Assembly: GCA_026985095.1 (NCBI GenBank) | Contig: JALSQW010000023.1 | Coordinates: 1 to 64,000, forward strand | Direction: 5' to 3' | DNA: 64,000 bases | Source: Acidimicrobiia bacterium | Lineage (GTDB): Bacteria > Actinomycetota > Acidimicrobiia > Spongiisociales > UBA5794 | Shown: positions 1 to 64,000 of the stretch, piece by piece | Layout: every line of letters starts with the position of its first letter | Numbering within the stretch: the stretch's first letter is position 1 | Notes under the pieces: generated by a model | Databases searched by the model: none | Told to the model about the DNA's origin: nothing | Seen by the model: the letters and a program-made list of their open reading frames with translations, nothing else | Translations under genes and position numbers: made by a program

Positions 1-410
1 CTCGACCCCGCCCAACGGTCCCACATGCCTGGCGTCTGACGGACCCGCGCACGGCGGCCGACGATGGTCATCCAGGCTCTGGGCCGCCAGCGGCGAGGAC
101 GCGGCAAGGCCTCCCGACGCCCCGAACGTGGGCTCTCTTCCACAGGATGGAACCACAGCATGCACCGGGCCGGCACCGGGGACGGCCGGAACGCCACTCC
201 CGACACGCGGGCCGAGAACGTGAGCACCGCTACGATCTCCATCTCCGAGAACGCCGACCGGGAGAAGGAGCATCCTCTTCGCCATGAAGGTGCGGACCCG
301 ACTCACGCAGACTCGGAGTGCGGTTCCCGACGCGCAGGACTGCCGGAGCGCCACCGACCTGAAGTCCGCCGGTCGCCCATGAAAGCGATCGGTCGGAGCG
401 GCACACACCG
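1..410. other. No gene recognised at the left edge
   Basis: Short open frames exist on both strands here, but their translations are Arg/Pro/Gly-rich, resemble no family I know, and lack a convincing ribosome binding site. The right-hand end must hold the promoter or leader of the transporter gene that starts at 411. I could not identify a clear -10 element. Confidence 0.4.
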
Positions 411-1400
411 ATGATCTGGGGATCGGCGATCGTCGTCGCGTTCGTGGTCGGATTCGCCGTGAAGCTCGGCGGGTTGTGCACCTACGCCGCGGCCCTGCAG
501 ATCGTCGAGACGCGGCGTTTCGAGCGCCTGTTCGCCTTCTTGGGTGCGGCCGCGTGGGCAGCCCTGCTGGTGGTGCCCTTGGCTTGGGCCTGGGACGACA
601 CCCTCCAACTGACCGAGACCCACACCGGTTGGGCGATAGCAGCGCTGGGAGGCGCCGGGTTGGGCGTGGGCGCCTACCTGAACCGCGGCTGTGTGTTCGG
701 AACGTTCGTGCAGCTCACCAGCGGCAACCTGACCTACGTGGCCACCGTCGTGGGGATGGCCGCCGGTTCGGTGGGGGCGCGCCACTGGCTGGGGAACGTC
801 GCCCCGGTGGCCGGCATCCCCACCCCTGCCGCTGTTCCCAGCCCGGCGGCCTGGGTCTGGCTGGCCATCGCCGCCGTGGTGGCGTTCATCGCCGTGGCCG
901 GCTTCGGCCCTCAGCCCGCCCGGAAGCGCCTCGACCTGGCGCTGATCACGGTGGCCCTCGGCGTGGGGGGCGGGGCCTTGTTCGCCGCCATCCCTCGATG
1001 GAACTTCGCGGCGGTCGTCAACGATGTCGCTTGGAGCCTGTCCGGACCGCTCCGGCCGGGACCGACGCTACTGACCGTGGCCTGTACCGTCTCCATGGCC
1101 GTGGGCGCCCTCATGGCTGCCGTCAGCCAGCACCGGTTCACGCTGCGAGCTCCCCGAATCCGGCTGATGTCCGGCCACTTCGCCGGCGGGGCACTGATGG
1201 GTGGAGCAGCGGTACTCGTTCCGGGCGGCAACGACGATCTGCTGCTCAGCGGGATCCCAGTGCTCGCGTTCCACGCGATCGTGGGCTTCACCGTCATGGT
1301 GACGACCATGGTGTTCCTGTTGAAGGTCGCTCCCAACCAAACGGGCTATCACCGGATGGGTGTGGTCAGTCGCATCAGCCCGTGGACCGCCCGACGATGA
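411..1400 (+). CDS. YeeE/YedE family sulfur-compound transporter
   Basis: A 329-residue, strongly hydrophobic protein with about nine or ten predicted membrane segments. It matches the YeeE/YedE (TsuA-type thiosulfate permease) family: the first helix carries GGLC (Cys23) and a later one NRGCVFGT (Cys94), the two N-terminal conduction-pathway cysteines of TsuA. The third family cysteine is not in its expected place; the C-terminal half has PGGNDD instead of a Gly-Gly-Cys motif. The substrate may therefore be thiosulfate or another small sulfur species. The start at 411 follows a weak CGGAG about 13 nt upstream. No sulfur-metabolism gene is adjacent; a rhodanese lies about 5.6 kb away. The family is well supported, the substrate is not. 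Confidence 0.8.
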   Translation: MIWGSAIVVAFVVGFAVKLGGLCTYAAALQIVETRRFERLFAFLGAAAWAALLVVPLAWAWDDTLQLTETHTGWAIAALGGAGLGVGAYLNRGCVFGTFVQLTSGNLTYVATVVGMAAGSVGARHWLGNVAPVAGIPTPAAVPSPAAWVWLAIAAVVAFIAVAGFGPQPARKRLDLALITVALGVGGGALFAAIPRWNFAAVVNDVAWSLSGPLRPGPTLLTVACTVSMAVGALMAAVSQHRFTLRAPRIRLMSGHFAGGALMGGAAVLVPGGNDDLLLSGIPVLAFHAIVGFTVMVTTMVFLLKVAPNQTGYHRMGVVSRISPWTARR

Positions 1401-1721
1401 CCGTGGACCCCGTCCGGCCGGCCACAGTCCGAGTCGGCGACCCGACCTCCGGCACCACGCACAACGGCGGCTTCCTCGGCTCGCCGCGGCTTCCTCGAGG
1501 ATCCCCAGAGGGTGTCGCAACGGTCCCGGACGGCCTCCGTCATTTCCGAGGCCGGCCCGAGCCTCGCACTGGCGCTCCGCTGGAATGAGGGTGTCGATCG
1601 CCTCGACGAGCGAGACGAGGACCCACTCGACGTAGCCCACCGACGGGTTCGCCAGGGCCCTCCACGGGGATCGATCGAACAACCGACCCTTCCAGCGAGG
1701 GACCCTGCGGACGCACCTTCG
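1401..1721. other. Intergenic region upstream of amt, no gene recognised
   Basis: No convincing gene. A minus-strand stretch around 1560-1660 translates into a protein-like hydrophobic fragment (GYVEWVLVSLVEAIDTL) but shifts frame and matches nothing I recognise. It could be a decayed remnant. The right end leads into the GlnR-type box in front of amt. Confidence 0.35.
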
Positions 1722-1759
1722 TTCACAGGATCGAAACCTTCCCGCGACGAGGATGAAAC
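1722..1759 (+). promoter_or_regulatory. GlnR-type operator upstream of amt
   Basis: Four pentamers lie at exact 11-bp steps: TTCAC (1722), GAAAC (1733), GCGAC (1744), GAAAC (1755), each separated by 6 nt. This matches the actinobacterial GlnR consensus of alternating gTnAC and GaAAC half-sites with 6-nt spacers. It lies 43-81 nt before the amt start, and a GlnR homologue is encoded at 53316-53969. Binding is inferred. Confidence 0.75.
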
Positions 1760-1802
1760 GTCGTGCCCATAGCGTCCCCGCATCCGAGATCGGAGGTAGT
1801 GG

Positions 1803-3137
1803 ATGAAACGACGATTGCTGATCATCGGCGCCGGGTCGGCTCTGGCCGCCCTCCTCGGCGCAGCCCCTGCATGGGCCCAGACCGGCGTCACGGCCGAGAC
1901 GGTGCAGACGACCCTGGACAACATCTGGATCCTCATCGCCGCCGTCCTGGTGATCTTCATGCAGGCCGGCTTCGCCCTCGTCGAGGCGGGGCTCACCCGG
2001 GCCAAGAACGTGGCCAACATCATGATGAAGAACCTCATGGACTTCTCGGCCGGCGTGTTGGCGTTCGGTGCCGTCGGGTTCGCCATCGCCTTCGGCGCCG
2101 GGAACGGGTTCCTCGGAACCTCCGGGTGGTTCCTCGATCCGGGCACCTTCGTGGACGGGTACTTCGGAACGCTGTCGCTCCCGACGTTCTTCATCTTCCA
2201 GGTCGCCTTCGCCGCCACTGCGGCGACGATCGTCTCAGGAGCGATGGCAGAACGCACGAGGTTCAAGAGCTACTTCATCTACAGCTTCGTCATCACCGCG
2301 CTGATCTACCCGATCGTGGTCCACTGGCTGTGGGGTGGTGGTTGGCTCGCCACCCTGGCGACACCCATGATCGACTTCGCCGGCTCCACGATCGTCCACA
2401 GCGTCGGCGGGTGGGCAGCCCTCATGGGTGCGCTCATCCTCGGTCCCCGCATCGGCAAGTACGACGCCGACGGTCGGCCGCGTGCCATCCCCGGCCACTC
2501 GATCCCCTTCGCCATCGTCGGCGTCTTCATCCTCTTCATCGGCTGGTTCGGCTTCAACCCCGGCTCGGAGCTCGCCGCCGACGCCGCCGTACCCGCCATC
2601 GCGGTGACGACGCTGATCGCCGGAGCCGCAGGCGGTGTGCTGGCGACGCTCACCATCTGGCTCAAGACGGGTGTCCCCGACGTCGCCATGGCCGGGAACG
2701 GGGTCCTCGGCGGACTCGTCGGCATCACCGCCGGGACGGCCAACGTCTCCAACTGGGGCGCGTTCGTGATCGGCGCCCTCGCCGGGATCCTGGTGGTCTT
2801 CGCCGTGATCGTCCTCGACCGCCTCGGCGTCGACGACCCGGTCGGTGCGGTGTCGGTGCATGGGGTCTGCGGTGCCTTCGGCACGCTCATGGTCGGCTTC
2901 CTCGCCACCGACACCGGTGTGTTGTACGGAGGAGGCTGGGGCCAGCTCGTCTCTCAGATCATCGGCGTCGTCGCCGTGTTCGTGTTCGTCACCATCACCG
3001 CCGGCGCCTTGTTCACGCTCATCAAAGCCACCGTCGGGCTCAGAGTGCCTCCGGAGGAGGAACTGGAAGGACTCGACGTGGCCGAGCATGGATTCCCCGG
3101 GTACGGTCCAGACGTGTCGGCGTTGGCCGCAGGCTGA
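1803..3137 (+). CDS. amt: Ammonium transporter (Amt/AmtB)
   Basis: A 444-residue Amt/Mep/Rh family channel for ammonium uptake in the cytoplasmic membrane. Residues 1-25 look like a cleavable signal peptide ending AWA, followed by about eleven membrane helices. Conserved features include Asp191 in DFAGSTIVH, the twin pore histidines His199 and His353 (SVHGVCGAFG), and the GxxFNPGS segment near residue 250. Translation starts at the ATG after a good Shine-Dalgarno (CGGAGG about 7 nt upstream). glnB begins 14 nt after the stop, the usual amt-PII pairing in which PII blocks the channel when nitrogen is plentiful. The upstream GlnR-type box suggests induction on nitrogen limitation. Confidence 0.96.
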   Translation: MKRRLLIIGAGSALAALLGAAPAWAQTGVTAETVQTTLDNIWILIAAVLVIFMQAGFALVEAGLTRAKNVANIMMKNLMDFSAGVLAFGAVGFAIAFGAGNGFLGTSGWFLDPGTFVDGYFGTLSLPTFFIFQVAFAATAATIVSGAMAERTRFKSYFIYSFVITALIYPIVVHWLWGGGWLATLATPMIDFAGSTIVHSVGGWAALMGALILGPRIGKYDADGRPRAIPGHSIPFAIVGVFILFIGWFGFNPGSELAADAAVPAIAVTTLIAGAAGGVLATLTIWLKTGVPDVAMAGNGVLGGLVGITAGTANVSNWGAFVIGALAGILVVFAVIVLDRLGVDDPVGAVSVHGVCGAFGTLMVGFLATDTGVLYGGGWGQLVSQIIGVVAVFVFVTITAGALFTLIKATVGLRVPPEEELEGLDVAEHGFPGYGPDVSALAAG

Positions 3138-3151
3138 GAGGAACGGAACGC

Positions 3152-3490
3152 ATGAAACTGATCACCGCAGTCATCAGGCCGCACAAGGTCGACGACGTCA
3201 AGGAGGCCCTTCGCAAGGTCGGCGTGCACGGCATCACCGTCACCGAGGTCAAGGGATTCGGCCGGCAGGGCGGACACTCCGAGACCTACCGCGGCGCCGA
3301 GTACCGGGTCGAGTTCACCCCCAAGGCCAAGCTCGAGATCCTCGTCGACGCCGCCGATGCCGACGCCGTGACCGACACCATCCGCGACACCGCGGTGACC
3401 GGCCAGATCGGCGACGGCAAGATCTGGGCGGTGGAGGTCGACACCGTCGTCCGCATCCGCACCGGGGAACGAGGGAAGGAGGCCCTCTGA
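3152..3490 (+). CDS. glnB: PII nitrogen regulatory protein (GlnB/GlnK)
   Basis: A 112-residue PII signal transducer. The T-loop contains Tyr46 and the uridylylatable Tyr51 (YRGAEYRVEF), and the C-terminal half has the family pattern TGQIGDGKIW. Linked to amt, it is most likely the GlnK type that senses 2-oxoglutarate and ATP/ADP and gates Amt. glnD, encoding the PII-modifying enzyme, lies immediately downstream on the opposite strand. In some Actinomycetota GlnD adenylylates rather than uridylylates PII; the sequence does not tell which occurs here. The start follows GGAACG in the amt-glnB gap, consistent with co-transcription from the amt promoter. Confidence 0.95.
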   Translation: MKLITAVIRPHKVDDVKEALRKVGVHGITVTEVKGFGRQGGHSETYRGAEYRVEFTPKAKLEILVDAADADAVTDTIRDTAVTGQIGDGKIWAVEVDTVVRIRTGERGKEAL

Positions 3491-3502
3491 GTAGGAGCAG
3501 CC

Positions 3503-3538
3503 GAGGAGGCGCCGCACGCGTCCGAGCCGCGCCTCCTC
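3503..3538. terminator. Bidirectional stem-loop between glnB and glnD
   Basis: A perfect 10-bp inverted repeat (GAGGAGGCGC / GCGCCTCCTC) with a 16-nt loop lies between the two convergent stops and reaches the end of glnD. There is no T-tract on either side, so this is a candidate factor-assisted or weak intrinsic terminator for both directions. Confidence 0.5.
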
Positions 3539-5957
3539 ACCGCGCCGCGAGACGATCCTCGAGACGTCGCCTCAGCGCAGCCAGTTCCTCGTCGAGGAGG
3601 ATGGGTACCCCCCCGACCCTCCTGACATAGAAGGTATCCCGGGCCTCCTCGCCCATCGTGTCGATGCGGGCTACGAAGATGTCGAGTCCCTCCCCGTGGA
3701 GCGCCTCGACGATCTCGGCGAGGAGGCCGACGCGGTCGCGGGCCCGGACCTCCACGACGACGAAACGTCCCTCCCGACCCACCTTCACCGTCGTCGTCCC
3801 ATCCGGGCCGCCCGGCTGGTAGGCCGCGACACGCTCCCGGATCCTCGGACGGAGATCACCGCCGCCCTCGAGGCTGGCCACCAGGTCGGCCGCCACCCGA
3901 TCCCAACGCTCAGACGTCACGGTTTCGCCGGTGCGATCGTCGAAGACGTGGAAGGTATCCAAGGCGATCCCGTCGGCACGGGTACGCAGCCGAGCGTCGA
4001 GGATCATCAAACCGTTGGCGGTGAACGCCCGGGTGACCGACAACAGGAACCCCCGCCGATCACGACCCGCCACCAGCACCCGGGTCGGATCGTCGGGATC
4101 GGGAACGACGACGCCGGGACCATCCAAACCATCGGCGACCTCGACGTGCCGCACGACCTCGGTCGGCGGGGTGGTGGCCAGGTAGTCCTCGGGCATGGCC
4201 GCCACATGCTCGAGGATTCGCCCCCGGTCGATCTCACCGTCGGCGACCGCAACGACCACGTCCACGTCGGGGGTGGCAGGGACGGCGCCGCCCGCCTCCA
4301 GCGCCGAACGCACCCGCCGATAGAGCCGAGCGAGGAGCTCCGCACGCCACGAGTTCCACATGGTGGTGCCCGTCGCACGGAGATCGGCGATCGTGACCAG
4401 ATAGAGGACATCGAGGCGCCGCAGATCTCCCACCGCGGAGGCTACCGCGTCGATGACGGCCGGCGAGTCGATGTCGCGTCGAGTGGCCGTCTCGGAGAGC
4501 ACCAGATGATGCCGGACCACGTCGGTGACGACCCCGGTGGTGGCGGCGCCGTAGCCGTGGCGACGGAGGAACCGTTCCGTCAGCTCGGCACCGACCGCTG
4601 CATGCTCACCCCCTCGCGCCTTCCCGATGTCGTGGAAGAACGCTGCCAGGTACAGCTCCTCGGTCGAGCCGAGCTCGGCGGCGATCCGCCCCGGCTCGCC
4701 GGGCTCCTCCACGAGACGCCGCATCTCCGCCACCGCCCGCCACAGGTGAGCGCCGACGGGATGGTCGTGGAACGGCGCCAGTTGCGGCGCGGTCGCCACC
4801 GCCTCCCACTCCGGGAACTCCCGTGCCACCCACCCCAGTTCCTCGAGCTGACCGAACACGGACCGGCCCCTGGGTCCGGCAGACAGCAGCTCCACGAACG
4901 CCTGCCGGTCCGATGCCGTCCACGGTCGGACGGGTGCGGTGCGGATCACCTCCCGCTCGTCGGTCCCCAGCCAGGCTCCCTGGGTCCGACCGGCCGCCGC
5001 CAGCGCCACGGCGAGGACGCCGTCGGAGGGGACAGCCTCGACGGACGACGACGCGAAGCGGCTCCGCACCGAAGCGAAGATGCGGCGACCGAACCCGACG
5101 AGCGTATCCTGCTCGATGTGCACGTCCGGCCACCGTCGGTCGGCGAGACGGTCTCCGATCTCGAACGCTTCGACCAGCTCACCGGCGACCGTGGCGACGT
5201 CATTGCCGAGCCAGCCCGCCGCCGGTGCCCGCAGGTCGACGACGAACCGGTCCGACGCCTTGGCGGACACGGCGTGCAAGGCGTTGCGGACCTTCAGCAG
5301 CACCGCCCGGGCACGGCGCTCCGGAGCGGTCTCCGGGACCACCGGGAGCCCGAGCAGCTCGGCCCGGCGCCGCTCCCACCAGAAGCCCTGATGGGTGCGC
5401 AGCGCCCCCCGGCCCTCCTTCAGGTCTGCGGCCATGACCGGGAACGGCTCGGCCCGGCGACGCTCCCGTTCCCGCGCGGCGAGCGCCGGAACCAGCGGCC
5501 GGGTGCGAACGACCTCGGTGAGGATCCCCGTCAACTCGCTGAACAACGCCGGGTCGCCGGCCACGTGACGCCCCGACAGCAGCGAGGTCAAGGTCGCGAA
5601 GTCGTCCAACGCCGCCGATCGGCTCTGGGCGACCGTCCGCACGGCGTGGCCCACCTTCAACCCGGCGTCCCACAGCGGGTACAGGAGCTCGCGGACCAGT
5701 GGCTCCGGATCCTCCCGGGCGTGGAGAACCATCACGTCGACGTCCGACCAGATGCATTGCTCGCGACGCCCGTAGCCGCCGAGAGCCACGACGGCGACGT
5801 CCGAACCGATGCCGGTGGCGAGTTCCACCAGGGCCTCGTCGAGGGCCCCGGTCAGCGCCTCACACGTGTCGGGACCACCGTCGCCCACCGGAGCGGCCGC
5901 CGCCGCGGCCCGCAGCTCGAGGAACGGAGCGACCGGCGACGCGGTCAACTCGGGCAC
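3537..5957 (-). CDS. glnD: PII nucleotidyltransferase/removing enzyme GlnD
   Basis: About 806 residues in the full GlnD order. A nucleotidyltransferase domain carries GGYGRRE and SDVDV at residues 60-75. An HD hydrolase domain has FFHDIGK near residue 440. Two C-terminal ACT domains lie at about 620-690 and 730-785. It modifies PII when glutamine is low and demodifies it when glutamine is high. I chose the GTG at 5957 because homology begins just after it; the frame stays open to 6095 but that extension looks non-conserved and has no better start. A 14-codon open frame with a good Shine-Dalgarno overlaps this start (separate entry). It is convergent with amt-glnB. Confidence 0.9.
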   Translation of the reverse strand: MPELTASPVAPFLELRAAAAAAPVGDGGPDTCEALTGALDEALVELATGIGSDVAVVALGGYGRREQCIWSDVDVMVLHAREDPEPLVRELLYPLWDAGLKVGHAVRTVAQSRSAALDDFATLTSLLSGRHVAGDPALFSELTGILTEVVRTRPLVPALAARERERRRAEPFPVMAADLKEGRGALRTHQGFWWERRRAELLGLPVVPETAPERRARAVLLKVRNALHAVSAKASDRFVVDLRAPAAGWLGNDVATVAGELVEAFEIGDRLADRRWPDVHIEQDTLVGFGRRIFASVRSRFASSSVEAVPSDGVLAVALAAAGRTQGAWLGTDEREVIRTAPVRPWTASDRQAFVELLSAGPRGRSVFGQLEELGWVAREFPEWEAVATAPQLAPFHDHPVGAHLWRAVAEMRRLVEEPGEPGRIAAELGSTEELYLAAFFHDIGKARGGEHAAVGAELTERFLRRHGYGAATTGVVTDVVRHHLVLSETATRRDIDSPAVIDAVASAVGDLRRLDVLYLVTIADLRATGTTMWNSWRAELLARLYRRVRSALEAGGAVPATPDVDVVVAVADGEIDRGRILEHVAAMPEDYLATTPPTEVVRHVEVADGLDGPGVVVPDPDDPTRVLVAGRDRRGFLLSVTRAFTANGLMILDARLRTRADGIALDTFHVFDDRTGETVTSERWDRVAADLVASLEGGGDLRPRIRERVAAYQPGGPDGTTTVKVGREGRFVVVEVRARDRVGLLAEIVEALHGEGLDIFVARIDTMGEEARDTFYVRRVGGVPILLDEELAALRRRLEDRLAAR

Positions 5958-5989
5958 CGTCCCGCCTGGCTGTGGTGGATGGATCCCAT
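5945..5989 (-). other. Candidate leader peptide (uORF) overlapping the glnD start
   Basis: On the minus strand GGAGG (5998-6002) precedes an ATG at 5989 by 8 nt and opens a 14-codon frame (MGSIHHSQAGRCPS) ending 10 nt inside glnD, in a different frame. A TACCGT hexamer at 6010-6015 could be its -10. If translated, termination next to the glnD GTG could couple or tune glnD translation. Chance occurrence is possible. Confidence 0.3.
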
Positions 5990-6168
5990 CGACACGTCCT
6001 CCGCCGGCAACGGTATCGCGCCGCGATCCCAAGATGCCGTCGACGACACGCCGACACCGCCTCGCTGCGGCATGGCCACCCGACGCGGACCCCACGGGGA
6101 CGACACGACGTCCTGGTCGACTCGAGGGCCTCCGCCGGGCACGTCGGGCCGACCCTCTCGTCCCGGGA

Positions 6169-6780
6169 TCATCCGCAGCCGGGGTCGGGCTGCAATGCCG
6201 CCGAGAACGTCGCCCTGCCCGCCGCCACCGGGGCGGTCATCGTCACCGAGAAGTCCGGCGCGACCACCGTGACGGTCTGAGTGGTGGCTTCCATCGTCAC
6301 CTCGAGGTGTGCGGTCGAGTCGACGATCTCGAGCGAGACGGTCCCCGGCGCCTCCGCGGTGCTGGTGCCTCGGGCATCCTCCACCACCATCTCCAGCTCG
6401 TAACGGTACGTCACCGGGGCGGTCCCGACGGTCTCGCCGGGTCGGATCGTGACCGCAAGGGGCGCCTCACCCACCAGATGCGCGAGTCCCCCTTCCAGGG
6501 TGCCCTCCAGGGTCAGCGCACCCTCCCACGTCGATCCGTCGCAGGTCCGCATCCACACCGTCACCTCCCCCTCCCAGCCTTCCAGCGGCGCCGTCGCCTC
6601 GAAGCGGGCGCCCAACGAGGGGACGCTCGTCGTCGACGACTCAGCCCCCGAGCCGGCGGCCACCACCGTGGTCGTCGTGGTCGACGTCGGGATCGTCGTG
6701 GTGGCGACCGGGCCGGCACAGGCCGCCGCCAGCAGTGCCGACACCAGCAAGGACCCACCACGAAGAAGTGTCCGTGCCAT
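6169..6780 (-). CDS. Putative lipoprotein of unknown function
   Basis: A 203-residue exported protein. The N-terminus has a basic, then hydrophobic stretch ending in lipobox LLAAAC, then a Thr-rich linker (TTTIPTSTTTTTVV) and a soluble, probably beta-rich domain without a family I recognise. The start is the ATG at 6780 because AGGAGG lies 8 nt before it; the in-frame GTG at 6789 overlaps that Shine-Dalgarno. It should be anchored on the outer face of the cytoplasmic membrane. It lies about 210 nt upstream of glnD on the same strand and may be independent of it. Function unknown. Confidence 0.75.
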   Translation of the reverse strand: MARTLLRGGSLLVSALLAAACAGPVATTTIPTSTTTTTVVAAGSGAESSTTSVPSLGARFEATAPLEGWEGEVTVWMRTCDGSTWEGALTLEGTLEGGLAHLVGEAPLAVTIRPGETVGTAPVTYRYELEMVVEDARGTSTAEAPGTVSLEIVDSTAHLEVTMEATTQTVTVVAPDFSVTMTAPVAAGRATFSAALQPDPGCG

Positions 6781-6975
6781 GACACGCACCTCCTGTCGTC
6801 ACCTCGATCATCTCTCGATGACGGCCCGCCCGCCACGGGCGAAGGTCCCACTGCACCGGCCCGGTCTGCAAGAGCCCCGCCCCAGACCGCAAGGTGACGT
6901 CAACGTGGCCGCAACGGCTTCGCGGTACAACCCGTCGGAGGCACCACCGCCCACCACGACCCACAGGAGGCGACG

Positions 6976-7809
6976 ATGACCGCCCAGACCCCACTCCACA
7001 CCGACGCACTGGTCGACGCCCGTTGGCTCGAGACCCGCCTCGACGACGACCGGCTGGTCGTCGTCGAGCTCGATGTGAGCCCCGACGCGTACGAGCAGGG
7101 ACACATCCCCGGCGCCGTGCTGTGGGACATCTACACGGACCTGAAGGACGACGCCTACCAGCCCCGGTCGATGTCCCACATCGAAGCGCTGTTCCGCCGG
7201 TCGGGCATCACCCACACGTCCACCGTCGTGTTCTACGGATACGCGCCGGCACTGGGCTTCTGGCTTGCAACCTACTGCGGCCTCCGTGACGTCCACGTCC
7301 TCGACATCGGTCGGCAGCGATGGCAGGCCGATGGCCGGCCGTGGACCTCCCAGCCGCCGACGCGGTCGCCGAGCACGTTCGGCATCGACACGCTCGCGGT
7401 CGAGATGCGAGCGACCCGACGCTCGATCATCGACGGCATCGCACGCGCCGACACCACCATCCTCGACGTCCGCAGTGACCTCGAATTCGCCGGCGAACGA
7501 TTCTGGCCATCCGGCGGCATCCCCGACGGAGGCCGAGTGGGTCACATCCCCACCGCCGTGCACCTCCCGGCGACCGAGCTGACCGGACCCGACGGGGCGT
7601 TCCTTCCCGCCGCGGAGCTCGCCGAGATCCTCTCACACGAGACCCTCACGCCCGACGGCACCGTCATCACCTACTGCACGGTCGGCGCTCGCGCCGCGAC
7701 GGTCTGGTTCGCCCTGACCCAGATCCTCGGCTTCCCCGACGTCAAGGTCTACGACGGATCCTGGACCGAGTGGGGCATGACAGCCGAAACCCCGATCGCT
7801 CTCGACTGA
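6976..7809 (+). CDS. Thiosulfate/3-mercaptopyruvate sulfurtransferase (two rhodanese domains)
   Basis: 277 residues with two rhodanese modules, the usual TST/MST layout. The N-terminal module (about 10-125) lacks the catalytic cysteine. The C-terminal module (about 150-275) has YCTVGARA with Cys234 as the persulfide-forming residue. It transfers sulfane sulfur from thiosulfate or a related donor to cyanide or thiols in the cytoplasm. The loop CTVGARA resembles the CRxGx[RT] motif of thiosulfate-specific forms more than CG[ST]GVTA of mercaptopyruvate forms, so thiosulfate is the likelier donor. A strong Shine-Dalgarno (AGGAGGCGACG) directly precedes the ATG. It is divergent from the lipoprotein gene across about 195 nt. 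Confidence 0.9.
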   Translation: MTAQTPLHTDALVDARWLETRLDDDRLVVVELDVSPDAYEQGHIPGAVLWDIYTDLKDDAYQPRSMSHIEALFRRSGITHTSTVVFYGYAPALGFWLATYCGLRDVHVLDIGRQRWQADGRPWTSQPPTRSPSTFGIDTLAVEMRATRRSIIDGIARADTTILDVRSDLEFAGERFWPSGGIPDGGRVGHIPTAVHLPATELTGPDGAFLPAAELAEILSHETLTPDGTVITYCTVGARAATVWFALTQILGFPDVKVYDGSWTEWGMTAETPIALD

Positions 7810-7819
7810 ACGCTCGATG

Positions 7820-8560
7820 TCATCCGAGAAGCTCCAGGTAGAGGCGCTCGGTGGGTTCGGACGGTTCGATCCCCAGTTCGTCCCTCAGCGTCACCCGCAG
7901 ACGCTCGTAGACGCGCAGCGCCTCGGCGACGTTCCCCTCCGCCGCGTGAGCACGCATCAGGAGCCGGTGCCCGCTCTCACGCAACGGCGCGGATCCGACG
8001 AGGACACGACCAGCCTCTCGAGCGGCCGGGATCTCGGTCCCTCCGAGACCCAGGCCGGCCGTCCCGTAGGCCTCCAACGCCCGGATATGGAGCCCATCGA
8101 GACGTCGACGCACCTCGTCGATCCAGTCGGCGTCCTCGCCGGGGAGGAACCCGCGACGCGCAGTGAACAAGGCCCCTTGGGATGCAGCCCAGGCCTTCGC
8201 CCAGTCCTCCCGGACGAGGGCGGACTCCGCCCGATGGATCGCGTCCTCGGCGGCTTCGATGTCCACCCACGTCTCGCCCAGGACCAGCCGAACCGTTCCC
8301 CGGCCCTCGATCCGGGCCGGAGCCAACGCCCGACGAAGCCGCGACAACACGACATTGAGGGCGGCTTCCGTATCGTCGGGCCCGCCCGTCGACCACAACG
8401 CTTCGATCAGCTCACTCCTGGGGATCATGCGATGCCGGTTCAGCACCAGATAGGCGAACGCCAGACGTCCCTGCCGTCCCGGCAGCGCCTTCTCCGCCCG
8501 CACGCCGGCGATCTCGACGACGATCGGGCCGCAGATCTGGATCCGTGTCGATGGCTGCAA
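7820..8560 (-). CDS. BTAD/SARP-type transcriptional regulator
   Basis: 246 residues. The N-terminal OmpR-like winged helix (about 1-95; GRQGRLAFAYLVLNRHRMIPRSELIEALW) is followed by a bacterial transcriptional activation domain (about 100-245) of helical repeats ending in LRDELGIEPSEPTERLYLELL. This is the minimal AfsR/SARP architecture, with no ATPase or extra TPR region. The start appears to be TTG at 8560 because no ATG or GTG lies nearby in frame. It is divergent from the DUF1059-nitrilase pair, which makes that pair the most plausible target. Confidence 0.85.
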   Translation of the reverse strand: MQPSTRIQICGPIVVEIAGVRAEKALPGRQGRLAFAYLVLNRHRMIPRSELIEALWSTGGPDDTEAALNVVLSRLRRALAPARIEGRGTVRLVLGETWVDIEAAEDAIHRAESALVREDWAKAWAASQGALFTARRGFLPGEDADWIDEVRRRLDGLHIRALEAYGTAGLGLGGTEIPAAREAGRVLVGSAPLRESGHRLLMRAHAAEGNVAEALRVYERLRVTLRDELGIEPSEPTERLYLELLG

Positions 8561-8621
8561 CGTATCGCCAACCTACCTGTGCCATGCTGGTGCCGGCAAC
8601 GAAGCGACCGAGGAGCACACG

Positions 8622-8780
8622 ATGGATCGGATCATCCGCTGCGAGTGCGGGTTCATCGCCAGAGGCGAGACCGACGAGGCGGTCATCGAAGCGATCCGCA
8701 GGCACATGAGCGAAGACCACCCGGCGCTGCTCGAGCAGGTCGACACCGAGGACCTACGCAGCTGGATCGAGGTGGAATGA
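8622..8780 (+). CDS. Small DUF1059-family protein
   Basis: A 52-residue protein. It starts with a CxC pair (MDRIIRCECGF) and has the DUF1059 pattern of a polar helix, then EAIRRHMSEDHP and a short acidic C-terminus. A clear AGGAG precedes the ATG by about 6 nt. Twenty nucleotides separate it from the nitrilase gene, suggesting one transcript. Function is unknown for the family; the cysteines and His suggest metal binding but nothing here proves it. Confidence 0.75.
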   Translation: MDRIIRCECGFIARGETDEAVIEAIRRHMSEDHPALLEQVDTEDLRSWIEVE

Positions 8781-8799
8781 GGCCGACGGGACGAACACG

Positions 8800-9759
8800 A
8801 TGAGCCTCAGACCGGCGATGGTCGCCGCCATCCAGGCGACCCCGGTGTTCCTGGACCGTGACGCGACCGTGGAGCGGGTCATCTCCCTGACCAAGGAGGC
8901 CGCCGGAGGCGGCGCCGACCTGGTGGTCTTCCCCGAGGCCTTCGTCCCCGGCTACCCCGACTGGGTATGGCGCACGACCCCGTGGGCCGCGCCGTCGAGC
9001 GGCTTGTACGAACGGCTCTTGGATCAGTCCGTCACCGTCCCCGGACCCTCGGTCGATGTGATGGCCGCGGCAGCCGAGGACGCGGGCGTGTATCTGGCCG
9101 TCGGCATCGACGAACGCGACCCCGCCGGTTCGACCGTCTACAACTCGCTGCTCTATCTGGGTCCTGACGGCGAGATCCTCGGCGTCCACCGCAAGCTGAT
9201 GCCCACCGGAGGCGAACGGCTCGTGTGGGGCCACGGCGACGGCTCTGGTCTGGTGTCGTTCGAGACCCCGTTCGGACGGGTCGGCGGCCTGATCTGCTGG
9301 GAGAACTACATGCCCCTCGCCCGGGTGGCCATGTACCGCCAGGGCATCGACATCTACCTCGCCCCCACATGGGACAACTCGGACGTGTGGGTGCCCACCC
9401 TCCAACACATCGCCAAGGAGGGTCGCTGCTACGTCGTGAGCACCAACTCGGTCCTCCGCGGAAGCGACGTACCCGAAGAACTCGGCGCCTCGAAGATCTA
9501 CGGCGGCGACGAGGACTGGATGAGTCGCGGCAACGCCACGATCGTCGGACCCGACGGAACCATCCTGGCGGGCCCGGTGCGCGGCGACGAGACGATCCTC
9601 TATGCCGAGGTCGACCCTGCCAGGGTCTCGCGAGAGCGGATGCAGTTCGATGCGTGCGGGCACTACGCCCGCGACGACGTGTTCACGCTCACGGTTCGCG
9701 GCATGCCGACGACACCAAGAGAGGGCGGACCCGACACGAGCGCCGAGCCACCCGCCTGA
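8800..9759 (+). CDS. Nitrilase-family carbon-nitrogen hydrolase
   Basis: 319 residues, the normal length for branch-1 nitrilases, with the complete catalytic triad: Glu46 in FPEAF, Lys132 in HRKLMP and Cys166 in CWENYMP. The CWENY(M/Y)P context and GYPDWVW near residue 51 are typical of true nitrilases/cyanide-group hydrolases rather than amidases. It should convert a nitrile to the carboxylic acid plus ammonia in the cytoplasm. The preceding small gene is probably co-transcribed, and the divergent BTAD regulator may control both. The specific nitrile cannot be read from the sequence. Confidence 0.92.
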   Translation: MSLRPAMVAAIQATPVFLDRDATVERVISLTKEAAGGGADLVVFPEAFVPGYPDWVWRTTPWAAPSSGLYERLLDQSVTVPGPSVDVMAAAAEDAGVYLAVGIDERDPAGSTVYNSLLYLGPDGEILGVHRKLMPTGGERLVWGHGDGSGLVSFETPFGRVGGLICWENYMPLARVAMYRQGIDIYLAPTWDNSDVWVPTLQHIAKEGRCYVVSTNSVLRGSDVPEELGASKIYGGDEDWMSRGNATIVGPDGTILAGPVRGDETILYAEVDPARVSRERMQFDACGHYARDDVFTLTVRGMPTTPREGGPDTSAEPPA

Positions 9760-9798
9760 CCGTCGCCCACGGCGGCGGGAACCCGTGCCTGGACCACG

Positions 9799-11397
9799 TC
9801 ACCGACCGGGACGCCGCATCAACGGCTTCACGAATCGACCGACGCCCCGAGGATCGGAGGCGATCGCGGCCAGCACTCCACCGGTCATCGCTCCGACGAC
9901 GCCCGGCGCGGCCGCGTCCACGCCGGCCAGGTACAGGCCCCGCACGCCGGTTCGGGGCCCGAGAGACGGATCGACGAACCGGGCGGGCTCGGTTGCGAGT
10001 CCGTAGATCGAACCCCGGAACGCGGCCGTGAAATGGTGGGTCGACAGCGGCGTCGACAGCTCCCTGTACGCGACATGGGAGGCCAGCTTCGGGTACTCGT
10101 CGAGGTACTGGCCGAGCAGCTCCTCGGTGAGCCGAGCTTTGAACGCTTCATAGTCCTCGGGCCTCCGTCCCCAGCGGGTACCCAGCCACGGCTCGAACGG
10201 CTCCCAAGGAACGAAGGTGATGACCTCTCCGGTGTGACGGCGATCCGCTCCGGGATCGTGGAGGGGATCTTTGAGAGACGGGAAGCTGCAGAACAGGACG
10301 GGAGCCCGACCCGGTTCCCGGTCGGGAGCGACCTCCCACGAGGTCTCCTCCAGATCCCAGGTGCGGTAGTACCACTGGCAGAACCTCCGAGCGCCGAGCG
10401 ACGCGATGTCGGCCCCGTCGAAACCGACGTACAACGAGACGTGAGCCGGTCCTGCCTCCCGGTAGGCGTCGGGACCGGCGCCCGGAAGGTCGCCCCCGAG
10501 CATCGCTGTGGTCGGCATCGCCCCGGCCGCGGCGACGACCTTGGCGGCGGGGATCTGGGCGCCGTCGTCGAGGACGACCCCGACGACGGCGCCCCGGCGG
10601 GTCAGGATCTCGGCCACCGGGCGCCGGACCGCCGTCCATCCTCCCGCGTCGGCGACCGTCTGCAACAGTGCCTCGGCGATGCTCGACGCGCCTCCTGCCG
10701 GATACCAGGCGCCACGCAGGAAGTGGGCCACCATCAGGGCATGCATCGCGAACGACGAGCGACTGGGCGGCGCGCCGTAGTACCCCCATTGGGCAGCAAG
10801 GACGGCACGGAGCTGCGGGTCGGCCGTCACCGACCCGAGCACCTCGGCGGTCGTCGCGGCCAGGAACGGCTCCGCACCGGCCGTGGCTTTCCGCCGTCCC
10901 CCGGGGGCCAGGTAGCCGGGGACCGCTCGCATCTGCAGGTAGCGGGCGGTGGCACGAGCCGCCCGCCGGACCATGTCGAGATAGTCGTCGATCCCTCGCC
11001 GCTCGGCGGGGAAGACCTCGACCAGGGTGTCCCGGAACGCTTCCGGTGAGCTCGGGAACGCGATCGTGAACCCGCCGGGGAAATGGAACTCGTCGTAGAC
11101 GTCCCCGACGGGTTCCCAAACGAGCCGGTCCGCGGTCAGCTCCCGCAGGAGCCGACCGGAGAAGCTGCGTTCGGACATCTCCCCCACGATGTGCACGCCG
11201 ACGTCCCAGGTGTAGCCGGGCCGTTTGAAGGTCTGGGTGAACCCGCCGGGGATGGCGTGCCGCTCGAGAACCAGCACCCGGCGCCCGGTCCTGGCCAGCA
11301 GTGCGGCGGCGGTCATACCGCCCATACCCGAGCCGACGACCACGGCGTCCCATGGTCCGTCGGGGATGTCGTGGCTCCACGGGCGGGCGTTCCGCAT
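9799..11397 (-). CDS. FAD-dependent phytoene desaturase/carotenoid isomerase-like oxidoreductase
   Basis: 532 residues. The N-terminal dinucleotide-binding motif VVGSGMGGMTAAALLA is followed by RRVLVLERHAIPGGFTQTFKRPGYTWDVGVH, the CrtI/CrtISO/retinol-saturase signature. The C-terminal FAD motif GLYLAGVDAAAPGVVGAMTGGVLAA closes the fold. Such enzymes desaturate, saturate or isomerise polyenes and related lipids. No other carotenoid gene is adjacent, so the substrate is open. GAGGGA lies about 6 nt before the ATG. It faces the nitrilase gene tail to tail and is divergent from the ClC gene. Confidence 0.85.
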   Translation of the reverse strand: MRNARPWSHDIPDGPWDAVVVGSGMGGMTAAALLARTGRRVLVLERHAIPGGFTQTFKRPGYTWDVGVHIVGEMSERSFSGRLLRELTADRLVWEPVGDVYDEFHFPGGFTIAFPSSPEAFRDTLVEVFPAERRGIDDYLDMVRRAARATARYLQMRAVPGYLAPGGRRKATAGAEPFLAATTAEVLGSVTADPQLRAVLAAQWGYYGAPPSRSSFAMHALMVAHFLRGAWYPAGGASSIAEALLQTVADAGGWTAVRRPVAEILTRRGAVVGVVLDDGAQIPAAKVVAAAGAMPTTAMLGGDLPGAGPDAYREAGPAHVSLYVGFDGADIASLGARRFCQWYYRTWDLEETSWEVAPDREPGRAPVLFCSFPSLKDPLHDPGADRRHTGEVITFVPWEPFEPWLGTRWGRRPEDYEAFKARLTEELLGQYLDEYPKLASHVAYRELSTPLSTHHFTAAFRGSIYGLATEPARFVDPSLGPRTGVRGLYLAGVDAAAPGVVGAMTGGVLAAIASDPRGVGRFVKPLMRRPGR

Positions 11398-11480
11398 GTC
11401 GGTCCCTCGGTCGCCGGTGCCGGCACCCTACCCGCCCACCGGCGGGCAGCGGCGCAGATCGAGCCTCTACGCTGCGGTCG

Positions 11481-13472
11481 ATGGTCGTCCCAACCGCCGC
11501 CCGCACCGACCCTCCGGGGATCCTGCGCTGGCTCCGGCCGTCCAGCGACGCCGGGTTGCTCGTCCTGGCGCTGATGGTCGGCGCCGGCGCCGGCGCCGGC
11601 GCCGCGATCCTCATCTGGGCCATCGAACTGGTCGACGCCGCGGCCCGGCGGGTAGCCCATCTGCCGATCGAGGAAGCCTGGATGCTGGCGACGGTCCCCG
11701 CCGGCATGTTCGTCGCCTGGGTGCTCACGAGCCGGTTCGCTCCGGAGGTGGCCGGCCACGGCGTTCCGCAGATCATCGCCGCGCTCACCGTCCGTGGGGG
11801 GCGCATCCGTCGGCGCGTGGCGCCGCTCAAGACCGTGGCAACGGCATTGACGATCGGCGCCGGCGGGTCGGCGGGACGGGAGGGCTCGATCGCCCAGATC
11901 GGCGCCGGGATCGGGTCCATGCTCGCCCAGGCGACCAAGCTGTCGGAGCCCGAGATGCGGGCCCTCGTCGCCGCCGGCGCCGGCGCCGGCATCGCCGCGA
12001 CGTTCAACGCCCCCATCGCCGGGATGTTCTTCGCCATGGAGGTGATCCTCCGTGACCTCTCCATCCGTTACCTGCACACGGTCGTCGTCGCGGCCGTGGC
12101 CGGCGCGGTCGTCTCGCATACGCTCATCGGCGACGAGCTCACCTTCCGGGTCGAGGCCTACGCGCTCGAGGATCCCTGGCAGCTCGTGCTCTACGCGATC
12201 CTCGGTCTCGTCGCGACCGGACTGGCGATCGTGTTCATCGAATCCCTCGAGGGGGCGGCGGTCCGGTTCCCGCAGGTCGCCGGGTGGAAACGACCGATCC
12301 TCTTCGGTCTGGTCGTCGGCGCCATCGGCCTGGAGCTCCCGAAGGTGCTCGGCACAGGCCAGCCGTTCATCGAGGAGGTCCTGCAAGGCGACGCCGCCAT
12401 CGCCTGGTGGCTGTTCGCTCTTCTCGCCCTCGCCAAGATCGTCGCCACGTCCGCGACCCTCGGCGGCAAAGGCGCAGGAGGCATCTTCATGCCGAGCTTG
12501 TTCATCGGAGCGATGGCCGGCGCCTCCTTCGCCGAGTTGTCGTCCGTCGTGTGGACACAGTCCTCCCTCCAGGCCGGTGCCTTCGCCCTCGTCGGGATGG
12601 CCGCCGTCTTCTCCGGGGTGGCCCGCGCCCCGTTGACCTCGATCCTCATCGTCTTCGAGGTGACGGGCGACTATGGCCTCGTGATGCCCCTCATGTTGAC
12701 GGTGGCGATCTCGACCTTCCTCGCCAACAAGCTGCACCCCGAGAGTGCCTACACGGCCCCGCTCCTGAGGATGGGCATCCACACGGGCCCGGCCGCCCAC
12801 GTCGATCTCCTCGACACCGTGCGAGTCCGCGACCTCGGCCTGGGCACGCCGGTGACGATCCCTCCCGATGCCACCTTGGGCGAGGTCCGCGGGATCCTGC
12901 AGCGGCGTCGGCTCCACGGCGCCCCGGTGGTCGACGCCAAGGGCCGACTGCTGGGGATCATCGCCGAATCGGACATCCTGCGGGCAGGCGGACCGTCCGA
13001 TCAGGTCCGTGCCCGCGATGCGATGACCCCGAACCCGGCCACGGTGACCGAGGACATGCCGATCTCGGAGGTCCTGGAGCGCATGGCGGTCCTCGGTGTC
13101 GGACGGCTCCCCGTCGTCGCCGGCGACGATCCCGAACGCCTGCTCGGCGTGTTCCGCCGTGAAGACGCGATCAACGCCTATCACCTGGCCCTCGGGCACG
13201 CGGCCCGCCAAGACCGTATGCCCGAACGGGTCCGGGCGCGTCGGTCCGATACGACCGGGTTCTTCGAGATCGAGATCGGCGCCGACTCCCCGATCGCAGG
13301 GCGACGCATCAAGGAGGTGCCGTGGCCGGAAGGGTGTCTCGTCGTGTCGATCCACCGCGGCAACCGGGTCCTGGTCGCCTCCGGCGACGAGGTGCTGCAC
13401 CCCGGAGACGCCCTCACCATCTTCGGCGACGAAGCCGCGCACCGCCGCCTCGCCGAACGCCTCCGCCCCTGA
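11481..13472 (+). CDS. ClC-type chloride channel/transporter with CBS and TrkA-C domains
   Basis: 663 residues: a ClC core (about 25-440), a CBS pair (about 455-580) and a TrkA-C/RCK-C ligand-binding domain at the C-terminus. Selectivity motifs are GHGVP (92-96), GREGS with gating Glu134, and GAGGIFMP. The position after FNAPIAGMFFAM reads Glu-Val where CLC-ec1 has Glu-Glu, so the proton-pathway glutamate (E203 equivalent) is absent. This points to a channel-like or uncoupled transporter. ATG at 11481 lies 7 nt after a TACGCT hexamer (11468-11473), suggesting a leaderless transcript. The frame extends upstream but only into non-conserved sequence. Confidence 0.92.
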   Translation: MVVPTAARTDPPGILRWLRPSSDAGLLVLALMVGAGAGAGAAILIWAIELVDAAARRVAHLPIEEAWMLATVPAGMFVAWVLTSRFAPEVAGHGVPQIIAALTVRGGRIRRRVAPLKTVATALTIGAGGSAGREGSIAQIGAGIGSMLAQATKLSEPEMRALVAAGAGAGIAATFNAPIAGMFFAMEVILRDLSIRYLHTVVVAAVAGAVVSHTLIGDELTFRVEAYALEDPWQLVLYAILGLVATGLAIVFIESLEGAAVRFPQVAGWKRPILFGLVVGAIGLELPKVLGTGQPFIEEVLQGDAAIAWWLFALLALAKIVATSATLGGKGAGGIFMPSLFIGAMAGASFAELSSVVWTQSSLQAGAFALVGMAAVFSGVARAPLTSILIVFEVTGDYGLVMPLMLTVAISTFLANKLHPESAYTAPLLRMGIHTGPAAHVDLLDTVRVRDLGLGTPVTIPPDATLGEVRGILQRRRLHGAPVVDAKGRLLGIIAESDILRAGGPSDQVRARDAMTPNPATVTEDMPISEVLERMAVLGVGRLPVVAGDDPERLLGVFRREDAINAYHLALGHAARQDRMPERVRARRSDTTGFFEIEIGADSPIAGRRIKEVPWPEGCLVVSIHRGNRVLVASGDEVLHPGDALTIFGDEAAHRRLAERLRP

Positions 13473-13493
13473 TCCGGAAGAGGGAGTCCACAT

Positions 13494-13651
13494 CCCAGGG
13501 TTCACCACACCCCAAAAGGGGGCTCCCCAACCCAGGGTTCACCACACCCCAAAAGGGGGCTCCCCAACCCAGGGTTCACCACACCCCAAAAGGGGGGTCA
13601 CCAACCCAGGGTTCACCACACCCCTGAAGGGGGGTCACCAACCCAGGGTTC
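13494..13651. repeat. 37-bp tandem palindrome array, locus 1
   Basis: Five copies of the core CCCAGGGTT sit at exact 37-bp steps (TT at 13501, 13538, 13575, 13612, 13649); most are the full palindrome AACCCAGGGTT. Each interval also holds CCCCAAAAGGGG or CCCCTGAAGGGG, a small hairpin. There are no unique spacers, so this is not CRISPR. The last palindrome (13640-13650) ends 16 nt before the -10 of the MscS gene. A related array lies at 57146-57271. Confidence 0.92.
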
Positions 13652-13678
13652 GGGAGGTCGGGTGCCTACGATGCGGCG

Positions 13679-14581
13679 ATGGACTGGCTCAACCAGACGT
13701 TCGACACCACCAACCTGCTGGGAAGAGCCGTCGTCTCGCTGCTGGTGGTCGCCGGCCTCTACGTCGCACGCCGGGCCGCCGCCCGCTGGTACGTCAGGAC
13801 CGTCGCCGACCCGGACAAGCAGTACCGGGCACGCAAGCTCATCGGCTACGTCTTCGGCGTCCTCACCGTCCTCGCCCTCGGATGGATCTGGTTCCCGTTC
13901 TTCGGCGACCTCGCCACCTTCCTCGGGATCCTGTCCGCCGGTCTCGCCGTCGCCCTCCGGGACCTGTTCACGAACCTCGCAGCGTGGGTGTACATCGTCT
14001 CGCAGCAGCCCTTCGTCGTCGGCGATCGGGTGGAGATCGCCGGCAACGCCGGGGACGTCGTCGACATCCGCGGCCTGCGCTTCACCCTCCGCGAGATCGG
14101 CAACTGGGTGGATGCCGACCAACCGACCGGACGCCTCGTCCACATCCCGAACGGTTTCGTCTTCTCCAACCCGATGGCGAACTACACCAGGGACGTCCCC
14201 TTCGTGTGGCACGAGGTCGAAGTCCTCGTCACCTTCGAATCGGACTGGCGCGCCGCCGAACGGCACCTCCTGGACGCCCTCGCCGGCCAGGCCATCCCCG
14301 ACGACGACGTCTCGACCGCGACCTCGCGGGCCAGCGCGAGACTCGACTATCCGATCGACTACGGCGACACCACCACCGGCACGTACCTCGCCGCGCGGGA
14401 GTCGGGGGTGGCGATCACCGGGCGGGTCCTCGTCGAGGCCCGCCGGCGCCGCCGAGCCAACGACGGCATCTGGCGCACGCTCCTCGACGCCTTCGCCGAC
14501 GACCCGACGGTCGAACTCGCCTACCCGACCGTCCGGAACGTCATCCACGACCCGATCACGGTCGAACGCCCCGACGGGTGA
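13679..14581 (+). CDS. MscS-family small-conductance mechanosensitive channel
   Basis: 300 residues. Two N-terminal membrane helices (about 13-33 and 55-75) are followed by the pore helix region GILSAGLAVALRDLFTNL (about 80-100), the beta-domain (QPFVVGDRVEIAGNAGDVVDI) and the MscS motif HIPNGFVFSNPMANYT near 155-175. It opens under membrane tension to release solutes. The start at 13679 lies 6 nt after TACGAT (13667-13672), so the mRNA is probably leaderless. The upstream 37-bp palindrome array ends in what would be the -35 zone, suggesting dedicated control. Confidence 0.9.
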   Translation: MDWLNQTFDTTNLLGRAVVSLLVVAGLYVARRAAARWYVRTVADPDKQYRARKLIGYVFGVLTVLALGWIWFPFFGDLATFLGILSAGLAVALRDLFTNLAAWVYIVSQQPFVVGDRVEIAGNAGDVVDIRGLRFTLREIGNWVDADQPTGRLVHIPNGFVFSNPMANYTRDVPFVWHEVEVLVTFESDWRAAERHLLDALAGQAIPDDDVSTATSRASARLDYPIDYGDTTTGTYLAARESGVAITGRVLVEARRRRRANDGIWRTLLDAFADDPTVELAYPTVRNVIHDPITVERPDG

Positions 14582-14759
14582 ACCGGGTCCTCTCCCGCGT
14601 CCGCGCTCGGCCACGGCACGACGATGCGTCGAGTCGGCGCCCCGGTCTTCGCCGTCGTCCCGCTCCCGCCCGGACGATCCGTTCCGGACGCGCCGGGAGA
14701 TGCGAGTCGGCCGGGACCACCGCATGGTCGACACCCGACGACCCTGGCATCATGGGTCG

Positions 14760-15869
14760 ATGGAACGAGTCGATGCCATCGTCGTCGGCGCCGGGATCGC
14801 CGGAGCGTCGGCCGCGTACGCCCTCGCCGAGCATCTGTCGGTCGCCCTCGTCGAACGCGAGGCGATCGCCGGCTACCACACCACCGGTCGATCGGCTGCC
14901 CTGTACACCGAGAGCTACGAGAAGGGGCCCGTCCAGCTCCTCACCCTCGCCTCCTCCGGGTTCCTGCGTCGACCCCCCGACGGGTTCACGACCGAGCCGC
15001 TGCTCTCCCCACTCCCGGTCCTGTACGTCGCCACCGAGGCGCAACGAGCCACCCTCGACCGGATCGTCACCGACGTCGCGGGACGCACCGAGCTCCGCTC
15101 CGTCGAAGGCGACGAACTCGCCACGCTGTGTCCCGCCCTCCGACGGGACCGGATCGTCGCCGGCCTCCTCGAGCCCGCTGCCCACGAGATCGACGTCCAT
15201 GCGCTCCACCAGGGGTTCCTCCGCGGAGCCCGCCGACGCGGGGCGACGATCTGGCTCGATGCCCCCGTCGTCGCCATCGGCCGCACCTCCGGGCGATGGC
15301 ACGTCCGGGCCGGGGAACGCTCCTTCGCCGCCGAGGTGATCGTCGACGCCGCCGGCGCCTGGGCCGACGAGGTCGCCGCCATGGCGGGGGTCACGCCGAT
15401 CGGTCTCACCCCGATGCGGAGAACCGCCTTCACGTTCGACCCCGAAGGGCACGACCTCACGGGATGGCCGATCGTGGTCGACGCCGACGAGCGCTTCTAC
15501 TTCAAACCCGAGGTCGGCCAACTGATGGGCAGCCTGGCCGAGGAGACCCCCATCGAGCCCTGCGACGTGCGTCCCGAAGAGATCGACGTGGCCCTCGCGA
15601 TCGAGCGGATCACCCGAGCCACGGACTTCGAGATCCGCACCGTCCGACGCACCTGGGCGGGACTCCGCACCTTCGCACCCGATCGGCTGCCCGTCGTCGG
15701 CGCCGAGCCGTCCGTCGCCGGGTTCTTCTGGCTCGCAGGCCAGGGCGGCTACGGCATCATGACCTCTCCGGCGATGGCCCAGCTCACCGCTGCCCTCGTC
15801 GCCGACCACGAACTCCCCCCCGAGTTGGCGGAAGTTCGGGCGGCCGTTTCCCCGTCACGGCTCCGATGA
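14760..15869 (+). CDS. FAD-dependent D-amino-acid dehydrogenase/glycine oxidase-like protein (DAO family)
   Basis: 369 residues of the DadA/DAO fold. The N-terminal FAD motif is VVGAGIAGASAAYALA with VALVEREAIAGYHTTGRSAA. A substrate domain follows, then the C-terminal TWAGLRTFAPDRLPVVGAEP and GQGGYGIMTSPAMA. It should oxidise an amino or N-methyl amino acid, passing electrons to oxygen or the respiratory chain; the exact substrate is unclear. The stop overlaps the start of the Nudix gene (ATGA), so the two are translationally coupled. About 178 nt of upstream sequence holds no gene I can support. Confidence 0.85.
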   Translation: MERVDAIVVGAGIAGASAAYALAEHLSVALVEREAIAGYHTTGRSAALYTESYEKGPVQLLTLASSGFLRRPPDGFTTEPLLSPLPVLYVATEAQRATLDRIVTDVAGRTELRSVEGDELATLCPALRRDRIVAGLLEPAAHEIDVHALHQGFLRGARRRGATIWLDAPVVAIGRTSGRWHVRAGERSFAAEVIVDAAGAWADEVAAMAGVTPIGLTPMRRTAFTFDPEGHDLTGWPIVVDADERFYFKPEVGQLMGSLAEETPIEPCDVRPEEIDVALAIERITRATDFEIRTVRRTWAGLRTFAPDRLPVVGAEPSVAGFFWLAGQGGYGIMTSPAMAQLTAALVADHELPPELAEVRAAVSPSRLR

Positions 15870-16297
15870 ACCGCCGACCCGAGTCCGCCGTCGGGGCCGT
15901 CGTCGTCGACGACCGAGGGAGGATCCTCCTGGTTCGGCGGGGACGAGGCGCGTACGCGGGACGCTGGGCGGTCCCCGGGGGACGACAACGGCTGGGAGAG
16001 ACGATGCAGGAAGCGGCCCGGCGGGAAGTCGCCGAAGAGACCGGCCTCGAGGTGGAGGTGGGGCCGCCGATCTGGGTCGGGGACATCATCGACCCGACCC
16101 ATCCTCCCCGCTGGCACTATGCGGTGGTGGACTTCCTCGCCCGTCCGCTCTCGGGTGAGCTGTCGGCAGGCGACGACGCCGACGACGTCCGGTGGGTGGG
16201 CCTCGACGACATCGCCGACTACGAGCTGACTCCCACCATGTACGACCTCATCGACGTGCTTCTCAACAGACCGCCCGCACCGTCGGGTACGGATTGA
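15866..16297 (+). CDS. Nudix hydrolase (MutT-like)
   Basis: A 143-residue single-domain Nudix enzyme. The Nudix box is complete: GGRQRLGE, then REVAEETG (residues about 40-62). It hydrolyses a nucleoside diphosphate linked to another moiety, with Mg bound by the EE pair. Substrate not predictable. The start overlaps the preceding oxidoreductase stop by four bases. Its 3' end overlaps the 3' end of the opposing M23-like gene by 35 bp. Confidence 0.9.
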   Translation: MNRRPESAVGAVVVDDRGRILLVRRGRGAYAGRWAVPGGRQRLGETMQEAARREVAEETGLEVEVGPPIWVGDIIDPTHPPRWHYAVVDFLARPLSGELSAGDDADDVRWVGLDDIADYELTPTMYDLIDVLLNRPPAPSGTD

Positions 16298-17354
16298 CGT
16301 AGCCACCGCCGATCGGTCCCATCCCCAGATGCAGGACGTAGCCGGTGGCGTTGCCGGTGTTGCCGACGTACCCGATGACCTGGCCCTTCTTGACCCGATC
16401 GCCGTTGCTCAACCCCGACGCCCACCGACTCAAGTGGGCGTAGTAGTAGAAGATCCCGTTGTCGCCGTAGACGTAGACCTGACGTCCGCCGAGGTAGTGG
16501 GTGTTGATGCGCACCGTGCCCGAGTACATCGCCACCAGCGGGGTGCCCTTGGCCGCGGCCATGTCGGTGCCCTTGTGGGTACGCCCGCCCGAACGGGGCG
16601 CTCCCCAGGTGTCGGTGAACCACGTGGGGCCGGCCACCGGACAGACGACGCCCTTGGTCGTCGACGAGGGCAGCCCCGCGGCGGCGCCGTTGCGGCGTGC
16701 CGCGGCCGCCGCCGCGGCACGGCGTTGCGCCTCGCGCCATCGGGCGTACACGTCGCGGTACTTGCTGTTCGCCTTGTTGAAGACGGCCTCGGCCTGGGCC
16801 TGGGCCTCGGCGAGCTCGTCGACGACCGCGGCCTGTTCCTCCTCCAGGGCCCGGATCTCGACCTGCCGCTCCTCCAGATCCACCGTGAGCCGCTCCATCT
16901 CCCTGCTCACGGCCGCCAGCCGGTCCAGGGACACCAGGTCGTAGCTCGTCGCCTTGTCGATCAACAGCTGGCTGGTGAGCAGATCCTGGATCGATCCGGC
17001 CTCGAATGCAGCCGACAGGAGGTTCCCGCCGCCGCTCATGTACGCCTCGACCACGAGATCCTGCGCCTCCGCCTCGAGCCCGTCGACCGTGTCGCGGTAG
17101 TCGACGATCCGCGACTCGAGGCGCTCCACCCGCCGGTGCAGGTCATACAGCTGGTCGGCGATCTCTTCCAGCTTGGCGATGGCCGACCCCACACGCTCGT
17201 TGGCTTCCACCAACTCGGCGTAGGCTCGCTCCTTCTCCTCCCGCGCCTTGTTGACGTCCGACTTGGACTGAGCCGATGCCTCGATCGGCACGACCGTCAG
17301 GAGCGCCACCGCGACGAACGGGGACAGCCTTCGGAGGACGGATCGCCAGCGCAT
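16263..17354 (-). CDS. Exported coiled-coil protein with degenerate M23 (LytM) domain
   Basis: 363 residues: signal peptide (1-27, ending ASA), a long coiled coil (about 30-230, RipC/EnvC-like) and a C-terminal M23 domain. The first zinc ligands are present in THKGTD, and YYAHL is kept. The final HxH motif reads HLG where the paralog at 46711-47928 reads HLH, so the third zinc ligand is missing. It may activate or scaffold a cell-wall amidase rather than cut peptidoglycan itself, as EnvC does. The ATG at 17354 lies 7 nt from TAGCCT (17362-17367, minus strand), implying leaderless mRNA. It is divergent from the GNAT gene. Confidence 0.85.
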   Translation of the reverse strand: MRWRSVLRRLSPFVAVALLTVVPIEASAQSKSDVNKAREEKERAYAELVEANERVGSAIAKLEEIADQLYDLHRRVERLESRIVDYRDTVDGLEAEAQDLVVEAYMSGGGNLLSAAFEAGSIQDLLTSQLLIDKATSYDLVSLDRLAAVSREMERLTVDLEERQVEIRALEEEQAAVVDELAEAQAQAEAVFNKANSKYRDVYARWREAQRRAAAAAAARRNGAAAGLPSSTTKGVVCPVAGPTWFTDTWGAPRSGGRTHKGTDMAAAKGTPLVAMYSGTVRINTHYLGGRQVYVYGDNGIFYYYAHLSRWASGLSNGDRVKKGQVIGYVGNTGNATGYVLHLGMGPIGGGYVNPYPTVRAVC

Positions 17355-17411
17355 CGACGCGAGGCTAGTGACCGCTGGTGGTAAGGGACCAGTCGGGCGA
17401 TACTGGCGGCC

Positions 17412-18035
17412 ATGGTCGAACCCGACCCGGAGTTCATCTCGGCCCGGACGATGATCCTGCCCCTCGCCGACGGCGGCCGCATCCTGGTGCGACCGATCGT
17501 GCCGTCGGACCGCGCCGAGCTGGCCGAGGCGGTGACGAAGCTGTCGCCTCGCTCCCGCCGTCTCCGGTTCTTCCAAGGCAAGGACGAGCTGACCGCCGAG
17601 GAGCTGCGCTACCTCACCGACATCGACTACCGCGACCATTTCGCCTGGGTCGCCCGCGATCCCGACGCCGACGGCCAGCCCGGCGTGGGGGTCGCCAGGT
17701 ACGTTCGTCTCGCCGGAGACGAGAACGTGGCCGAACCGGCAGTGACCGTCCTCGACGAGTACCAGCACCGCGGCATCGGGAGCCTCCTGTTCGGGCTCCT
17801 GGCCGCGACGGCGGTCGACAACGGGATCCGTCGCTTCCGCGGCTACGTGCTGGACGACAACCTCACCGTGCTCGAAGGCCTCGACGCCGACATCCGCCAC
17901 GAGGAACCAGGGGTCGCGACGGTCGACATCCCCCTGCCACTCGACGCGGACCGCTACCCGTCCGACACGTTGCGGCGCCTCTTGAAGGGCGTCGCAAGCG
18001 GGCACATCACGCCGGTGTTCCCCCCCGAGCCGTGA
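17412..18035 (+). CDS. GNAT-family N-acetyltransferase
   Basis: 207 residues with one GNAT domain. Acetyl-CoA binding is indicated by YQHRGIGSLLFGLLAA (about 117-132) in the Q/RxxGxG/A position. The N-terminal segment (ADGGRILVRPIVPSDRAEL) resembles the acetyltransferase module that is fused to large acyl-CoA synthetases or occurs alone in PatA-like proteins. Target unknown. A GATACT hexamer at 17399-17404 ends 7 nt before the ATG, consistent with a leaderless promoter, divergent from the M23-like gene's own -10 only 31 bp away. Confidence 0.85.
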   Translation: MVEPDPEFISARTMILPLADGGRILVRPIVPSDRAELAEAVTKLSPRSRRLRFFQGKDELTAEELRYLTDIDYRDHFAWVARDPDADGQPGVGVARYVRLAGDENVAEPAVTVLDEYQHRGIGSLLFGLLAATAVDNGIRRFRGYVLDDNLTVLEGLDADIRHEEPGVATVDIPLPLDADRYPSDTLRRLLKGVASGHITPVFPPEP

Positions 18036-18038
18036 CGG

Positions 18039-18257
18039 TCACCGCACCGTGAAAGCCAGCTTGACGGTCGCCTTGTACTGGGAGATCTGCCCATCGTGGA
18101 CCCGCCCCGACAGGTGGGTCACCTCGACTCCGGTGATGCCCCGGACGCTCTCGGAGGCCTTGGCGACAGCCCGTTCGACGGCGTCCTCGAAGCTCTCGGT
18201 CGAGATCCCGATGACCTCGATGACCTTGATGGCGCCCCGTTCGATGTAGTCCGTCAC
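18039..18257 (-). CDS. Dodecin-family protein
   Basis: A 72-residue dodecin. The GTG start at 18257 is fixed by AGGAGG about 7 nt upstream. The fold pattern is visible: IKVIEVIGISTESFEDAVERAVAKA, then VEVTHLSGRV and YKATVKLAFTV. The residue that is Trp in flavin-binding dodecins (before VEV) is Gly here, so this may belong to the flavin-free or calcium-dodecin subgroup. Dodecins form hollow dodecamers that store or buffer flavins or ions. The gene ends 3 nt from the stop of the opposing GNAT gene. Confidence 0.88.
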   Translation of the reverse strand: MTDYIERGAIKVIEVIGISTESFEDAVERAVAKASESVRGITGVEVTHLSGRVHDGQISQYKATVKLAFTVR

Positions 18258-18334
18258 GATCCACCTCCTCGACCGCATCGTAGCGGGCGAGCCCACCGGG
18301 AGCCTGTCCGCCGGGGGACGCCTAGCCTGCAGGT

Positions 18335-18745
18335 ATGAGCCGCGAACTCAGTTTCGCCACCCGTCGCCGGAACGTCTCGCGCGTGGGGGCGGGGGTCGCG
18401 GCGCTGTCGTACCCCACGGCTCTGGTGGTCATGACCCTCGCCACCGGGTTCCGCCGGCTCGGTGATCTCACCGACCTGGCGGCCAGCTTCCTCGCCTCGC
18501 TGCTGTTCCTGATCGCCGCACCGACGGCGTGGGTGTTCTCGTTCGAGTTCATCGACGTGTCCCGGTTCACGGTCCTCGCCGTCGGCATCCTCACGTCGTA
18601 TCCCCTCTGGTACCTCCTCGGTGCCCGCCTCGCCGTGGATGTCGACCATTGGGCCGTGTGGGTCCGACGCTACGCCGCGGCGTGCGTCGCGTGGACGACG
18701 TCGGTCCTGGTGGTCGTCGCCCTGTTGGCCCAGATCCTGGACTGA
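18335..18745 (+). CDS. Four-helix membrane protein of unknown function
   Basis: 136 residues with four hydrophobic segments (about 17-37, 47-68, 78-97, 112-133) and an Arg-rich cytosolic N-terminus. No family recognised. A TAGCCT hexamer (18323-18328) ends 6 nt before the ATG, suggesting leaderless transcription. The nitroreductase gene follows after 18 nt but has its own -10-like element. Confidence 0.65.
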   Translation: MSRELSFATRRRNVSRVGAGVAALSYPTALVVMTLATGFRRLGDLTDLAASFLASLLFLIAAPTAWVFSFEFIDVSRFTVLAVGILTSYPLWYLLGARLAVDVDHWAVWVRRYAAACVAWTTSVLVVVALLAQILD

Positions 18746-18763
18746 CGAGCTAGGTTGCGGCCG

Positions 18764-19426
18764 ATGGACCTCTACGAAGCCCTGTACACCACCCGGGCGA
18801 TGCGTCGCGTCCACCCCGATCCCGTCCCGGCGGAGGTCGTCGCGCTGATGCTCGACGCCGCCGTCCGTGCTCCGTCGGGAGGCAACACCCAGAACTGGCG
18901 CTGGCTCACCGTCACCGACGAGGCGACCCGTCGCCGGCTCGGCGAGCTCTACCGCCAGGCGTGGGACGAACTCAACGCCACGATCTACGCCGGCCGCCGC
19001 GAAGCGGCCCAAGCCACCGGCGACGAGACGACGGTGCGGATCATGCGGTCGTCGCAGTGGCTGGCCGACCATTTCGCCGAGGTGCCGCTCGTGATCTTGC
19101 CGTATCATCGCAACGACCCGTCCGGTGCGTCGATCTACCCGGCGGTGTGGAACCTGATGCTCGCCGCCCGCGGTCAGGGCGTCGGAACCACCCTGACGAC
19201 GATCCTCGGGATCTTCCGGCCCGACGAGGTCGCCGAGCTCCTCGGCGTCCCGACCGACAAGGGCTGGACCAACGCGGCCGCGGTCACGTGTGGCTATCCC
19301 AAGGGCCGGTGGGGCGTCGCCGCCCGCCCTCCCGCCCACGAGGTCACCTACGCCGAGCGGTGGGGCGAGCCTCCCGCCTGGCGGATCGACGAACCGCTCT
19401 GGCCCGACCATCTGCCCGCCCCCTGA
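18764..19426 (+). CDS. Nitroreductase-family FMN oxidoreductase
   Basis: 220 residues. The N-terminal TTRAMRRVHPDPVP and RAPSGGNTQNWRW segments (about 8-50) bind FMN phosphate in this family; the C-terminal AAVTCGYPKGRWGV is typical of the NAD(P)H-dependent nitroreductase subgroup common in Actinomycetota. It probably reduces quinones, nitroaromatics or an F420/FMN-linked metabolite; the physiological substrate is unknown. I chose the ATG at 18764 because it lies 7 nt after TAGGTT (18751-18756). Confidence 0.88.
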   Translation: MDLYEALYTTRAMRRVHPDPVPAEVVALMLDAAVRAPSGGNTQNWRWLTVTDEATRRRLGELYRQAWDELNATIYAGRREAAQATGDETTVRIMRSSQWLADHFAEVPLVILPYHRNDPSGASIYPAVWNLMLAARGQGVGTTLTTILGIFRPDEVAELLGVPTDKGWTNAAAVTCGYPKGRWGVAARPPAHEVTYAERWGEPPAWRIDEPLWPDHLPAP

Positions 19427-19442
19427 CCCTCGACCGGGACGG

Positions 19443-20444
19443 TCAGAACAGCCGGGGACGGAACAGCTCGTCGTGCCGACGGATCGCGTAGCGGTCGGTC
19501 ATGCCGGCAACGTAGTCGAGGACACGGGTCAGGACGTCGGCGTCGTCGTGCCGGTAGGTCTCGGGGATCTCGTCGGCATGGTCGAGGTAGTACCCGACGA
19601 GATCTCGGATGACCTCCCTCGCCCTCCTCCGTTGAGGCGCGGCCTCCGCGCGCAGGTACACGTGCTCGAACATGAAGCTCCGCAGGTCGTTCATCACCGC
19701 CAACAGCGCCGGATCCATCTCGATCCGTCCCGTGGCGACGGATCCTTCGACGACGGCGGCGACCATCGAAGCCACCCAGTCGCGGCCCGGTTCGCCGAAC
19801 ACGTCGATCGCCTCGGCAGGGAACCGATCCCGGGTCAACACCCCGGCCCGTATGGCGTCGAGTGCGTCGTGCGCCAGATAGGCGATCCGATCCGCGTAGC
19901 GGACGACGTGCCCTTCGGGTGTCGCCGGGGGTCGTTCGATCTTCCACGAGTGCGCCCGGATGCCGTCCAGGACCTCCCACGTCAGGTTCGCCGGTTCGAG
20001 GATCTCGAAGATGCGGACGCTCTGGGCCGAATGGAGCCACTCCCCGTCGACGAACTCCGACAACGCATCCTCGCCGGTGTGCCCGAAGGGGGAATGCCCG
20101 ACATCGTGGCCGAGAGCGATGGCCTCGGTCAGGGTCTCGTTGAGCGACAGGAACCTGGCGATCGAACCGCCGATCTGGGTCACCTGGAGGGTGTGGGTGA
20201 GGCGGGTGACGTAGTGGTCGCCCTCGGGATTCATGAAGACCTGGGTCTTGTGTTTCAGGCGACGGAAGGCCTTGGAATGCAAGATGCGGTCCCGGTCCCG
20301 CTCGAACGCCGTCCGCCAGTCGTCGGGCGCCTCGGGCCGGGACCGTCCACGGCTGTCGACCGACAGGGTCGCCGCCGGAGCGAGGACCTCCCGTTCGATC
20401 CGTTCGGCATCGACCCGACGTCGGAGCCGGAAGGGCTCACGCAT
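19443..20444 (-). CDS. dGTPase-like HD-domain triphosphohydrolase
   Basis: 333 residues, the length of the type-2 dGTPase-like subfamily. The start has the family RDRDRILHSKAFRRLKHKTQVF, followed by the HD motif ALGHDVGHSPFGHTGEDAL (about 105-123). A further metal-ligand Asp lies in RYADRIAYLAHD. It would hydrolyse dNTPs to deoxynucleosides and triphosphate. Its ATG overlaps the phnE stop (ATGA at 20441-20446), so it is translated as the last gene of the phn operon. The link to phosphonate import is unexpected and may only reflect shared transcription. Confidence 0.9.
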   Translation of the reverse strand: MREPFRLRRRVDAERIEREVLAPAATLSVDSRGRSRPEAPDDWRTAFERDRDRILHSKAFRRLKHKTQVFMNPEGDHYVTRLTHTLQVTQIGGSIARFLSLNETLTEAIALGHDVGHSPFGHTGEDALSEFVDGEWLHSAQSVRIFEILEPANLTWEVLDGIRAHSWKIERPPATPEGHVVRYADRIAYLAHDALDAIRAGVLTRDRFPAEAIDVFGEPGRDWVASMVAAVVEGSVATGRIEMDPALLAVMNDLRSFMFEHVYLRAEAAPQRRRAREVIRDLVGYYLDHADEIPETYRHDDADVLTRVLDYVAGMTDRYAIRRHDELFRPRLF

Positions 20445-22846
20445 CAGACGAAGCGCTCCCTGAGCCTCGAGCTGAGATAGTCCATGGACGCCACGACGAT
20501 GGCGATGGCGAGCATCTGGGCGGCCGCCTGCCGGTACTGGAGCAGGTTGATGTTCTGCTGGAGCAGGAAGCCGATGCCACCGCCACCGGCGAACCCGATG
20601 ATCGTCGACATGCGGACGTTGATGTCCCACCGGTACATCGTGAACGAGATGTACGGCGGAACGATCTGAGGAACGACGGCGTACACGATGGTCTGCATCC
20701 GGGTCGCACCGGTGGCCCGGATCGCCTCCAAGGGTCCCGACGAGATCGACTCGACCTGCTCGGAGTAGAGCTTCGCCAGCGCCGCGGTCGTGTGGAGCGC
20801 CAGAGCGAGAGACCCGGCGAACGGGCCGATCCCGACCCAGACGACGAAGACGATGACCATGACCAGCGGTTCGATCGAGCGGAGGGCGTTGAACACCGTT
20901 CTGGCGATGTAGTAGATCACGATCCCGGTGCCGACCGACTCGTTCTTCAGCGCCCGGAACGCCAGGTACAGGCCGTAGAGCGCCCCGACGGCAGCCGGCA
21001 CGTAGACGGTCGCGACCGGATTGCCGAACTGCCCGAACCATTCGACGACCGCACCGACGAAGACCGCCACCGTGGCGCCGGCGGCGGCGGCGATCGGGAA
21101 CTCGAGGATCTTCACCGACGAACGCGGCAGCTTGGTGCGGATCAGGTACCCCGATCGCGACCCGAGCTGGGCGATGATGCCGGCACCGACGAGAGCCGCC
21201 ATCGGGGTGGTGATCGTCTGGACGATCTCGCCCATCGTGAACAGGAAGTTGCCGATGAAGCCGACGGCTCGAGTCGTGGCCGTCCCGACGATCATCAGCA
21301 GATCGGCCGACAGGTACTGGGCGACGAAGAACCCGACGGCGGCGAGGAACATGACCGTCGGTCGGGCGACCCGATCGACGATCGTTCGCGTGGCCTCCTC
21401 GTCGACGTCGACGGCCCAGATCGCGCCCCTCCAGATCGCCAGCAGGACGCCGACGAGCGCGGCGACATCGAGCACCCAGTTGCCCTCCACCAGGAGGGCA
21501 ACTTGTCTCGCCCACCTCGCGATCTGCACTCCCAGGACGAGCCCGACCGGGATGCCGAGGATGGCCAGACCCAGGTTGATCAGCGGCACCTTCACATCGC
21601 GCATCAGGTTGCGGGCGGCGATGAAGCTCAACGGTACGGCGAGCATCGTGCCGACCGTCGTGGCGAGGAACGCCAGCATCACGGTCTCGACGATCCGGTC
21701 CCAGGTGTTGATGGCGTTGTCCGACAGGCGTGGGGAAAGTTCGATCGTGTCGCCGAGCTTGACGCTCTTGTACTGCTTGCCGTCTTCGCCGTCGAAGAAG
21801 ATCAAGGTCAGGTTGCGCAGAGCGCTTCCGGGGGGTCCGGCGACCTCGACCTGCGGGGATGCGCCGAAGGCCAGCTCGTTGATGAACACCCTGGATCGGA
21901 TCGCTTCGGGGAACGGTTCCTGCCCGGCGTTGAGCTCACCGAAGCTGGCCGCAGCGGGACCGACCCAGGCGAAGTCCTCAGGGACGGCGCCTCGTCCCGT
22001 GCGTTGGACGGACTCTCCCTCTCCGACGGCGAACGGATCGACGCCGATGTCGGTGCTGGCCAGACCGGCGGTTGATCCCGATCGGGCCTCGAACGCGCCA
22101 CCCCAGCTCAGCAACTCGATCGGGTTGCCGTTCTCGTCGATCAACGCGACACCCCCAGGGTCGCGGATCGTGAACTCCGGCAGCGGCAACGGCGAGGCCG
22201 ACAGGGGCTGATCCGACGCCGGGAGGGCGGACGGGTCGCGGACTCCGTTCAGGTTCGTGTCGGTCCAGACCTCCACCCGGTTGCTCCACGACCCGATCGG
22301 GATCGACGTGACGGCCCGGACGAACTGCGGGTTGTCGGAGGTGCGTTCGGGCACCTCGAAGCTGAACGTGAAGGTTCCTTCGGCGGACGTCTGGATCCGG
22401 TCGAGCGGCAAGGTCACGTCGAACTCCGAGTCCGGCACGAACTTCAACGAGACCTCGACGTCGGCGCGGAAGCCCGAGCCGAGGACGGTCACGAGGTCGC
22501 CGGGGGAGGCGCACGACGGTTCCACCGTCAGCGTCGGGCCGGTACCCGGGCCGGAGGACGCCGGCAACTCCACCGACGGGTTGCACGGCACGAGGATCGG
22601 AGCCTCGACGATGAGATCCTCCTGGTCGTAGTGGATCAGGTCGGGGCGTGCCAGCGCCCGGAGGATCTTGTAGAGCTGTTCCCGGCGGGTCTCGGACTGG
22701 AGCTGGTCGAGCGACACGTCGGTCGTCTGGAACGCGATCGCGTAGAGCACGAAGGCGGCGACGATGGCCAAGGCGATCGTCAGCGACCGCCTCCATCCGC
22801 GCTTCTTCTTCCCCGGAGGCCCGGCGGGCACGCGATCGTCAGCCAA
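20444..22846 (-). CDS. phnE: PhnE-type ABC permease with large extracytoplasmic insert
   Basis: 800 residues; ordinary PhnE has about 260-280. Layout: TM1 (21-40); an extracytoplasmic region (41-380) with a TIG/IPT-like module (102-185); a segment 222-305 like the C-terminal half of lamin-tail domains (ALIDENGNPIELLSWGG, STDIGV, GESVQRTG); and 315-365 like their N-terminal half (VFINELAF, EVAGPPG). Then comes the start of the permease domain (385-415), a multi-helix insert (416-640), and the rest, with ARTVFNALRS, GPFAGSLALALHT, coupling-loop GPLEAIRATGATRMQ and NVRMSTIIGFAGGGGIG. It overlaps phnC by 8 bp and the dGTPase-like gene by ATGA. Family is clear; the role of the inserts is unknown. 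Confidence 0.88.
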   Translation of the reverse strand: MADDRVPAGPPGKKKRGWRRSLTIALAIVAAFVLYAIAFQTTDVSLDQLQSETRREQLYKILRALARPDLIHYDQEDLIVEAPILVPCNPSVELPASSGPGTGPTLTVEPSCASPGDLVTVLGSGFRADVEVSLKFVPDSEFDVTLPLDRIQTSAEGTFTFSFEVPERTSDNPQFVRAVTSIPIGSWSNRVEVWTDTNLNGVRDPSALPASDQPLSASPLPLPEFTIRDPGGVALIDENGNPIELLSWGGAFEARSGSTAGLASTDIGVDPFAVGEGESVQRTGRGAVPEDFAWVGPAAASFGELNAGQEPFPEAIRSRVFINELAFGASPQVEVAGPPGSALRNLTLIFFDGEDGKQYKSVKLGDTIELSPRLSDNAINTWDRIVETVMLAFLATTVGTMLAVPLSFIAARNLMRDVKVPLINLGLAILGIPVGLVLGVQIARWARQVALLVEGNWVLDVAALVGVLLAIWRGAIWAVDVDEEATRTIVDRVARPTVMFLAAVGFFVAQYLSADLLMIVGTATTRAVGFIGNFLFTMGEIVQTITTPMAALVGAGIIAQLGSRSGYLIRTKLPRSSVKILEFPIAAAAGATVAVFVGAVVEWFGQFGNPVATVYVPAAVGALYGLYLAFRALKNESVGTGIVIYYIARTVFNALRSIEPLVMVIVFVVWVGIGPFAGSLALALHTTAALAKLYSEQVESISSGPLEAIRATGATRMQTIVYAVVPQIVPPYISFTMYRWDINVRMSTIIGFAGGGGIGFLLQQNINLLQYRQAAAQMLAIAIVVASMDYLSSRLRERFV

Positions 22847-23600
22847 CGCGCTCGGCCTCCTTGCCGTAGATCTCCTTGAACTTGGCGTCGTCGATCTCCT
22901 CGGGGGTGCCTTCGAAGACCAAGACTCCCTCGTTGAGCGCGATCACCCGGTCGGCGTACCGGTGGACGAGGTCGAGGTGATGCAACGAGCAGATGACCGC
23001 CGTTCCCTCCTCCTTGTTGATGATCTCGAGGTACCGCATGATCGAATGAGCCAAGACGGGATCGAGCGAAGCGACCGGCTCGTCGGCGAGGACGAGCTTC
23101 GGGTCCTGCATGAGCGCCCTGGCCACACCCACCCGCTGCTGCTGGCCGCCGCTGAGTTCGTCGGCTCGGTTGTGGGCCTTGTCGGCGAGGCCGACCCGGT
23201 TGAGCTGCTCGTACGCCTTGGCGACGTCCTCGGCGGGGAACCGGTTGATAAGACTGAGGATCGGGTTCACGTATCCGAGGCGACCGGCGAGGACGTTGGT
23301 GATCACCTTGGACCGGTTCACCAGGTTGAAATGCTGGAAGATCATGCCGATACGACGGCGGATCTTCCGCAGATCCTCCTGGGAGGCCGAGGTCACATCG
23401 ATCCCGTCCCACACGACGGTGCCCTCGGTCGGCTCGATGAGCCGGTTGATGCATCGCAAGAGGGTCGACTTGCCCGAACCGCTCAACCCGATGACGGCAA
23501 GGAACTCGTTGTCGGCGACGTCGAACGAGACCCCGTCGAGAGCCCTCGTCCCGTCGTCGTACACCTTGACGAGATCGCGTACCTCCAGCATCGGCGCCAT
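22839..23600 (-). CDS. phnC: Phosphonate/phosphate-type ABC transporter ATP-binding protein PhnC
   Basis: 253-residue ABC ATPase. Walker A is GLSGSGKST (38-46), Q-loop FQHFNLVNR, signature LSGGQQQR (149-156), Walker B VLADEP (170-175), H-loop SLHHLD. The long insert after the Q-loop (VLAGRLGYVNPILSLINRFP) is characteristic of PhnC. It powers uptake of phosphonate, phosphite or a related phosphorus compound together with PhnE and PhnD. The ATG at 23600 is used; ATG 23591 in the same frame is an alternative. It lies 89 nt after phnD, across a strong hairpin. Confidence 0.93.
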   Translation of the reverse strand: MAPMLEVRDLVKVYDDGTRALDGVSFDVADNEFLAVIGLSGSGKSTLLRCINRLIEPTEGTVVWDGIDVTSASQEDLRKIRRRIGMIFQHFNLVNRSKVITNVLAGRLGYVNPILSLINRFPAEDVAKAYEQLNRVGLADKAHNRADELSGGQQQRVGVARALMQDPKLVLADEPVASLDPVLAHSIMRYLEIINKEEGTAVICSLHHLDLVHRYADRVIALNEGVLVFEGTPEEIDDAKFKEIYGKEAERVG

Positions 23601-23636
23601 TGTCGCCGCTCGCAACGTGCAATGCGATTCGGACGC

Positions 23637-23668
23637 GATCCGGGCGGGGCCGAAGCCCCGCCCGGATC
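23637..23668 (-). terminator. Strong UUCG-tetraloop hairpin between phnD and phnC
   Basis: A perfect 14-bp stem (GATCCGGGCGGGGC with its complement) closes a 4-nt loop that reads UUCG in the phn transcript, with the stabilising C(UUCG)G context. No U-tract follows. Its place between the solute-binding gene and the ATPase gene suggests partial termination or protection of the phnD mRNA end, giving more PhnD than PhnC/PhnE. Confidence 0.7.
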
Positions 23669-23689
23669 CGGTGAGTGTGGCGTCGGGAC

Positions 23690-24802
23690 CTAGAGATCCT
23701 CGACGCTGATGCCCAGCTTCTGCACCAGGCCACGGATGAAGTCGAACTCGGGATCGGAGGCCGGGGCCACGCCGCTCCACGAGTAGGCGTCGAAGGCGGT
23801 GGAGAACCCGTCGGGATCGTTCTGCGAGAACGCCACGATGGCGTTGACGATCTCGGTCCGCAGATCCGCGGGGAACTCGGGCCCGAAGGACAAGGTGTCG
23901 TTCGGGATCGGCTCCGACAGCGCGAAGATCTTCACCTTCTGGATGACGTCGGGGGCTTCCTCGCGGATGTTCCGCCTGGCGTCCTTGGGGATCCACCCGT
24001 CACAATCGATGTTCTTGCCGTCGTCGGTCACCTTGCACTTGGCGATCTTGTCGGCCGGAACGTCGGCGGTCGCCAACGTGCCATCCCACAGGACGTTGCC
24101 TTCCGGATCGACGGCCGGGCTGAAGAACACCGTGCCGAAATCGGCCTCGCCGTTGTAGACCGCCCGAACGGTGGCCGAGTGGCCTCCCGCTTCGAAGGAC
24201 TCCCCAGGCTCGATGCCCATGTCGGCGAACATGCCGGAAGGAACGAGGAAGCCAGAGGTGGAGCCGGCATCCGGGTAGGCCCACTTGCGGCCGGCCACGT
24301 CCTCGAGGGTCTCGATGTCGCTGTCCCGCGGGGCGATGAACTCGGTCCAGTACTCGGTGTATCCGAACCGCTTCGCCTTCAGCGAGACGTCGACGCCACA
24401 CAGCTCATTGGCGAGCACGTACGCCTGGGCGGGAATGAAGCCCATCGTGTCCGCCGGAGAGGCGCACATCTCGTTGATCGTCGCCGCATAGGAAGTCGGG
24501 ACGACGACCTCGAACGTGAGGCCGGTGGCCTCCTCGAGGTTGGCTTTCAGGACCTCGCCACCGGCGACGATCTCCTCCGCACTGACGGAGGGCACGAACA
24601 GCACCTTGATGGGATGGTCGGGCGTGCCGATCTCCGGTGCCGGCTCGGTCGTCGTGGTCTGGGCTGCGGTCGTGGTGGTCTGGGCTGCGGTCGTGGTGGT
24701 GGCAGCCGGTGGGGCCGTCGTGGTCGTCCCGGCCCCGCTCGAGCATGCCGCCGCTACCAGCGCCAGCGCGACCAGTAGCGCGGGAAGATGGCTCTTCTTC
24801 AT
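23690..24802 (-). CDS. phnD: PhnD-type solute-binding lipoprotein
   Basis: 370 residues. A lipoprotein signal (lipobox LVAAAC, Cys20) is followed by a Thr/Ala-rich linker (about 25-55), then a two-lobed periplasmic-binding fold of the phosphate/phosphite/phosphonate PhnD type. Recognisable segments are KVLFVPSVSAEEIVAGG, DTMGFIPAQAYVLANE and GRKWAYPDAGSTSGFLVPSGM, the last being the ligand-contacting Ser/Thr region. It captures the substrate outside the membrane for PhnCE. It heads the operon phnD-phnC-phnE-dGTPase. AGGGAG precedes the ATG. Confidence 0.92.
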   Translation of the reverse strand: MKKSHLPALLVALALVAAACSSGAGTTTTAPPAATTTTAAQTTTTAAQTTTTEPAPEIGTPDHPIKVLFVPSVSAEEIVAGGEVLKANLEEATGLTFEVVVPTSYAATINEMCASPADTMGFIPAQAYVLANELCGVDVSLKAKRFGYTEYWTEFIAPRDSDIETLEDVAGRKWAYPDAGSTSGFLVPSGMFADMGIEPGESFEAGGHSATVRAVYNGEADFGTVFFSPAVDPEGNVLWDGTLATADVPADKIAKCKVTDDGKNIDCDGWIPKDARRNIREEAPDVIQKVKIFALSEPIPNDTLSFGPEFPADLRTEIVNAIVAFSQNDPDGFSTAFDAYSWSGVAPASDPEFDFIRGLVQKLGISVEDL

Positions 24803-24850
24803 CTGGATCTGACTCCCTGTCCGAGTTCGGCGCGATCAGCGCCCTTTCCC

Positions 24851-24883
24851 GTCACCGGAAGGATACCGAGCGCCGACCGAAGG
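24851..24883 (+). promoter_or_regulatory. Three 11-bp direct repeats upstream of phnD (PHO-box-like)
   Basis: Three consecutive 11-bp units beginning at 24851, 24862 and 24873 each carry ACCG at positions 4-7 (GTCACCG, GATACCG, CCGACCG). Phased 11-bp direct repeats with a TCACC-like core are the form of PhoP (PHO) boxes in Actinomycetota, and of GlnR sites. They sit about 49-81 nt upstream of phnD. The repeat reads on the strand opposite to phnD. Confidence 0.4.
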
Positions 24884-24904
24884 TACGAACCGACCCGGAG
24901 CGGA

Positions 24905-25453
24905 TCAGCAGAAGCGACCCTCCACGAGGGAGACGAACTCGTCCCAATCGTGGATGTCGCGGACCCCGGCGATCGGGGCGTTCCATGGCCGTACGAAGCG
25001 GCACGTGACCGCCTCGGGTCGGTTGCGGTGGATGTCGAGGATCTGGTGGGGGGCGTCGTCGAGGTAGACGTCGCACGGCACGCGCCACTTGACGTCCGTC
25101 ATGTGCACCTCCCGGGTCGGGATACGATGCTCGGCGATCCATGCGAACGTGTCGTGGACCGCCCACCGAGGCTTGGTGGTGATGATGACCACCTCGTGGT
25201 CGCGTGAGAGTCGCCCGAGCGCGTCGACGGCTCCCGGATAGGTCTCCAGGTTCCGGAAGATCGACGCATGGTCGCCCCCTTCGGCCCATCGCCAGAACCT
25301 CGACATGTCGTCGAAGTGGGTCAGGTCGGCTGCGGCGTCCCAGGTCGTCACCTGCTCGGACGACAAGGAAGCGCCGAACTCGGCGTTGTAGCGGTCCACC
25401 CAGCCCTTGTTGAAGTCGGCGACGACACCGTCGAGATCGATCCCCAGTCGCAT
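24905..25453 (-). CDS. HAD-like 5'(3')-deoxyribonucleotidase family protein
   Basis: 182 residues. HAD motif I is DLDGVVADF at the N-terminus, motif II VIITTKPRW (about 85-95), motif III/IV DVKW and CDVYLDDAPHQI. This is the NT5C-type cytosolic deoxynucleotidase pattern; it probably dephosphorylates a nucleotide or similar small phosphate. ATG 25453 is preferred over an upstream ATG at 25492 because homology begins here and TACCCT (25462-25467, minus strand) lies 8 nt away, suggesting a leaderless mRNA. Confidence 0.82.
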   Translation of the reverse strand: MRLGIDLDGVVADFNKGWVDRYNAEFGASLSSEQVTTWDAAADLTHFDDMSRFWRWAEGGDHASIFRNLETYPGAVDALGRLSRDHEVVIITTKPRWAVHDTFAWIAEHRIPTREVHMTDVKWRVPCDVYLDDAPHQILDIHRNRPEAVTCRFVRPWNAPIAGVRDIHDWDEFVSLVEGRFC

Positions 25454-25488
25454 GGCCCGAGAGGGTACCGCGCCTCGGGTGGGACGGG

Positions 25489-25662
25489 TCATCCCCCCTG
25501 GTTCAGGTTGCGACGGATGCGGAGCTCCTGGATGGTGTCCATCATCCCGTCCTCATGGCCACGCCATCCCTCCGACCGGGGATCCCCCTCGAACCACCCC
25601 CACACGACGAGGGCGACCCCGACCAGGACGGCGAATGCGGCGATCCCGAACACGACGACCAT
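25489..25662 (-). CDS. Small single-pass membrane protein
   Basis: 57 residues: one hydrophobic helix (about 2-22, MVVVFGIAAFAVLVGVALVVWGW) and a charged C-terminal tail containing MMDTIQELRIRRNL. No family recognised. ATG 25662 is chosen because TATGAT (25669-25674, minus strand) ends 6 nt before it, although the frame is open from a GTG at 25680. Confidence 0.55.
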   Translation of the reverse strand: MVVVFGIAAFAVLVGVALVVWGWFEGDPRSEGWRGHEDGMMDTIQELRIRRNLNQGG

Positions 25663-25703
25663 GTGCCGATCATATCGCACCCGGGTGGAAGGGCGACGAC
25701 GGG

Positions 25704-27449
25704 CTATTCGGAGACGATCTCGCCGCCGAGCATGTCCGCGATCAGGTCCTCGGGGTCCTTGTCGGGGTCGCCGGACTCGAGGAGCTCGTCGCTGTCGGGT
25801 GCCCGGACCGGCTCCGCGCCCGACGTCCCCGCAGCCGGGTCCGACGTCCCGGGATCCGCGGATCGGAACCTCACGTCGATCCTTCCTCCGACCAGCCCCG
25901 AGGCGATGTCGACGATGTGGTCGGTGAGCTCACGATCGGCCTGCAGCTGCTCCAGATGGAAGTGGAGATGGGCAGGTACCTCGAGCACCACCGTCGTGCC
26001 GTCGACCGCGATCGGCGTCGCCACCTTCACCAAGGCGTGCCGTCGCGGTCCGACGTCGGCCCGGATGCGGCCGACGACGGCCGGCCAGATCGCTTCGAAG
26101 GCGTCGAGGGTGAGATCCCCCGGCGGCGGGGAGGGAACCGCCTCCGCGGTCGGCTCCGGAGCGGTGTCGGGTTCCGGCGGCGGGGATCCGGCCGCCGGAA
26201 CGAAGGGGGCCTCCGCATCGGCCGGCTCGTTGGGCACGGCAGCGAGCGACGACACGGTCCCCCGCTCGGTTTCGGTCGCGACGTCCTGTTCGATCGCTCT
26301 GAGCCGCCGTTCGAGTCGGTCCAACCGAGCTGCGAGCGCGTCGGGCTGGGTCGTCAGCTCGGGGCGGACGAGCTTGAGGAGCGTGAGTTCCACCACGAGC
26401 CGTTCCTCCCGACCCTGGCGGAGATCGGCGAGCGCATCGGCGAAATGATCGATGGCTCGCAGCACGTCGGTCGACGACATCTCGTCGGCTCGTCGCTGCC
26501 AGAGAGCCATCGTCTCAGGCGACTCGTCGACGACCTCCTCGAGGTTGGGTGCGTACTGGGCGAGGAACACCCCTCGGAAGTAGGCGAGGGCGTCGGCCAC
26601 GAACCGACGCAGGTCGGCGCCGCGAGATGCCAGACGGGAGACGATCTGGAGTGCTCCGGGAGCATCCTGGGAGACGATCGCCTCGGCCAGCGCGGCGAAG
26701 GTGTCGGCGTCCGCGAGTCCGAGGGCCTGGATCACCCCGTCGGCGGTGACGGTGCCGCTGCCGAGGGCGGCGACCTGTTCGAGGAGGCTCATCGCATCGC
26801 GTACCGATCCGCCGGCGTGAGCGGCGACGGCCGCCAGACCGGAATGGTCGACGTCGAAACCCTCCGAACCGGCGATCGACTCGAGATGGGCGACGAGCGT
26901 CTCGGACCCCACCGGATGGAAATCGAACCGCTGCGCCCGGCTGCGGATCGTGTCGAGCAACTTGTAGGGCTCGGTCGTGGCGAGGACGAAGACGACGTGC
27001 TCGGGAGGTTCTTCGAGGGTCTTCAACAGTGCGTTGCCCGCCGCCCGGGACAGCATGTGCGCCTCGTCGAGGATGTAGACCCGGCGAGCTCCCCCCGCCG
27101 CCGCGACGGTGCCCACGTTGACCCGGATCTCACGAACGTCCTCCACCTTGTTGTGAGAGGCGGCGTCGAGCTCGATCACGTCGAGCGCGGAGCCCTCCGT
27201 GATGGCGACACACGACGGACACCTGTTGCAGGGCTCTCCATCGGGACCGAGGTCGGCGCAGTTCAGTGCCTTGGCGAGGATCCTGGCGGTGGTGGTCTTG
27301 CCCGTGCCGCGGGGGCCGGTGAACAGGTACGCGTGGGCGATCTTCTCCTCGATCACCTCCTTGCGCAGCGTCCCGGTGACGTGATCCTGGCCGACGACCT
27401 CGTCGAACCGCTGCGGCCGGTACTTTCGGTAGAGCGCCTGGTACTGCAT
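25704..27449 (-). CDS. dnaX: DNA polymerase III subunits gamma and tau
   Basis: 581 residues of the clamp-loader ATPase. It begins with the canonical YQALYRKYRPQRFDEVVGQ and has Walker A GPRGTGKTT (about 45-53), a zinc finger C-x8-C-x2-C-x2-C (about 64-80), Walker B ILDEAH and sensor 1 ATTEPYK. A Pro/Glu/Ala-rich linker follows, then a tau C-terminal region. The product loads the sliding clamp and couples polymerase to helicase. No obvious frameshift slippery site (A/T run) is visible in this GC-rich gene. TACCCT (27458-27463, minus strand) lies 8 nt before the ATG. Divergent from ybaB-recR, a common arrangement. Confidence 0.96.
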   Translation of the reverse strand: MQYQALYRKYRPQRFDEVVGQDHVTGTLRKEVIEEKIAHAYLFTGPRGTGKTTTARILAKALNCADLGPDGEPCNRCPSCVAITEGSALDVIELDAASHNKVEDVREIRVNVGTVAAAGGARRVYILDEAHMLSRAAGNALLKTLEEPPEHVVFVLATTEPYKLLDTIRSRAQRFDFHPVGSETLVAHLESIAGSEGFDVDHSGLAAVAAHAGGSVRDAMSLLEQVAALGSGTVTADGVIQALGLADADTFAALAEAIVSQDAPGALQIVSRLASRGADLRRFVADALAYFRGVFLAQYAPNLEEVVDESPETMALWQRRADEMSSTDVLRAIDHFADALADLRQGREERLVVELTLLKLVRPELTTQPDALAARLDRLERRLRAIEQDVATETERGTVSSLAAVPNEPADAEAPFVPAAGSPPPEPDTAPEPTAEAVPSPPPGDLTLDAFEAIWPAVVGRIRADVGPRRHALVKVATPIAVDGTTVVLEVPAHLHFHLEQLQADRELTDHIVDIASGLVGGRIDVRFRSADPGTSDPAAGTSGAEPVRAPDSDELLESGDPDKDPEDLIADMLGGEIVSE

Positions 27450-27532
27450 CGAAGCGGAGGGTACTCGGATGCACCGACACGGGTTCGGGTAGGTCGCGTG
27501 CCGAGCCGGAGTCAGCCACTACCCTTGCTCCC

Positions 27533-27859
27533 ATGTCACAGATGCCAAAGGACATGCGCCAGCTCCTCCAACAGGCGCAGCAGATGCAGGCCCAGATCCA
27601 GCAGACCCAGGCCGAGTTGGCGCAGCGCACCTACGAGGCGAGCGCAGGCGGCGGCGCCGTCCGGGCGGTCGTCCGCGGCACCGGCGAGCTCGTGTCCGTC
27701 ACGTTCGACCCGGCGGTCCTGGATCCCGATGACCCCGAGATGGCCGGCGACCTCGTGGTCGCGGCCGTCAACCAGGCCCTCGCCGCCGCCACCGAGGACG
27801 CCTCGTCATCGGTCGGCGGGCTCGCCGGCGGCCTCGACCTGGGTGGTCTCCTCGGCTGA
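27533..27859 (+). CDS. YbaB/EbfC family nucleoid-associated protein
   Basis: 108 residues. A Gln/Met-rich N-terminal helix (about 5-35, coiled coil) is followed by the YbaB core ([22 protein letters not shown]) and the C-terminal NQALAAATE helix with a Gly-rich tail. It is a dimeric DNA-binding protein found next to dnaX and recR in many bacteria. Its TGA overlaps the recR ATG by one base. TACCCT (27520-27525) is 7 nt before the ATG. Confidence 0.92.
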
Positions 27860-28452
27860 TGTTCGAACCGCCCGTTCAGCGGCTCATCGACGAGATGGCC
27901 CGGCTCCCGGGCATCGGACGCAAGAGCGCCCAACGGCTCGCCTTCCATCTGCTCAACGGGGAGGAAGCCGACGCCGTGCGGCTCGCCGACGCGATCGTCG
28001 AGATGCGGCGCAACGTGCGAGCGTGTCGCCGTTGCTTCAACGTGACCGCCGAGGAGGAATGCTCGATCTGCCGCGACCCGCGTCGCGACCCTGGGGTCCT
28101 CTGCGTCGTCGAACGCGCCCAGGACATCCCGGTCCTCGAACGCACGCGGGAGTTCTCGGGCCGCTACCACGTCCTCGGGGGCGCCATCAGCCCCATCGAG
28201 GGGATCGGACCCGCTCAACTCCATATCGCCGCCCTCGAAGCCCGGGTCATCGACGAAGGGATCACGGAGGTGATCGTCGCCACCAACCCGACCATGGAGG
28301 GCGACACGACCGCGATCTACCTCTCCCGCCTCCTCAAGCCCCACGGGGTCACGGTCACGCGCCTCGCCAGCGGCCTCCCGGTCGGGGGTGACCTCGACTA
28401 CGCCGACGAGATCACCTTGATGCGGGCGCTGTCGGGCCGGAAGGAACTCTGA
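27859..28452 (+). CDS. recR: Recombination protein RecR
   Basis: 197 residues, normal length. Helix-hairpin-helix [17 protein letters not shown] at the N-terminus, a four-cysteine zinc finger (C-x2-C ... C-x2-C, about 54-72), and a Toprim domain with [14 protein letters not shown] and [12 protein letters not shown]. It acts with RecF/RecO in loading RecA at gaps. Co-transcribed with ybaB. The next gene, a glycosyltransferase, starts 8 nt after its stop. Confidence 0.97.
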
Positions 28453-28459
28453 GGCCCCG

Positions 28460-29593
28460 GTGCGGGTCCTCCTCGTCGAGCCGTACCACGGAGGGTCGCA
28501 CGGTGCATGGGCCGACGGGTACGCCGCCGCATCCCGCCACGAGGTCACCCTGATCACCCACCAGGCACGGTTCTGGAAATGGCGGATGCACGGAGCCCAC
28601 CTGACCCTGGCACGGGAAGCGGAGGAGACCTTCGCCGACGGCCCGCCCGACGTCGTGGTGGCCTCCTCGATGATGGACGTCGCCGGGTTCGCCGGCGCCG
28701 CCCGCCGGGTGCTCGGCGATGCCCCGTTGGGCGTCTACTTCCATGAGAACCAGTTCACCTATCCACTCTCGCACCGGGACCGACCCGATCTCACCTATCC
28801 GATGATCAACTGGTCGGCGGCGGCCACGGCGGACGTGGTGGCCTTCAACTCCGAGTTCCATCGCCGCGACTTCCTCGACGGCGCCCGCCGGTTCCTCCGC
28901 CAGTTCCCCGACCATCGCCACGGACCGATGGTGACCGACGTCGAAGCCCGATCCGTGGTGCTCCCCGTGGGCGTCGACCTCGCCCGACTGAGAGGCCACC
29001 GGCCCCCGGAGGGAGGCTCGCCGCTGGTGCTGTGGAACCAACGCTGGGAGCACGACAAGGACCCCGACGCGTTCGTCCGGGCCGTGACGGGCCTCCGCGG
29101 GGATGGTCTGCGGTTCCGGCTCGCCGTCGCCGGCGAACGGTTCGTGTCGATCCCGACGGCGTTCGAGGAGCTGCCGCGAGCCTTCGGTGATGACCTCGTG
29201 TGGTTCGGCCGTGCACCCGAGGACGTCTACGTGGATCTCCTCCGTCGGACCGACATCGTGGTGTCCACCGCCCGCCACGAGTTCTTCGGGGTGGCCGTCG
29301 TCGAGGCGATCGCCGCCGGGGCGTTCCCGGTCCTTCCCGATCGGCTCGTCTATCCCGAACGGATCCCGGACGACCTCGCCGACGTGTGCCTCTACGACGA
29401 CGAGGAGGGGCTCGTAGAGCGCCTACGGACGGCGATCGTCGATCCGGGCGTCCGCTCCCGTGCCGTGAGGCTTCCGGAGACGATGCGACGGTTCGACTGG
29501 AGTGTCGTGGCCCCCCGCTACGACGACCTGCTCGAACGGATCGGTCGCCGCCCGCCGCCGGCACACGCCGATGGACCGTCGTCGGGCTGCTAG
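28460..29593 (+). CDS. DUF3524 glycosyltransferase, tRNA-queuosine mannosyltransferase-like
   Basis: 377 residues with GTG start. The N-terminal domain matches DUF3524 (RVLLVEPYHGGSH near residue 1, FWKWRMHGA near 40, YFHENQFTYPL near 95, then FNSEFHRRDFL), the hallmark of vertebrate GTDC1, now known as the tRNA-queuosine alpha-mannosyltransferase. The C-terminal half is a GT-B glycosyltransferase-4 domain with NQRWEHDKDP and the HEFFGVAVVEAIAAGAFPVLP donor-site motif. A role in tRNA or other nucleic-acid glycosylation is inference from family. It follows recR by 8 nt and overlaps glpX by 4 bp at the 3' end. Confidence 0.8.
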   Translation: MRVLLVEPYHGGSHGAWADGYAAASRHEVTLITHQARFWKWRMHGAHLTLAREAEETFADGPPDVVVASSMMDVAGFAGAARRVLGDAPLGVYFHENQFTYPLSHRDRPDLTYPMINWSAAATADVVAFNSEFHRRDFLDGARRFLRQFPDHRHGPMVTDVEARSVVLPVGVDLARLRGHRPPEGGSPLVLWNQRWEHDKDPDAFVRAVTGLRGDGLRFRLAVAGERFVSIPTAFEELPRAFGDDLVWFGRAPEDVYVDLLRRTDIVVSTARHEFFGVAVVEAIAAGAFPVLPDRLVYPERIPDDLADVCLYDDEEGLVERLRTAIVDPGVRSRAVRLPETMRRFDWSVVAPRYDDLLERIGRRPPPAHADGPSSGC

Positions 29594-30570
29594 AGGGCGG
29601 CGCCGACGTCCTTGAGCCATTCGACGCGGTGGATGGCGTCGATGTAGCGGACCGTCCCGGAGCCCGAACGCATCACCACCGAGTGGGTCCGAACGAGCTC
29701 GCCACTGAACCGGACCCCGTCGAGCAGGGTCCCCGACGTCACCCCCGTGGCGGCGAAGAACGTGTTGTCGGTGTCCACCAGGTCCCTCGTCGACAGGACC
29801 TGGTCGAGGTCGAGACCGTGTTCGAGGGCGAACCGGCGCTCCGACTCGTCGCGGGGCCACAGCTTGCACTGGATCTCCCCTCGCAGGGCCGCCATGGCGC
29901 ACGCCGCGGTCACCGCCTCGGGTGACCCGCCGATGCCGAACAGGATGTCGATCCCCGAGTCCTGCTTCGCGGTGGAGATCACCCCCGAGATGTCCCCGTC
30001 GCCGATCAACGCGATCCGAGCGCCCGCCTCCCGAACCGCCTGCACGTACGGTTCGTTGCGGGGGCGATCCAAGATGATCGCCGTGACGTCGCCGATCTCC
30101 TTGTCCTTGGCCTTGGCGACCTGGCGCAGGTTGTGTGCCACCGGAGCCTCGATGTCGACGAGGCCCGCAGCCGCCTCCCCCACCGCGATCTTGTCCATGT
30201 ACACCAGGCTGCCCGGAGCGTACATCGATCCTCGGTCGGCGACGGCGAGAACGGCCAACGCCCCCGGCATCCCGCGGGCGGTCAACCGGGTCCCGTCGAC
30301 GGGATCGACCGCCACGTCGACGTACGGCGGTTTCCCGTTGCCGACGTGCTCCCCGTTGAACAGCATCGGCGCCTCGTCCTTCTCCCCTTCTCCGATCACG
30401 ACGATGCCGTCCATGTCGACGGTCGCCAGCATCTTGCGCATGGCGTCGACGGCGGCCTGATCGACCGCGTTCTTGTCGCCCCGACCCTGCCATCGAGCCG
30501 CGGCCATCGCCGCCGCCTCGGTCACCCTGACCAGCTCCAGCGCCAGGTTGCGATCCGGCTTCTCGCCCAT
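29590..30570 (-). CDS. glpX: Class II fructose-1,6-bisphosphatase (GlpX)
   Basis: 326 residues. Metal and substrate motifs are complete: GRGDKNAVDQAAVDAMR, VIGEGEKDEAPML, AVDPVDGT and IGGSPEAV. It dephosphorylates fructose-1,6-bisphosphate in gluconeogenesis; GlpX is the usual sole FBPase in Actinomycetota. ATG 30570 is chosen because AGGGGGA lies about 6 nt before it; an ATG two codons upstream is too close. The thiolase gene is 17 nt upstream on the same strand, so the two may share a transcript. Confidence 0.95.
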   Translation of the reverse strand: MGEKPDRNLALELVRVTEAAAMAAARWQGRGDKNAVDQAAVDAMRKMLATVDMDGIVVIGEGEKDEAPMLFNGEHVGNGKPPYVDVAVDPVDGTRLTARGMPGALAVLAVADRGSMYAPGSLVYMDKIAVGEAAAGLVDIEAPVAHNLRQVAKAKDKEIGDVTAIILDRPRNEPYVQAVREAGARIALIGDGDISGVISTAKQDSGIDILFGIGGSPEAVTAACAMAALRGEIQCKLWPRDESERRFALEHGLDLDQVLSTRDLVDTDNTFFAATGVTSGTLLDGVRFSGELVRTHSVVMRSGSGTVRYIDAIHRVEWLKDVGAAL

Positions 30571-30587
30571 GTCCATTCCCCCTGTCG

Positions 30588-31769
30588 TCAGCCGACCCGA
30601 ACGATCAGCGCGTCTCCCTGGCCACCACCGCCACACAGAGCGGCGCCTCCCAACCCCCCGCCGCGTTCGCGCAACGCGGCCACGAGCGTCACGACGAGAC
30701 GGGCGCCGGTCGCCCCCAAAGGGTGCCCGAGCGCCACCGCACCGCCGCGCACGTTCACCCGCTCATGGGGCAGATCCAGCATCCGCGCCGACCACATCGC
30801 CACCGCCGCGAACGCCTCGTTGATCTCGACGAGATCCAGCGCCGCCACATCGACGCCGGCCCGCTTGGCGGCCAACCGGAGGGCCTCGGCGGGGCGTTCG
30901 TGCAGCGTGGCGTCGGGTCCGGCGACCTGGCCGTATCCGACGATCTCGGCGAGGATCGACATCCCTGCGGCCTCCGCCGCGGCTCGTTCGGCAACGACCA
31001 CCGCGGCGGCACCGTCGGAGATCTGCGACGCGTTCCCTGCCGTGATCGTGCCGTCGGCAGAGAACGCGGGTCGGAGCCGCTGAAGCGATTCGACGGTCGT
31101 GTCGGGACGGACCCCCTCGTCGCGAGCGACCACCAACGGCTCCCCCTTGCGACGGGGCACCGTGACCGGAACGATCTCGTCGTCGACGACGCCGCTGTCC
31201 GCGGCTGCCGCGGCCCGTCGATGGCTCTCTGCAGACCAACGGTCCTGTTCCTCGCGGCCGATCCCGAGCTGGGCGTTCTTCCGATCCGAGGACTCTCCCA
31301 TCAGACACGAATCGAACGCGCAGAACAGCCCGTCGTGGGTGAGTGAGTCCAGGAGCGTCGCATCGCCGTAACGAAGCCCGAGGCGGGCGCCCGGGAGCAC
31401 GTAGGGAGCGTTCGTCATCGACTCCATGCCGCCGGCGACGACGAACGTGGACTCGCCGACGGCGATGTGCATGGCGGCGTCGGCGATCGCCGTCATGCCG
31501 CTCAGGCAGACCTTGTTGATCGTGGTCGACGGGACGGTCATCGGCACACCACCGGAGACGGCAGCCTGTCGCGACGTGATCTGGCCCTGCCCGGCTTGGA
31601 TGACGTGACCGAACAGCACCTCGTCGACGTCTCCGCCGGCCAACCCGGCCCGTCCCAACGCTCCGCCGATGGCGACCCCACCGAGATCCATGGCCGTCAG
31701 CGGCGTGAACGCTCCTTGGAACCGCCCGATCGGCGTCCGGGCGATGGCGGTGATGACCGGGTTCTTCAT
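30588..31769 (-). CDS. Acetyl-CoA acetyltransferase (thiolase)
   Basis: 393 residues, typical of biosynthetic/degradative thiolase I/II. The nucleophile is Cys88 (NKVCLSGM). The other active-site motifs are NEAFAAV, GGAVALGHPLGATGAR (catalytic His) and the C-terminal CGGGGQGDA (acid-base Cys). It condenses two acetyl-CoA or cleaves acetoacetyl-CoA. A TAGCAT promoter-like hexamer lies farther upstream and GAGGTG provides the ribosome site. The epsilon-like protein and methylmalonyl-CoA epimerase just upstream hint at acyl-CoA metabolism as the shared theme. Confidence 0.94.
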   Translation of the reverse strand: MKNPVITAIARTPIGRFQGAFTPLTAMDLGGVAIGGALGRAGLAGGDVDEVLFGHVIQAGQGQITSRQAAVSGGVPMTVPSTTINKVCLSGMTAIADAAMHIAVGESTFVVAGGMESMTNAPYVLPGARLGLRYGDATLLDSLTHDGLFCAFDSCLMGESSDRKNAQLGIGREEQDRWSAESHRRAAAAADSGVVDDEIVPVTVPRRKGEPLVVARDEGVRPDTTVESLQRLRPAFSADGTITAGNASQISDGAAAVVVAERAAAEAAGMSILAEIVGYGQVAGPDATLHERPAEALRLAAKRAGVDVAALDLVEINEAFAAVAMWSARMLDLPHERVNVRGGAVALGHPLGATGARLVVTLVAALRERGGGLGGAALCGGGGQGDALIVRVG

Positions 31770-31827
31770 GGCACCTCACGATCGACGACGCCCCCGATGC
31801 TACCGGCCGGCCTCGCGCGGGTGAGCG

Positions 31828-32049
31828 TCAGCTCTCCTCCGGCTCTTCGATGGCCCACGGTCGGGCGTCGTACACATGGGACGGCAGCGGGGCCTGCACC
31901 TCCCGCGGCCGCCACGACTCCACCCAGGCGCTCTGCCGCGGCGGGGTCGGGGGCTTGGCCATCGCCGCCGCCTCTTCGGCTTCGATGTGCACGATCGCCG
32001 CGGCGATGGCGGCGGCGACGTCGGGACCCGGATCGCCCGAGATCTTCAT
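31828..32049 (-). CDS. Small protein, possible acyl-CoA carboxylase epsilon-like subunit
   Basis: 73 residues: an Ala-rich amphipathic helix (DVAAAIAAAIVHIEAEEAAA) followed by a Pro-rich linker and a Trp-containing tail (SAWVESWRPREVQAPLP). The helix-then-Trp layout resembles AccE/PccE epsilon subunits of actinobacterial acyl-CoA carboxylases, but similarity is weak. Its ATG overlaps the mce stop (ATGA), so it is translated with methylmalonyl-CoA epimerase. An assembly or regulatory role in the propionyl-CoA pathway is inference. Confidence 0.5.
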   Translation of the reverse strand: MKISGDPGPDVAAAIAAAIVHIEAEEAAAMAKPPTPPRQSAWVESWRPREVQAPLPSHVYDARPWAIEEPEES

Positions 32050-32462
32050 CCGTTGTCGACCTCCACCTCGACGAGTTCGATCAGGGTACCGGAGAACGAG
32101 GAGGGATGAACGAAGGCGATCCGATGCCCGCCGCCACCGATCCGCGGCTCGTCGTCGATCAAGCGCGCTCCGGTCACCCGAAGATGCTCCAACGCCGCCT
32201 CGATGTCGAACACGGCGAAGGCCACATGATGGAGCCCCTCCCCGTGCCGATCGAGGAACCGACCGACGGGCGTGTCGGGACCCAGCGGCGCGAGGAGCTG
32301 CAGATGGGAACCGCCGATCGCCAGCATCGCCTCTTCGACCCCCTGGTCGGCGACGACCTCCCGCCGCTGGACCGCGACGCCGTAGAGCTCACCGAACCGT
32401 CGCACGGCCTCATCGAGGTCGGCGACGGCGATGGCGACATGGTCGATGTTGTAGGGGAGCAT
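32046..32462 (-). CDS. mce: Methylmalonyl-CoA epimerase
   Basis: 138 residues, a vicinal-oxygen-chelate (glyoxalase) fold with two beta-alpha-beta repeats. Metal ligands are visible as His8 (IDHVAIAV), SHLQLL, GLHHVAFAV and the terminal GTLIELVE. It interconverts R- and S-methylmalonyl-CoA between propionyl-CoA carboxylase and the B12 mutase. TATCCT (32469-32474, minus strand) ends 6 nt before the ATG, suggesting a leaderless transcript that also carries the small downstream gene. Confidence 0.93.
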   Translation of the reverse strand: MLPYNIDHVAIAVADLDEAVRRFGELYGVAVQRREVVADQGVEEAMLAIGGSHLQLLAPLGPDTPVGRFLDRHGEGLHHVAFAVFDIEAALEHLRVTGARLIDDEPRIGGGGHRIAFVHPSSFSGTLIELVEVEVDNG

Positions 32463-32492
32463 CGGGTCAGGATAGGGAAGCCCACGGGGCCC

Positions 32493-33794
32493 CTACGCCC
32501 CGACGGACTCCTGATCGGCACCGACGTCGGCGTCCACCGACGCCGACCCGACGCGTCGAACCGTGAAGCAGAAGCGCGATCCCACCGGGAACCGAGCCTC
32601 ATACCACAGCTCTCCACCCATCGCCCGCGCCAGCTTCCGGGCGATCGGTAGACCCAGGCCAACGCCCTGCTGGAGGCGGGCGTCACCCTTGGAGAGCTGC
32701 TCGAAGTGCTCGAAGATCCGTTCCGTCGCCTCCTTCGGCACGCCCTTGCCGTTGTCGTTGACGATGATCATGTACATGCCCTGGGGAGCGAGCTCCCCTT
32801 CGATGAGGATCTGGTCGCCACCGTACTTGCGGGCGTTCTCCACCAGGTTGCGGAGGATCTGCCGCAGTCGCACCGGGTCGGCGACGACGTCGACATCGCC
32901 GGGGAGCTCGATCGAGTACTCCTTCTCTCCCTTGAGGATGGTCTCGCAGACCTCCGCCGACACCTCGGCCACGTTGACCGCGCGAGGTTCCAGTCGGAGC
33001 TGACCAGCCTCGAGGCGCGGGATGACGAGGATGTCCTCGACGAGGTCGGCCAGGTGGTCGGTCTCGCGACGCATGATGGACAGGAACTCCTCGACCTCCT
33101 CGGGCGGCAGCGACCTCCAGCTCTCGCGAAGCGCCTCGGTGAACCCGGCGATCCCGGTCAAGGGCGTGCGGAGCTCGTGGCTGACCATCGAGACGAACTC
33201 GTTCTTCAACGCCACCGCCCGTCGTTCGGCCTCCAGGGCCTCCTGCTGGTGATCCTGCGCCCGCAACAGGGAACGGACGGCACCGTACAGGACCACGACG
33301 ACGACCGTCGTGTAGATGCCGGCGACGACCACGTCGGTCCACAGCAGCGCCCCGGCGGTGCGTCCGGGGCCCGGGAGGAGCCCGTGAGGAGCGACCACCG
33401 TGACCACCAGCTGGGCTCCGGCTGCGTACAGCGCCACCAGCAGCGCCGACGTTCGAGGCAACAGCAGCAGCGCCGCCGTCAGGAAGTACAGGAACGACGC
33501 CACCTGCGAGGCGGGGGCGTTGCCCCACACCAGCAGGCCGCTCCATCCCAAGGTGACGTCGATCAGCAACGGAGGCAGCGCGCTGGAACCGTGGTGCCGT
33601 CGACGGAGGCCGTCGACGGCGATGATCGCAGACCCGATGAGCATGGGCGCGGCCATGTACCCGGTCCTCCACCAGACGACCGCGAAGGTCACCATCGCCG
33701 CCAACCCGGCAAGGGCGCGCATGGTGTTGAGCGCCGCGCCGAGCTCTTCGTAGCGGATCGGCGCCCGCCGGTACCCTCGTTCTGCCGGGATCAT
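32493..33794 (-). CDS. Membrane sensor histidine kinase
   Basis: 433 residues. The N-terminal sensor has about six hydrophobic helices (residues about 25-190) with almost no extracellular loop. A linker coiled coil leads to HisKA with VSMVSHELRTPLTG and a HATPase_c domain with NLVENARKYG, NDNGKGVP and GVGLGLPIA. It autophosphorylates and passes phosphate to an unknown regulator; no response regulator is adjacent (the nearest is the receiver-only protein at 39491). Start at ATG 33794 chosen by homology; the frame continues upstream. The sensor type suggests detection of a membrane or intracellular cue. Confidence 0.88.
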   Translation of the reverse strand: MIPAERGYRRAPIRYEELGAALNTMRALAGLAAMVTFAVVWWRTGYMAAPMLIGSAIIAVDGLRRRHHGSSALPPLLIDVTLGWSGLLVWGNAPASQVASFLYFLTAALLLLPRTSALLVALYAAGAQLVVTVVAPHGLLPGPGRTAGALLWTDVVVAGIYTTVVVVVLYGAVRSLLRAQDHQQEALEAERRAVALKNEFVSMVSHELRTPLTGIAGFTEALRESWRSLPPEEVEEFLSIMRRETDHLADLVEDILVIPRLEAGQLRLEPRAVNVAEVSAEVCETILKGEKEYSIELPGDVDVVADPVRLRQILRNLVENARKYGGDQILIEGELAPQGMYMIIVNDNGKGVPKEATERIFEHFEQLSKGDARLQQGVGLGLPIARKLARAMGGELWYEARFPVGSRFCFTVRRVGSASVDADVGADQESVGA

Positions 33795-33904
33795 TCGGCC
33801 TCGCTCGCCTCGCAGCTTCCTCGTTCCTATCGGACGGCGACCCGCACCGGTGAAGGACCTTCTGGCCGTCGGAGCCGTCGTGTGGAGGCCGTCTCGGCGG
33901 CCCG

Positions 33905-34747
33905 TCACGCGGCGCGACGGGACCTGAGCTGGGCGACGACGTCGTCGGGGACGTTCAGGGTGCCTCTCCCTCGACCGACGAAGATCCCCGGCTTGCCCGC
34001 GCCGTGGAAATCCGAGCCTCCGGTGGCAACCAGGTCGAGCGCTCGAGCGAGCTCGGTGAGGGTCTCACGCAACGGGAGGGGATGCTCCGGGTACTCCACC
34101 TCGATCCCCCCCAAGCCGAGAGCGGCGAGTTCCTCGAACAGGCCCCGGTAGCTCTCCCGGTTGCCGTCGATCGTATAGGGATGAGCGACGACCGACACGG
34201 CACCCGAATCGCGGGCGAGCGAGATCGCCTCGGCCGCCGCCAGACGCGGACGCTCCTCGTAGGCGGCACCGCCGTCGTGGAGCAGGGCGGCGAAGACCGC
34301 CGACCGGTTCGGGAACAGGCCCCGCGCGACGAGGGCGTCGGCGATGTGGGGGCGCCCCACCGCCTCACCGCCGGCTTGGGCGAGCACATCGTCGATGGTG
34401 ATGTCGTAGCCGAGGTCGCGCAGCTTGGCGACGATCCGTCGGTTCCGCACCGTCCGACCTTCCCGGAGCTCGGCGAGCCGGCCCTGAAGCGGGCCGGGTC
34501 CGGGTTCGAGGAAGTAGACCAGCAGGTGCAGCTTCCGGCCGGCGTGATCGACCGACAGCTCGACCCCCGGCACCAGCTCGATGCCCGAACGCTCCGCGGC
34601 GGCCCGAGCCTCACCCAGGCCCGAGAGGGTGTCGTGGTCCGTCAGCGCGACCGCCGACAGGCCGGCGTCCGCGGCGAGCTCGACGACCCGCGCCGGTGTC
34701 TCCGTCCCGTCCGATGCCGTCGAATGGGTGTGGAGGTCGACGGTCAC
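33905..34747 (-). CDS. PHP-domain phosphoesterase
   Basis: 280 residues of the PHP (polymerase and histidinol phosphatase) family with metal motifs DLHTHSTASDG, LTDHDT, PGVELS, HPY and GGSDFH. This is the TrpH/YciV-like group, some of which hydrolyse 3',5'-nucleotide bisphosphates or act as RNase AM. The GTG start at 34747 is fixed by a GTGA overlap with the upstream small membrane protein, showing translational coupling. Third gene in a cyclophilin-small protein-PHP unit. Confidence 0.9.
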   Translation of the reverse strand: MTVDLHTHSTASDGTETPARVVELAADAGLSAVALTDHDTLSGLGEARAAAERSGIELVPGVELSVDHAGRKLHLLVYFLEPGPGPLQGRLAELREGRTVRNRRIVAKLRDLGYDITIDDVLAQAGGEAVGRPHIADALVARGLFPNRSAVFAALLHDGGAAYEERPRLAAAEAISLARDSGAVSVVAHPYTIDGNRESYRGLFEELAALGLGGIEVEYPEHPLPLRETLTELARALDLVATGGSDFHGAGKPGIFVGRGRGTLNVPDDVVAQLRSRRAA

Positions 34748-34914
34748 TTCCCGAACAGGACGGTGAACGCCACCAGGATCGCTCCGAATACCAGAGCGAA
34801 GGTGGCGTAGCGCTTGATGATGGCGATCGCCTGGCGCTTGCGTTCTTCCTTGGCCCGCTCCGCCCGGCGCAGTTCGCGGTTCGCCCGCTGACGTTCTCGC
34901 TTCTCCGATGCCAT
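34744..34914 (-). CDS. Small basic coiled-coil/membrane protein
   Basis: 56 residues: a Lys/Arg/Glu-rich helix (about 1-35) followed by one membrane helix (about 37-55, [18 protein letters not shown]). The layout closely resembles the N-terminal anchor of actinobacterial membrane cyclophilins, but here it is a separate gene directly downstream of the cyclophilin. TACCCT (34921-34926, minus strand) is 6 nt before the ATG; its stop overlaps the PHP gene start. Confidence 0.7.
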
Positions 34915-34937
34915 GGTGCGAGGGTAGTCGCGCCGCG

Positions 34938-35669
34938 TCAGGGGCTCTGCTCGACGATCGCTGCTTCGACGTACGGCGTCTGGAGGGGCGTCGACGCCAC
35001 CGGATCCTGCGAGATCCGCGACCGTCCGAGGGGGAGCCCGGCGATCGTGTCGACCACGTCCATGCCTTCGACGACGCGGCCGACGACCGTGAACGTCGGG
35101 GGGAGGGACGCATCGCCGAGGAGGATGAAGAACTGCGATCCCGTCGTGCCCGGCCCGGCGTTGGCCATCGCCACCACACCCCGCCGGTAGACGGCCGGGT
35201 CGGAGGGGAACTCATCGGGGACGGTGAACCCCGGTCCTCCGTAGCCCGAAGCGGTCGGGTCGCCGCCCTGGACCACGAACCCGGGGATGATCCGATGCAG
35301 GACCGTCCCATCGAAGAACCCTTCGTCGGCGAGGAACGCCACGGCGTTCACGGTGGCGGGAGCTCCAGAGGTGTCCAGCTCGACGATCACGTCGCCGCAG
35401 GAGGTCCGGAGGACGAGCCGGGTGATCCGGGACGGATCGAGGCCCATGTCGCGAGGCGCATCGAAGGACCGGTCGGTGTCGGGTCGGGGCGGCAGGTCGC
35501 CGCCACAGGCGACGGGTTGGACGCGGAACTCGTCGATGTCGGCGGGAACGACCTTCAGCGGCACGGTCGACGGCGCCGTTCGGGTCGTCGCCGACGCAGC
35601 GGACGACGCCCCGCCGCAGGCGGCGACGAGCACGCCGAGGACGACGACGAGGAAGGCGATCCGGGGCAT
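34938..35669 (-). CDS. Exported cyclophilin-type peptidyl-prolyl isomerase (lipoprotein)
   Basis: 243 residues. The signal ends in lipobox VLVAAC, followed by a Ser/Thr/Ala linker and a cyclophilin domain (about 85-243) with [21 protein letters not shown], the catalytic-Arg region, and [19 protein letters not shown]. It catalyses proline isomerisation in exported proteins at the outer face of the membrane. TAGCAT (35678-35683, minus strand) lies 8 nt before the ATG. First gene of the cyclophilin-small protein-PHP unit, divergent from lysC across 75 bp. Confidence 0.92.
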
Positions 35670-35744
35670 GGAACGCGATGCTACGGGCGTCGCGGGGAAG
35701 TCGACACCGCCCAGGGGACGACGGCACCTACACTCCCGCGCACG

Positions 35745-36977
35745 ATGGCTCTCGTGGTGCAGAAGTTCGGCGGAACCTCCGTGGCCGACGCGGATCGCAT
35801 CAAGAACGTGGCGCGGCGCGTCGTCGAACGCCACGCCGACGGCAACGAGGTCGTCGTCGTGGTGTCGGCCATGGGACACACCACCGACGAGCTCCTCGAC
35901 CTGGCCGCCGAGGTCGCCACCAGGCCGCATCCCCGGGAACTCGACATGCTGCTCACCGCCGGGGAACGGATCTCGATGGCCTTGTGCGCCATGGCCATCG
36001 AAGAACTGGGTGTCCCGGCGATGAGCCTCACCGGATCCCAGGCAGGCATCCTGACGACGGCCCAGCACGGACAGGCCGAGATCGTCGCCATCCGAGGCGA
36101 TCGGGTCCGCAAGGGCCTCGAAGAGGGGAAGGTCGTGATCGTCGCCGGGTTCCAAGGGGTCGATCCGACGTCCCGCGACGTCACCACCTTGGGTCGCGGC
36201 GGTTCCGACGCGACGGCCGTCGCGTTGGCGGCGGTCCTGGGCGCCGACGAGTGCGAGATCTTCACCGACGTCGACGGCGTCTACACCGCCGACCCCCGAG
36301 TGGTGCCGAACGCCAGGATGCTCCCCGACGTCTCCTTCGAGGAGATGCTCGAGCTCTCCGGGGCCGGCACCGGGGTGCTCATGGCTCGCAGCGTCGAGTT
36401 CGGCCGTCGCTATCGCATCCCCATCCACGTTCGATCCTCGTTCCACGACGGCCCGGGAACCTGGGTCAGGGAGGACACCATGGAAGAAGCCATCATCCGG
36501 GGCATCGCCCACGACACCGACGAGACCAAGGTCACGGTCCACGGCGTTCCCGACAAGCCCGGGGTCGCCGCGGGATTGTTCGAGCCCCTCGCCGCCGCCG
36601 GAGTGAACGTCGACATGATCGTCCAGAACGTATCCCGTGAAGGCGTCACGGACATCTCGTTCACGGTCCCGAAGGCCTCGGCCGAAGCGGCCCGCGACAT
36701 CTCGGCCCGCGTGGCCGAGGAGGTCGGCGCCGGTGGCGTCGACATCGATCCGGACATCGCCAAGGTGTCGCTGGTGGGCGCCGGGATGAAGTCCGAGTCG
36801 GGCATCGCCGCAAGGATGTTCCGCATCCTGTCGGACCACGGCATCAATATCGAGATGATCTCGACGTCGCCGATCCGGATCAGCTGCGTGGTGCGCGGCA
36901 CCGACACGATCGAGGCCGTGCGGACCCTCCACGACGGCTTCGGACTGGGAGAGACCGGAGGCAACACCGATGACTGA
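35745..36977 (+). CDS. lysC: Aspartate kinase
   Basis: 410 residues. Kinase domain motifs are [11 protein letters not shown] at the N-terminus, [16 protein letters not shown] and [13 protein letters not shown]; two ACT domains lie C-terminal (about 265-400), including the SPIRISCVV end typical of lysine/threonine-regulated enzymes. Phosphorylates aspartate, first step toward Lys, Thr, Met and diaminopimelate. ATG 35745 lies 10 nt after TACACT (35729-35734) and has no Shine-Dalgarno. An internal start for a separate beta subunit is known in related lysC genes and is possible here. It overlaps asd by 8 bp. Confidence 0.96.
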
Positions 36978-37998
36978 CGCGCATCCCACCGTCGCCGTCG
37001 TCGGCGCCACCGGAGCGGTGGGGAGGACGATGATCGAGATCCTGGGCGAGCGCTCGTTCCCTGCCTCGGCACTCCGGGTCATGGCGTCGCGGCGCTCGGC
37101 CGGTTCGGTCCTCGACACGGCCTGGGGTCCCATCGAGGTCGAGGAGCTCGCCCATGCCGATCCGGCGGGGATCGACATCGCGTTGTTCTCGGCCGGAGGT
37201 GACCGCTCCCGACGCTACGCCCCATCGTTCGCCGCGGCCGGAGCGACCGTGGTCGACAATTCCTCGGCGTTCCGCATGGATCCCGACGTGCCGCTCGTGG
37301 TCGCCGGCGTGAACGACGCGGCGATCGCCGACGCTCCCCGCAGGATCGTCGCCAATCCCAACTGCACGACGATGGCCCTCCTCATGGCCGCCGGCCCGCT
37401 TCATGAGGCGGCTGGTCTGCGTCGACTCGTCGCTTCGTCCTATCAAGCCGTCTCGGGAAGCGGCCAAGCGGGGATGGAGGTCCTCGCCCAGGAGGTGGAG
37501 ATGCTGTCCGCCGACCGCGAGGCCCTCATTCGGGGCGGCTGGAAGGATCCCGGCAACGTGGTCTACCAGCGCCCCATCGGCTTCAACGTCGTCCCGCTCG
37601 CCGGTTCGATCACCGAGGCGGGCTACACCGACGAGGAGTGGAAGCTGGTCAACGAGACACGCAAGATCCTCGGAGCTCCCGACATCGCGGTCGAGCCGAC
37701 CTGTGTGCGGGTACCCACGATGGTGGGGCACGGGATCGCGGCGACGATGTGGTTCCACCGTCCCCTCTCCCGGGCGGAGGCGATCGAGGTGCTCGGCGGT
37801 GCCACGGGCGTGGAGATCTGGGACGACGATCGGGTACCGACTCCCCTGGACTCGGCCGGAGTCGACGACGTGCTGGTCGGACGGGTCCGCGAGACGCTCG
37901 GGCAACCCGGCGGCATCTCCCTGTGGGTGGTCGGCGACAACCTCCGCAAGGGCGCCGCCCTCAACGCCGTCCAGCTCGCCGAGCTGCTGCTCCCCTGA
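36970..37998 (+). CDS. asd: Aspartate-semialdehyde dehydrogenase
   Basis: 342 residues. NADP-binding [16 protein letters not shown] at the N-terminus, catalytic cysteine in [12 protein letters not shown] (about 132-143), [13 protein letters not shown], and the His-containing [10 protein letters not shown] region. It reduces aspartyl phosphate to the semialdehyde. Overlaps lysC by 8 bp, the classical operon in Actinomycetota. A perfect 28-nt palindrome downstream should terminate it. Confidence 0.97.
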
Positions 37999-38034
37999 CG
38001 ACCCCGGGACCCTCGCGGACCCGACGGAACGAAC

Positions 38035-38062
38035 GAAGCCGGCGGGGTACCCCGCCGGCTTC
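38035..38062. terminator. Bidirectional terminator hairpin between asd and tRNA-Pro
   Basis: A perfect 28-nt palindrome (GAAGCCGGCGGGG, TA, then the complement) lies 36 nt after asd and 2 nt beyond the tRNA 3' end on the other strand. The minus-strand reading is followed by GTTCGTTCC, a weak T-rich tail. It can end transcription from both sides. Confidence 0.75.
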
Positions 38063-38064
38063 GG

Positions 38065-38138
38065 TCGGGACGGCCGGATTTGAACCGGCGACCTCATCGT
38101 CCCGAACGATGCGCGCTGCCAAACTGCGCCACGTCCCG
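38065..38138 (-). tRNA. tRNA-Pro (anticodon CGG)
   Basis: A 74-nt cloverleaf on the minus strand: 7-bp acceptor (CGGGACG/CGTCCCG), 4-bp D stem (GCGC), 5-bp anticodon stem (CATCG/CGATG) with loop TTCGGGA giving anticodon CGG, and 5-bp T stem GCCGG/CCGGC with loop TTCAAAT. The C1-G72 pair is the bacterial tRNA-Pro identity element. Discriminator A; CCA is not encoded. It reads CCG proline codons. Confidence 0.97.
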
Positions 38139-38151
38139 CTGGGGACGGAGT

Positions 38152-39438
38152 CTACCGACCTGCGGAACTGTCCGAAACCGAGGAGCGACGGGGGGACCGT
38201 GCGATCCGGACCCGGTCGACCCGGTTCCGGTCCATGGTCACCACCTGGAGGACGATCCCGTCCACGTCGACGGTGTCGCCTTCGGAGGGCACCCGTCCCG
38301 ATACGGCCATGAACAAGCCGGCGACCGTCGAATACGGACCCTCGGGGAGGTCGACACCGACGGCCTCGGCGAGATCCTCCACAGGGAGCCTTCCGTCGGC
38401 CACCCACACCCCTGTGTCGATCTCCACCACCGACGGAGTCCCGGGGTCGTACTCGTCCTGCAACTCGCCGACCAGCTCCGCGAGGAGATCCTTGGCCGTC
38501 ACCAGACCTTCGATGCCGCCGTGCTCGTCGTGGACGACGGCGATGGCGAACCGGCGTTGCCGCATCTGTTCGAGGGTGTCGAGGATGGTCGCCGACTCCG
38601 GCATGTAGTACGGGGAGCGCAGCAGCGAAGAGATCTGCTCGGGGGTGGGCTCACCGGAGATCTGGAGGAGATCCTTCACGTAGAGCATCCCGACGAGGTC
38701 GTCGAGCTCTCCCTCCACGACGGGGTAGCGGGAATGCCCGGTCGCGGCGACGGCGGCACGGACGTCGGCGATCGTGACGGGAGCGGTCAGCGCCACGATG
38801 TCGACTCGCGGGGTCATGACGTCGCGGATGGGACGGTCGGCCAGGTTGAACAGCGCGTCGATGATCTCGCGTTCGACCTCCTCGATGTGCCCACCTCGCT
38901 CGCTCAGCTCGACGAGGGCGCGGATGTCGTCCTCGGTGATGGCGTCACCGGTCTCGTCGATGGGAACCCGCAGCATCCGGAGGAGTCCTCGGGTGATGGC
39001 GGCGAACACCCGGGCGACGGGGGCCAGGATCCGCGACAGCCTCCAGATCGTCGGTGCGACGGCCATGGCGTAGCGCTCGGGGTAGCGGGCGGCCAGCGTC
39101 TTGGGGGTGATCTCGCCGAACACCAGCAGGACCGCGGTGACCGCAGCGGTGGCGAGCCACGGACCCCAGTCGGCGCCGATCAGGTCGATGAACAGGGTCG
39201 TGGCGACGGCCGCGGCGAGGACGTTGACGAGGTTGTTGGCGACCAGCAGGGTGGACAGCATCCGCTCGGGGTCCGCCCGGAGCTGCTGGACCCGTCGACC
39301 GCGCCGGGAGGCCTCGGCGATGCGATGGACCCGCTCCTGCGGGATCCCGATCAGGGCCGTCTCCGAGCCGGAGAAGAAGCCGGAGGCGACGGTGCACAGC
39401 CCGAGGACGACCAGGTAGGCGACCTGGGTCGCGGTCAT
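38152..39438 (-). CDS. CNNM/CorC (HlyC) family membrane protein with CBS pair
   Basis: 428 residues: DUF21/CNNM transmembrane domain with about four helices (residues 1-150, containing FFSGSETALIGI and FGEITPKTLA), a CBS pair (about 215-340; RDVMTPRVDIVAL) and a CorC_HlyC C-terminal domain (about 345-420). The family exports or senses Mg/Co; some members are Mg transporters with ATP binding at the CBS pair. Ends 14 nt from the tRNA-Pro 5' side on the same strand. No clear Shine-Dalgarno at the ATG. Confidence 0.92.
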   Translation of the reverse strand: MTATQVAYLVVLGLCTVASGFFSGSETALIGIPQERVHRIAEASRRGRRVQQLRADPERMLSTLLVANNLVNVLAAAVATTLFIDLIGADWGPWLATAAVTAVLLVFGEITPKTLAARYPERYAMAVAPTIWRLSRILAPVARVFAAITRGLLRMLRVPIDETGDAITEDDIRALVELSERGGHIEEVEREIIDALFNLADRPIRDVMTPRVDIVALTAPVTIADVRAAVAATGHSRYPVVEGELDDLVGMLYVKDLLQISGEPTPEQISSLLRSPYYMPESATILDTLEQMRQRRFAIAVVHDEHGGIEGLVTAKDLLAELVGELQDEYDPGTPSVVEIDTGVWVADGRLPVEDLAEAVGVDLPEGPYSTVAGLFMAVSGRVPSEGDTVDVDGIVLQVVTMDRNRVDRVRIARSPRRSSVSDSSAGR

Positions 39439-39490
39439 CGAACCGACCGCCAGGAGGGCGGCTCATCCCGACGCTCGGCCTGGGATGCGC

Positions 39491-39850
39491 TCACGGCGTC
39501 GCCGCACCCACCGAACGCACCGCGTCGCGCAGCTCGTGCGCCTCGACGGGCTTGGTCACCCAGGCGCCTGCCCCGGCACGATGCGCGATGAACGCGTCGG
39601 CGGCCCGGTCCCCGAGCATGACGACCGGGATCTGGTCGGCGTTCTCGAGGATCGAGCGGGTCACCGCCATCCCACCCATCGACCCGATCTGGAGGTCGAC
39701 GACGGCCACGTCGACGGCGTTGTCGACGGCTGCCGCGGCCGCGGTCGACGGATCGTCGTGATCGATCAGCTCGATGCCGGGCGCAGAGAGGGCGGCGTGG
39801 ACCTCGTTCCGGACCCATGGTTCGTCGGCGACGACGAGGATGCGCGTCAT
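39491..39850 (-). CDS. Stand-alone receiver-domain protein
   Basis: 119 residues, one REC domain and no output domain. The phospho-acceptor is Asp52 (VVDLQ), Lys100 (VTKPV) is present, and the acidic pair is Asp9-Glu10. The conserved Thr/Ser after beta-4 is Gly80, so signalling may be atypical. TAACCT (39857-39862, minus strand) ends 6 nt before the ATG, suggesting a leaderless transcript. It may act as a phosphate sink or partner of one of the two histidine kinases in the window (32493 or 51637), but nothing links them directly. Confidence 0.82.
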   Translation of the reverse strand: MTRILVVADEPWVRNEVHAALSAPGIELIDHDDPSTAAAAAVDNAVDVAVVDLQIGSMGGMAVTRSILENADQIPVVMLGDRAADAFIAHRAGAGAWVTKPVEAHELRDAVRSVGAATP

Positions 39851-39984
39851 GCCATGAGGTTATCAGCCCGCTCGCTGCCCATCGCTCCGCGGTTCGTCGT
39901 GCGCCGCGAGGTCACCGGACGGAGCGCCGGGGTGGCGGATCGGAAGGTTCGGCGTTCGTGCCGGACAGGTCATAACATCGGGTC

Positions 39985-41289
39985 ATGGTCCGCCGTGTCT
40001 ACGTCTCGTTCGCGCTCGTCGCCGCCGGCATGGCGATCCTGGCCGGTTCCGCCATCGCCGCGTCGAACCAACGGCCCGTCTATGCGGTGGTCGACGTGAA
40101 CGACCCTCTCGACCAGCGCATGTACGACTACATGACTGCGGCGGTCCGCGACGACACGGCGGACGTGGTGATCTTCCAGATCGATTCGCCCGGGATGGCA
40201 TCGGGGGATCCCAGCGAGTTGTTCGCGGCGATCCGCTCCGTCGACCGCCCCGTCCTGGCGTGGGTCGGTCCGGCGCCTGCGGTCGCCCACGGCGGCGTGG
40301 CGTCCATCCTGAACCTGTCGGACGTCTCGGGGGCGGCGCCGGGGGCGCAGGTCGGCTATCTCGATCCGGCGGTGGTCGCCGGCGACGTGGAGCCACCGTT
40401 CCGGAGCGACCACGGAGGCCCGCAGGAGGCGAACGCGTCCCGGGAGCGGTTGCGGTCGACCAGCGTCGAGGTCCGCGAACCCGTGGCGGGCTACGTCGAC
40501 GTCGTGACCCCCACGATCGGTCAGTTCATCGTCGGTCTCGACGGCATCCAGATCCTCAAGAACGGCGCGACGCACGTCCTCGACACGGCGGCGGTCGAAT
40601 CGACCGACGCCGGCGAGGTGACCGTCGCCGCGGTGGATGTCCGGTTCTCCAAGCCCGGCCTGTGGGACCGGTTCCTCCGCCTCGGAGCCCGACCCGAGAC
40701 GGCCTTCTTCTTCCTGATCGCCGGGATCGCGGTCGCGACCTTCGAGTTCTACGCCGCCGGAGTCGGCGTGTCTGCCGCCGTGGCGGTGGTGGCCCTGTTC
40801 CTGGCGGGATACGCCATGGCGATCCTGCCGATGCGGTGGTGGGCGGTGGTGGTCACCCTCGTGGGGTTGTTCCTGTACACCTGGGAGTTCCAGCGCAATC
40901 AGCTCGGATGGCGTTCCGTCGTGGGCACCGCGGCGTTGATCGTCGGGGGGGTGTTCTTCGTCGACGCCACGCCGCAGTTCGGGCCGGTCCCGTGGCTCGT
41001 GCTGGTGATCGTCGCCGGCACCGGACTGTTCTATGGTGTGGCGTTGACGACGATCGCCCGATCTCGCTTCTCGACGCTCACCATCGGCCGGGAGGGCCTC
41101 ATCGGGAAGGTCGGGACGGCCGAGACCGACCTGACGCCCGACGGGATCGTGTCGGTCGACGGCGCCCGGTGGCGGAGTCGGTCGCACCGGGCCGCAGGGA
41201 TCGTCGCCGGAGATGCGGTCGAGGTCCTGTCGATCGACGGCATCGTGCTCGAGGTCGGCCCGACGGTCGACCACGACGTTCGCGGATAG
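39985..41289 (+). CDS. NfeD-family membrane protein with degenerate ClpP-like protease domain
   Basis: 434 residues. Signal/anchor (1-26), a ClpP-like domain (about 30-210), four membrane helices (about 228-345) and a C-terminal NfeD OB-fold (about 358-430; GREGLIGKVGTAETDLTPDGIVSVDGARW). In active NfeD1 proteases the Ser lies in an AASAGT-type motif after the VxP strand; here the aligned stretch is AVAHGGVAS, with Gly at the nucleophile position, so proteolysis is unlikely. NfeD proteins usually partner with SPFH/stomatin proteins; none is adjacent. TAACAT (39973-39978) ends 6 nt before the ATG. Confidence 0.85.
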   Translation: MVRRVYVSFALVAAGMAILAGSAIAASNQRPVYAVVDVNDPLDQRMYDYMTAAVRDDTADVVIFQIDSPGMASGDPSELFAAIRSVDRPVLAWVGPAPAVAHGGVASILNLSDVSGAAPGAQVGYLDPAVVAGDVEPPFRSDHGGPQEANASRERLRSTSVEVREPVAGYVDVVTPTIGQFIVGLDGIQILKNGATHVLDTAAVESTDAGEVTVAAVDVRFSKPGLWDRFLRLGARPETAFFFLIAGIAVATFEFYAAGVGVSAAVAVVALFLAGYAMAILPMRWWAVVVTLVGLFLYTWEFQRNQLGWRSVVGTAALIVGGVFFVDATPQFGPVPWLVLVIVAGTGLFYGVALTTIARSRFSTLTIGREGLIGKVGTAETDLTPDGIVSVDGARWRSRSHRAAGIVAGDAVEVLSIDGIVLEVGPTVDHDVRG

Positions 41290-41302
41290 CTAGCGGCTTC
41301 TT

Positions 41303-41317
41303 CCAGGATATTCCTGG
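41303..41317. promoter_or_regulatory. Palindrome upstream of the WhiB-like gene
   Basis: CCAGGATATTCCTGG, a 15-bp near-perfect palindrome (6-bp arms, 3-nt centre), lies 69-83 nt before the WhiB start and 14 nt after the NfeD stop. It could be an operator or part of a short terminator. Confidence 0.35.
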
Positions 41318-41385
41318 CGGGCAGCGGTCGTCGAGTCTATGTTCCGACGGCTGGAAGCGGAGCACCATGGAGAGGAACCACCGCC

Positions 41386-41640
41386 GTGACAACGATCGAT
41401 CGCACTTGGCAGCCCGTCGCGCTCTGTCGGGGGAACCATTCCCATCTGTTCTTCCCCCCCAGCACGACCGAACGCAAGGACGAGCGCGAACGACGTGAGC
41501 TGCGAGCCAAGTCGATCTGCCGCGTCTGTCCGGTCGTCGACGAATGCCTGGAGTACGCCATCGCGATCAAGGAGCCCTACGGCATCTGGGGTGGTCTGAC
41601 CGAGTCCGAGCGACGCCAGCGGCTCAGTCGCGCCGTCTGA
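41386..41640 (+). CDS. WhiB-family Fe-S transcriptional regulator
   Basis: 84 residues with the four cluster-binding cysteines Cys14, Cys45, Cys48 and Cys54 (C-x30-C-x2-C-x5-C), followed by the turn GIWGGLTESER and a short basic tail. Wbl proteins bind a redox- or NO-sensitive 4Fe-4S cluster and usually contact the primary sigma factor. Length and spacing fit the WhiB1/WhiB2 group better than the long WhiB7 type. The start is GTG at 41386 after GAGAGG. Its last 17 bp overlap the end of selB on the other strand. Confidence 0.94.
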   Translation: MTTIDRTWQPVALCRGNHSHLFFPPSTTERKDERERRELRAKSICRVCPVVDECLEYAIAIKEPYGIWGGLTESERRQRLSRAV

Positions 41641-43420
41641 GCGTCCGCACATCACCAGAGCGACGGGTCCATCCCCGCGCGTCGAGCCATTCGAGCACCG
41701 GCACGGCGTGCCGTCGGGAGAGCCCGAAATGCTCCCGGAACGCCGACACCGAGAACGGATCGGGGAGCTCGCCCAGACGTGACGTGATCTCCTCGAGATG
41801 TTCGGGGAGGAAGACCTGATCGTCGCCGATCGCCACCAGACGGCCGGTCCGCACCAACGCATGGAGGAGCTCGTCGGGCAGGTCCAACGACGACGCCCGC
41901 GGGACCGCCGGTGAGGCGGACAGGATCGCCCGCGCCGCTCGCCAGCGGTCCTCGTCCTCAGGGCCGAGACGCACCTCGAAGCCCTCGGAACGCACGACGG
42001 ACCCTTCGTCGACCAGCTCGCCGCCGCGGGCCAGGAGCAACTCGAGCAACCCCTTCGCGATCCCCATCCGCGAAGCCAGCTCGGCCTTGGGCATGCCCGG
42101 TCGCAGCGGGTAGGCGCCGTGGTACCGAACCACCTGCTCGGCCGCGGCCGCGGTCAGTCGGGCAGCCTCCGCCTCGGCCACCGCCATCCCGTCGGCCACC
42201 ACCGCGCCGGGGACCGCCCCGCTGCCCGCGGCCGCGGCGAGGTCTGTGATCGACATCGTGCCATGCACCGCCAGCAGCGCCGCGGCGCGCTCCTCGGGCA
42301 TCCCGTCCACCGCAGACGCCAGCCTCCGCGCCTGGGCGACGTCGACCCGCGCCGCGAACGGATCGAGGACCCGTCCTCCCGCCACGACCGCCTGCCTGCC
42401 CGTCTCACGCAGCACGAACCGATCACCCATCGCCACCGGCAACGGGGCCGAAGCCGTGAGCACACCGAAGGCACCGCCGGACTCCCACGTCCCGACGATC
42501 CTGAGACGAACGGGGACGCCCGCGGTCCCGAGATGGAGGTGATAGGCCCCCCGGTCGCCCGGAGGGGCGTCGAGACCCCGAACCGACCGCAGCGACACGA
42601 GCATCCGACGAGAGCCGACCACCGACCCTGGTGACACCAGGAGCGTTCCCCGACCGAGCCGCTCCCGGTCCACCCCGCCGAGGTTGACCGCCACCCGATT
42701 CCCCGGCGCCACCGAGTCGATCCCGCGCTCGTGCCGTTGCAACCCCCGGACCCTGACCTGGTCACCCGACGGGGCCAGCTCCAAGACGTCGTCGACGCTG
42801 ACCGAACCGCCGACGAGGGTCCCTGTGACCACCGCACCGACCCCGGCGACGCCGAAGACCCGATCGACCCACAACCGCGGCCGCCCCCGGTCCACAGGCG
42901 GACCGGCCGCCACCAGCGCCTGACGCAGAGCCGTCCGCAGCTCCTCCATCCCGGCGCCGGTCACTCCCGACACGGGCACGATCGGCCAGCCCTCCAAGGC
43001 CGTGCCGGCCACCTGGTCCTCCACCTCGAGCGCAGCCAGTTCCCGCAGGTCGGCGTCCACGAGATCGACCCGCGTCAACGCCACCACCCCATGACGGATC
43101 TCGAGGAGATCCAGGATCGCCAGATGCTCCTCACTCTGGGGCATCCATCCCGAGTCGGCGGCGACGACGAACAGCGCCACGTCCACCGCACCGACCCCCG
43201 CCAGCATGTTCTTGATGAACCGCTCGTGACCGGGAACGTCCACGAACGCGACCTCGTCGCCGACCCCCAGGTCCGTCCAGGCGAACCCGAGATCGATCGT
43301 CAACCCCCGTTGCTTCTCCTCGTCCCAGCGGTCCGGGTCACGCCCCGTGAGGGACAGCACCAACGTCGACTTCCCGTGATCGACGTGACCTGCGGTACCG
43401 ACGACGGGCACCCGAGTCAC
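41624..43420 (-). CDS. selB: Selenocysteine-specific elongation factor SelB
   Basis: 598 residues. The GTPase domain starts GTAGHVDHGKST and has the SelB-specific switch EEKQRGLTIDLGFA (35-48), DVPGHERFIKNML and TRVD; EF-Tu-like beta barrels follow, then C-terminal winged-helix domains that bind the SECIS hairpin. It delivers Sec-tRNA to in-frame UGA. The GTG start overlaps the selA stop (GTGA), so the two are coupled. No selC or selD gene and no obvious selenoprotein is seen in this window. Confidence 0.96.
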   Translation of the reverse strand: MTRVPVVGTAGHVDHGKSTLVLSLTGRDPDRWDEEKQRGLTIDLGFAWTDLGVGDEVAFVDVPGHERFIKNMLAGVGAVDVALFVVAADSGWMPQSEEHLAILDLLEIRHGVVALTRVDLVDADLRELAALEVEDQVAGTALEGWPIVPVSGVTGAGMEELRTALRQALVAAGPPVDRGRPRLWVDRVFGVAGVGAVVTGTLVGGSVSVDDVLELAPSGDQVRVRGLQRHERGIDSVAPGNRVAVNLGGVDRERLGRGTLLVSPGSVVGSRRMLVSLRSVRGLDAPPGDRGAYHLHLGTAGVPVRLRIVGTWESGGAFGVLTASAPLPVAMGDRFVLRETGRQAVVAGGRVLDPFAARVDVAQARRLASAVDGMPEERAAALLAVHGTMSITDLAAAAGSGAVPGAVVADGMAVAEAEAARLTAAAAEQVVRYHGAYPLRPGMPKAELASRMGIAKGLLELLLARGGELVDEGSVVRSEGFEVRLGPEDEDRWRAARAILSASPAVPRASSLDLPDELLHALVRTGRLVAIGDDQVFLPEHLEEITSRLGELPDPFSVSAFREHFGLSRRHAVPVLEWLDARGWTRRSGDVRTLRRRD

Positions 43421-44751
43421 TCCCCCAGCGCGGCCACGACGCGGCGGTCGTCCGCCGGCGCCACCGAACGCAGATCGAGGTACACGGCGTCGTCACGGAT
43501 CGAGGAGACCACCGGCACGTCCGCGTCGAGGAGTCGGCGCCAGATCCGCCGCGCCGGACCGTCGACCCGGAGCACGGGCCCGGGGATCCCCTCCCCGGGG
43601 ACCGATCCGGCGCCTGGAAGCGACACCCCGTCGACGATCTCGACGTCGGCTCGCACCGCGTCGGCCACGGCCTCCGAGCGACGCCGCAACACGTCCTCCG
43701 GAAGCGATGCCATCTCCCAGAACGGGATCTGGGCGGCCCGAGCGTCCGCGTACATCTCCAGCACCGCCCCCAACGCCGCCAGCCGCGGCCCGTCGCACCG
43801 CATCGCCCGCGCCAGCGGATGGCTCCGCATCGCCTCGATCGCCTCCGTCCTCCCCACCGCCACCCCCGCCTGCGGGCCACCGAGCAGCTTGTCGCCGCTG
43901 AACACCGTCACGTCGGCGCCCGATCGCACCGTCTGACGGACCCCCGGCTCGGCGGCGAGCCATGCCGGAGGACCCCCTTCGAGCCACGGCGTACGGGCAT
44001 CCAACAGCCCGCTGCCGACGTCGGCGATGAAGGGCTTGCCCGCGGCGGCGGCCAGCTCGGCCATCTCCGCCCAGCTCACGTCCTCCGCGAAGCCCGTCAC
44101 CCGGTAGTTCGAGGGATGCACCTTGAGCAACAGGTCCACATCGGAGACGACCGCGACGAAGTCCGATCGCCTCGTCCGGTTGGTGGTCCCGACCTCGACC
44201 AGCGTCGCGCCAGCCGCGGAGATGACCGCAGGGAGCCGGAACGAGCCGCCGATCTCGATGAGTTCCCCCCGCGACACCGCCACCCGAGCTCCCGGTCCGG
44301 CAACCGCGGCGACAGCCAGCGCCAGAGCGCCTGCGTTGTTGTTGACGACCAGGGCCGCGTCGGCTCCCGACAGCGCCGCGGCCATCTCGGCGACGAACCG
44401 TCCCCGCCCGCCCCGCCGACCGGTGACCAGGTCGAACTCGACGTTCCCGTACCCATCGGCTGCGGCCTCCCAGGCGACGACGGCCGCCTCGGGGAGTGGA
44501 GCCCGCCCCAAGTTGGTGTGCAACAGGACCCCGGTGGCGTTGATCACCCGGCGCGGACGCGACCAGGCGAGCGCAGCGGCGCGCTCGGAGGCGATCTCGA
44601 CCACGTCGGCTCGACGGCCAGAACGGATGCGGTCCCGCGCCTCGACGATGACCTCGCGGGCGATCACCACCGCCAGCGCCGCGGGAAGGTCGTGGGTCCG
44701 GGCCACGTCGACGGCCAGCGCGTCGACGGCCGGCAGGTCGCGCAGTTCCAT
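43417..44751 (-). CDS. selA: L-seryl-tRNA(Sec) selenium transferase SelA
   Basis: 444 residues, a PLP enzyme. Conserved segments are RRVINATGVLLHTNLGRAPL (about 67-86), GELIEIGGSFRLP, and the PLP-lysine region FSGDKLLGGPQAG with Lys288. It converts Ser-tRNA(Sec) to Sec-tRNA(Sec) with selenophosphate. ATG 44751 is chosen on homology and because TAATCT (44759-44764, minus strand) lies 7 nt away, giving a leaderless transcript for selAB. Divergent from fxsA with a 36-bp gap. Confidence 0.96.
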   Translation of the reverse strand: MELRDLPAVDALAVDVARTHDLPAALAVVIAREVIVEARDRIRSGRRADVVEIASERAAALAWSRPRRVINATGVLLHTNLGRAPLPEAAVVAWEAAADGYGNVEFDLVTGRRGGRGRFVAEMAAALSGADAALVVNNNAGALALAVAAVAGPGARVAVSRGELIEIGGSFRLPAVISAAGATLVEVGTTNRTRRSDFVAVVSDVDLLLKVHPSNYRVTGFAEDVSWAEMAELAAAAGKPFIADVGSGLLDARTPWLEGGPPAWLAAEPGVRQTVRSGADVTVFSGDKLLGGPQAGVAVGRTEAIEAMRSHPLARAMRCDGPRLAALGAVLEMYADARAAQIPFWEMASLPEDVLRRRSEAVADAVRADVEIVDGVSLPGAGSVPGEGIPGPVLRVDGPARRIWRRLLDADVPVVSSIRDDAVYLDLRSVAPADDRRVVAALGE

Positions 44752-44758
44752 GCCACGC

Positions 44759-44780
44759 AGATTACCGCCGCCGGTATCCT
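44759..44780. promoter_or_regulatory. Interlocked divergent -10 elements for selA and fxsA
   Basis: In the 36-bp gap between the divergent selA and fxsA starts, TAATCT (minus, 44764-44759) and TATCCT (plus, 44775-44780) each end 7 nt before their start codon. They are 10 bp apart, so each -35 region would fall inside the other promoter; polymerase could occupy only one at a time. Confidence 0.6.
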
Positions 44781-44787
44781 CGACCCC

Positions 44788-45168
44788 ATGCGCATCCGCA
44801 CCTTGCTGTTCCTCGTCTTCCTCACGATCCCTCTCGTCGAGATCGCGTTGTTCGTCGTGATGGGTCGACGGATCGGCCTCGGATGGACCCTCGCCGTCGT
44901 CGTCGTCACCGCCGTCGTCGGATCGGCCATGGTGGCACGCCAGGGCCGCGAGGCCTGGTTCCGACTCCAACGGGAGGTCGCCTCCGGCGTCTTCCCCGGC
45001 AAGTCCCTCGCCGACGGCGCCATGATCCTCGTCTCCGGCGCCCTGCTGGTGACCCCGGGGTTCCTGACCGACACCATCGGCTTCCTTCTCCTCGTCCCGC
45101 CGGTCCGCGCCGGTATCCGGGCCTGGGCGCTCCGGCGGTCCCGCGACCGCTGGGTCGTCGTTCCATGA
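44788..45168 (+). CDS. fxsA: FxsA-family membrane protein
   Basis: 126 residues with FxsA topology: two adjacent N-terminal hydrophobic stretches (about 4-46), EVASGVFPGKSLADGAMILVSGALLVTPGFLTDTIGFLLLVPPVR, and a short basic tail. The GxxLLxxPGFxTDxxGxxLLxPP motif is diagnostic. E. coli FxsA relieves phage exclusion; its normal role is unclear. It heads an operon in which each gene overlaps the next by four bases (fxsA, Nudix, MBL hydrolase, M23). Confidence 0.9.
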   Translation: MRIRTLLFLVFLTIPLVEIALFVVMGRRIGLGWTLAVVVVTAVVGSAMVARQGREAWFRLQREVASGVFPGKSLADGAMILVSGALLVTPGFLTDTIGFLLLVPPVRAGIRAWALRRSRDRWVVVP

Positions 45169-45947
45169 CCCAACCGGCGCATCCCGCCGCCACGATCTGC
45201 CTCCTCCGGGACGGGTCGGACGGCGTCGAGGTCCTCATGGTGCGCCGTCCGCATACGGCGAGGTTCATGGCCGGCGCCTGGGTGTTCCCTGGCGGAGCGG
45301 TCGACGCCGAGGACATCGCGTGGGCTGCGACCCACGGACGGGGCGATCCCGAGCGTCTCGCCTGGCGGATCGCCGCCCTGCGCGAACTCGCCGAAGAGGT
45401 CGGCATCTGGCTGACCAGCTCCGGCGACCACGCTCGCCGCGTCTCCCCCGAGCACGTCCGCGAGCTGATCGCCCGCGACGGCATCGACCTGGACACGGAC
45501 CGGCTCATCTACTTCTCGCGCTGGATCACCCCCGAACCGCTTCCCCTGCGGTTCGATGCCCGCTTCTTCGTGGCCACCGTCGGCCCCGACCTCGAGGCGA
45601 CCATCGACGGCGAAGAGCTGATCGACGCCACGTGGATCCGGCCTGCCACGGTCCTCGAGCATCGACGCGCCGGCCGGTGGCTGGTCGCCTTCCCGACCCG
45701 CAAGACCCTCGAACGCCTCTCGCGGTACCGGCGCTGCGCCGAGGTGGTCGACTCGGCGGAGGAGTCCTCGGTCGAGCCGATCATGCCTCGCCTTCGCCTC
45801 GACGGCCGCGACCTGCGGATCGTGCTCCCCGGCGATCCCGGCTTCGACGAGGCCGGCGCCGACCAGCGGTCCACCGATTTCCTCGAACGGATGGCCGACG
45901 CGGTTCGCCGCCGAGGGATCGTGCCCAACGAGTTCGACATCCGATGA
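45165..45947 (+). CDS. Nudix hydrolase, NUDT19-like
   Basis: 260 residues. The N-terminal Nudix domain contains MVRRPHTARFMAGAWVFPGGAVDAED and ALRELAEEVGIWL, with the long spacing between GG and REL-EE typical of the NUDT19/RP2 acyl-CoA-type subgroup. A C-terminal extension includes the FPTRKTLERLSR segment shared by that group. A CoA-derivative substrate is inferred. ATGA overlap with fxsA and with the next gene. Confidence 0.87.
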   Translation: MTQPAHPAATICLLRDGSDGVEVLMVRRPHTARFMAGAWVFPGGAVDAEDIAWAATHGRGDPERLAWRIAALRELAEEVGIWLTSSGDHARRVSPEHVRELIARDGIDLDTDRLIYFSRWITPEPLPLRFDARFFVATVGPDLEATIDGEELIDATWIRPATVLEHRRAGRWLVAFPTRKTLERLSRYRRCAEVVDSAEESSVEPIMPRLRLDGRDLRIVLPGDPGFDEAGADQRSTDFLERMADAVRRRGIVPNEFDIR

Positions 45948-46714
45948 GGATCGACCTGGTACTCGCCCCGAACGCCGGGCCGTACACGGGTCCCGGGACC
46001 AACACCTACGTCATCGTCGACGATGGCGAGGCCCTCGTGCTGGATCCCGGCCCAGTCATCGAATCCCACGAAGCCGAGATCGTCCAGGCCATCGGCGACG
46101 CCACCCCTGTCGGCGTGATCGTCACCCACACCCATCCCGACCACGCGCCCCTCGCCAACCCGCTGGCACGACGCCTCGGGGTCCCTGCCTACGGCTATGG
46201 CGCGGGAGGAGACTTCGTCCCCGACATCCCGATCGCGGACACGGACACGATCGCCGTCGGGAGCCGCCGGTTGGTGGCGGTCCACACGCCGGGGCACACC
46301 CCCGACCATCTCTGCTTCCTCCTCGACGAACGGCTCTTCACCGGCGACCACATCATGGGCGGCTCCACCGTCGTGATCGAGGACGCCGCCGACTACCTCG
46401 ATTCCCTCTACAAGGTCCGGGACCTGGGCGCCCGCACGATCGAACCCGGCCATGGTCCCCACATCGTCGATGCGGTGGCGACGATCGACGAGTACATCGC
46501 CCACCGCAAGATGCGGGAACGTCAGGTCCTCGACGCCGTCGAAGCCGGCGCCGGCACCGTCGAGGAGGTCGTGGCGATCGTCTACTCGGAGGTACCCCCC
46601 GACCTCCGACCGGCAGCCACCCATCAGGTCCGCATCCAGGTCAGGAAGCTCGTCGACGACGGCGAGCTCCTTGCCGCCGACGGACGGCTGTACCGACCGG
46701 GATCGGGCCCGTGA
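45944..46714 (+). CDS. Metallo-beta-lactamase fold hydrolase, LACTB2-like
   Basis: 256 residues. Metal-binding motif THTHPDHA (about 61-68), then VHTPGHTPDH, FTGDHIMGG and EPGHGPHI. A C-terminal winged-helix-like tail (about 185-256) with HRKMRERQVLDAV matches LACTB2-like proteins, whose human member is an endoribonuclease; bacterial ones are often generic MBL hydrolases. Translationally coupled on both sides (ATGA and GTGA overlaps). Confidence 0.88.
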   Translation: MRIDLVLAPNAGPYTGPGTNTYVIVDDGEALVLDPGPVIESHEAEIVQAIGDATPVGVIVTHTHPDHAPLANPLARRLGVPAYGYGAGGDFVPDIPIADTDTIAVGSRRLVAVHTPGHTPDHLCFLLDERLFTGDHIMGGSTVVIEDAADYLDSLYKVRDLGARTIEPGHGPHIVDAVATIDEYIAHRKMRERQVLDAVEAGAGTVEEVVAIVYSEVPPDLRPAATHQVRIQVRKLVDDGELLAADGRLYRPGSGP

Positions 46715-47928
46715 GGTTCATCGCTGCGGCCGTCCTCACCGCCTTGGTGCTGGCTCCCTCCGCGGGCTCGGCCCAGACCACCGATGAGGTCACCGCCGCC
46801 GACATCCAACGCGCCGACGAGGCACGGCGCAGCGTCGCTCGCGAGCTCGAGTCGGTGGCGGCCCGGTACGACGCCGCCTTCGAAGCGGAACGTTCGAGCC
46901 GACGGGAGCTGACCGCCCTCACCCGGGAGATCCTCGAAGCCGAGCAGCGGCTCGCCGTCGTTCGCGCCGAAGGCCGCCGGGTCGTCCTCGAGCTCTACAT
47001 GGGGGCCGGGACCGGCGGCCTCGACGCCGTGATGGCCTCCGGGTCCTTCCTCGACATCCCTCTCACCGCCGCCTACGTCGAGTTCGCCGGCGCCCGCGGC
47101 GCCGAGGTCCTCCGCAACCTCGAGACCCTCGAAGCCGACCGCATCGACCGCCAACGTCGACTCGCCGACCGTCGCGCCGCCCAGGCCGCCTTGGTGGAGG
47201 AACTCGACGCCCTCGCCGCCGCGATGACCCGGCGTCTCGCCGAGGCCGACGCGACGTACCGGACGGTGGTCGCGCGCTGGGAGCGCCAGGAGGAGGAACG
47301 GAAACGCCAGGAAGAGGAACGCCGGCGCCTCGAGGAGGAGCAACGGCGACGGGAAGCGGCCGCCAGAGCTGCCCACGAAGCGGCCGATCACGCCGCCCGG
47401 GATGCCACCACGACCACCACCACGCCACCGACCACCACCGGAGACGACGGCGGCGACACCACGACCACCACGACGACCACCACGACGACCACGACGACCA
47501 CCACGACGCTGCCGCCAGCCGCGGGCGAACGCGTCTGCCCCGTCAACGGGACCACCACCTTCTCGGACACCTGGGGAGCCCCCCGATCGGGCGGCCGTCG
47601 CCACAAGGGCGTCGACATGATCGCCGCCAGGGGCACGCCGCTGGTCGCCGTCGAAGCTGGGCGGATCACCCGACTGAGCAACTCGAGCCTCGGCGGGATC
47701 TCGGTCTACCTCACCGGATCGAGCGGGTCCCGGTACTACTACGCCCATATGGACGCCTGGGCCGAGGGGTTGCGCGCCGGCCAGGACATCGCCCTCGGTG
47801 GATCCCTCGGAACGGTCGGATCGACCGGCAACGCCTCATGGTCGCTCCCCCATCTGCACTTCCAGTACGCCCCACCCGGCTCGGACTGGGTGAACCCGTA
47901 CCCCCTCGTCGACGACCTGTGCCGCTGA
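46711..47928 (+). CDS. Exported coiled-coil M23 peptidase (RipC/NlpD-like)
   Basis: 405 residues. Signal peptide ends GSAQ (about 22), then a long coiled coil (about 25-225) rich in Ala/Arg/Glu, a Thr linker (about 230-268) and a C-terminal M23 endopeptidase domain with all ligands: RHKGVDM, YYAHMD and PHLHF. Likely cleaves peptidoglycan cross-bridges during cell separation. Start is GTG 46711, overlapping the previous stop (GTGA). It is the intact paralog of the degenerate protein at 16263-17354. Confidence 0.92.
   Translation: MRFIAAAVLTALVLAPSAGSAQTTDEVTAADIQRADEARRSVARELESVAARYDAAFEAERSSRRELTALTREILEAEQRLAVVRAEGRRVVLELYMGAGTGGLDAVMASGSFLDIPLTAAYVEFAGARGAEVLRNLETLEADRIDRQRRLADRRAAQAALVEELDALAAAMTRRLAEADATYRTVVARWERQEEERKRQEEERRRLEEEQRRREAAARAAHEAADHAARDATTTTTTPPTTTGDDGGDTTTTTTTTTTTTTTTTTLPPAAGERVCPVNGTTTFSDTWGAPRSGGRRHKGVDMIAARGTPLVAVEAGRITRLSNSSLGGISVYLTGSSGSRYYYAHMDAWAEGLRAGQDIALGGSLGTVGSTGNASWSLPHLHFQYAPPGSDWVNPYPLVDDLCR
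47457..47508 (+). repeat. ACC/ACG codon repeat encoding a Thr linker
   Basis: A run of alternating ACC and ACG triplets encodes a stretch of about seventeen threonines between the coiled coil and the M23 domain. Such tracts are prone to length change and probably form an O-mannosylatable, flexible wall spanner. Confidence 0.85.
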
Positions 47929-47961
47929 CGGGAACCCCCGCGGGCCTCACCCACCGGACCG

Positions 47962-49101
47962 CTACATGGCGTCGAGCTGCTGAGCGAGAACGGCGATCCG
48001 GGCCGTACACGAATCCGCCGACGCGGGAGGCAGCAGTGTCGTCAAGCGACCGGCCGCCGCACCGATCGCGTGGGCGGCCGGGCCCTCCGGATGCTCGAGG
48101 ACGACCGGGGTGCCTGCGTCCCCGCCCTCGACCACGAACGGGTCGATCGGCACCTCCGCCAGCAACGGGACCCCCAGCTCCGCCGCCAGGGCGGCACCAC
48201 CGCCTCGTCCGAACAGGTCGTAGTGGTGCCCGCCTTCGGTCGTGAACCCGGACATGTTCTCGATCACGCCCAGCACCGGCATGTGCGACCGTCGCGCCAT
48301 GTCGGCCACCCGGGACGCCACCCGCTGCGCCGCCTTCTGCGGCGTCGTGACGACCACCATCTCGGCCTGCGGGAGGAGCCGAGCCAGCGCCATCTGGATG
48401 TCACCCGTCCCCGGCGGCATGTCGATGAACAGGTACCCGAGGTCCCGATCCCATGCCACATCACGGAGGAACTGCTCGAGGGCCTTGGACAGCATCAGCC
48501 CGCGCCACATCAACGCCGTCCCCTCGTCCTCGACGATGAGGCCCGTCGACACCACCTGCATGCCGTGCACCTCGACGGGATGGATCCGCCGGTCCGGTCC
48601 CGCCTCCAGCCGCTCGTCGGTGATCCCCAGCATCCGTGGCACCGAGAAACCCCAGATGTCCGCATCGAGGACCCCGACCCGATGCCCCTGGGATGCGGTC
48701 GCCAGCGCCAGGTTCACCGTCAGCGACGATTTCCCGACCCCACCCTTCCCACTGCTGACCGCCACGACCCGGGTCTGGGGAGCCACCGACGTCGGTTCCG
48801 CGTCCTCCCGCGCACGACGACGTGCCCGGGACATGAGCGCCGACCTCTGCTCCTGGTCCATGGCCGAGATCCGCACCGTCACCGTCGCCACCCCCGGGAT
48901 CGCCTCCACCCGCCGGACCACGTCCTGCTCGATCTGCGTGCGCAACGGACAGGCGGCGACGGTCAGCGCCACGTCCACGGTGACCCGGTCCCGATCGATC
49001 TCGATCCCCTGGACCATGCCGAGATCCACGATGTCGGCCCCCAACTCGGGATCGATCACCCGAGCCAGCGCCGCTTCGACCTCGGAACGTTCGACGGACA
49101 T
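47962..49101 (-). CDS. mrp: Mrp/NBP35 family Fe-S carrier ATPase
   Basis: 379 residues. An N-terminal MIP18/DUF59 domain (about 1-90; VEAALARVIDPELGADIVDLGMV) is fused to a deviant P-loop ATPase: SSGKGGVGKSSLTVNLALA (about 115-133), DADIWGFSVPRMLG, FIDMPPGTGDIQM and a C-terminal FGRGGG region. It transfers 4Fe-4S clusters to apoproteins. TAGGCT (49111-49116, minus strand) is 9 nt before the ATG. Divergent from the A-type carrier gene, which makes this a small Fe-S locus. Confidence 0.93.
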   Translation of the reverse strand: MSVERSEVEAALARVIDPELGADIVDLGMVQGIEIDRDRVTVDVALTVAACPLRTQIEQDVVRRVEAIPGVATVTVRISAMDQEQRSALMSRARRRAREDAEPTSVAPQTRVVAVSSGKGGVGKSSLTVNLALATASQGHRVGVLDADIWGFSVPRMLGITDERLEAGPDRRIHPVEVHGMQVVSTGLIVEDEGTALMWRGLMLSKALEQFLRDVAWDRDLGYLFIDMPPGTGDIQMALARLLPQAEMVVVTTPQKAAQRVASRVADMARRSHMPVLGVIENMSGFTTEGGHHYDLFGRGGGAALAAELGVPLLAEVPIDPFVVEGGDAGTPVVLEHPEGPAAHAIGAAAGRLTTLLPPASADSCTARIAVLAQQLDAM

Positions 49102-49156
49102 GATGAGCTGAGCCTACGGGACCCGCGACCCGTATTCCCACGATGGCGATAGGGGA

Positions 49157-49162
49157 TATACT
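49157..49162 (+). promoter_or_regulatory. -10 element (TATACT) of the erpA-type gene
   Basis: TATACT lies 28 nt before the ATG at 49191, leaving a short leader that includes GAGGAG. TTCCCA at 49135-49140, 16 nt upstream, is a possible weak -35. Confidence 0.55.
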
Positions 49163-49190
49163 GGCTCCCACCCACTCCGAGGAGCAGACG

Positions 49191-49553
49191 ATGACGACGA
49201 GCGAAGCAACGGAGAGCACCATCCACCAAGGCGCGCTGCTCACCGCGGCCGCCGCCGCCAAGGTGAAAGAACTCATCGACGCAGAAGGCGACCCGGATCT
49301 CGTCCTCCGCATCGGCGTCGTCCCCGGCGGATGCTCCGGGTTCACCTACGAGATGTACTTCGACACCACCATCGATCCGACCGACATCGTCAACGAGACC
49401 GACGGAGTCCGGGTGGTCGTCGACGCCGCCAGCGCCGAGAAGATCGGCGGCGCCACCGTCGACTTCCGTGACGGCGGGCTGCAAGGATCCGGTTTCGCCA
49501 TCAACAACCCCAACCAGGCCCGCGGCTGCGGCTGCGGCGAGTCCTTCTGCTGA
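49191..49553 (+). CDS. A-type iron-sulfur carrier (ErpA/IscA/HesB family)
   Basis: 120 residues with the three cluster cysteines in family positions: GGCSGFTYEM and the C-terminal GCGCGESFC. It accepts clusters from a scaffold and passes them to target proteins. The ATG at 49191 is preferred because GAGGAG lies 7 nt upstream; the frame opens further upstream at 49143 but that would remove the leader. The protein ends right after an additional Cys followed by TGA; I see no reason to treat that TGA as selenocysteine. Confidence 0.93.
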   Translation: MTTSEATESTIHQGALLTAAAAAKVKELIDAEGDPDLVLRIGVVPGGCSGFTYEMYFDTTIDPTDIVNETDGVRVVVDAASAEKIGGATVDFRDGGLQGSGFAINNPNQARGCGCGESFC

Positions 49554-49635
49554 ACGGCCACCACCGGCACCGTCGTGCCCGAACGCGCCCCCTCATGCCC
49601 CGGTAGCATCGGGCGAACGCACGAGGAGGCAACCG

Positions 49636-50016
49636 GTGCCGAAGACCATCCACACCGCCCCCAGCGGTCCCGAGCCCCTGGGACCCTATTCCGCCGCGAC
49701 CGAGACCAACGGACTCGTCTTCCTGTCGGGCCAGGTCGCCATCGACCCGTCGACCGGGATCCCCGTCGACGGCGGGATCGCCGAGCAGACCCACCGGGTG
49801 ATGCAGAACATCGGCGCCGTCCTCGGCGACCTCGACCTCGGGTTCGACGACATCGTCAAGACCACGATCTTCCTCGCCTCCATCGACGACTTCGCGGCGG
49901 TCAACGAGATCTACGCCCAGTACGTGGGAGGATCGAAACCCGCCCGCTCGACGGTTCAAGCCGGAGCACTGCCGGGCGGGTTCCTCGTCGAGATCGAAGC
50001 CATCGCCGCCCGCTGA
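49636..50016 (+). CDS. RidA family reactive imine/enamine deaminase
   Basis: 126 residues with RidA motifs: PLGPYSAATETNGLVFLSGQV (about 14-34), the VMQNIGAVL helix, and the catalytic-Arg region GSKPARSTVQAGALPGGFLVEIEAIA. It hydrolyses 2-aminoacrylate and similar imines released by PLP enzymes. GTG start with AGGAGG 9 nt upstream; a TAGCAT hexamer farther upstream is a promoter candidate. The ALDH7 gene follows after 33 nt. Confidence 0.93.
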   Translation: MPKTIHTAPSGPEPLGPYSAATETNGLVFLSGQVAIDPSTGIPVDGGIAEQTHRVMQNIGAVLGDLDLGFDDIVKTTIFLASIDDFAAVNEIYAQYVGGSKPARSTVQAGALPGGFLVEIEAIAAR

Positions 50017-50049
50017 CGGCGGCATCCGACCCTCAAGGGAGGCCCACCC

Positions 50050-51564
50050 ATGCAGCGTGACGACATCTTCGAAGCCCTCGGGCTCGACGACATGCACACC
50101 GGTGTCTTCGCCGGAACCTGGCTCGATGCAGGTGGCGACACGCTGGAGGTGGAGAACCCCGCCACCGGCGAACCGATCGCGTCGGTCACCCAGGCCACCA
50201 CCGACGACTACGAGCGGGTCGTGGCGGCCGCCGCCGCGGTCTTCCCTCGATGGCGGATGCTCCCGGCACCCGAACGGGGCCGGTACGTACGCCGCATCGG
50301 CGACGAGCTCCGCCGCCACAAGGAGCCCCTCGGCGCCCTCGTCGCCCTCGAGATGGGCAAGATCAAGGCGGAAGGCGAGGGCGAGGTCCAAGAGATGATC
50401 GATATCGCCGACTTCGCCGTCGGCCTGTCCCGGCAGCTCTACGGACTCACCATGGCCTCCGAACGGCCTCGCCACCGCATGTACGAGCAGTGGCATCCCC
50501 TCGGGCCGATCGGCGTCATCACGTCGTTCAACTTCCCGGTCGCCGTCTGGGCCTGGAACGCCATGATCGCCGCCGTCTGCGGCGATCCGGTCATCTGGAA
50601 GCCGTCGTCGAAGACACCGCTGAGCGCGATCGCCGTCACCAAGATCGCCCAGCGCGTCATGGACGGATCCGGTTTCGAAGCCGTGTTCGACCTCGTCGTC
50701 GGACGGGGAGCCACCGTCGGCGATCGCCTCATCAACGACCGCCGCATCCCGCTGATCTCGGCCACCGGATCCTGCGGCATGGGCGAGAAGGTGGGCACCG
50801 CGGTGGCCAAACGCCTCGGTCGTTCACTGCTGGAACTCGGTGGCAACAACGCGATCGTGGTGATGGAAGACGCCGACCTCGACCTCGTCACCCGAGCCGC
50901 CCTCTTCGCGGCCGTCGGCACCGCCGGCCAACGATGCACGAGCCTTCGACGCCTCATCGTCCAACGCGGCGTGTCCGATGTCGTCGCGAAGCGTCTCGTC
51001 GACGCCTACGCCCAGGTCCGCATCGGCGATCCCCTCGACGACGACACCCTCATGGGTCCCCTCATCGACGACCGGGCCGTCCAGAACTTCCAGGCGGCGG
51101 TGCAGATCGCCCGAGAACAAGGCGGAGAGCTCCTCACCGGCGGCGACGTCCTCGACCGTCCCGGCCACTTCGTCGAACCGACGATCCTGAAGATGCCCGT
51201 CGACGCCCCCATCTTGGAGATCGAGACGTTCGCCCCCATCTTGTACCTCATCGAGTTCGACACCCTCGACGAGGCCATCGCCATCAACAACGGTGTCTCC
51301 CAGGGATTGTCGTCGGCCATCTTCACCGACTCGGTGCGCTCGTCGGAGAGGTTCCTCTCGCACGAGGGATCCGACTGCGGCATCGCCAACGTCAACATCG
51401 GGACGTCCGGAGCCGAGATCGGCGGCGCGTTCGGTGGGGAGAAGGAGACCGGCGGCGGACGCGAGGCCGGATCGGACGCCTGGAAGGCCTACATGCGCCG
51501 CCAGACGGTCACCATCAACTGGTCGGGCGAGCTCCCCCTCGCCCAGGGCATCGAGTTCGGTTGA
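50050..51564 (+). CDS. ALDH7-family aldehyde dehydrogenase (piperideine-6-carboxylate dehydrogenase-like)
   Basis: 504 residues. NAD-binding and catalytic motifs: FNFPVAVWAWN (about 158-168), LELGGNN with the general base Glu (about 259), and GQRCTSLRR with nucleophile Cys (about 297). The C-terminal IGTSGAEIGGAFGGEKETGGGREAG is specific to ALDH7 enzymes, which oxidise 2-aminoadipate semialdehyde (in equilibrium with the cyclic imine P6C) in lysine breakdown. A RidA gene directly upstream fits an imine-handling context. No lysine aminotransferase is next to it. Start ATG follows GGGAGG. Confidence 0.9.
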   Translation: MQRDDIFEALGLDDMHTGVFAGTWLDAGGDTLEVENPATGEPIASVTQATTDDYERVVAAAAAVFPRWRMLPAPERGRYVRRIGDELRRHKEPLGALVALEMGKIKAEGEGEVQEMIDIADFAVGLSRQLYGLTMASERPRHRMYEQWHPLGPIGVITSFNFPVAVWAWNAMIAAVCGDPVIWKPSSKTPLSAIAVTKIAQRVMDGSGFEAVFDLVVGRGATVGDRLINDRRIPLISATGSCGMGEKVGTAVAKRLGRSLLELGGNNAIVVMEDADLDLVTRAALFAAVGTAGQRCTSLRRLIVQRGVSDVVAKRLVDAYAQVRIGDPLDDDTLMGPLIDDRAVQNFQAAVQIAREQGGELLTGGDVLDRPGHFVEPTILKMPVDAPILEIETFAPILYLIEFDTLDEAIAINNGVSQGLSSAIFTDSVRSSERFLSHEGSDCGIANVNIGTSGAEIGGAFGGEKETGGGREAGSDAWKAYMRRQTVTINWSGELPLAQGIEFG

Positions 51565-51636
51565 CCCGACGGCCTCAATCCTGGCGGCGGACTGCCGATA
51601 GAGGACCCAGGGGGGAACCGAGCCTGCGAGCCGCGC

Positions 51637-53331
51637 ATGATCCCGTTCATCTTCATCACGGTCGCCGCCGCCGCCCTCGGCGTGCTGCTCTACGCCGTCG
51701 CGACCCGGCGGCGCAGCGACCCCGACGACCGCGATCGGACCGCCGAGTACCTGGCGAAGGTGTCCCACGAGCTCCGAACCCCCCTGACGTCGGTCATCGG
51801 CATCCTGTCGGTCCTCGCCGACCATGACGTCGCCCTCGACGATGCCGAACGGGACGAGCTGATCCAGCTCGCCGGCATGGAGGCGGCCCGCCTCAGTCAC
51901 CTCGTCGAGAACGTCCATTCCGTCTCGCGGGTCGCCAGGAACGTGCTCGAACCAACGATCGCACCTCTCCCGATCCTCGACGCGGTCGAGCACACCCTGC
52001 GTCAGTTCCCCGACGCCGAGCGGCGCACCTTCGTCTGGTGCGACCCCGAGCTCGTGGTCGACGCCGACCCCAACCTCCTCGGCCAGATCCTCACGAACCT
52101 CCTCCAGAACGCGCAGCGGTACGCCCCCGACGGGGAACTGGAGATCGGATGCGAGGTCGACGACGGCGCCGTCGTGCTGTACGTCTCCGACGACGGCCCC
52201 GGCGTCCCCGCCGACCGGCGGGAGGCCGTGTTCTCCGGCGTCGACACCTCCAAGGGGCTCGGCCTCGGCCTGCGGTTGTCCCGCGACCTGGCCCGCGCCA
52301 TGTCCGGGGACCTCGACATCGTCGCTCCCCGCCGGTCCGGAGCGACGTTCGCTCTTCGCCTCCCCCGCTCCGACGCCGACCCGGTTCCCTCCGTCCCCGA
52401 CCGGACCACCGAGGTTCCCGGGACGGCCCTCTCCCCCAGGGCTCGTGTCCTGGTGGACATCGCCGCCGTCCTCGAAGAGCGCTCCTTGGACCGCATGGTC
52501 ATCAAACTCCAGGGCCTGTACTCCGATCTCCTCGGCGCCGACAAGGGGGTCCTCCTGGTCCGGGAATCGTCTGGCGTCCTGACCCGCGCCGGCGACTTCG
52601 GCACCGAAGCCGGCATCTCGATCGAGGTGTCCGACCCTCTCGTCGCCGAAGCCGCCGCCACCGGCCGACCCGTCACCGTCGGCGACCTCGCGGACGTCGG
52701 CGCGGAGAACTGGGTGTCGATGCTCGGGTGCTCCGCAGCGATCCTCCTCCCCGTGATCGACGACGGTCGCCTCACCGGCATCCTCGCCGTCGGATGGGCG
52801 CACAAGCAGGACCTGCCAGGCTCGGCTGCCGTCCAGGTCGCCGCCGCCCTCGCCGACCTCGCCGGGTTCGCCATCCACCGCCATTCCCTCGCCGCCGACG
52901 CCGCCTACGAACGGCACCTCCGCGCCAGCGTCATGGAATCCCTCCCGATCGCCATCTCCGTCTTCGCCGACGACCCGCCCCGGGTCGTCGACTGGAACGC
53001 CAGGGAACGGGAGCTCCTCGGCATCGACAGCGACGTGGAACGGCCCGAAGACCTCGCCGCCAGCCAAGCCAAGTTCGACGTCCGCTTCGCGGACGGCACC
53101 CCCCTGACCGAAGAGAACGCCCCGGTCCTCCAAGCCATCCGCACCGGCAAAGGCATGGGCCCGTTCCTCCTGATGGTCCGGCGAGCCGACGGGAGCCAGG
53201 TCACGACCCGCACCTATTGCGCGCCGTTCCGCGACGGATCCGGCACCGTCATCGGCGCCGTCGTCACCTCGGAAGAACTCGACGTCATCCCCGGCAGTGC
53301 CGCCCCCGGACGATCTCAGCCGAAGCGGTAA
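51637..53331 (+). CDS. Histidine kinase with C-terminal GAF and PAS domains
   Basis: 564 residues with an unusual order: one N-terminal membrane helix (about 3-22), HisKA with KVSHELRTPLT (His44), HATPase_c (about 140-250; NLLQNAQRY, DDGPGVP, GLGLGL), then a GAF-like domain (about 265-415) and a PAS domain (about 420-545). Sensors normally precede the kinase. It faces glnR and overlaps it by 16 bp at the 3' ends, but GlnR-type regulators are orphan, so no pairing should be assumed. Confidence 0.88.
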   Translation: MIPFIFITVAAAALGVLLYAVATRRRSDPDDRDRTAEYLAKVSHELRTPLTSVIGILSVLADHDVALDDAERDELIQLAGMEAARLSHLVENVHSVSRVARNVLEPTIAPLPILDAVEHTLRQFPDAERRTFVWCDPELVVDADPNLLGQILTNLLQNAQRYAPDGELEIGCEVDDGAVVLYVSDDGPGVPADRREAVFSGVDTSKGLGLGLRLSRDLARAMSGDLDIVAPRRSGATFALRLPRSDADPVPSVPDRTTEVPGTALSPRARVLVDIAAVLEERSLDRMVIKLQGLYSDLLGADKGVLLVRESSGVLTRAGDFGTEAGISIEVSDPLVAEAAATGRPVTVGDLADVGAENWVSMLGCSAAILLPVIDDGRLTGILAVGWAHKQDLPGSAAVQVAAALADLAGFAIHRHSLAADAAYERHLRASVMESLPIAISVFADDPPRVVDWNARERELLGIDSDVERPEDLAASQAKFDVRFADGTPLTEENAPVLQAIRTGKGMGPFLLMVRRADGSQVTTRTYCAPFRDGSGTVIGAVVTSEELDVIPGSAAPGRSQPKR

Positions 53332-53969
53332 CCGACCGAGCGGACCGTCGTGATCCACGATGCCCGTGACTCACCGAGCTTGGCCCGCAGCCGCCGCACG
53401 TGCACGTCGACGGTGCGTGAACCGCCGAAGTAGTCGTAGCCCCACACCTTCGAGAGGATCTGCTCACGGGACCACACCCGGTTCGGATGCTCGACGAAGA
53501 ACCGCAACAGCTCGTACTCCATGTACGTCAAGTCGATCGGGCGGGAACCGATCGACGCTTGGTAGGTCGATGTGTTGAGCTCCAGATCGCCGAACCGGAG
53601 GACCTCTTCGCCCGCCGAGTCCATCACCGCCGTCGACCCGATCCGTCGCAACCGGACCCGCAGCTCGGTGACATCGATCGGGGTGAGGACGAAATCGTCG
53701 AACCCCTCGAGCTCCCCCAGGTCGGCCGTCACCGTCCGGTCGGCGACCAGGAGCACCCCGACGTCGTGCTCCTCGCGGATCTTGCGACCGACGAGCGCGC
53801 CGAGCCCCACGTCCTCTCCCAGTTCCACCACCGCGGCGACCCAGCCCTGCTCGGGTTCTCGGGATCCGACCTGAGCCACGTCGTCGACGGGCACCGGCTG
53901 GAATCCCGCACCGAGCAACGCCGCGGTCAGACCAGAGGACGGGGCGGGGGGGTAGACGGCGACGAACAT
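53316..53969 (-). CDS. glnR: GlnR-type orphan response regulator of nitrogen metabolism
   Basis: 217 residues. The N-terminal receiver-like domain (about 1-115) has lost the phosphorylation site: Glu49-Leu-Gly stands where GlnR/OmpR proteins have Asp, and no acidic pocket is visible. The C-terminal winged helix (about 125-217) carries WGYDYFGGSRTVDVHVRRL, the GlnR DNA-recognition signature. GlnR activates amt, glnA and glnII under nitrogen limitation in Actinomycetota. It is translated directly after glnA (TGATG, 1-bp overlap). GlnR-type boxes lie upstream of amt and in the glnA-glnII gap, so autoregulation through the glnA promoter is likely. Confidence 0.88.
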   Translation of the reverse strand: MFVAVYPPAPSSGLTAALLGAGFQPVPVDDVAQVGSREPEQGWVAAVVELGEDVGLGALVGRKIREEHDVGVLLVADRTVTADLGELEGFDDFVLTPIDVTELRVRLRRIGSTAVMDSAGEEVLRFGDLELNTSTYQASIGSRPIDLTYMEYELLRFFVEHPNRVWSREQILSKVWGYDYFGGSRTVDVHVRRLRAKLGESRASWITTVRSVGYRFG

Positions 53970-55315
53970 CACAACACCGGCAGGTACTCCTCGAGCTCGA
54001 ACCGGGAGACGTGCTGTTGGTAGTCGCTCCATTCCCGATGCTTGTTCCGCAGGAACCATTCGAACACGTGATCCCCCAGGGCCGCCCGGACCAGCTCAGA
54101 CGATTCCATCGCCCGTAAGGCGTCGGCCAGGTTCTCGGGGAGCCTCCGGATCCCCGCCGCGGAGCGTTCGCTCGTCGACATCGTCAACACGTCCTCGCCC
54201 ATCTCGGGCGGCAGCTCGTACGCGTTCTCCACTCCGGCCAACCCTGCCGCCAGGATCACCGAGAACGCCAGATACGGGTTGCACGCCGGGTCCGGCGAGC
54301 GGAACTCGATCCTGGTGGAGTCGATCTTGCCCCGCTTCGTCGTCGGGACCCGCACGAGGGCCGTCTGGTCGTTCCTGGCCCAGGTCTCGTAGATCGGAGC
54401 GTCGAAACCCCCGACGAGACGCTTGTAGGAGTTCACCCACTGGTTCGTCACCGCCGTGATCTCCCCGGCATGGTGGAGCAGCCCCGCGATGAACCCGCGC
54501 GCCACCTTCGACAATCCGTACGCATCCGACCCTTCGTGGAAGGCGTTCTCGTCCCCCTGGAACAGCGACAGATGCAGGTGCAGCCCCGAACCGTCGTAGC
54601 GTTCCAACGGCTTGGGCATGAACGTGGCGTAGATGCCGTGCTCCATCGCCACCTCCTTGACCGCCAGACGGGTGGTGACGAGGTTGTCGGCCATGGTCAA
54701 CGCGTCGGTGTACCGCAGGTCCAATTCGTGCTGGGAAGGCGACACCTCGTGATGAGAGAACTCGACGGGGATGCCCAACTTCTCGAGGGCCAGGATCGTG
54801 TCTCTCCGGTACTCCTGGGCGACATCGAGCGGCGTCAGATCGAAGTAGCCGCCCCGATCGAGCACCTTCGGTTCGGGCCCGGCATCGGCGAAGTAGAAGT
54901 ACTCGAGCTCCGGGCCGACGTAGAACGAGTATCCCAACTCTGCGGCTCGCTCGAGGTTGCGACGCAGAACGTGGCGAGGGTCGCCGGCGAAGGGCGCACC
55001 GTCGGGGGTCACGATGTCGCAGAACATGCGGGCCGTGTCCCCGCCCCGGCGCCATGGGAGGATCTGGAAGGTAGCCGGATCCGGCCGGGCCAGCATGTCG
55101 GCCTCGGAGATCCGTGAGAACCCGTCGATCGACGTCCCATCGAAACCGAGACCCTCGTCGAGCGCCACCTCCAGCTCCGCAGGGGTGATCGCGAAGGACT
55201 TCAGGAACCCTTGCACGTCGGTGAACCACAACCGGACGAACCGGATGCCGCGCTCCTCGACGGTGCGCAGCACGTAGTCCCGTTGACGGTCGGGCGCCGA
55301 TCGTGACGTGTCCAT
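53969..55315 (-). CDS. glnA: Type I glutamine synthetase
   Basis: 448 residues, GSI fold: beta-grasp N-terminus (FVRLWFTDVQG), latch and metal motifs GFDGTSIDGFS, GPELEYFYF, SHHEVSPSQHELDLRY and GSGLHLHLSLF, plus the C-terminal RIEFRSPDPACNPYLAFS. The length and the absence of a clear adenylylation-Tyr loop suggest the alpha-like class. It makes glutamine from glutamate, ammonia and ATP. TACGAT (55322-55327, minus strand) ends 6 nt before the ATG, so the mRNA is probably leaderless; glnR follows in the same operon. Confidence 0.94.
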   Translation of the reverse strand: MDTSRSAPDRQRDYVLRTVEERGIRFVRLWFTDVQGFLKSFAITPAELEVALDEGLGFDGTSIDGFSRISEADMLARPDPATFQILPWRRGGDTARMFCDIVTPDGAPFAGDPRHVLRRNLERAAELGYSFYVGPELEYFYFADAGPEPKVLDRGGYFDLTPLDVAQEYRRDTILALEKLGIPVEFSHHEVSPSQHELDLRYTDALTMADNLVTTRLAVKEVAMEHGIYATFMPKPLERYDGSGLHLHLSLFQGDENAFHEGSDAYGLSKVARGFIAGLLHHAGEITAVTNQWVNSYKRLVGGFDAPIYETWARNDQTALVRVPTTKRGKIDSTRIEFRSPDPACNPYLAFSVILAAGLAGVENAYELPPEMGEDVLTMSTSERSAAGIRRLPENLADALRAMESSELVRAALGDHVFEWFLRNKHREWSDYQQHVSRFELEEYLPVL

Positions 55316-55321
55316 GCCCGC

Positions 55322-55327
55322 ATCGTA
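55322..55327 (-). promoter_or_regulatory. -10 element of the leaderless glnA promoter
   Basis: TACGAT on the minus strand ends 6 nt before the glnA ATG. The GlnR box at 55366-55403 sits about 40-75 nt upstream, a usual activator distance. Confidence 0.55.
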
Positions 55328-55365
55328 CGATGAAGCTCGGCGTTCGCATACCCCCGACGGGGTCC

Positions 55366-55403
55366 GAAACACAGCGTTCACATTGCGGTTACCGCGACGA
55401 AAC
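55366..55403. promoter_or_regulatory. GlnR-type operator between glnA and glnII
   Basis: Pentamers GAAAC (55366), TTCAC (55377), GTTAC (55388) and GAAAC (55399) follow each other at exact 11-bp steps with 6-nt spacers. The last pair is a perfect GTTAC-n6-GAAAC GlnR core. The site lies 51-88 nt from the glnA start and 82-119 nt from the glnII start and could serve both. Confidence 0.8.
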
Positions 55404-55484
55404 CCCCGCAGGCGACACTGCCCGCCATGGCGTCGCCACGGCGTCGCCGTGCCCCGAGACACATCGGTGAAAGCGAGGAACCAC

Positions 55485-56495
55485 ATGGCGTACCGGGCCG
55501 AGTACATCTGGATCGACGGTCAGAAGCCGACCGCCAAGCTCCGTTCCAAGACCAAGGTCGTCCCCGAGGGTCAGGAACCCCCGATCTGGGGATTCGACGG
55601 CTCCAGCACCGAGCAGGCGCCGGGGAACTCGTCGGACTGCGTCCTGCGGCCCGTCAAGGTCGTCCCCGACCCGATCCGCGGTGGCCACGACGTCCTCGTG
55701 ATGTGCGAGGTCCTCACCGTCGACATGGAGCCGCACGAGTCGAACACCCGGGCGCCTCTGCAGACGGTGGCCGAACGCTACGCCGACCACGAACCGTGGT
55801 TCGGACTCGAGCAGGAGTACACGTTCTTCAAGGACGGTCGGCCCCACGGATGGCCGGTCATGGGCTTCCCCGCGCCCCAGGGTGGGTACTACTGCGGCAT
55901 AGGCGCCGACGAGATCTGGGGGCGTGACGTCGTCGAGGCCCACACCAAGGCGTGCATCGACGCCGGGTTGTCGATCTCGGGCACCAACGCCGAGGTGATG
56001 ATCGGGCAGTGGGAGTTCCAGATCGGTCCGCTGGGTCCCCTGGAGGTCGGCGATCAGATCTGGCTGGCCCGGTGGCTGCTGTACCGGATCGCCGAGGACT
56101 TCGACATCTCCGCCCATCTGGACCCCAAGCCCGTCGAGGGTGATTGGAACGGGGCCGGGATGCACACGAACTTCTCCACCAAGGAGATGCGTGAGTCCTA
56201 CGACGCCATCATCGCCGCCTGCGAGGCGTTGGGGAAGCGGGCCGACGAGCACATCAAGAACTACGGGGCCGGGATCGAGAAGCGACTCACGGGCCTGCAC
56301 GAGACCGCCCCATGGACCGAGTACAGCTACGGCGTGTCCGACCGGGGCGCATCGGTCCGGATCCCCTGGCAGGTCGCCAAAGAGGGCAAGGGCTACATCG
56401 AGGACCGGCGACCCAACGCCAACGCCGACCCGTACGTGGTTGCACGGCTCATCACCGACACGGTGTGCTCGTACCTGGAAGAGGCCGGCAGCTGA
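55485..56495 (+). CDS. glnII: Type II (eukaryotic-like) glutamine synthetase
   Basis: 336 residues, the GSII class found in plants, animals and some Actinomycetota and Rhizobiales. Conserved parts: YIWIDGQ at the N-terminus, IWGFDGSSTEQA, FGLEQEYTFF (about 105-114), AEVMIGQWEFQIGP (about 167-180), WNGAGMHTNFS and DRGASVRIPW. The ATG follows GCGAGGAA. Divergent from glnA with a shared GlnR-type operator; having both GSI and GSII under GlnR is the Streptomyces pattern. Confidence 0.95.
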   Translation: MAYRAEYIWIDGQKPTAKLRSKTKVVPEGQEPPIWGFDGSSTEQAPGNSSDCVLRPVKVVPDPIRGGHDVLVMCEVLTVDMEPHESNTRAPLQTVAERYADHEPWFGLEQEYTFFKDGRPHGWPVMGFPAPQGGYYCGIGADEIWGRDVVEAHTKACIDAGLSISGTNAEVMIGQWEFQIGPLGPLEVGDQIWLARWLLYRIAEDFDISAHLDPKPVEGDWNGAGMHTNFSTKEMRESYDAIIAACEALGKRADEHIKNYGAGIEKRLTGLHETAPWTEYSYGVSDRGASVRIPWQVAKEGKGYIEDRRPNANADPYVVARLITDTVCSYLEEAGS

Positions 56496-56511
56496 TCGAT
56501 CGTCGCGGCGC

Positions 56512-57087
56512 CTACGGCGTCGCCGCCTGCACGGCGTTCAACGCGGCCGTCAGCGCCGCCGCCTTGGCGTCGAAGTCCTCCACGGCTCGACGGCGGAGGC
56601 TGCCGTCGTCGGGAGCGCGGAGACCGTCGATGACGGCGTCCGAGGCGGTGACGAGATCGGTGGCGGCCGCCTGCGCCGCAGGCCACAGATCCGGGTAGCC
56701 GTTGGCGTCGGGGACCTCGGTGGCGTCGATCTCCGACGCCAGGGTCTCGGCCCTGGCCTTGACGTCCTCGAAGCCGGCCAGCGCCTGGTCGAAGGCGATG
56801 TCTCGCGCCTCCCATGCCTCGTTGGTGGCGTGAAGGTCCGATTGGATCTCGGTGGTGACCCCCTGGAATCGCTCCACCTCTCCGAGGAACGCCCGGATGT
56901 CGGAAGGAAGCGTCGTCGAGGTGGTGGTGGGTGGCTCGGTGGTGGTCGTCGTCGACGAGGTCGACGTCGTGGACGCGGCGATGTCGGCGGGCGGCAGGGC
57001 GTTCACGAAGACGTAGGTGAACCCGAGCAACCCGACGATCACCAGCGGCAGGATCCAGCGGCCGTGTTTGGGGTCTTCCTTGCTCAC
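56512..57087 (-). CDS. Membrane-anchored protein of unknown function
   Basis: 191 residues: one N-terminal membrane helix (about 10-28, ILPLVIVGLLGFTYVFV), a Ser/Thr linker (about 38-62, poly-Thr), and an Ala/Asp/Glu-rich helical domain (about 65-190) with no family recognised. I prefer the GTG at 57087 because TAACCT (57096-57101, minus strand) lies 8 nt away; the ATG at 57093 two codons upstream would be only 2 nt from that hexamer. The longer open frame upstream is translated 37-bp repeat and not real protein. Confidence 0.65.
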   Translation of the reverse strand: MSKEDPKHGRWILPLVIVGLLGFTYVFVNALPPADIAASTTSTSSTTTTTEPPTTTSTTLPSDIRAFLGEVERFQGVTTEIQSDLHATNEAWEARDIAFDQALAGFEDVKARAETLASEIDATEVPDANGYPDLWPAAQAAATDLVTASDAVIDGLRAPDDGSLRRRAVEDFDAKAAALTAALNAVQAATP

Positions 57088-57145
57088 GGGCATGGAGGTT
57101 AGGAGGTTCCACCGTGATCGTCGGCATCTGCCGCACCCGCCCTCG

Positions 57146-57271
57146 CGAACCCAGGGTTCGCCACACCCCTGAAGGGGGCTCCCCAACCCAGGGTTCACCA
57201 CACCCCTGAAGGGGGCTCCCCAACCCAGGGTTCGCCACACCCCTGAAGGGGGCTCCCCAACCCAGGGTTCG
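57146..57271. repeat. 37-bp tandem palindrome array, locus 2
   Basis: Four AACCCAGGGTT palindromes at exact 37-bp steps (TT at 57157, 57194, 57231, 57268). Each interval carries CCCCTGAAGGGG. The first copy extends to a perfect 15-bp palindrome (57146-57160). The array lies between divergent genes; its last palindrome ends 18 nt before the -10 of the SDR gene, mirroring the array at 13494-13651, about 44 kb away. Confidence 0.92.
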
Positions 57272-57299
57272 CGGAGACGGCCGCCGCTAGCCTGGCCGC

Positions 57300-58028
57300 A
57301 TGGAGTTGGCTGGGCGGAGCGCCATCGTCACCGGCGGAGCGGTCCGGGTCGGACGCGCCATCACCCTCGCCCTTGCCGCCGCCGGCGTCGACGTCTTCAT
57401 CCACTACAACCGCTCGGCCGGACCCGCCCAAGACACCGCCGCCGAAGCCCGCTCCTTGGGCGTCCGCACGGCGATCGGCTCGGTCGACCTCTCCGACCCC
57501 GCCGCCGCCCCCGATCTCGTCGCCATGGCCAGCGACGCCCTCGGCCCGGTGAGCTTGCTGGTCAACTCCGCCTCCGGCTTCCCCGAAGACAGCCTCGCCG
57601 ATCTCACCCTCGACCGCTGGCGGCACACCCACGATCTGACCCTCGCCTCGCCGATCTTCCTCACCCAGGCCTTCGCCGCCGCCCTGGGCGACAACGACGG
57701 CGCCGTCGTCAACGTGACCGACGTCAAGACCCACCGTCCCTACACGAAGCGCTTCTCCTACATCGTCGCCAAAGGCGGCATCGACACCTTCACCCGGGCC
57801 GCCGCCGTCGCCCTCGCCCCCACGATCCGTGTCAACGCCGTCGCCCTCGGGGTCATCCTCCCTCCCACCGGCGAAGACGAGACCTACGCAGCCCGGCTCG
57901 CCGACGAGCTCCCACTCCGACGAATCGGAGGGACCGGACCAGTCGCCGACACCGTGCTGTTCCTCCTCCGCAACGATTTCCTCACCGGCGAGATCGTCCG
58001 CGTCGACGGTGGCGGGCACCTCGTCTGA
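57300..58028 (+). CDS. SDR oxidoreductase, pteridine reductase/FolM-like
   Basis: 242 residues. NAD(P)-binding TGGAVRVGRAITLAL (about 11-25) with VFIHYNRS, NSASGF, the catalytic YIVAK (Tyr, Lys about 158-162) and the C-terminal VDGGGHL. The arrangement GGAxRxGRAI and HYNRS resembles pteridine reductase PTR1 and FolM (dihydromonapterin reductase), and folB and folKE follow directly, so a pterin substrate is plausible. TAGCCT (57288-57293) ends 6 nt before the ATG; the 37-bp array is just upstream. Confidence 0.82.
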   Translation: MELAGRSAIVTGGAVRVGRAITLALAAAGVDVFIHYNRSAGPAQDTAAEARSLGVRTAIGSVDLSDPAAAPDLVAMASDALGPVSLLVNSASGFPEDSLADLTLDRWRHTHDLTLASPIFLTQAFAAALGDNDGAVVNVTDVKTHRPYTKRFSYIVAKGGIDTFTRAAAVALAPTIRVNAVALGVILPPTGEDETYAARLADELPLRRIGGTGPVADTVLFLLRNDFLTGEIVRVDGGGHLV

Positions 58029-58067
58029 CCGCCGTCGGTGACCGCCTTCGGCGGTAGGGTTCACGCC

Positions 58068-58430
58068 ATGGAACACGACCGCATCCACATCAAGGACCTC
58101 CTCGTCATGGGGATCATCGGGATCAACCCCGAAGAACGGCTCGACCCGCAGGAGATCCTCGTCAACGTCACCATGTGGGCCGACACCCGCGCCGCGGCAG
58201 CCTCGGACGACATCGCCGACGCCGTCAACTACCGGACCATCAACAAGGCCCTCATCGCCCACATCGAGAGCACCCGACCCATGCTCGTCGAGCGCCTCGC
58301 CGACGAGCTCGCCGACCTCTGCCTCGAGCTCGACCAGCGCATCCACCGGGTCGAACTCACCGTCGAGAAGCCCGGAGCCCTCCGCCACGCCCGCTCCGTC
58401 GGCGTCACCGTCACCCGCACCCGCACATGA
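58068..58430 (+). CDS. folB: Dihydroneopterin aldolase
   Basis: 120 residues of the FolB family: [24 protein letters not shown] at the N-terminus (about 4-27) with the catalytic Glu/Tyr region [17 protein letters not shown], and [13 protein letters not shown]. Cleaves dihydroneopterin to 6-hydroxymethyl-dihydropterin plus glycolaldehyde. TAGGGT (58055-58060) ends 7 nt before the ATG although the SDR gene stops only 39 nt upstream, so it probably has its own start site. Its stop overlaps the folKE start. Confidence 0.94.
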
Positions 58431-59551
58431 CCCACCGGCGCACCCACGCCCATGCGGTCGTGTCGATCGGTTCGAACATCGACAAGGAACGCAACGTCCC
58501 CGAAGCGATCCGGCGGATGCGTCGGCACGCCCACCTGGAGCTCCGTGCCGTGAGCCCCGTCTACCGCTCTCCCGCCATCGGTGGGCCACCCGACAGCCCC
58601 GACTTCTACAACGCCGCCGCCCTCGTCTGCACCGACCTCGCCCCGGCCGAGCTGCGGGCGCACCTCCGCAGCATCGAGGGCGCGATGGGTCGGGTCCGCA
58701 CCGACGACCCCAACGCCCCTCGCACCATCGATCTCGACGTCGTCTACTACGACGACCAGGTCGTCGAAGGCGACGGCTGGACGATCCCCGACCGGAATGC
58801 GACCGCCTACCCGCACGTTGCCATCCCTGTCGCCGACGTGGCACCCGACCTGGTTCACCCGACCGACGGTCGGACCGCCACCCGGATCGCGGCAGACCTC
58901 GATGATGGGAGCGTGGAACCCGTGAACGCCATCCAACTCTCCGGACCGTACGATGCCGGCCTCGCCTCGGACTTCGACGCCGTCGAAGACGTCTACGCAC
59001 CCCGCCTCGAAGCGATCGTCCGGGACCAACTCGTCGAGATCGGCGAGGACCCCGACCGGGAGGGCCTCCAACGCACACCCCTCCGGGTCGCCAAGGCCCT
59101 CGACTTCCTGACCAGCGGCTACACGACCTCCCTCGAGGAGGTCATCAACGACGCCATCTTCGATGCCGAAGGAGCCGAAGAGATGGTGCTCGTCAAGGAC
59201 ATCGAGTTCTACTCGATGTGCGAGCACCACATGCTGCCCTTCTTCGGCAAGGCCGCCGTCGCCTACCTGCCGAAGGGCAAGATCATCGGGCTCTCGAAGA
59301 TCGCCAGGCTCGTGGACCTGTTCGCCCGGCGGCTGCAGGTCCAAGAACGGCTCACCAACCAGATCGCCGACGCGTTGACCGAAACGCTCGATCCTCACGG
59401 CGTCGCGGTCGTGCTGCAGGGGCGCCACCTGTGCATGATGATGCGCGGCGTCCAGAAGCAGGACTCCGCCATGATCACCTCGGCCATGCGCGGCACCTTC
59501 AAGGAGGACGCCCGCACCCGAAGCGAGTTCCTGGACCTGACACGGGGCTGA
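58427..59551 (+). CDS. folKE: Bifunctional HPPK-GTP cyclohydrolase I (FolK-FolE fusion)
   Basis: 374 residues in one uninterrupted frame. Residues about 8-160 are HPPK ([35 protein letters not shown]). Residues about 185-374 are GTP cyclohydrolase I ([19 protein letters not shown], zinc motif [36 protein letters not shown]). These are the first and a later step of folate synthesis. ATGA overlap with folB. A GTG at 58922 preceded by GGGAG might also start a separate GTP cyclohydrolase I. A FolKE protein is known from Lactococcus; fusion here is seen directly, bifunctionality is inferred. Confidence 0.9.
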
Positions 59552-59596
59552 CACATGCCCGCCGCGTCACTCCGGTGACACCGGTAGCCTCGACCC

Positions 59597-60601
<1,005 letters not shown>

Positions 60602-60793
60602 TCGCCGCCCTCGCCTCGGCCGCGGAGAGCGACCTGGGCGGGCCGGAACGGAGTTCCGATCCTCGAACGGATCGACGCTGATCGGCCAGGGTCCGACCCC
60701 GCGCACCGCCCGCCTTGGACCACACCAACGCCTCCAAGCTCGACGTCGCACGCACCCCTTGAAGCGCCCCCCACCGTTGCGTACGTTCGCACC

Positions 60794-61261
60794 GTGGACC
60801 TCGCAACATGGATCGTCGCCGTCGTCGCCGCCGGCGCCTCGGGTCTGGTAGCCGCGACGTCGCTCGCTCCCGCCATCGCCGCCGTCCGACGGATCGGGAC
60901 CCCCGGCCGTCTCGAGCGTCTGATCCTGTGGAGCGCCCTGGGTGCCTCGCTCCTCGGCCGGATCGCCCCGTCGGCGGCCGCGCCGCCCCCGGCACCGATC
61001 CGGGTCCTCGCCGACCCGGCCGGATCCGCGCGACCACCGGACCCGACGCCGCGAACCGAACGGGTCCACGTCGTCCGGCCGGGCGACACGCTGTGGGACA
61101 TCGCCGCCGCCGCCCTCGCCGGCCGCGACGGGATCCCCCCGACCTCGCGTCGGATCGCCCACTACTGGCCCCGCGTCTACGCCGCCAACCGGGAGGTGAT
61201 CGGCGACGATCCCGACCTGATCCATCCCGGCCAGCGCCTCCGCCTCCCCGAGGAAGGATGA
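60794..61261 (+). CDS. Membrane-anchored LysM-domain protein
   Basis: 155 residues, GTG start. Two N-terminal hydrophobic segments (about 5-25 and 40-58), a Pro/Ala-rich linker, and a C-terminal LysM module (about 90-152; HVVRPGDTLWDIAAAAL ... IHPGQRLRLP), which binds peptidoglycan glycans. TACGTT (60782-60787) ends 6 nt before the GTG. The next gene overlaps the stop by four bases, so the two products probably act together at the cell envelope. Confidence 0.82.
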   Translation: MDLATWIVAVVAAGASGLVAATSLAPAIAAVRRIGTPGRLERLILWSALGASLLGRIAPSAAAPPPAPIRVLADPAGSARPPDPTPRTERVHVVRPGDTLWDIAAAALAGRDGIPPTSRRIAHYWPRVYAANREVIGDDPDLIHPGQRLRLPEEG

Positions 61262-62145
61262 TCATGTCGACCGAACAGTACGAAGAGATCCCGTGGGCCC
61301 AGCTCCTCGCCGACGACCAGGAACGCCGCCGCCGCACCCGATGGATCGCCGTCGCGGCCCTGGTCGTCGTCGTCGTCGGGGTGCTCGCCGTCGCCGCCGT
61401 GCTCCGCCCGTCGGCCCCCGACCCGATCGACGCCGCGCCGTCGTGGCCGACCCCCACGGCGTCGACCACCCCGACGTCGACCACCCCATCGTCGACGACC
61501 AGCATCGCGGACGGGGCCATGGTGATCTCCGAAGCCGCGCTCCGGGCAACGACGACCAGCGTCCTCACCGACGAGATCGTCAAGCTCCGCGCGGAGACCT
61601 TCGTCGCCGACTACTTCACCGTCGACGGCGACCCGGCGATCGTCGAGGAGCTCGAAGCATCCCTGGCCTCCGGTGTCGACCTGCCTCAGCTCCCCCACGA
61701 CGATCCGCAGCGGCCCGCCCATCTCCTCAGCTTCGTCGAACGGGCCGACGCCTACTCGTGGTACCGGATCGCCGAGGATCGGTGGATCGTCGGCGTCGCC
61801 TTCCGGACGCTGTACACCACCGACGGTGCGACGTGGACCCGCAGTCCCGTCCATGCCGTCGCGGTGGGGGTCGTCCTGGACGCAGCAGGAGGGTCCGGGA
61901 TCGTCGACCTGCCCATGCCGATCGTCGAACCGCTCCAGCGCACCACCGCACGCATCGATCCATACACGGGCTCCCCGACCGGCCCAGCAGCCGCAGTCGC
62001 GCTCGACTACGCCCGTCTCGTCGACGACGGCGCCACCATCGCCGAGCTGTCGGGAACCGACGAACGCTGGCGAGCGGTCGTCGAGGTCACGGATCGCTCG
62101 GGGTTGACATGGCCACTCGCGATCCGATCGGACCTGCTCCCCTGA
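61258..62145 (+). CDS. Membrane-anchored protein of unknown function
   Basis: 295 residues. Cytosolic Glu/Arg-rich N-terminus, a membrane helix (about 30-50, WIAVAALVVVVVGVLAVAAVL), a Pro/Thr/Ser linker (about 58-88) and an extracytoplasmic domain (about 100-295) that contains FVADYFTVDGDPA and SWYRIAEDRWIVGVAF. The pattern recalls TcpC-like conjugation proteins only loosely. ATG 61258 overlaps the LysM gene stop (ATGA); ATG 61264 two codons later has slightly better Shine-Dalgarno spacing. Confidence 0.65.
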   Translation: MIMSTEQYEEIPWAQLLADDQERRRRTRWIAVAALVVVVVGVLAVAAVLRPSAPDPIDAAPSWPTPTASTTPTSTTPSSTTSIADGAMVISEAALRATTTSVLTDEIVKLRAETFVADYFTVDGDPAIVEELEASLASGVDLPQLPHDDPQRPAHLLSFVERADAYSWYRIAEDRWIVGVAFRTLYTTDGATWTRSPVHAVAVGVVLDAAGGSGIVDLPMPIVEPLQRTTARIDPYTGSPTGPAAAVALDYARLVDDGATIAELSGTDERWRAVVEVTDRSGLTWPLAIRSDLLP

Positions 62146-62217
62146 ACGGCCACCCGCCTCCCGAGGTGCCCGTCGGGCCGACATTCGAGGTCGGTCCGGG
62201 GCCGCTACCCTCGCGGC

Positions 62218-62934
62218 ATGCTCACCACACGACGCGCCCCGGCCACCGAATGGCAACGACTGCTCACCGACCTCGGTATCTCCCCTCGGGACCGCATCCT
62301 CGTCGTCGAGCCCTCCTCCGGATCCCTCGTCGCCCTCCCTGCGGTCCCGGTCCTCACCGGTCCCCACGGCATGGCGCTGCTCGGGCCACCACTCGATGCT
62401 CCCCTCCCCGAGGACGCCACCGCCACCGCCACCGGGCTCCCCGCCGACAGCGTCGACGCCACGTTGCTGTTCTCCCCCTGGACCAACGCCAGCCAGGTCG
62501 GGGCGGTCGCGAAGGAGGCGATCCGCATCACCCGCCCAGGCGGAAGGGTCGCTCTTGGAACGCTCGACGCCGGCACGCTCCTCGACGCCTCACCGTCGGC
62601 ATACCCGGCCGCGCTCGGCTTCCAGCTCTTCCCAGATCTCGCGTCCCGACTCCGTGACGCCCACCGCCACGACGCCATGATCGGCATCGAGCTGCTCCGG
62701 GCGGGCATCCACGACGTCGTGGTGGATCCCTTCGACGTCCCGATGGCCTACTACGACTCCCTCGACGAGTGCGTCGCCGACGTCGAAGCAGGGGCGTGGC
62801 CGGGGACCGACACGCTCGACGACGCCCGTCGTCAGATCCTCGCCCACGAGGTGCGACGCCTCCTGAAGGGGCGACGGTTCCCGCTCGTCGACGAACTCCC
62901 CTGGCTCATCGCACGAGGCACCAAGGGTTCGTGA
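62218..62934 (+). CDS. Methyltransferase-like protein
   Basis: 238 residues that fit a class I SAM-methyltransferase layout: RILVVEPSSGSLVAL in the motif I place (no GxGxG), LPADSVDATLLFSPWTN (motif IV region), and EAIRITRPGGRVALGTLD (motif VI). The SAM-binding glycine motif is degenerate, so activity is uncertain. TACCCT (62206-62211) ends 6 nt before the ATG. It ends directly against the Nfu_N gene on the other strand. Confidence 0.6.
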   Translation: MLTTRRAPATEWQRLLTDLGISPRDRILVVEPSSGSLVALPAVPVLTGPHGMALLGPPLDAPLPEDATATATGLPADSVDATLLFSPWTNASQVGAVAKEAIRITRPGGRVALGTLDAGTLLDASPSAYPAALGFQLFPDLASRLRDAHRHDAMIGIELLRAGIHDVVVDPFDVPMAYYDSLDECVADVEAGAWPGTDTLDDARRQILAHEVRRLLKGRRFPLVDELPWLIARGTKGS

Positions 62935-63189
62935 TCAGCCGAACGTCGCCTCCAGGACGCCGGTGGCCGCAGGGACGATCGACTCCCACGACGCGTCCGC
63001 GGACTTCGTCAAGGTGACGAAGTCCGCGGTCATGAACACGGAGGTGACGCCTTCGATGTCCAACAACGCAGCCGCCAGCGGATCGTCGACCTTTCCAGAC
63101 CCAGGGAAGGTCCTCGGCCCGCCGACATCCACCCCGACGGTGAACTTCAACGCGTTGGGATTGGGCGTGTTGCTGATCTGGACCGGCAC
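62935..63189 (-). CDS. Nfu/NifU N-terminal domain protein
   Basis: 84 residues, a stand-alone Nfu_N domain: ISNTPNPNALKFTVG at the N-terminus and VTSVFMTADFVTLTKSADASWESI in the middle. The CxxC cluster-binding NifU domain that usually follows is absent. GTG start with AGGAG 6 nt upstream. The domain helps target selection in Fe-S transfer; alone it may be an adaptor. Divergent from the hydantoinase gene. Confidence 0.85.
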   Translation of the reverse strand: MPVQISNTPNPNALKFTVGVDVGGPRTFPGSGKVDDPLAAALLDIEGVTSVFMTADFVTLTKSADASWESIVPAATGVLEATFG

Positions 63190-63246
63190 CGCGACTCCTT
63201 CCTCGGCACCGAAGGGTAGCGAGGTCTCCGGGCACCGAGGCTCCGC

Positions 63247-64000
63247 ATGATCGTCGGGATCGACGTCGGAGGGACGTTCACCGATGTCGTCGCCGTCGAC
63301 GGCGACGACATCGTCGCGGCGAAGATCCCCACCACACCGGACCAATCCGTCGGCGTCGAGGAGGGTGTGCAGAGGGTCGGGAGCCACGGCCCGGTTCGCC
63401 TCGTCCACGGCACCACCGTCGCCACCAACGCCCTGCTCGAGAGAACCGGCGCCCGCACGGCCCTGATCACCGACCGGGGTCTCGAGGACATCATCGAGAT
63501 CGGCCGTCAGGATCGGCCCAGTCTCTACGACCCGACCGTCGACCGGCCCGAGCCGCTGGTCGCCCGGGAGGATCGCTTCGGCCGCCACGCCGACGGGACC
63601 TTCACCGAGCTTCCTCCCGGCATCGAATCGGTCGCCGTCAGCCTCCTGCGCTCCTACGAGGACCCCGCGGCAGAACGGGACGTCCGGGACCGGATCCGGT
63701 CGACCCGACCCGGGGTGCCCGTCTCCCTCTCCAGCGACGTCTCCCCCGAGTTCCGAGAGTACGAACGCACCTCCACCACCGTCCTCAACGCCTACCTGAC
63801 CTCGGTGACGGCCCGGTACCTCGAACGGATCGGCCGACGACTCGACGCTCGGGTCGAGCACATCACCGTCATGCGTTCCTCCGGTGGCCTCGCCACCGCC
63901 GGCGAGGCGGCGGCGCTGCCGGCGTCGATCCTCCTGTCGGGGCCCGCAGGTGGAGCTGCCGCCGCCGGGACGTTCGGAACCCTCCTCGGTCTCGACACGG
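63247..64000 (+). CDS. Hydantoinase A/5-oxoprolinase family protein (5' part, runs off the window)
   Basis: The first 251 residues of a HyuA-type ATPase. The N-terminus IVGIDVGGTFTDVV is the ASKHA phosphate-binding motif; VHGTTVATNALLERTGARTALITDRGLEDIIEIGRQ follows, and the end reaches SGPAGGAAAAG, the adenosine region. Such proteins form the ATP-dependent alpha subunit of hydantoinases, acetone carboxylases or 5-oxoprolinases together with a HyuB partner, expected beyond the right edge. Substrate not decidable here. The gene is cut by the window end, not by a mutation. Confidence 0.92.
   Translation, partial: MIVGIDVGGTFTDVVAVDGDDIVAAKIPTTPDQSVGVEEGVQRVGSHGPVRLVHGTTVATNALLERTGARTALITDRGLEDIIEIGRQDRPSLYDPTVDRPEPLVAREDRFGRHADGTFTELPPGIESVAVSLLRSYEDPAAERDVRDRIRSTRPGVPVSLSSDVSPEFREYERTSTTVLNAYLTSVTARYLERIGRRLDARVEHITVMRSSGGLATAGEAAALPASILLSGPAGGAAAAGTFGTLLGLDT

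Follow-up and report, generated by a model that had tools for sequence, protein, structure and literature searches.

Mycobacterial interspersed repetitive units (MIRU) and BOX-type elements occupy a few dozen intergenic loci as short tandem units of variable copy number, with units longer than those described here. The present arrays resemble them in number of loci, in tandem arrangement and in variable copy number, a likeness of description only; to our knowledge no sequence relation is to be expected. Noc-binding sites and the matS sites of MatP are short palindromes that a lineage conserves and that are dispersed along the chromosome, and by description alone the palindrome considered here is of the same kind; such sites are not known to form arrays of fixed period at 3′ ends in which the spacers undergo concerted evolution. 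REPs are extragenic palindromes present in more than 100 copies per genome, clustered, mostly in gaps between tandem or convergent genes, and within about 20 bp of a 3′ end (PMC3733652; PMC2817692). CGTC REPs, too, occur without a dedicated transposase (PMC3733652).

Like REPs and their composite forms (BIMEs), the arrays described here are high-copy extragenic palindromes (more than 100 copies per genome) near 3′ ends. They differ in forming regular direct arrays, in the one-base A/T centre of the palindrome, and in having an 11-bp core common to an order; they also lack a GTAG or CGTC tag at unit ends (in the window's genome), a RAYT-type gene (in this genome and a same-genus relative), and stem covariation within a genome. 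They are REP-like in habit, but not REPs. No description of the core, or of such arrays in Acidimicrobiia, was found in the literature. The reading we prefer, with a probability of about 0.5, is that they form a REP/BIME-like but distinct repeat family, in which the core is a putative site for a dimeric protein and the arrays would act as boundaries at 3′ ends.

Two arrays in the window

The window, the whole 64,000-nt stretch of DNA that was analysed, contains two arrays (Table 1). An earlier note had described array 1 as five palindromes at exact 37-bp spacing, with a CCCC-loop-GGGG dyad in each interval and 16 nt between the last palindrome and a TACGAT hexamer. This description holds, except that the first core (ATCCCAGGGTT) has one mismatch; the dyad, with AAAA or TGAA as its loop, is present in every interval between cores. 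Tandem Repeats Finder reports a period of 37, 4.5 copies and 95% matches, and the exact core occurs eight times in the window as against none in 100 dinucleotide shuffles. Array 2, which the earlier note did not mention, is flanked by the gene of an unidentified protein on the minus strand and a short-chain dehydrogenase gene on the plus strand.

Table 1. Coordinates of the two arrays and neighbouring features in the window
Feature	Position	Strand	Remarks
ClC-type chloride channel gene, CBS and TrkA_C domains	11481..13472	+	stop codon 19 nt before array 1
Array 1: five palindrome cores (first imperfect), 37-bp period, four 26-bp spacers	13492..13650	.	core starts 13492, 13529, 13566, 13603, 13640; all steps 37 bp; last core ends 13650
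First of four 26-bp spacers, CACCACACCCCAAAAGGGGGCTCCCC, central CCCC/GGGG dyad	13503..13528	+	
Exact core AACCCAGGGTT	13529..13539	.	more exact cores at 13566, 13603, 13640
TACGAT, possible −10 of a leaderless mscS promoter	13667..13672	+	16 nt after last core
MscS-type mechanosensitive channel gene	13679..14581	+	ATG at 13679
Array 2: four exact cores, 37-bp period	57148..57269	.	between divergent genes 56512-57093 (−) and 57300-58028 (+)

Distribution in the genome and the order

In the genome to which the window belongs (G000; 2.93 Mb, 70 contigs), an exact AACCCWGGGTT core is found 159 times, and the reversed control never occurs. Forty-one clusters were read with their flanks; two pairs of these (L072/L083 and L074/L081) are the same loci at two contig ends, leaving about 39 places. 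Core spacing is 37 bp, or about 3.5 helical turns, with a few cases of 36, 38 or 61-63, and most loci carry two to six copies. GTDB r220 was scanned for runs of three units spaced 35-37 bp apart, in a search that may pass over records from the genome under study; it matched four species only, titled Acidimicrobiia, Acidimicrobiaceae or Actinobacteria, all of this lineage. The core is frequent in many genomes across the order, at other spacings (12, 24, 36, 61 or 66-80); across the families only the core is common, the spacers being unrelated and the spacings different. Array 1 is one member of an interspersed palindrome-array family peculiar to Acidimicrobiia.

One other family of the order (L221-L230) has tight doublets, AACCCWGGGTT-N-AACCCWGGGTT, at 12-bp spacing and in unrelated surroundings.

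Position relative to genes

None of the 82 arrays with at least two cores in three genomes (G000; its same-genus relative, G001; and G026) lies inside a predicted gene, as called with a simple custom gene caller. They stand close behind genes: in G000 the median distance is 14 nt to facing 3′ ends (n = 44) and 72 nt to facing 5′ ends (n = 26), and the medians to facing stop codons in the three genomes are 14, 15 and 11 nt. Arrays are rare between divergent genes, with 10 convergent, 3 divergent and 22 tandem contexts in G000, compared with 15, 29 and 110 for array-free gaps at the same loci; positions in G001 and G026 are similar. The genes beside the arrays share no theme (ClC, MscS, MscL, SmpB, a sigma-70 factor, acetyl-CoA synthetases, SAH hydrolase and DivIVA, among others). 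With respect to the gene upstream, the arrays are oriented at random (11 to 15), and a strand-specific role such as that of C-rich rut sites was rejected on this ground.

One array (L080:3009-3167) lies directly 3′ of a tRNA gene, and its counterpart in G001 occupies the same position (L122/L193).

Relation to promoters

The earlier note took array 1 for a multimeric operator of the mscS promoter, at a fixed distance from it, and named as evidence to the contrary a genome in which copies lay mostly inside genes or after terminators with no fixed promoter distance. Genome-wide, copies are mostly behind genes, at 3′ ends, and there is indeed no fixed distance. In G000, 23 gene starts face an array at a distance of up to 130 nt. 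Ten of them show a leaderless-type TANNNT, with gaps of 12, 13, 16, 17, 18, 19, 35, 37, 43 and 78 nt between core and −10. In favor of an operator, mscS has its −10-like hexamer 16 nt from the last core, six of the 23 starts have gaps of 12-19 nt, and four orthologous pairs preserve the gap to within about 2 nt. Relatives, however, retain the same −10 regions where the array is missing (L137 compared with L219, L128 with L216), the genes next to arrays are functionally unrelated, and array 1 equally follows the ClC stop codon, which is where it is conserved: G001 keeps an array at the ClC place (L123/L161), in a contig that ends on the mscS side, so this conservation concerns the ClC side only. 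We consider a multimeric mscS operator very improbable. The mscS gene is one of a minority for which an array reaches the −35 region, and this may simply be how near to a promoter an array can lie.

Taken over G000, G001 and G026, gaps of up to 43 nt fall into 12-20 or 32-43 nt, with none of 21-31, a division noticed post hoc and in small numbers.

Core and spacers

The core is held far more tightly than its surroundings. Of 157 in-phase copies in G000, 153 have an exact core, and the centre is A or T in every one of the 157; spacer identity is 93% within an array and 77% between arrays. This supports the earlier note in rejecting a random minisatellite: the core hardly varies while the spacers drift, as would suit an element bound by protein at several sites. 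The core search seeds on exact cores; a second walk followed spacer similarity with no core required, and met 18 departures. Seven of these were units of 36 or 38 bp, shifted in phase by one base, and another seven were AACCGTGGGCY or its complement; the remainder comprised two variants differing at a single base and two places where the array truly ended. G001 gave the same picture, with a few fixed alternatives.

As a second type of core, AACCGTGGGCY (also AACTCTGGGCT) appears repeatedly and in fixed form at L089, L075 and L092 and at loci of G001 and G072; in the latter two genomes such cores often form inverted pairs. A second repeat, guessed from TCTTCCATCGG (common to L216 and L218), was found to be without support. 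A virus-borne origin was also discarded: the lone viral match (L207) has GCAACCCAGGGTTGC repeats, which, judged by eye, are unlike the array.

The conserved symmetry could in principle act in RNA, as GGGTT...AACCC stem-loops serving as intrinsic terminators or protecting the 3′ ends of mRNAs. The position directly after stop codons would suit such hairpins, as would the folding of each unit, which is better than that of shuffled spacers, and a strong 15-bp hairpin, perfectly paired, which occupies the array place in one G001 orthologue lacking the array (L211). Compensatory change in the stems, however, is not seen. When the 3′ halves of spacers were swapped within genomes, with spacers in consistent orientation, native halves paired worse than swapped ones in G000 (−14.2 vs. 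−16.5 kcal/mol) and G001 (−13.9 vs. −16.1), and there was no signal in G026 or JAOUGY; none of the four genomes has an excess of native pairing. Between genomes the central dyads differ in sequence (by eye only). Units have no following T-run, an RNA stem requires neither an A/T-only centre nor complete outer half-sites, and orientation is random. An Rfam scan of 11 loci gave no family above the gathering score except a neighbouring tRNA. A role as RNA hairpins is accordingly unlikely, if less so than the mscS operator.

Because the cores are near-invariant with an A/T centre, the spacers diverge, their two halves show no covariation, and orientation is independent of transcription, the constraint appears to lie on the double-stranded palindrome. 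Judging from sequence, core symmetry and the A/T centre suggest recognition by a dimer on double-stranded DNA.

Same places, rewritten spacers

For at least 27 of the about 39 places in G000, G001 has an array in the orthologous position, with a flank identity of about 87%; this is a lower bound, some places having no retrieved G001 counterpart. Array 2 is among those conserved in place (L192). Spacer identity is 66.8% between orthologous and 66.1% between non-orthologous arrays (56.5% when shuffled), against 77.3% and 82.2% between different loci of one genome. The three-unit 37-bp pattern found throughout G000 has no match in G001, where the usual spacing is 36. Since orthologous spacers are no more alike than non-orthologous ones, and both are less alike than spacers within a genome, the arrays undergo concerted evolution over dispersed loci, in which spacers and period turn over genome-wide.

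Copy number also varies at orthologous places, and arrays have been gained or lost. In G001, the counterparts of L089, L067 and L074 are without a core, and the counterpart of L075 has a single damaged one; conversely, no core is present in the G000 counterparts of L128, L131, L137 and L139.

Such turnover is what one might expect of a selfish or neutral palindromic repeat (REP- or MITE-like) with no host function, spread and homogenized by an enzyme or by gene conversion, and surviving after stop codons because insertions elsewhere are harmful. The invariance of the core could then reflect recognition by the mobilizing enzyme. Placement is like that reported for REPs (PMC3733652), and concerted evolution, gain or loss between close relatives, and variable copy number fit equally well, as does a 1.1-kb segment present in G000 only, exactly between two arrays where G001 has one. 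One argument against this is the lack of a Y1/RAYT transposase: a search for the RAYT domain (Y1_Tnp, PF01797) gave no match in G000 or G001, and among 149 relatives only four have matches, a single one of them (G009) in the same family and itself without cores. A REP/RAYT origin was rejected on the missing Y1 transposase. G000 units also show, by eye, no constant GTAG or CGTC tag beside the core; some G026 units read GTAG two bases on, inconsistently. Further, at least 27 places are inherited, with resident copies keeping exact cores while their spacers drift, and the core persists in families of the order in which spacers and layout differ entirely. A repeat without host function is possible, but we regard it as doubtful.

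The segment in question separates two arrays at L095:4550-5827 in G000, about 1.1 kb apart, where G001 has a single array (L208:1612-1756). It contains an ORF of 191 aa with no Pfam match, and has been gained or lost between array copies.

A possible boundary role

In the boundary reading that we prefer, the functional unit would be the 11-bp double-stranded palindrome AACCC-W-GGGTT, each copy of which would bind a dimeric, sequence-specific DNA-binding protein. Arrays so bound behind stop codons might act as boundaries between transcription units, rather than as switches of the next promoter. They might arrest polymerase or release it, or might pin supercoiling or relieve it. Two observations speak against such a role: three arrays lie between divergent genes, where a role at 3′ ends is inapplicable, yet they are conserved in G001; and some orthologous places have no array.

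More speculatively, the arrays might belong to an undescribed chromosome-wide boundary system of the Acidimicrobiia, in which arrays of AACCCWGGGTT behind genes are recognized by a dimeric protein dedicated to them, and active homogenization replaces the spacers and changes the unit length (37 vs. 36 bp) at dozens of places inherited within the genus.

Whichever reading is favored, the arrays separate three features usually confounded in bacterial repeats: a conserved place, a conserved short site, and a fast-homogenized filler. Two questions thereby become testable: whether some protein marks the ends of genes in this class, most of which is uncultured, and if so which; and by what means short arrays at scattered loci undergo concerted evolution when no transposase is known.

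Some arrays lie where contigs of the draft end, and copy number varies, which might make the arrays usable as typing markers. In the two pairs of contig-end arrays (L072/L083 and L074/L081) the flanks are the same and copy number differs (2 vs. 4) or spacer variants are present; the contig breaks there may reflect strain variation or assembly collapse.

Follow-up and report, generated by a model that had tools for sequence, protein, structure and literature searches.

Arrays in the window

The 64,000-nt stretch of DNA analysed here (the window) contains a tandem palindrome array on the forward strand at 57148..57269. It consists of four cores, each an exact match to AACCCAGGGTT (57148..57158, 57185..57195, 57222..57232 and 57259..57269), and three intervals of 26 nt (57159..57184, 57196..57221 and 57233..57258); TRF returned a row at 57148–57272 with a period of 37 and 97% matches. 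The four units at 37-bp spacing of a preliminary description of this DNA are thus borne out by exact cores starting at 57148, 57185, 57222 and 57259. Within the first interval, CCCCTGAAGGGG forms an inverted repeat whose centre lies half a period from those of the cores. A second array of the same family, again with four exact AACCCAGGGTT cores, lies at 13529..13650 (+), and a degenerate core, ATCCCAGGGTT, is found one period upstream of it (13492..13502). Allowing up to one mismatch, the AACCCAGGGTT core has 17 matches in the window, a number reached by none of 100 dinucleotide shuffles (mean 0.39). No Rfam match was obtained in window positions 55000–59000 or in four loci of the nuclease element described below.

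The arrays precede two host genes that are not part of the element, a short-chain dehydrogenase gene (SDR; PF13561; 57300..58028, +) adjoining folB, and a gene for an MscS-type channel (PF00924; 13679..14581, +). Both had been labelled correctly in the preliminary description, which also ascribed the same promoter geometry to the two loci. The spacing given there applies to the first array, where 18 nt separate the end of the last core (57269) from TAGCCT (from 57288), but at the second array it is 16 nt, followed by TACGAT at 13667.

Genome-wide distribution

The Acidimicrobiia genome from which the window derives (G000; 2.93 Mb, 70 contigs) contains 105 exact core pairs and 159 core sites. 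From 100 of the 105 pairs, 38 arrays of two to six cores were delimited, which makes 38 a minimum for the genome; together they account for 146 of the 159 core sites, so that solitary cores are rare or absent. The two arrays of the preliminary description are therefore real, but they are members of a dispersed family and not merely a pair. Within the order, 19 of 138 genomes have exact core pairs. Scanning 84,980 species genomes, a set from which the window's own genome may be absent, gave 75 stretches, nearly all from Acidimicrobiia MAGs; one exact core pair was seen in a record with a non-actinobacterial name (L175, Exilibacterium sp. MAG), which may reflect contamination of the bin, a wrong label or horizontal transfer. 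In genus g24 (L216, L219, L225) the cores are doubled head to tail as AACCCTGGGTTGAACCCTGGGTT, another packing of the same palindrome.

None of the 38 arrays in G000 lies within a gene as predicted by an ORF finder. Thirty-three of them have predicted genes on both sides, arranged convergently in 9 cases, in tandem in 20 and divergently in 4. Compared with intergenic gaps of 60 bp or more in nine sampled parts of the same genome (24 convergent, 118 tandem, 63 divergent), these 33 arrays are enriched in convergent gaps (Fisher p=0.027) and depleted in divergent ones (p=0.035), a placement resembling that of REPs. The mixed gene contexts and the unequal spacing in the window (18 vs 16 nt) show that promoter geometry is not a property of the family; together with the shortage of divergent gaps, they disfavour a function as promoter operators.

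The orientation of the arrays, given by the core's central base (A or T), reverses on C23 somewhere from 57 to 141 kb, a stretch that includes dnaA (75 kb) and in which the GC3 skew is reversed as well; it is uniform on all nine other contigs with several arrays (C9, C12, C18, C19, C32, C35, C53, C56 and C58). This pattern might suggest that the repeats mark chromosome polarity as KOPS-like or fork-related binding sites. The gene-strand-corrected GC3 skew, however, shows clear agreement for no contigs other than C23 (near dnaA) and C18, is near zero on C12, C56, C9 and C35 and contradictory on C58. Since the repeats bounding a gene and the replacement of intervals, both described below, would also be left unaccounted for, we regard a polarity signal as very improbable.

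Comparison with a sister species

The core and the period (35–37) are common to several genera, whereas the intervals differ. We compared G000 with the sole other genome of its genus in the set, G001 (JALVQZ), represented by 31 array loci that were found via exact A-centred cores, which makes the invariance of the core partly a product of the search. Arrays are present in G001 at no fewer than 22 of the 38 G000 array sites, with flanks mostly 82–94% identical near the array edges. Despite this common ancestry of position, the intervals at orthologous sites are no more alike between the two species (0.665) than those at non-orthologous sites (0.656). Within one genome, by comparison, likeness is 0.77–0.82 across loci and 0.91–0.93 inside arrays. 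The predominant period is 37 in G000 and 36 in G001.

Dispersed arrays at inherited positions thus undergo concerted evolution, and the type of interval is genome-specific. The preliminary description had noted that the core is kept while the interval diverges; this effect proved much stronger than was visible there, the intervals being replaced wholesale between species. Nor can the arrays be put down to a mobile repeat that recently left identical copies, as the copies differ and the shared sites are inherited between the species. Array sites common to different genera are few, with one clear case between G000 and G026. The stability of array positions between the two congeners leaves recent movement to new sites without support.

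The central hairpin of the interval scored on average above shuffled sequences in G000, G001 and G122. It did not do so in G026, and the idea of covarying hairpins throughout the intervals was dropped on this account. In G001, an order of A-centred cores, an inner-end unit (see below) and T-centred cores is frequent, and whole arrays then form a large inverted repeat (L104, L118, L147, L162, L168 and L136).

The partner gene

Comparison of the genes neighbouring arrays revealed one gene family that recurs in four genera (G000, G026, G122 and JANTGE). In G000 it is located outside the window, at C9:17760–18668. The protein of approximately 300 amino acids combines an N-terminal AbiEi_4 winged helix with a C-terminal MTES_1575/DUF559 nuclease, a putative Vsr/EDxHD-like domain of the PD-(D/E)XK type. 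AbiEi_4 and MTES_1575 were present in all 28 aligned members and DUF559 in 22, although the MTES_1575/DUF559 scores were under the curated cut-offs for the three proteins examined; PADLOC AbiEi models match the family with values down to 1e-29. Residues D233, E244, D246, H251, D260 and R261 are invariant in the 28 members. The best match of the nuclease part among solved structures was 3r3p, deposited as 'Mobile intron protein', with a weak E value of 0.005; we take this entry to be the homing endonuclease I-Bth0305I. A structure predicted from three sequences was too poor for use (pLDDT 56). Between G000 and G001 the nuclease is 74% identical, whereas 82 neighbouring orthologues have a median identity of 91.8%; the nuclease is therefore fast-evolving relative to its neighbours.

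Pfam searches of seven neighbouring genes at three loci did not detect an AbiEii toxin domain, which led us to rule out an AbiE toxin-antitoxin system. Among viral contigs, 24 stretches fitted the peptide patterns of the family, and none encoded a relative. The elements L214, L217 and L218 adjoin apparent tRNA genes, as read from their flank sequences.

G000 and G122 represent different families, and both have arrays to the left and right of the nuclease gene. The gene is bounded on either side by the same cores and intervals as make up the arrays; judging from the sequences, a genome's arrays have an interval similar to the one at its own nuclease gene. The preliminary description had suggested that the MscS and SDR genes may share a regulator or a nucleoid-organising protein, and had recommended looking for a conserved DNA-binding protein gene in genomes with arrays. 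Such a gene exists, namely that of the AbiEi-type winged-helix nuclease; a shared action at promoters, however, is not supported by the gene contexts of the arrays. As the DNA-binding candidate is itself equipped with a nuclease domain and encoded between copies of the repeats, the finding points to an element composed of repeats and an enzyme.

The arrays could nevertheless be operators through which an AbiEi-like protein or another regulator controls MscS, SDR and other genes, or by which it organises the nucleoid, the nuclease domain being incidental. AbiEi is known to act as an autorepressor and to bind inverted repeats (PMC3985639, in excerpt); the cores are strictly kept, array sites are conserved in the sister species, and both window arrays stand immediately upstream of genes. 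Operators would, however, hardly be expected to avoid divergent double-promoter gaps and to favour convergent gene ends, nor to differ in promoter distance even between the two window arrays. Moreover, the repeats occupy both sides of a gene and are patchy within a genus, being present in G026, while no exact core pair was found in six of its congeners. We consider an operator function unlikely.

An enzyme gene flanked by repeats and accompanied by dispersed copies is also what the REPtrons/TIRtrons display (PMC3733652, in excerpt), and the arrays might belong to a RAYT/IS200-type element whose usual Y1 transposase acts in trans. A search for Y1_Tnp (PF01797), positive in 5 of 14 control genomes, detected the domain in G009 but in none of the other 59 genomes of the 60 searched, among them the three richest in arrays, G000, G001 and G026. 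This candidate was consequently rejected, and we give it next to no chance of being correct.

Repeats flanking the gene

The reading of 30 high-scoring loci gave a common layout: core, interval, an inner end similar to AGCCCAC, the gene, the reversed inner end, interval and core. The central CCCNGGG is constant, and the outer letters are specific to lineages (AACCC, TACCC, GCCC). An inner-end motif, AACCGTGGGCY, was located at most 80 bp from the array in 7 of 7 cases in G000, 32 of 33 in G001, 3 of 4 in G026 and 2 of 2 in G122. Because this motif is almost confined to the surroundings of arrays, many arrays carry the end of the gene-bearing form.

The generality of the flanking repeats was assessed with displaced flanks and mismatched flank pairs as controls. 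The homologues of the order form two sets, a high-scoring one with 220 bits or more and a lower-scoring one. The former was represented by 48 loci (30 chosen automatically and 20 picked by hand, minus two with short flanks), the latter by 19 'background' loci (20 picked by hand from the same list, one dropped); 28 further loci represent the rest of the Actinomycetota (30 returned, two belonging to the order left out). Repeats matching between the two flanks exceeded all 44 displaced controls at 40 of the 48 high-scoring loci, all 17 displaced controls at 17 of the 19 lower-scoring loci, and all 25 displaced controls at 13 of the 28 loci elsewhere in the phylum, where the remaining 15 did not. 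A score for palindromes only was weaker and lay above all controls in 10 of 48, 12 of 19 and 3 of 28 cases, respectively. The 20 lower-scoring family members proved unusable as a control, since they are also flanked by repeats (subfamily vs background, p=0.04).

The lower-scoring clade has palindromes of its own, such as TTCTTGCGTA-N26-TACGCAAGAA. This pattern is dispersed in 25 of 137 genomes with up to 26 copies, and a reversed-pattern control gave none. A gene of the family (E<=1e-25) is present in 24 of the 25 genomes with N26 palindromes compared with 62 of the 112 others (p=6e-5). Where exact core pairs occur, 18 of 19 genomes have a gene of the family, G066 being absent from the matches. 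On a tree of 68 nuclease proteins, 44 of which could be labelled by a single palindrome type on both sides, the type (CCCNGGG or TCTTGCG) changes once, while shuffled labels require at least five changes. G026 encodes nucleases of both clades, each with its own palindrome on the flanks, and has both palindromes dispersed through the genome (45 core pairs and 21 TTCTTGCGTA palindromes).

These data also bear on the view that the palindromes are passive, having spread by replication slippage and ordinary recombination, and that the nuclease gene, defence-related or antitoxin-like, merely sits at a hot spot. Slippage does homogenise tandem repeats and would suit the identity within arrays (0.91–0.93). 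It does not, however, give some 38 loci scattered over a genome one common type and period peculiar to that genome, and one would not expect a single protein family to be accompanied by matched repeats across the phylum, with the palindrome type tracking its tree. A passive origin appears improbable, slightly more so than an operator function.

Gene-bearing and gene-free sites

In genus g6, the nuclease gene is present at site 1 in four of seven genomes and at site 2 in six of seven; at site 2, the far flank lies beyond the contig end in three of the six gene-bearing genomes. Two gene-free genomes, G032 at site 1 and G101 at site 2, show one slightly degenerate core-like sequence between the same flanks, and in a third, G102, site 1 has just a weak core match. 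A single core where the gene is missing implies that the gene sits between two cores in the manner of an array interval. The gene-free sites could reflect either loss or a state before insertion. The site 1 flanks in G101 (L272, G101:C232) enclose an unrelated tandem hairpin array, GGACCGGC..GCCGGTCC with GCAGTTCCCGCAGGAAACTGC units.

A model for array maintenance

The repeats are associated with the nuclease gene, as the above results demonstrate. We think it probable that the arrays are dispersed non-autonomous repeats of a small element whose single gene encodes the AbiEi-winged-helix/Vsr-EDxHD-like nuclease, and that they are homogenised by copying which this nuclease drives. The AbiEi-type winged helix would bind pairs of 11-bp cores approximately 26 bp apart, and the Vsr-like domain would cut or nick at the core; the CCWGG inside the core is reminiscent of the Vsr recognition site. 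Repair templated by another array or by the gene-bearing copy might then insert core-delimited units and overwrite old ones. Binding, cutting and repair of this kind would account for the spread of the arrays, their tandem growth and their concerted evolution. They would explain why cores and spacing are kept while intervals are free, why sites are inherited and each genome has one interval type, and why the nuclease evolves fast.

The geometry is in line with excerpts of a study of AbiEi, which is reported there to bind 11-bp inverted repeats 27 bp apart and whose winged helix is proposed to contact 11 bp (PMC3985639). The core-N25/26-core arrangement and the N26 palindromes come near to these values.

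The arrays appear to be a new kind of self-copying genetic element and not gene switches. A wider proposition, to which we assign about even chances, is that such elements, mobile or domesticated, exist throughout the Actinomycetota. In each, the AbiEi domain would guide a Vsr/EDxHD-like nuclease to 11-bp cores and thereby move its own gene and core-delimited units, and dozens of arrays would evolve as one population, forming an independently arisen REPIN-like system with an unrelated enzyme.

To our knowledge, REP/REPIN sequences are the main bacterial case in which a vertically inherited enzyme maintains a population of palindromic repeats, and one enzyme family (RAYT) has so far been linked to them. 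The enzyme acting on CGTC-type REPs is described as not known (PMC3733652, in excerpt). Confirmation of another enzyme family, unrelated to RAYT and with repeats of its own, would mean that such populations arise repeatedly. It would also provide a function for the many 'AbiEi / DUF559' proteins that at present bear an antitoxin-like label, as well as a natural case of genome-wide concerted evolution at dispersed bacterial loci whose driver can be tested through one gene.

Relation to other repeat systems

ERIC, RUP, Correia and RPE are MITE-like or other small palindromic repeats of bacteria. Like the arrays, MITEs and these sequences are small inverted repeats located between genes and akin to the termini of some larger element, and terminal inverted repeats, as expected for DDE-type IS elements and MITEs, are present here in the form of the flank-to-flank repeats. 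The arrays differ in their partner enzyme, in the tandem order of core, interval and core, and in the genome-wide replacement of the interval type in concert. Full reading of three loci showed no gene between the repeats other than that of the AbiEi-nuclease, and hence no DDE transposase there.

With type IV toxin-antitoxin systems of the AbiE type, as far as excerpts describe them, the element has in common the N-terminal AbiEi_4 domain and 11-bp sequences approximately 26–27 bp apart. AbiE places AbiEi beside AbiEii, however, whereas here the protein has a nuclease C-terminus and, in the seven neighbours at three loci mentioned above, no AbiEii partner. The catalytic domain is weakly similar to that of I-Bth0305I (EDxHD/Vsr-like; 3r3p, E 0.005), with conserved E, D, H and D residues. 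For I-Bth0305I, an exceptionally long target, close to 60 bp, has been reported (PMC3943268, in excerpt). In contrast to enzymes of this type, the family is associated with neither intron nor intein, has an AbiEi domain in place of NUMODs, and possesses its own bounding repeats and dozens of dispersed arrays. A search conducted mostly at the level of titles and abstracts found no literature linking AbiEi, DUF559 or Vsr-like proteins to dispersed repeats.

The closest parallel is offered by the REPtrons/TIRtrons, in which, according to excerpts of PMC3733652, a single enzyme gene is likewise bounded by palindromic or inverted repeats and non-autonomous copies occupy intergenic gaps, often tandem or convergent ones. 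REP-type repeats are also reported to co-evolve with their enzyme (PMC3733652, PMC8266576, both in excerpt). The enzyme of REPtrons/TIRtrons is a Y1/HUH protein, whereas the present one joins an AbiEi winged helix-turn-helix to a putative Vsr-like nuclease in genomes (G000, G001, G026) without a detected Y1_Tnp. A REP forms a hairpin with an unpaired GTAG or CGTC tag, while the repeat described here is a near-perfect 11-bp palindrome with a period of 35–37 bp, and no such tag was noticed beside the cores read. The element would function in the manner of a REPtron equipped with a homing-type enzyme, without belonging to the REPtron family.
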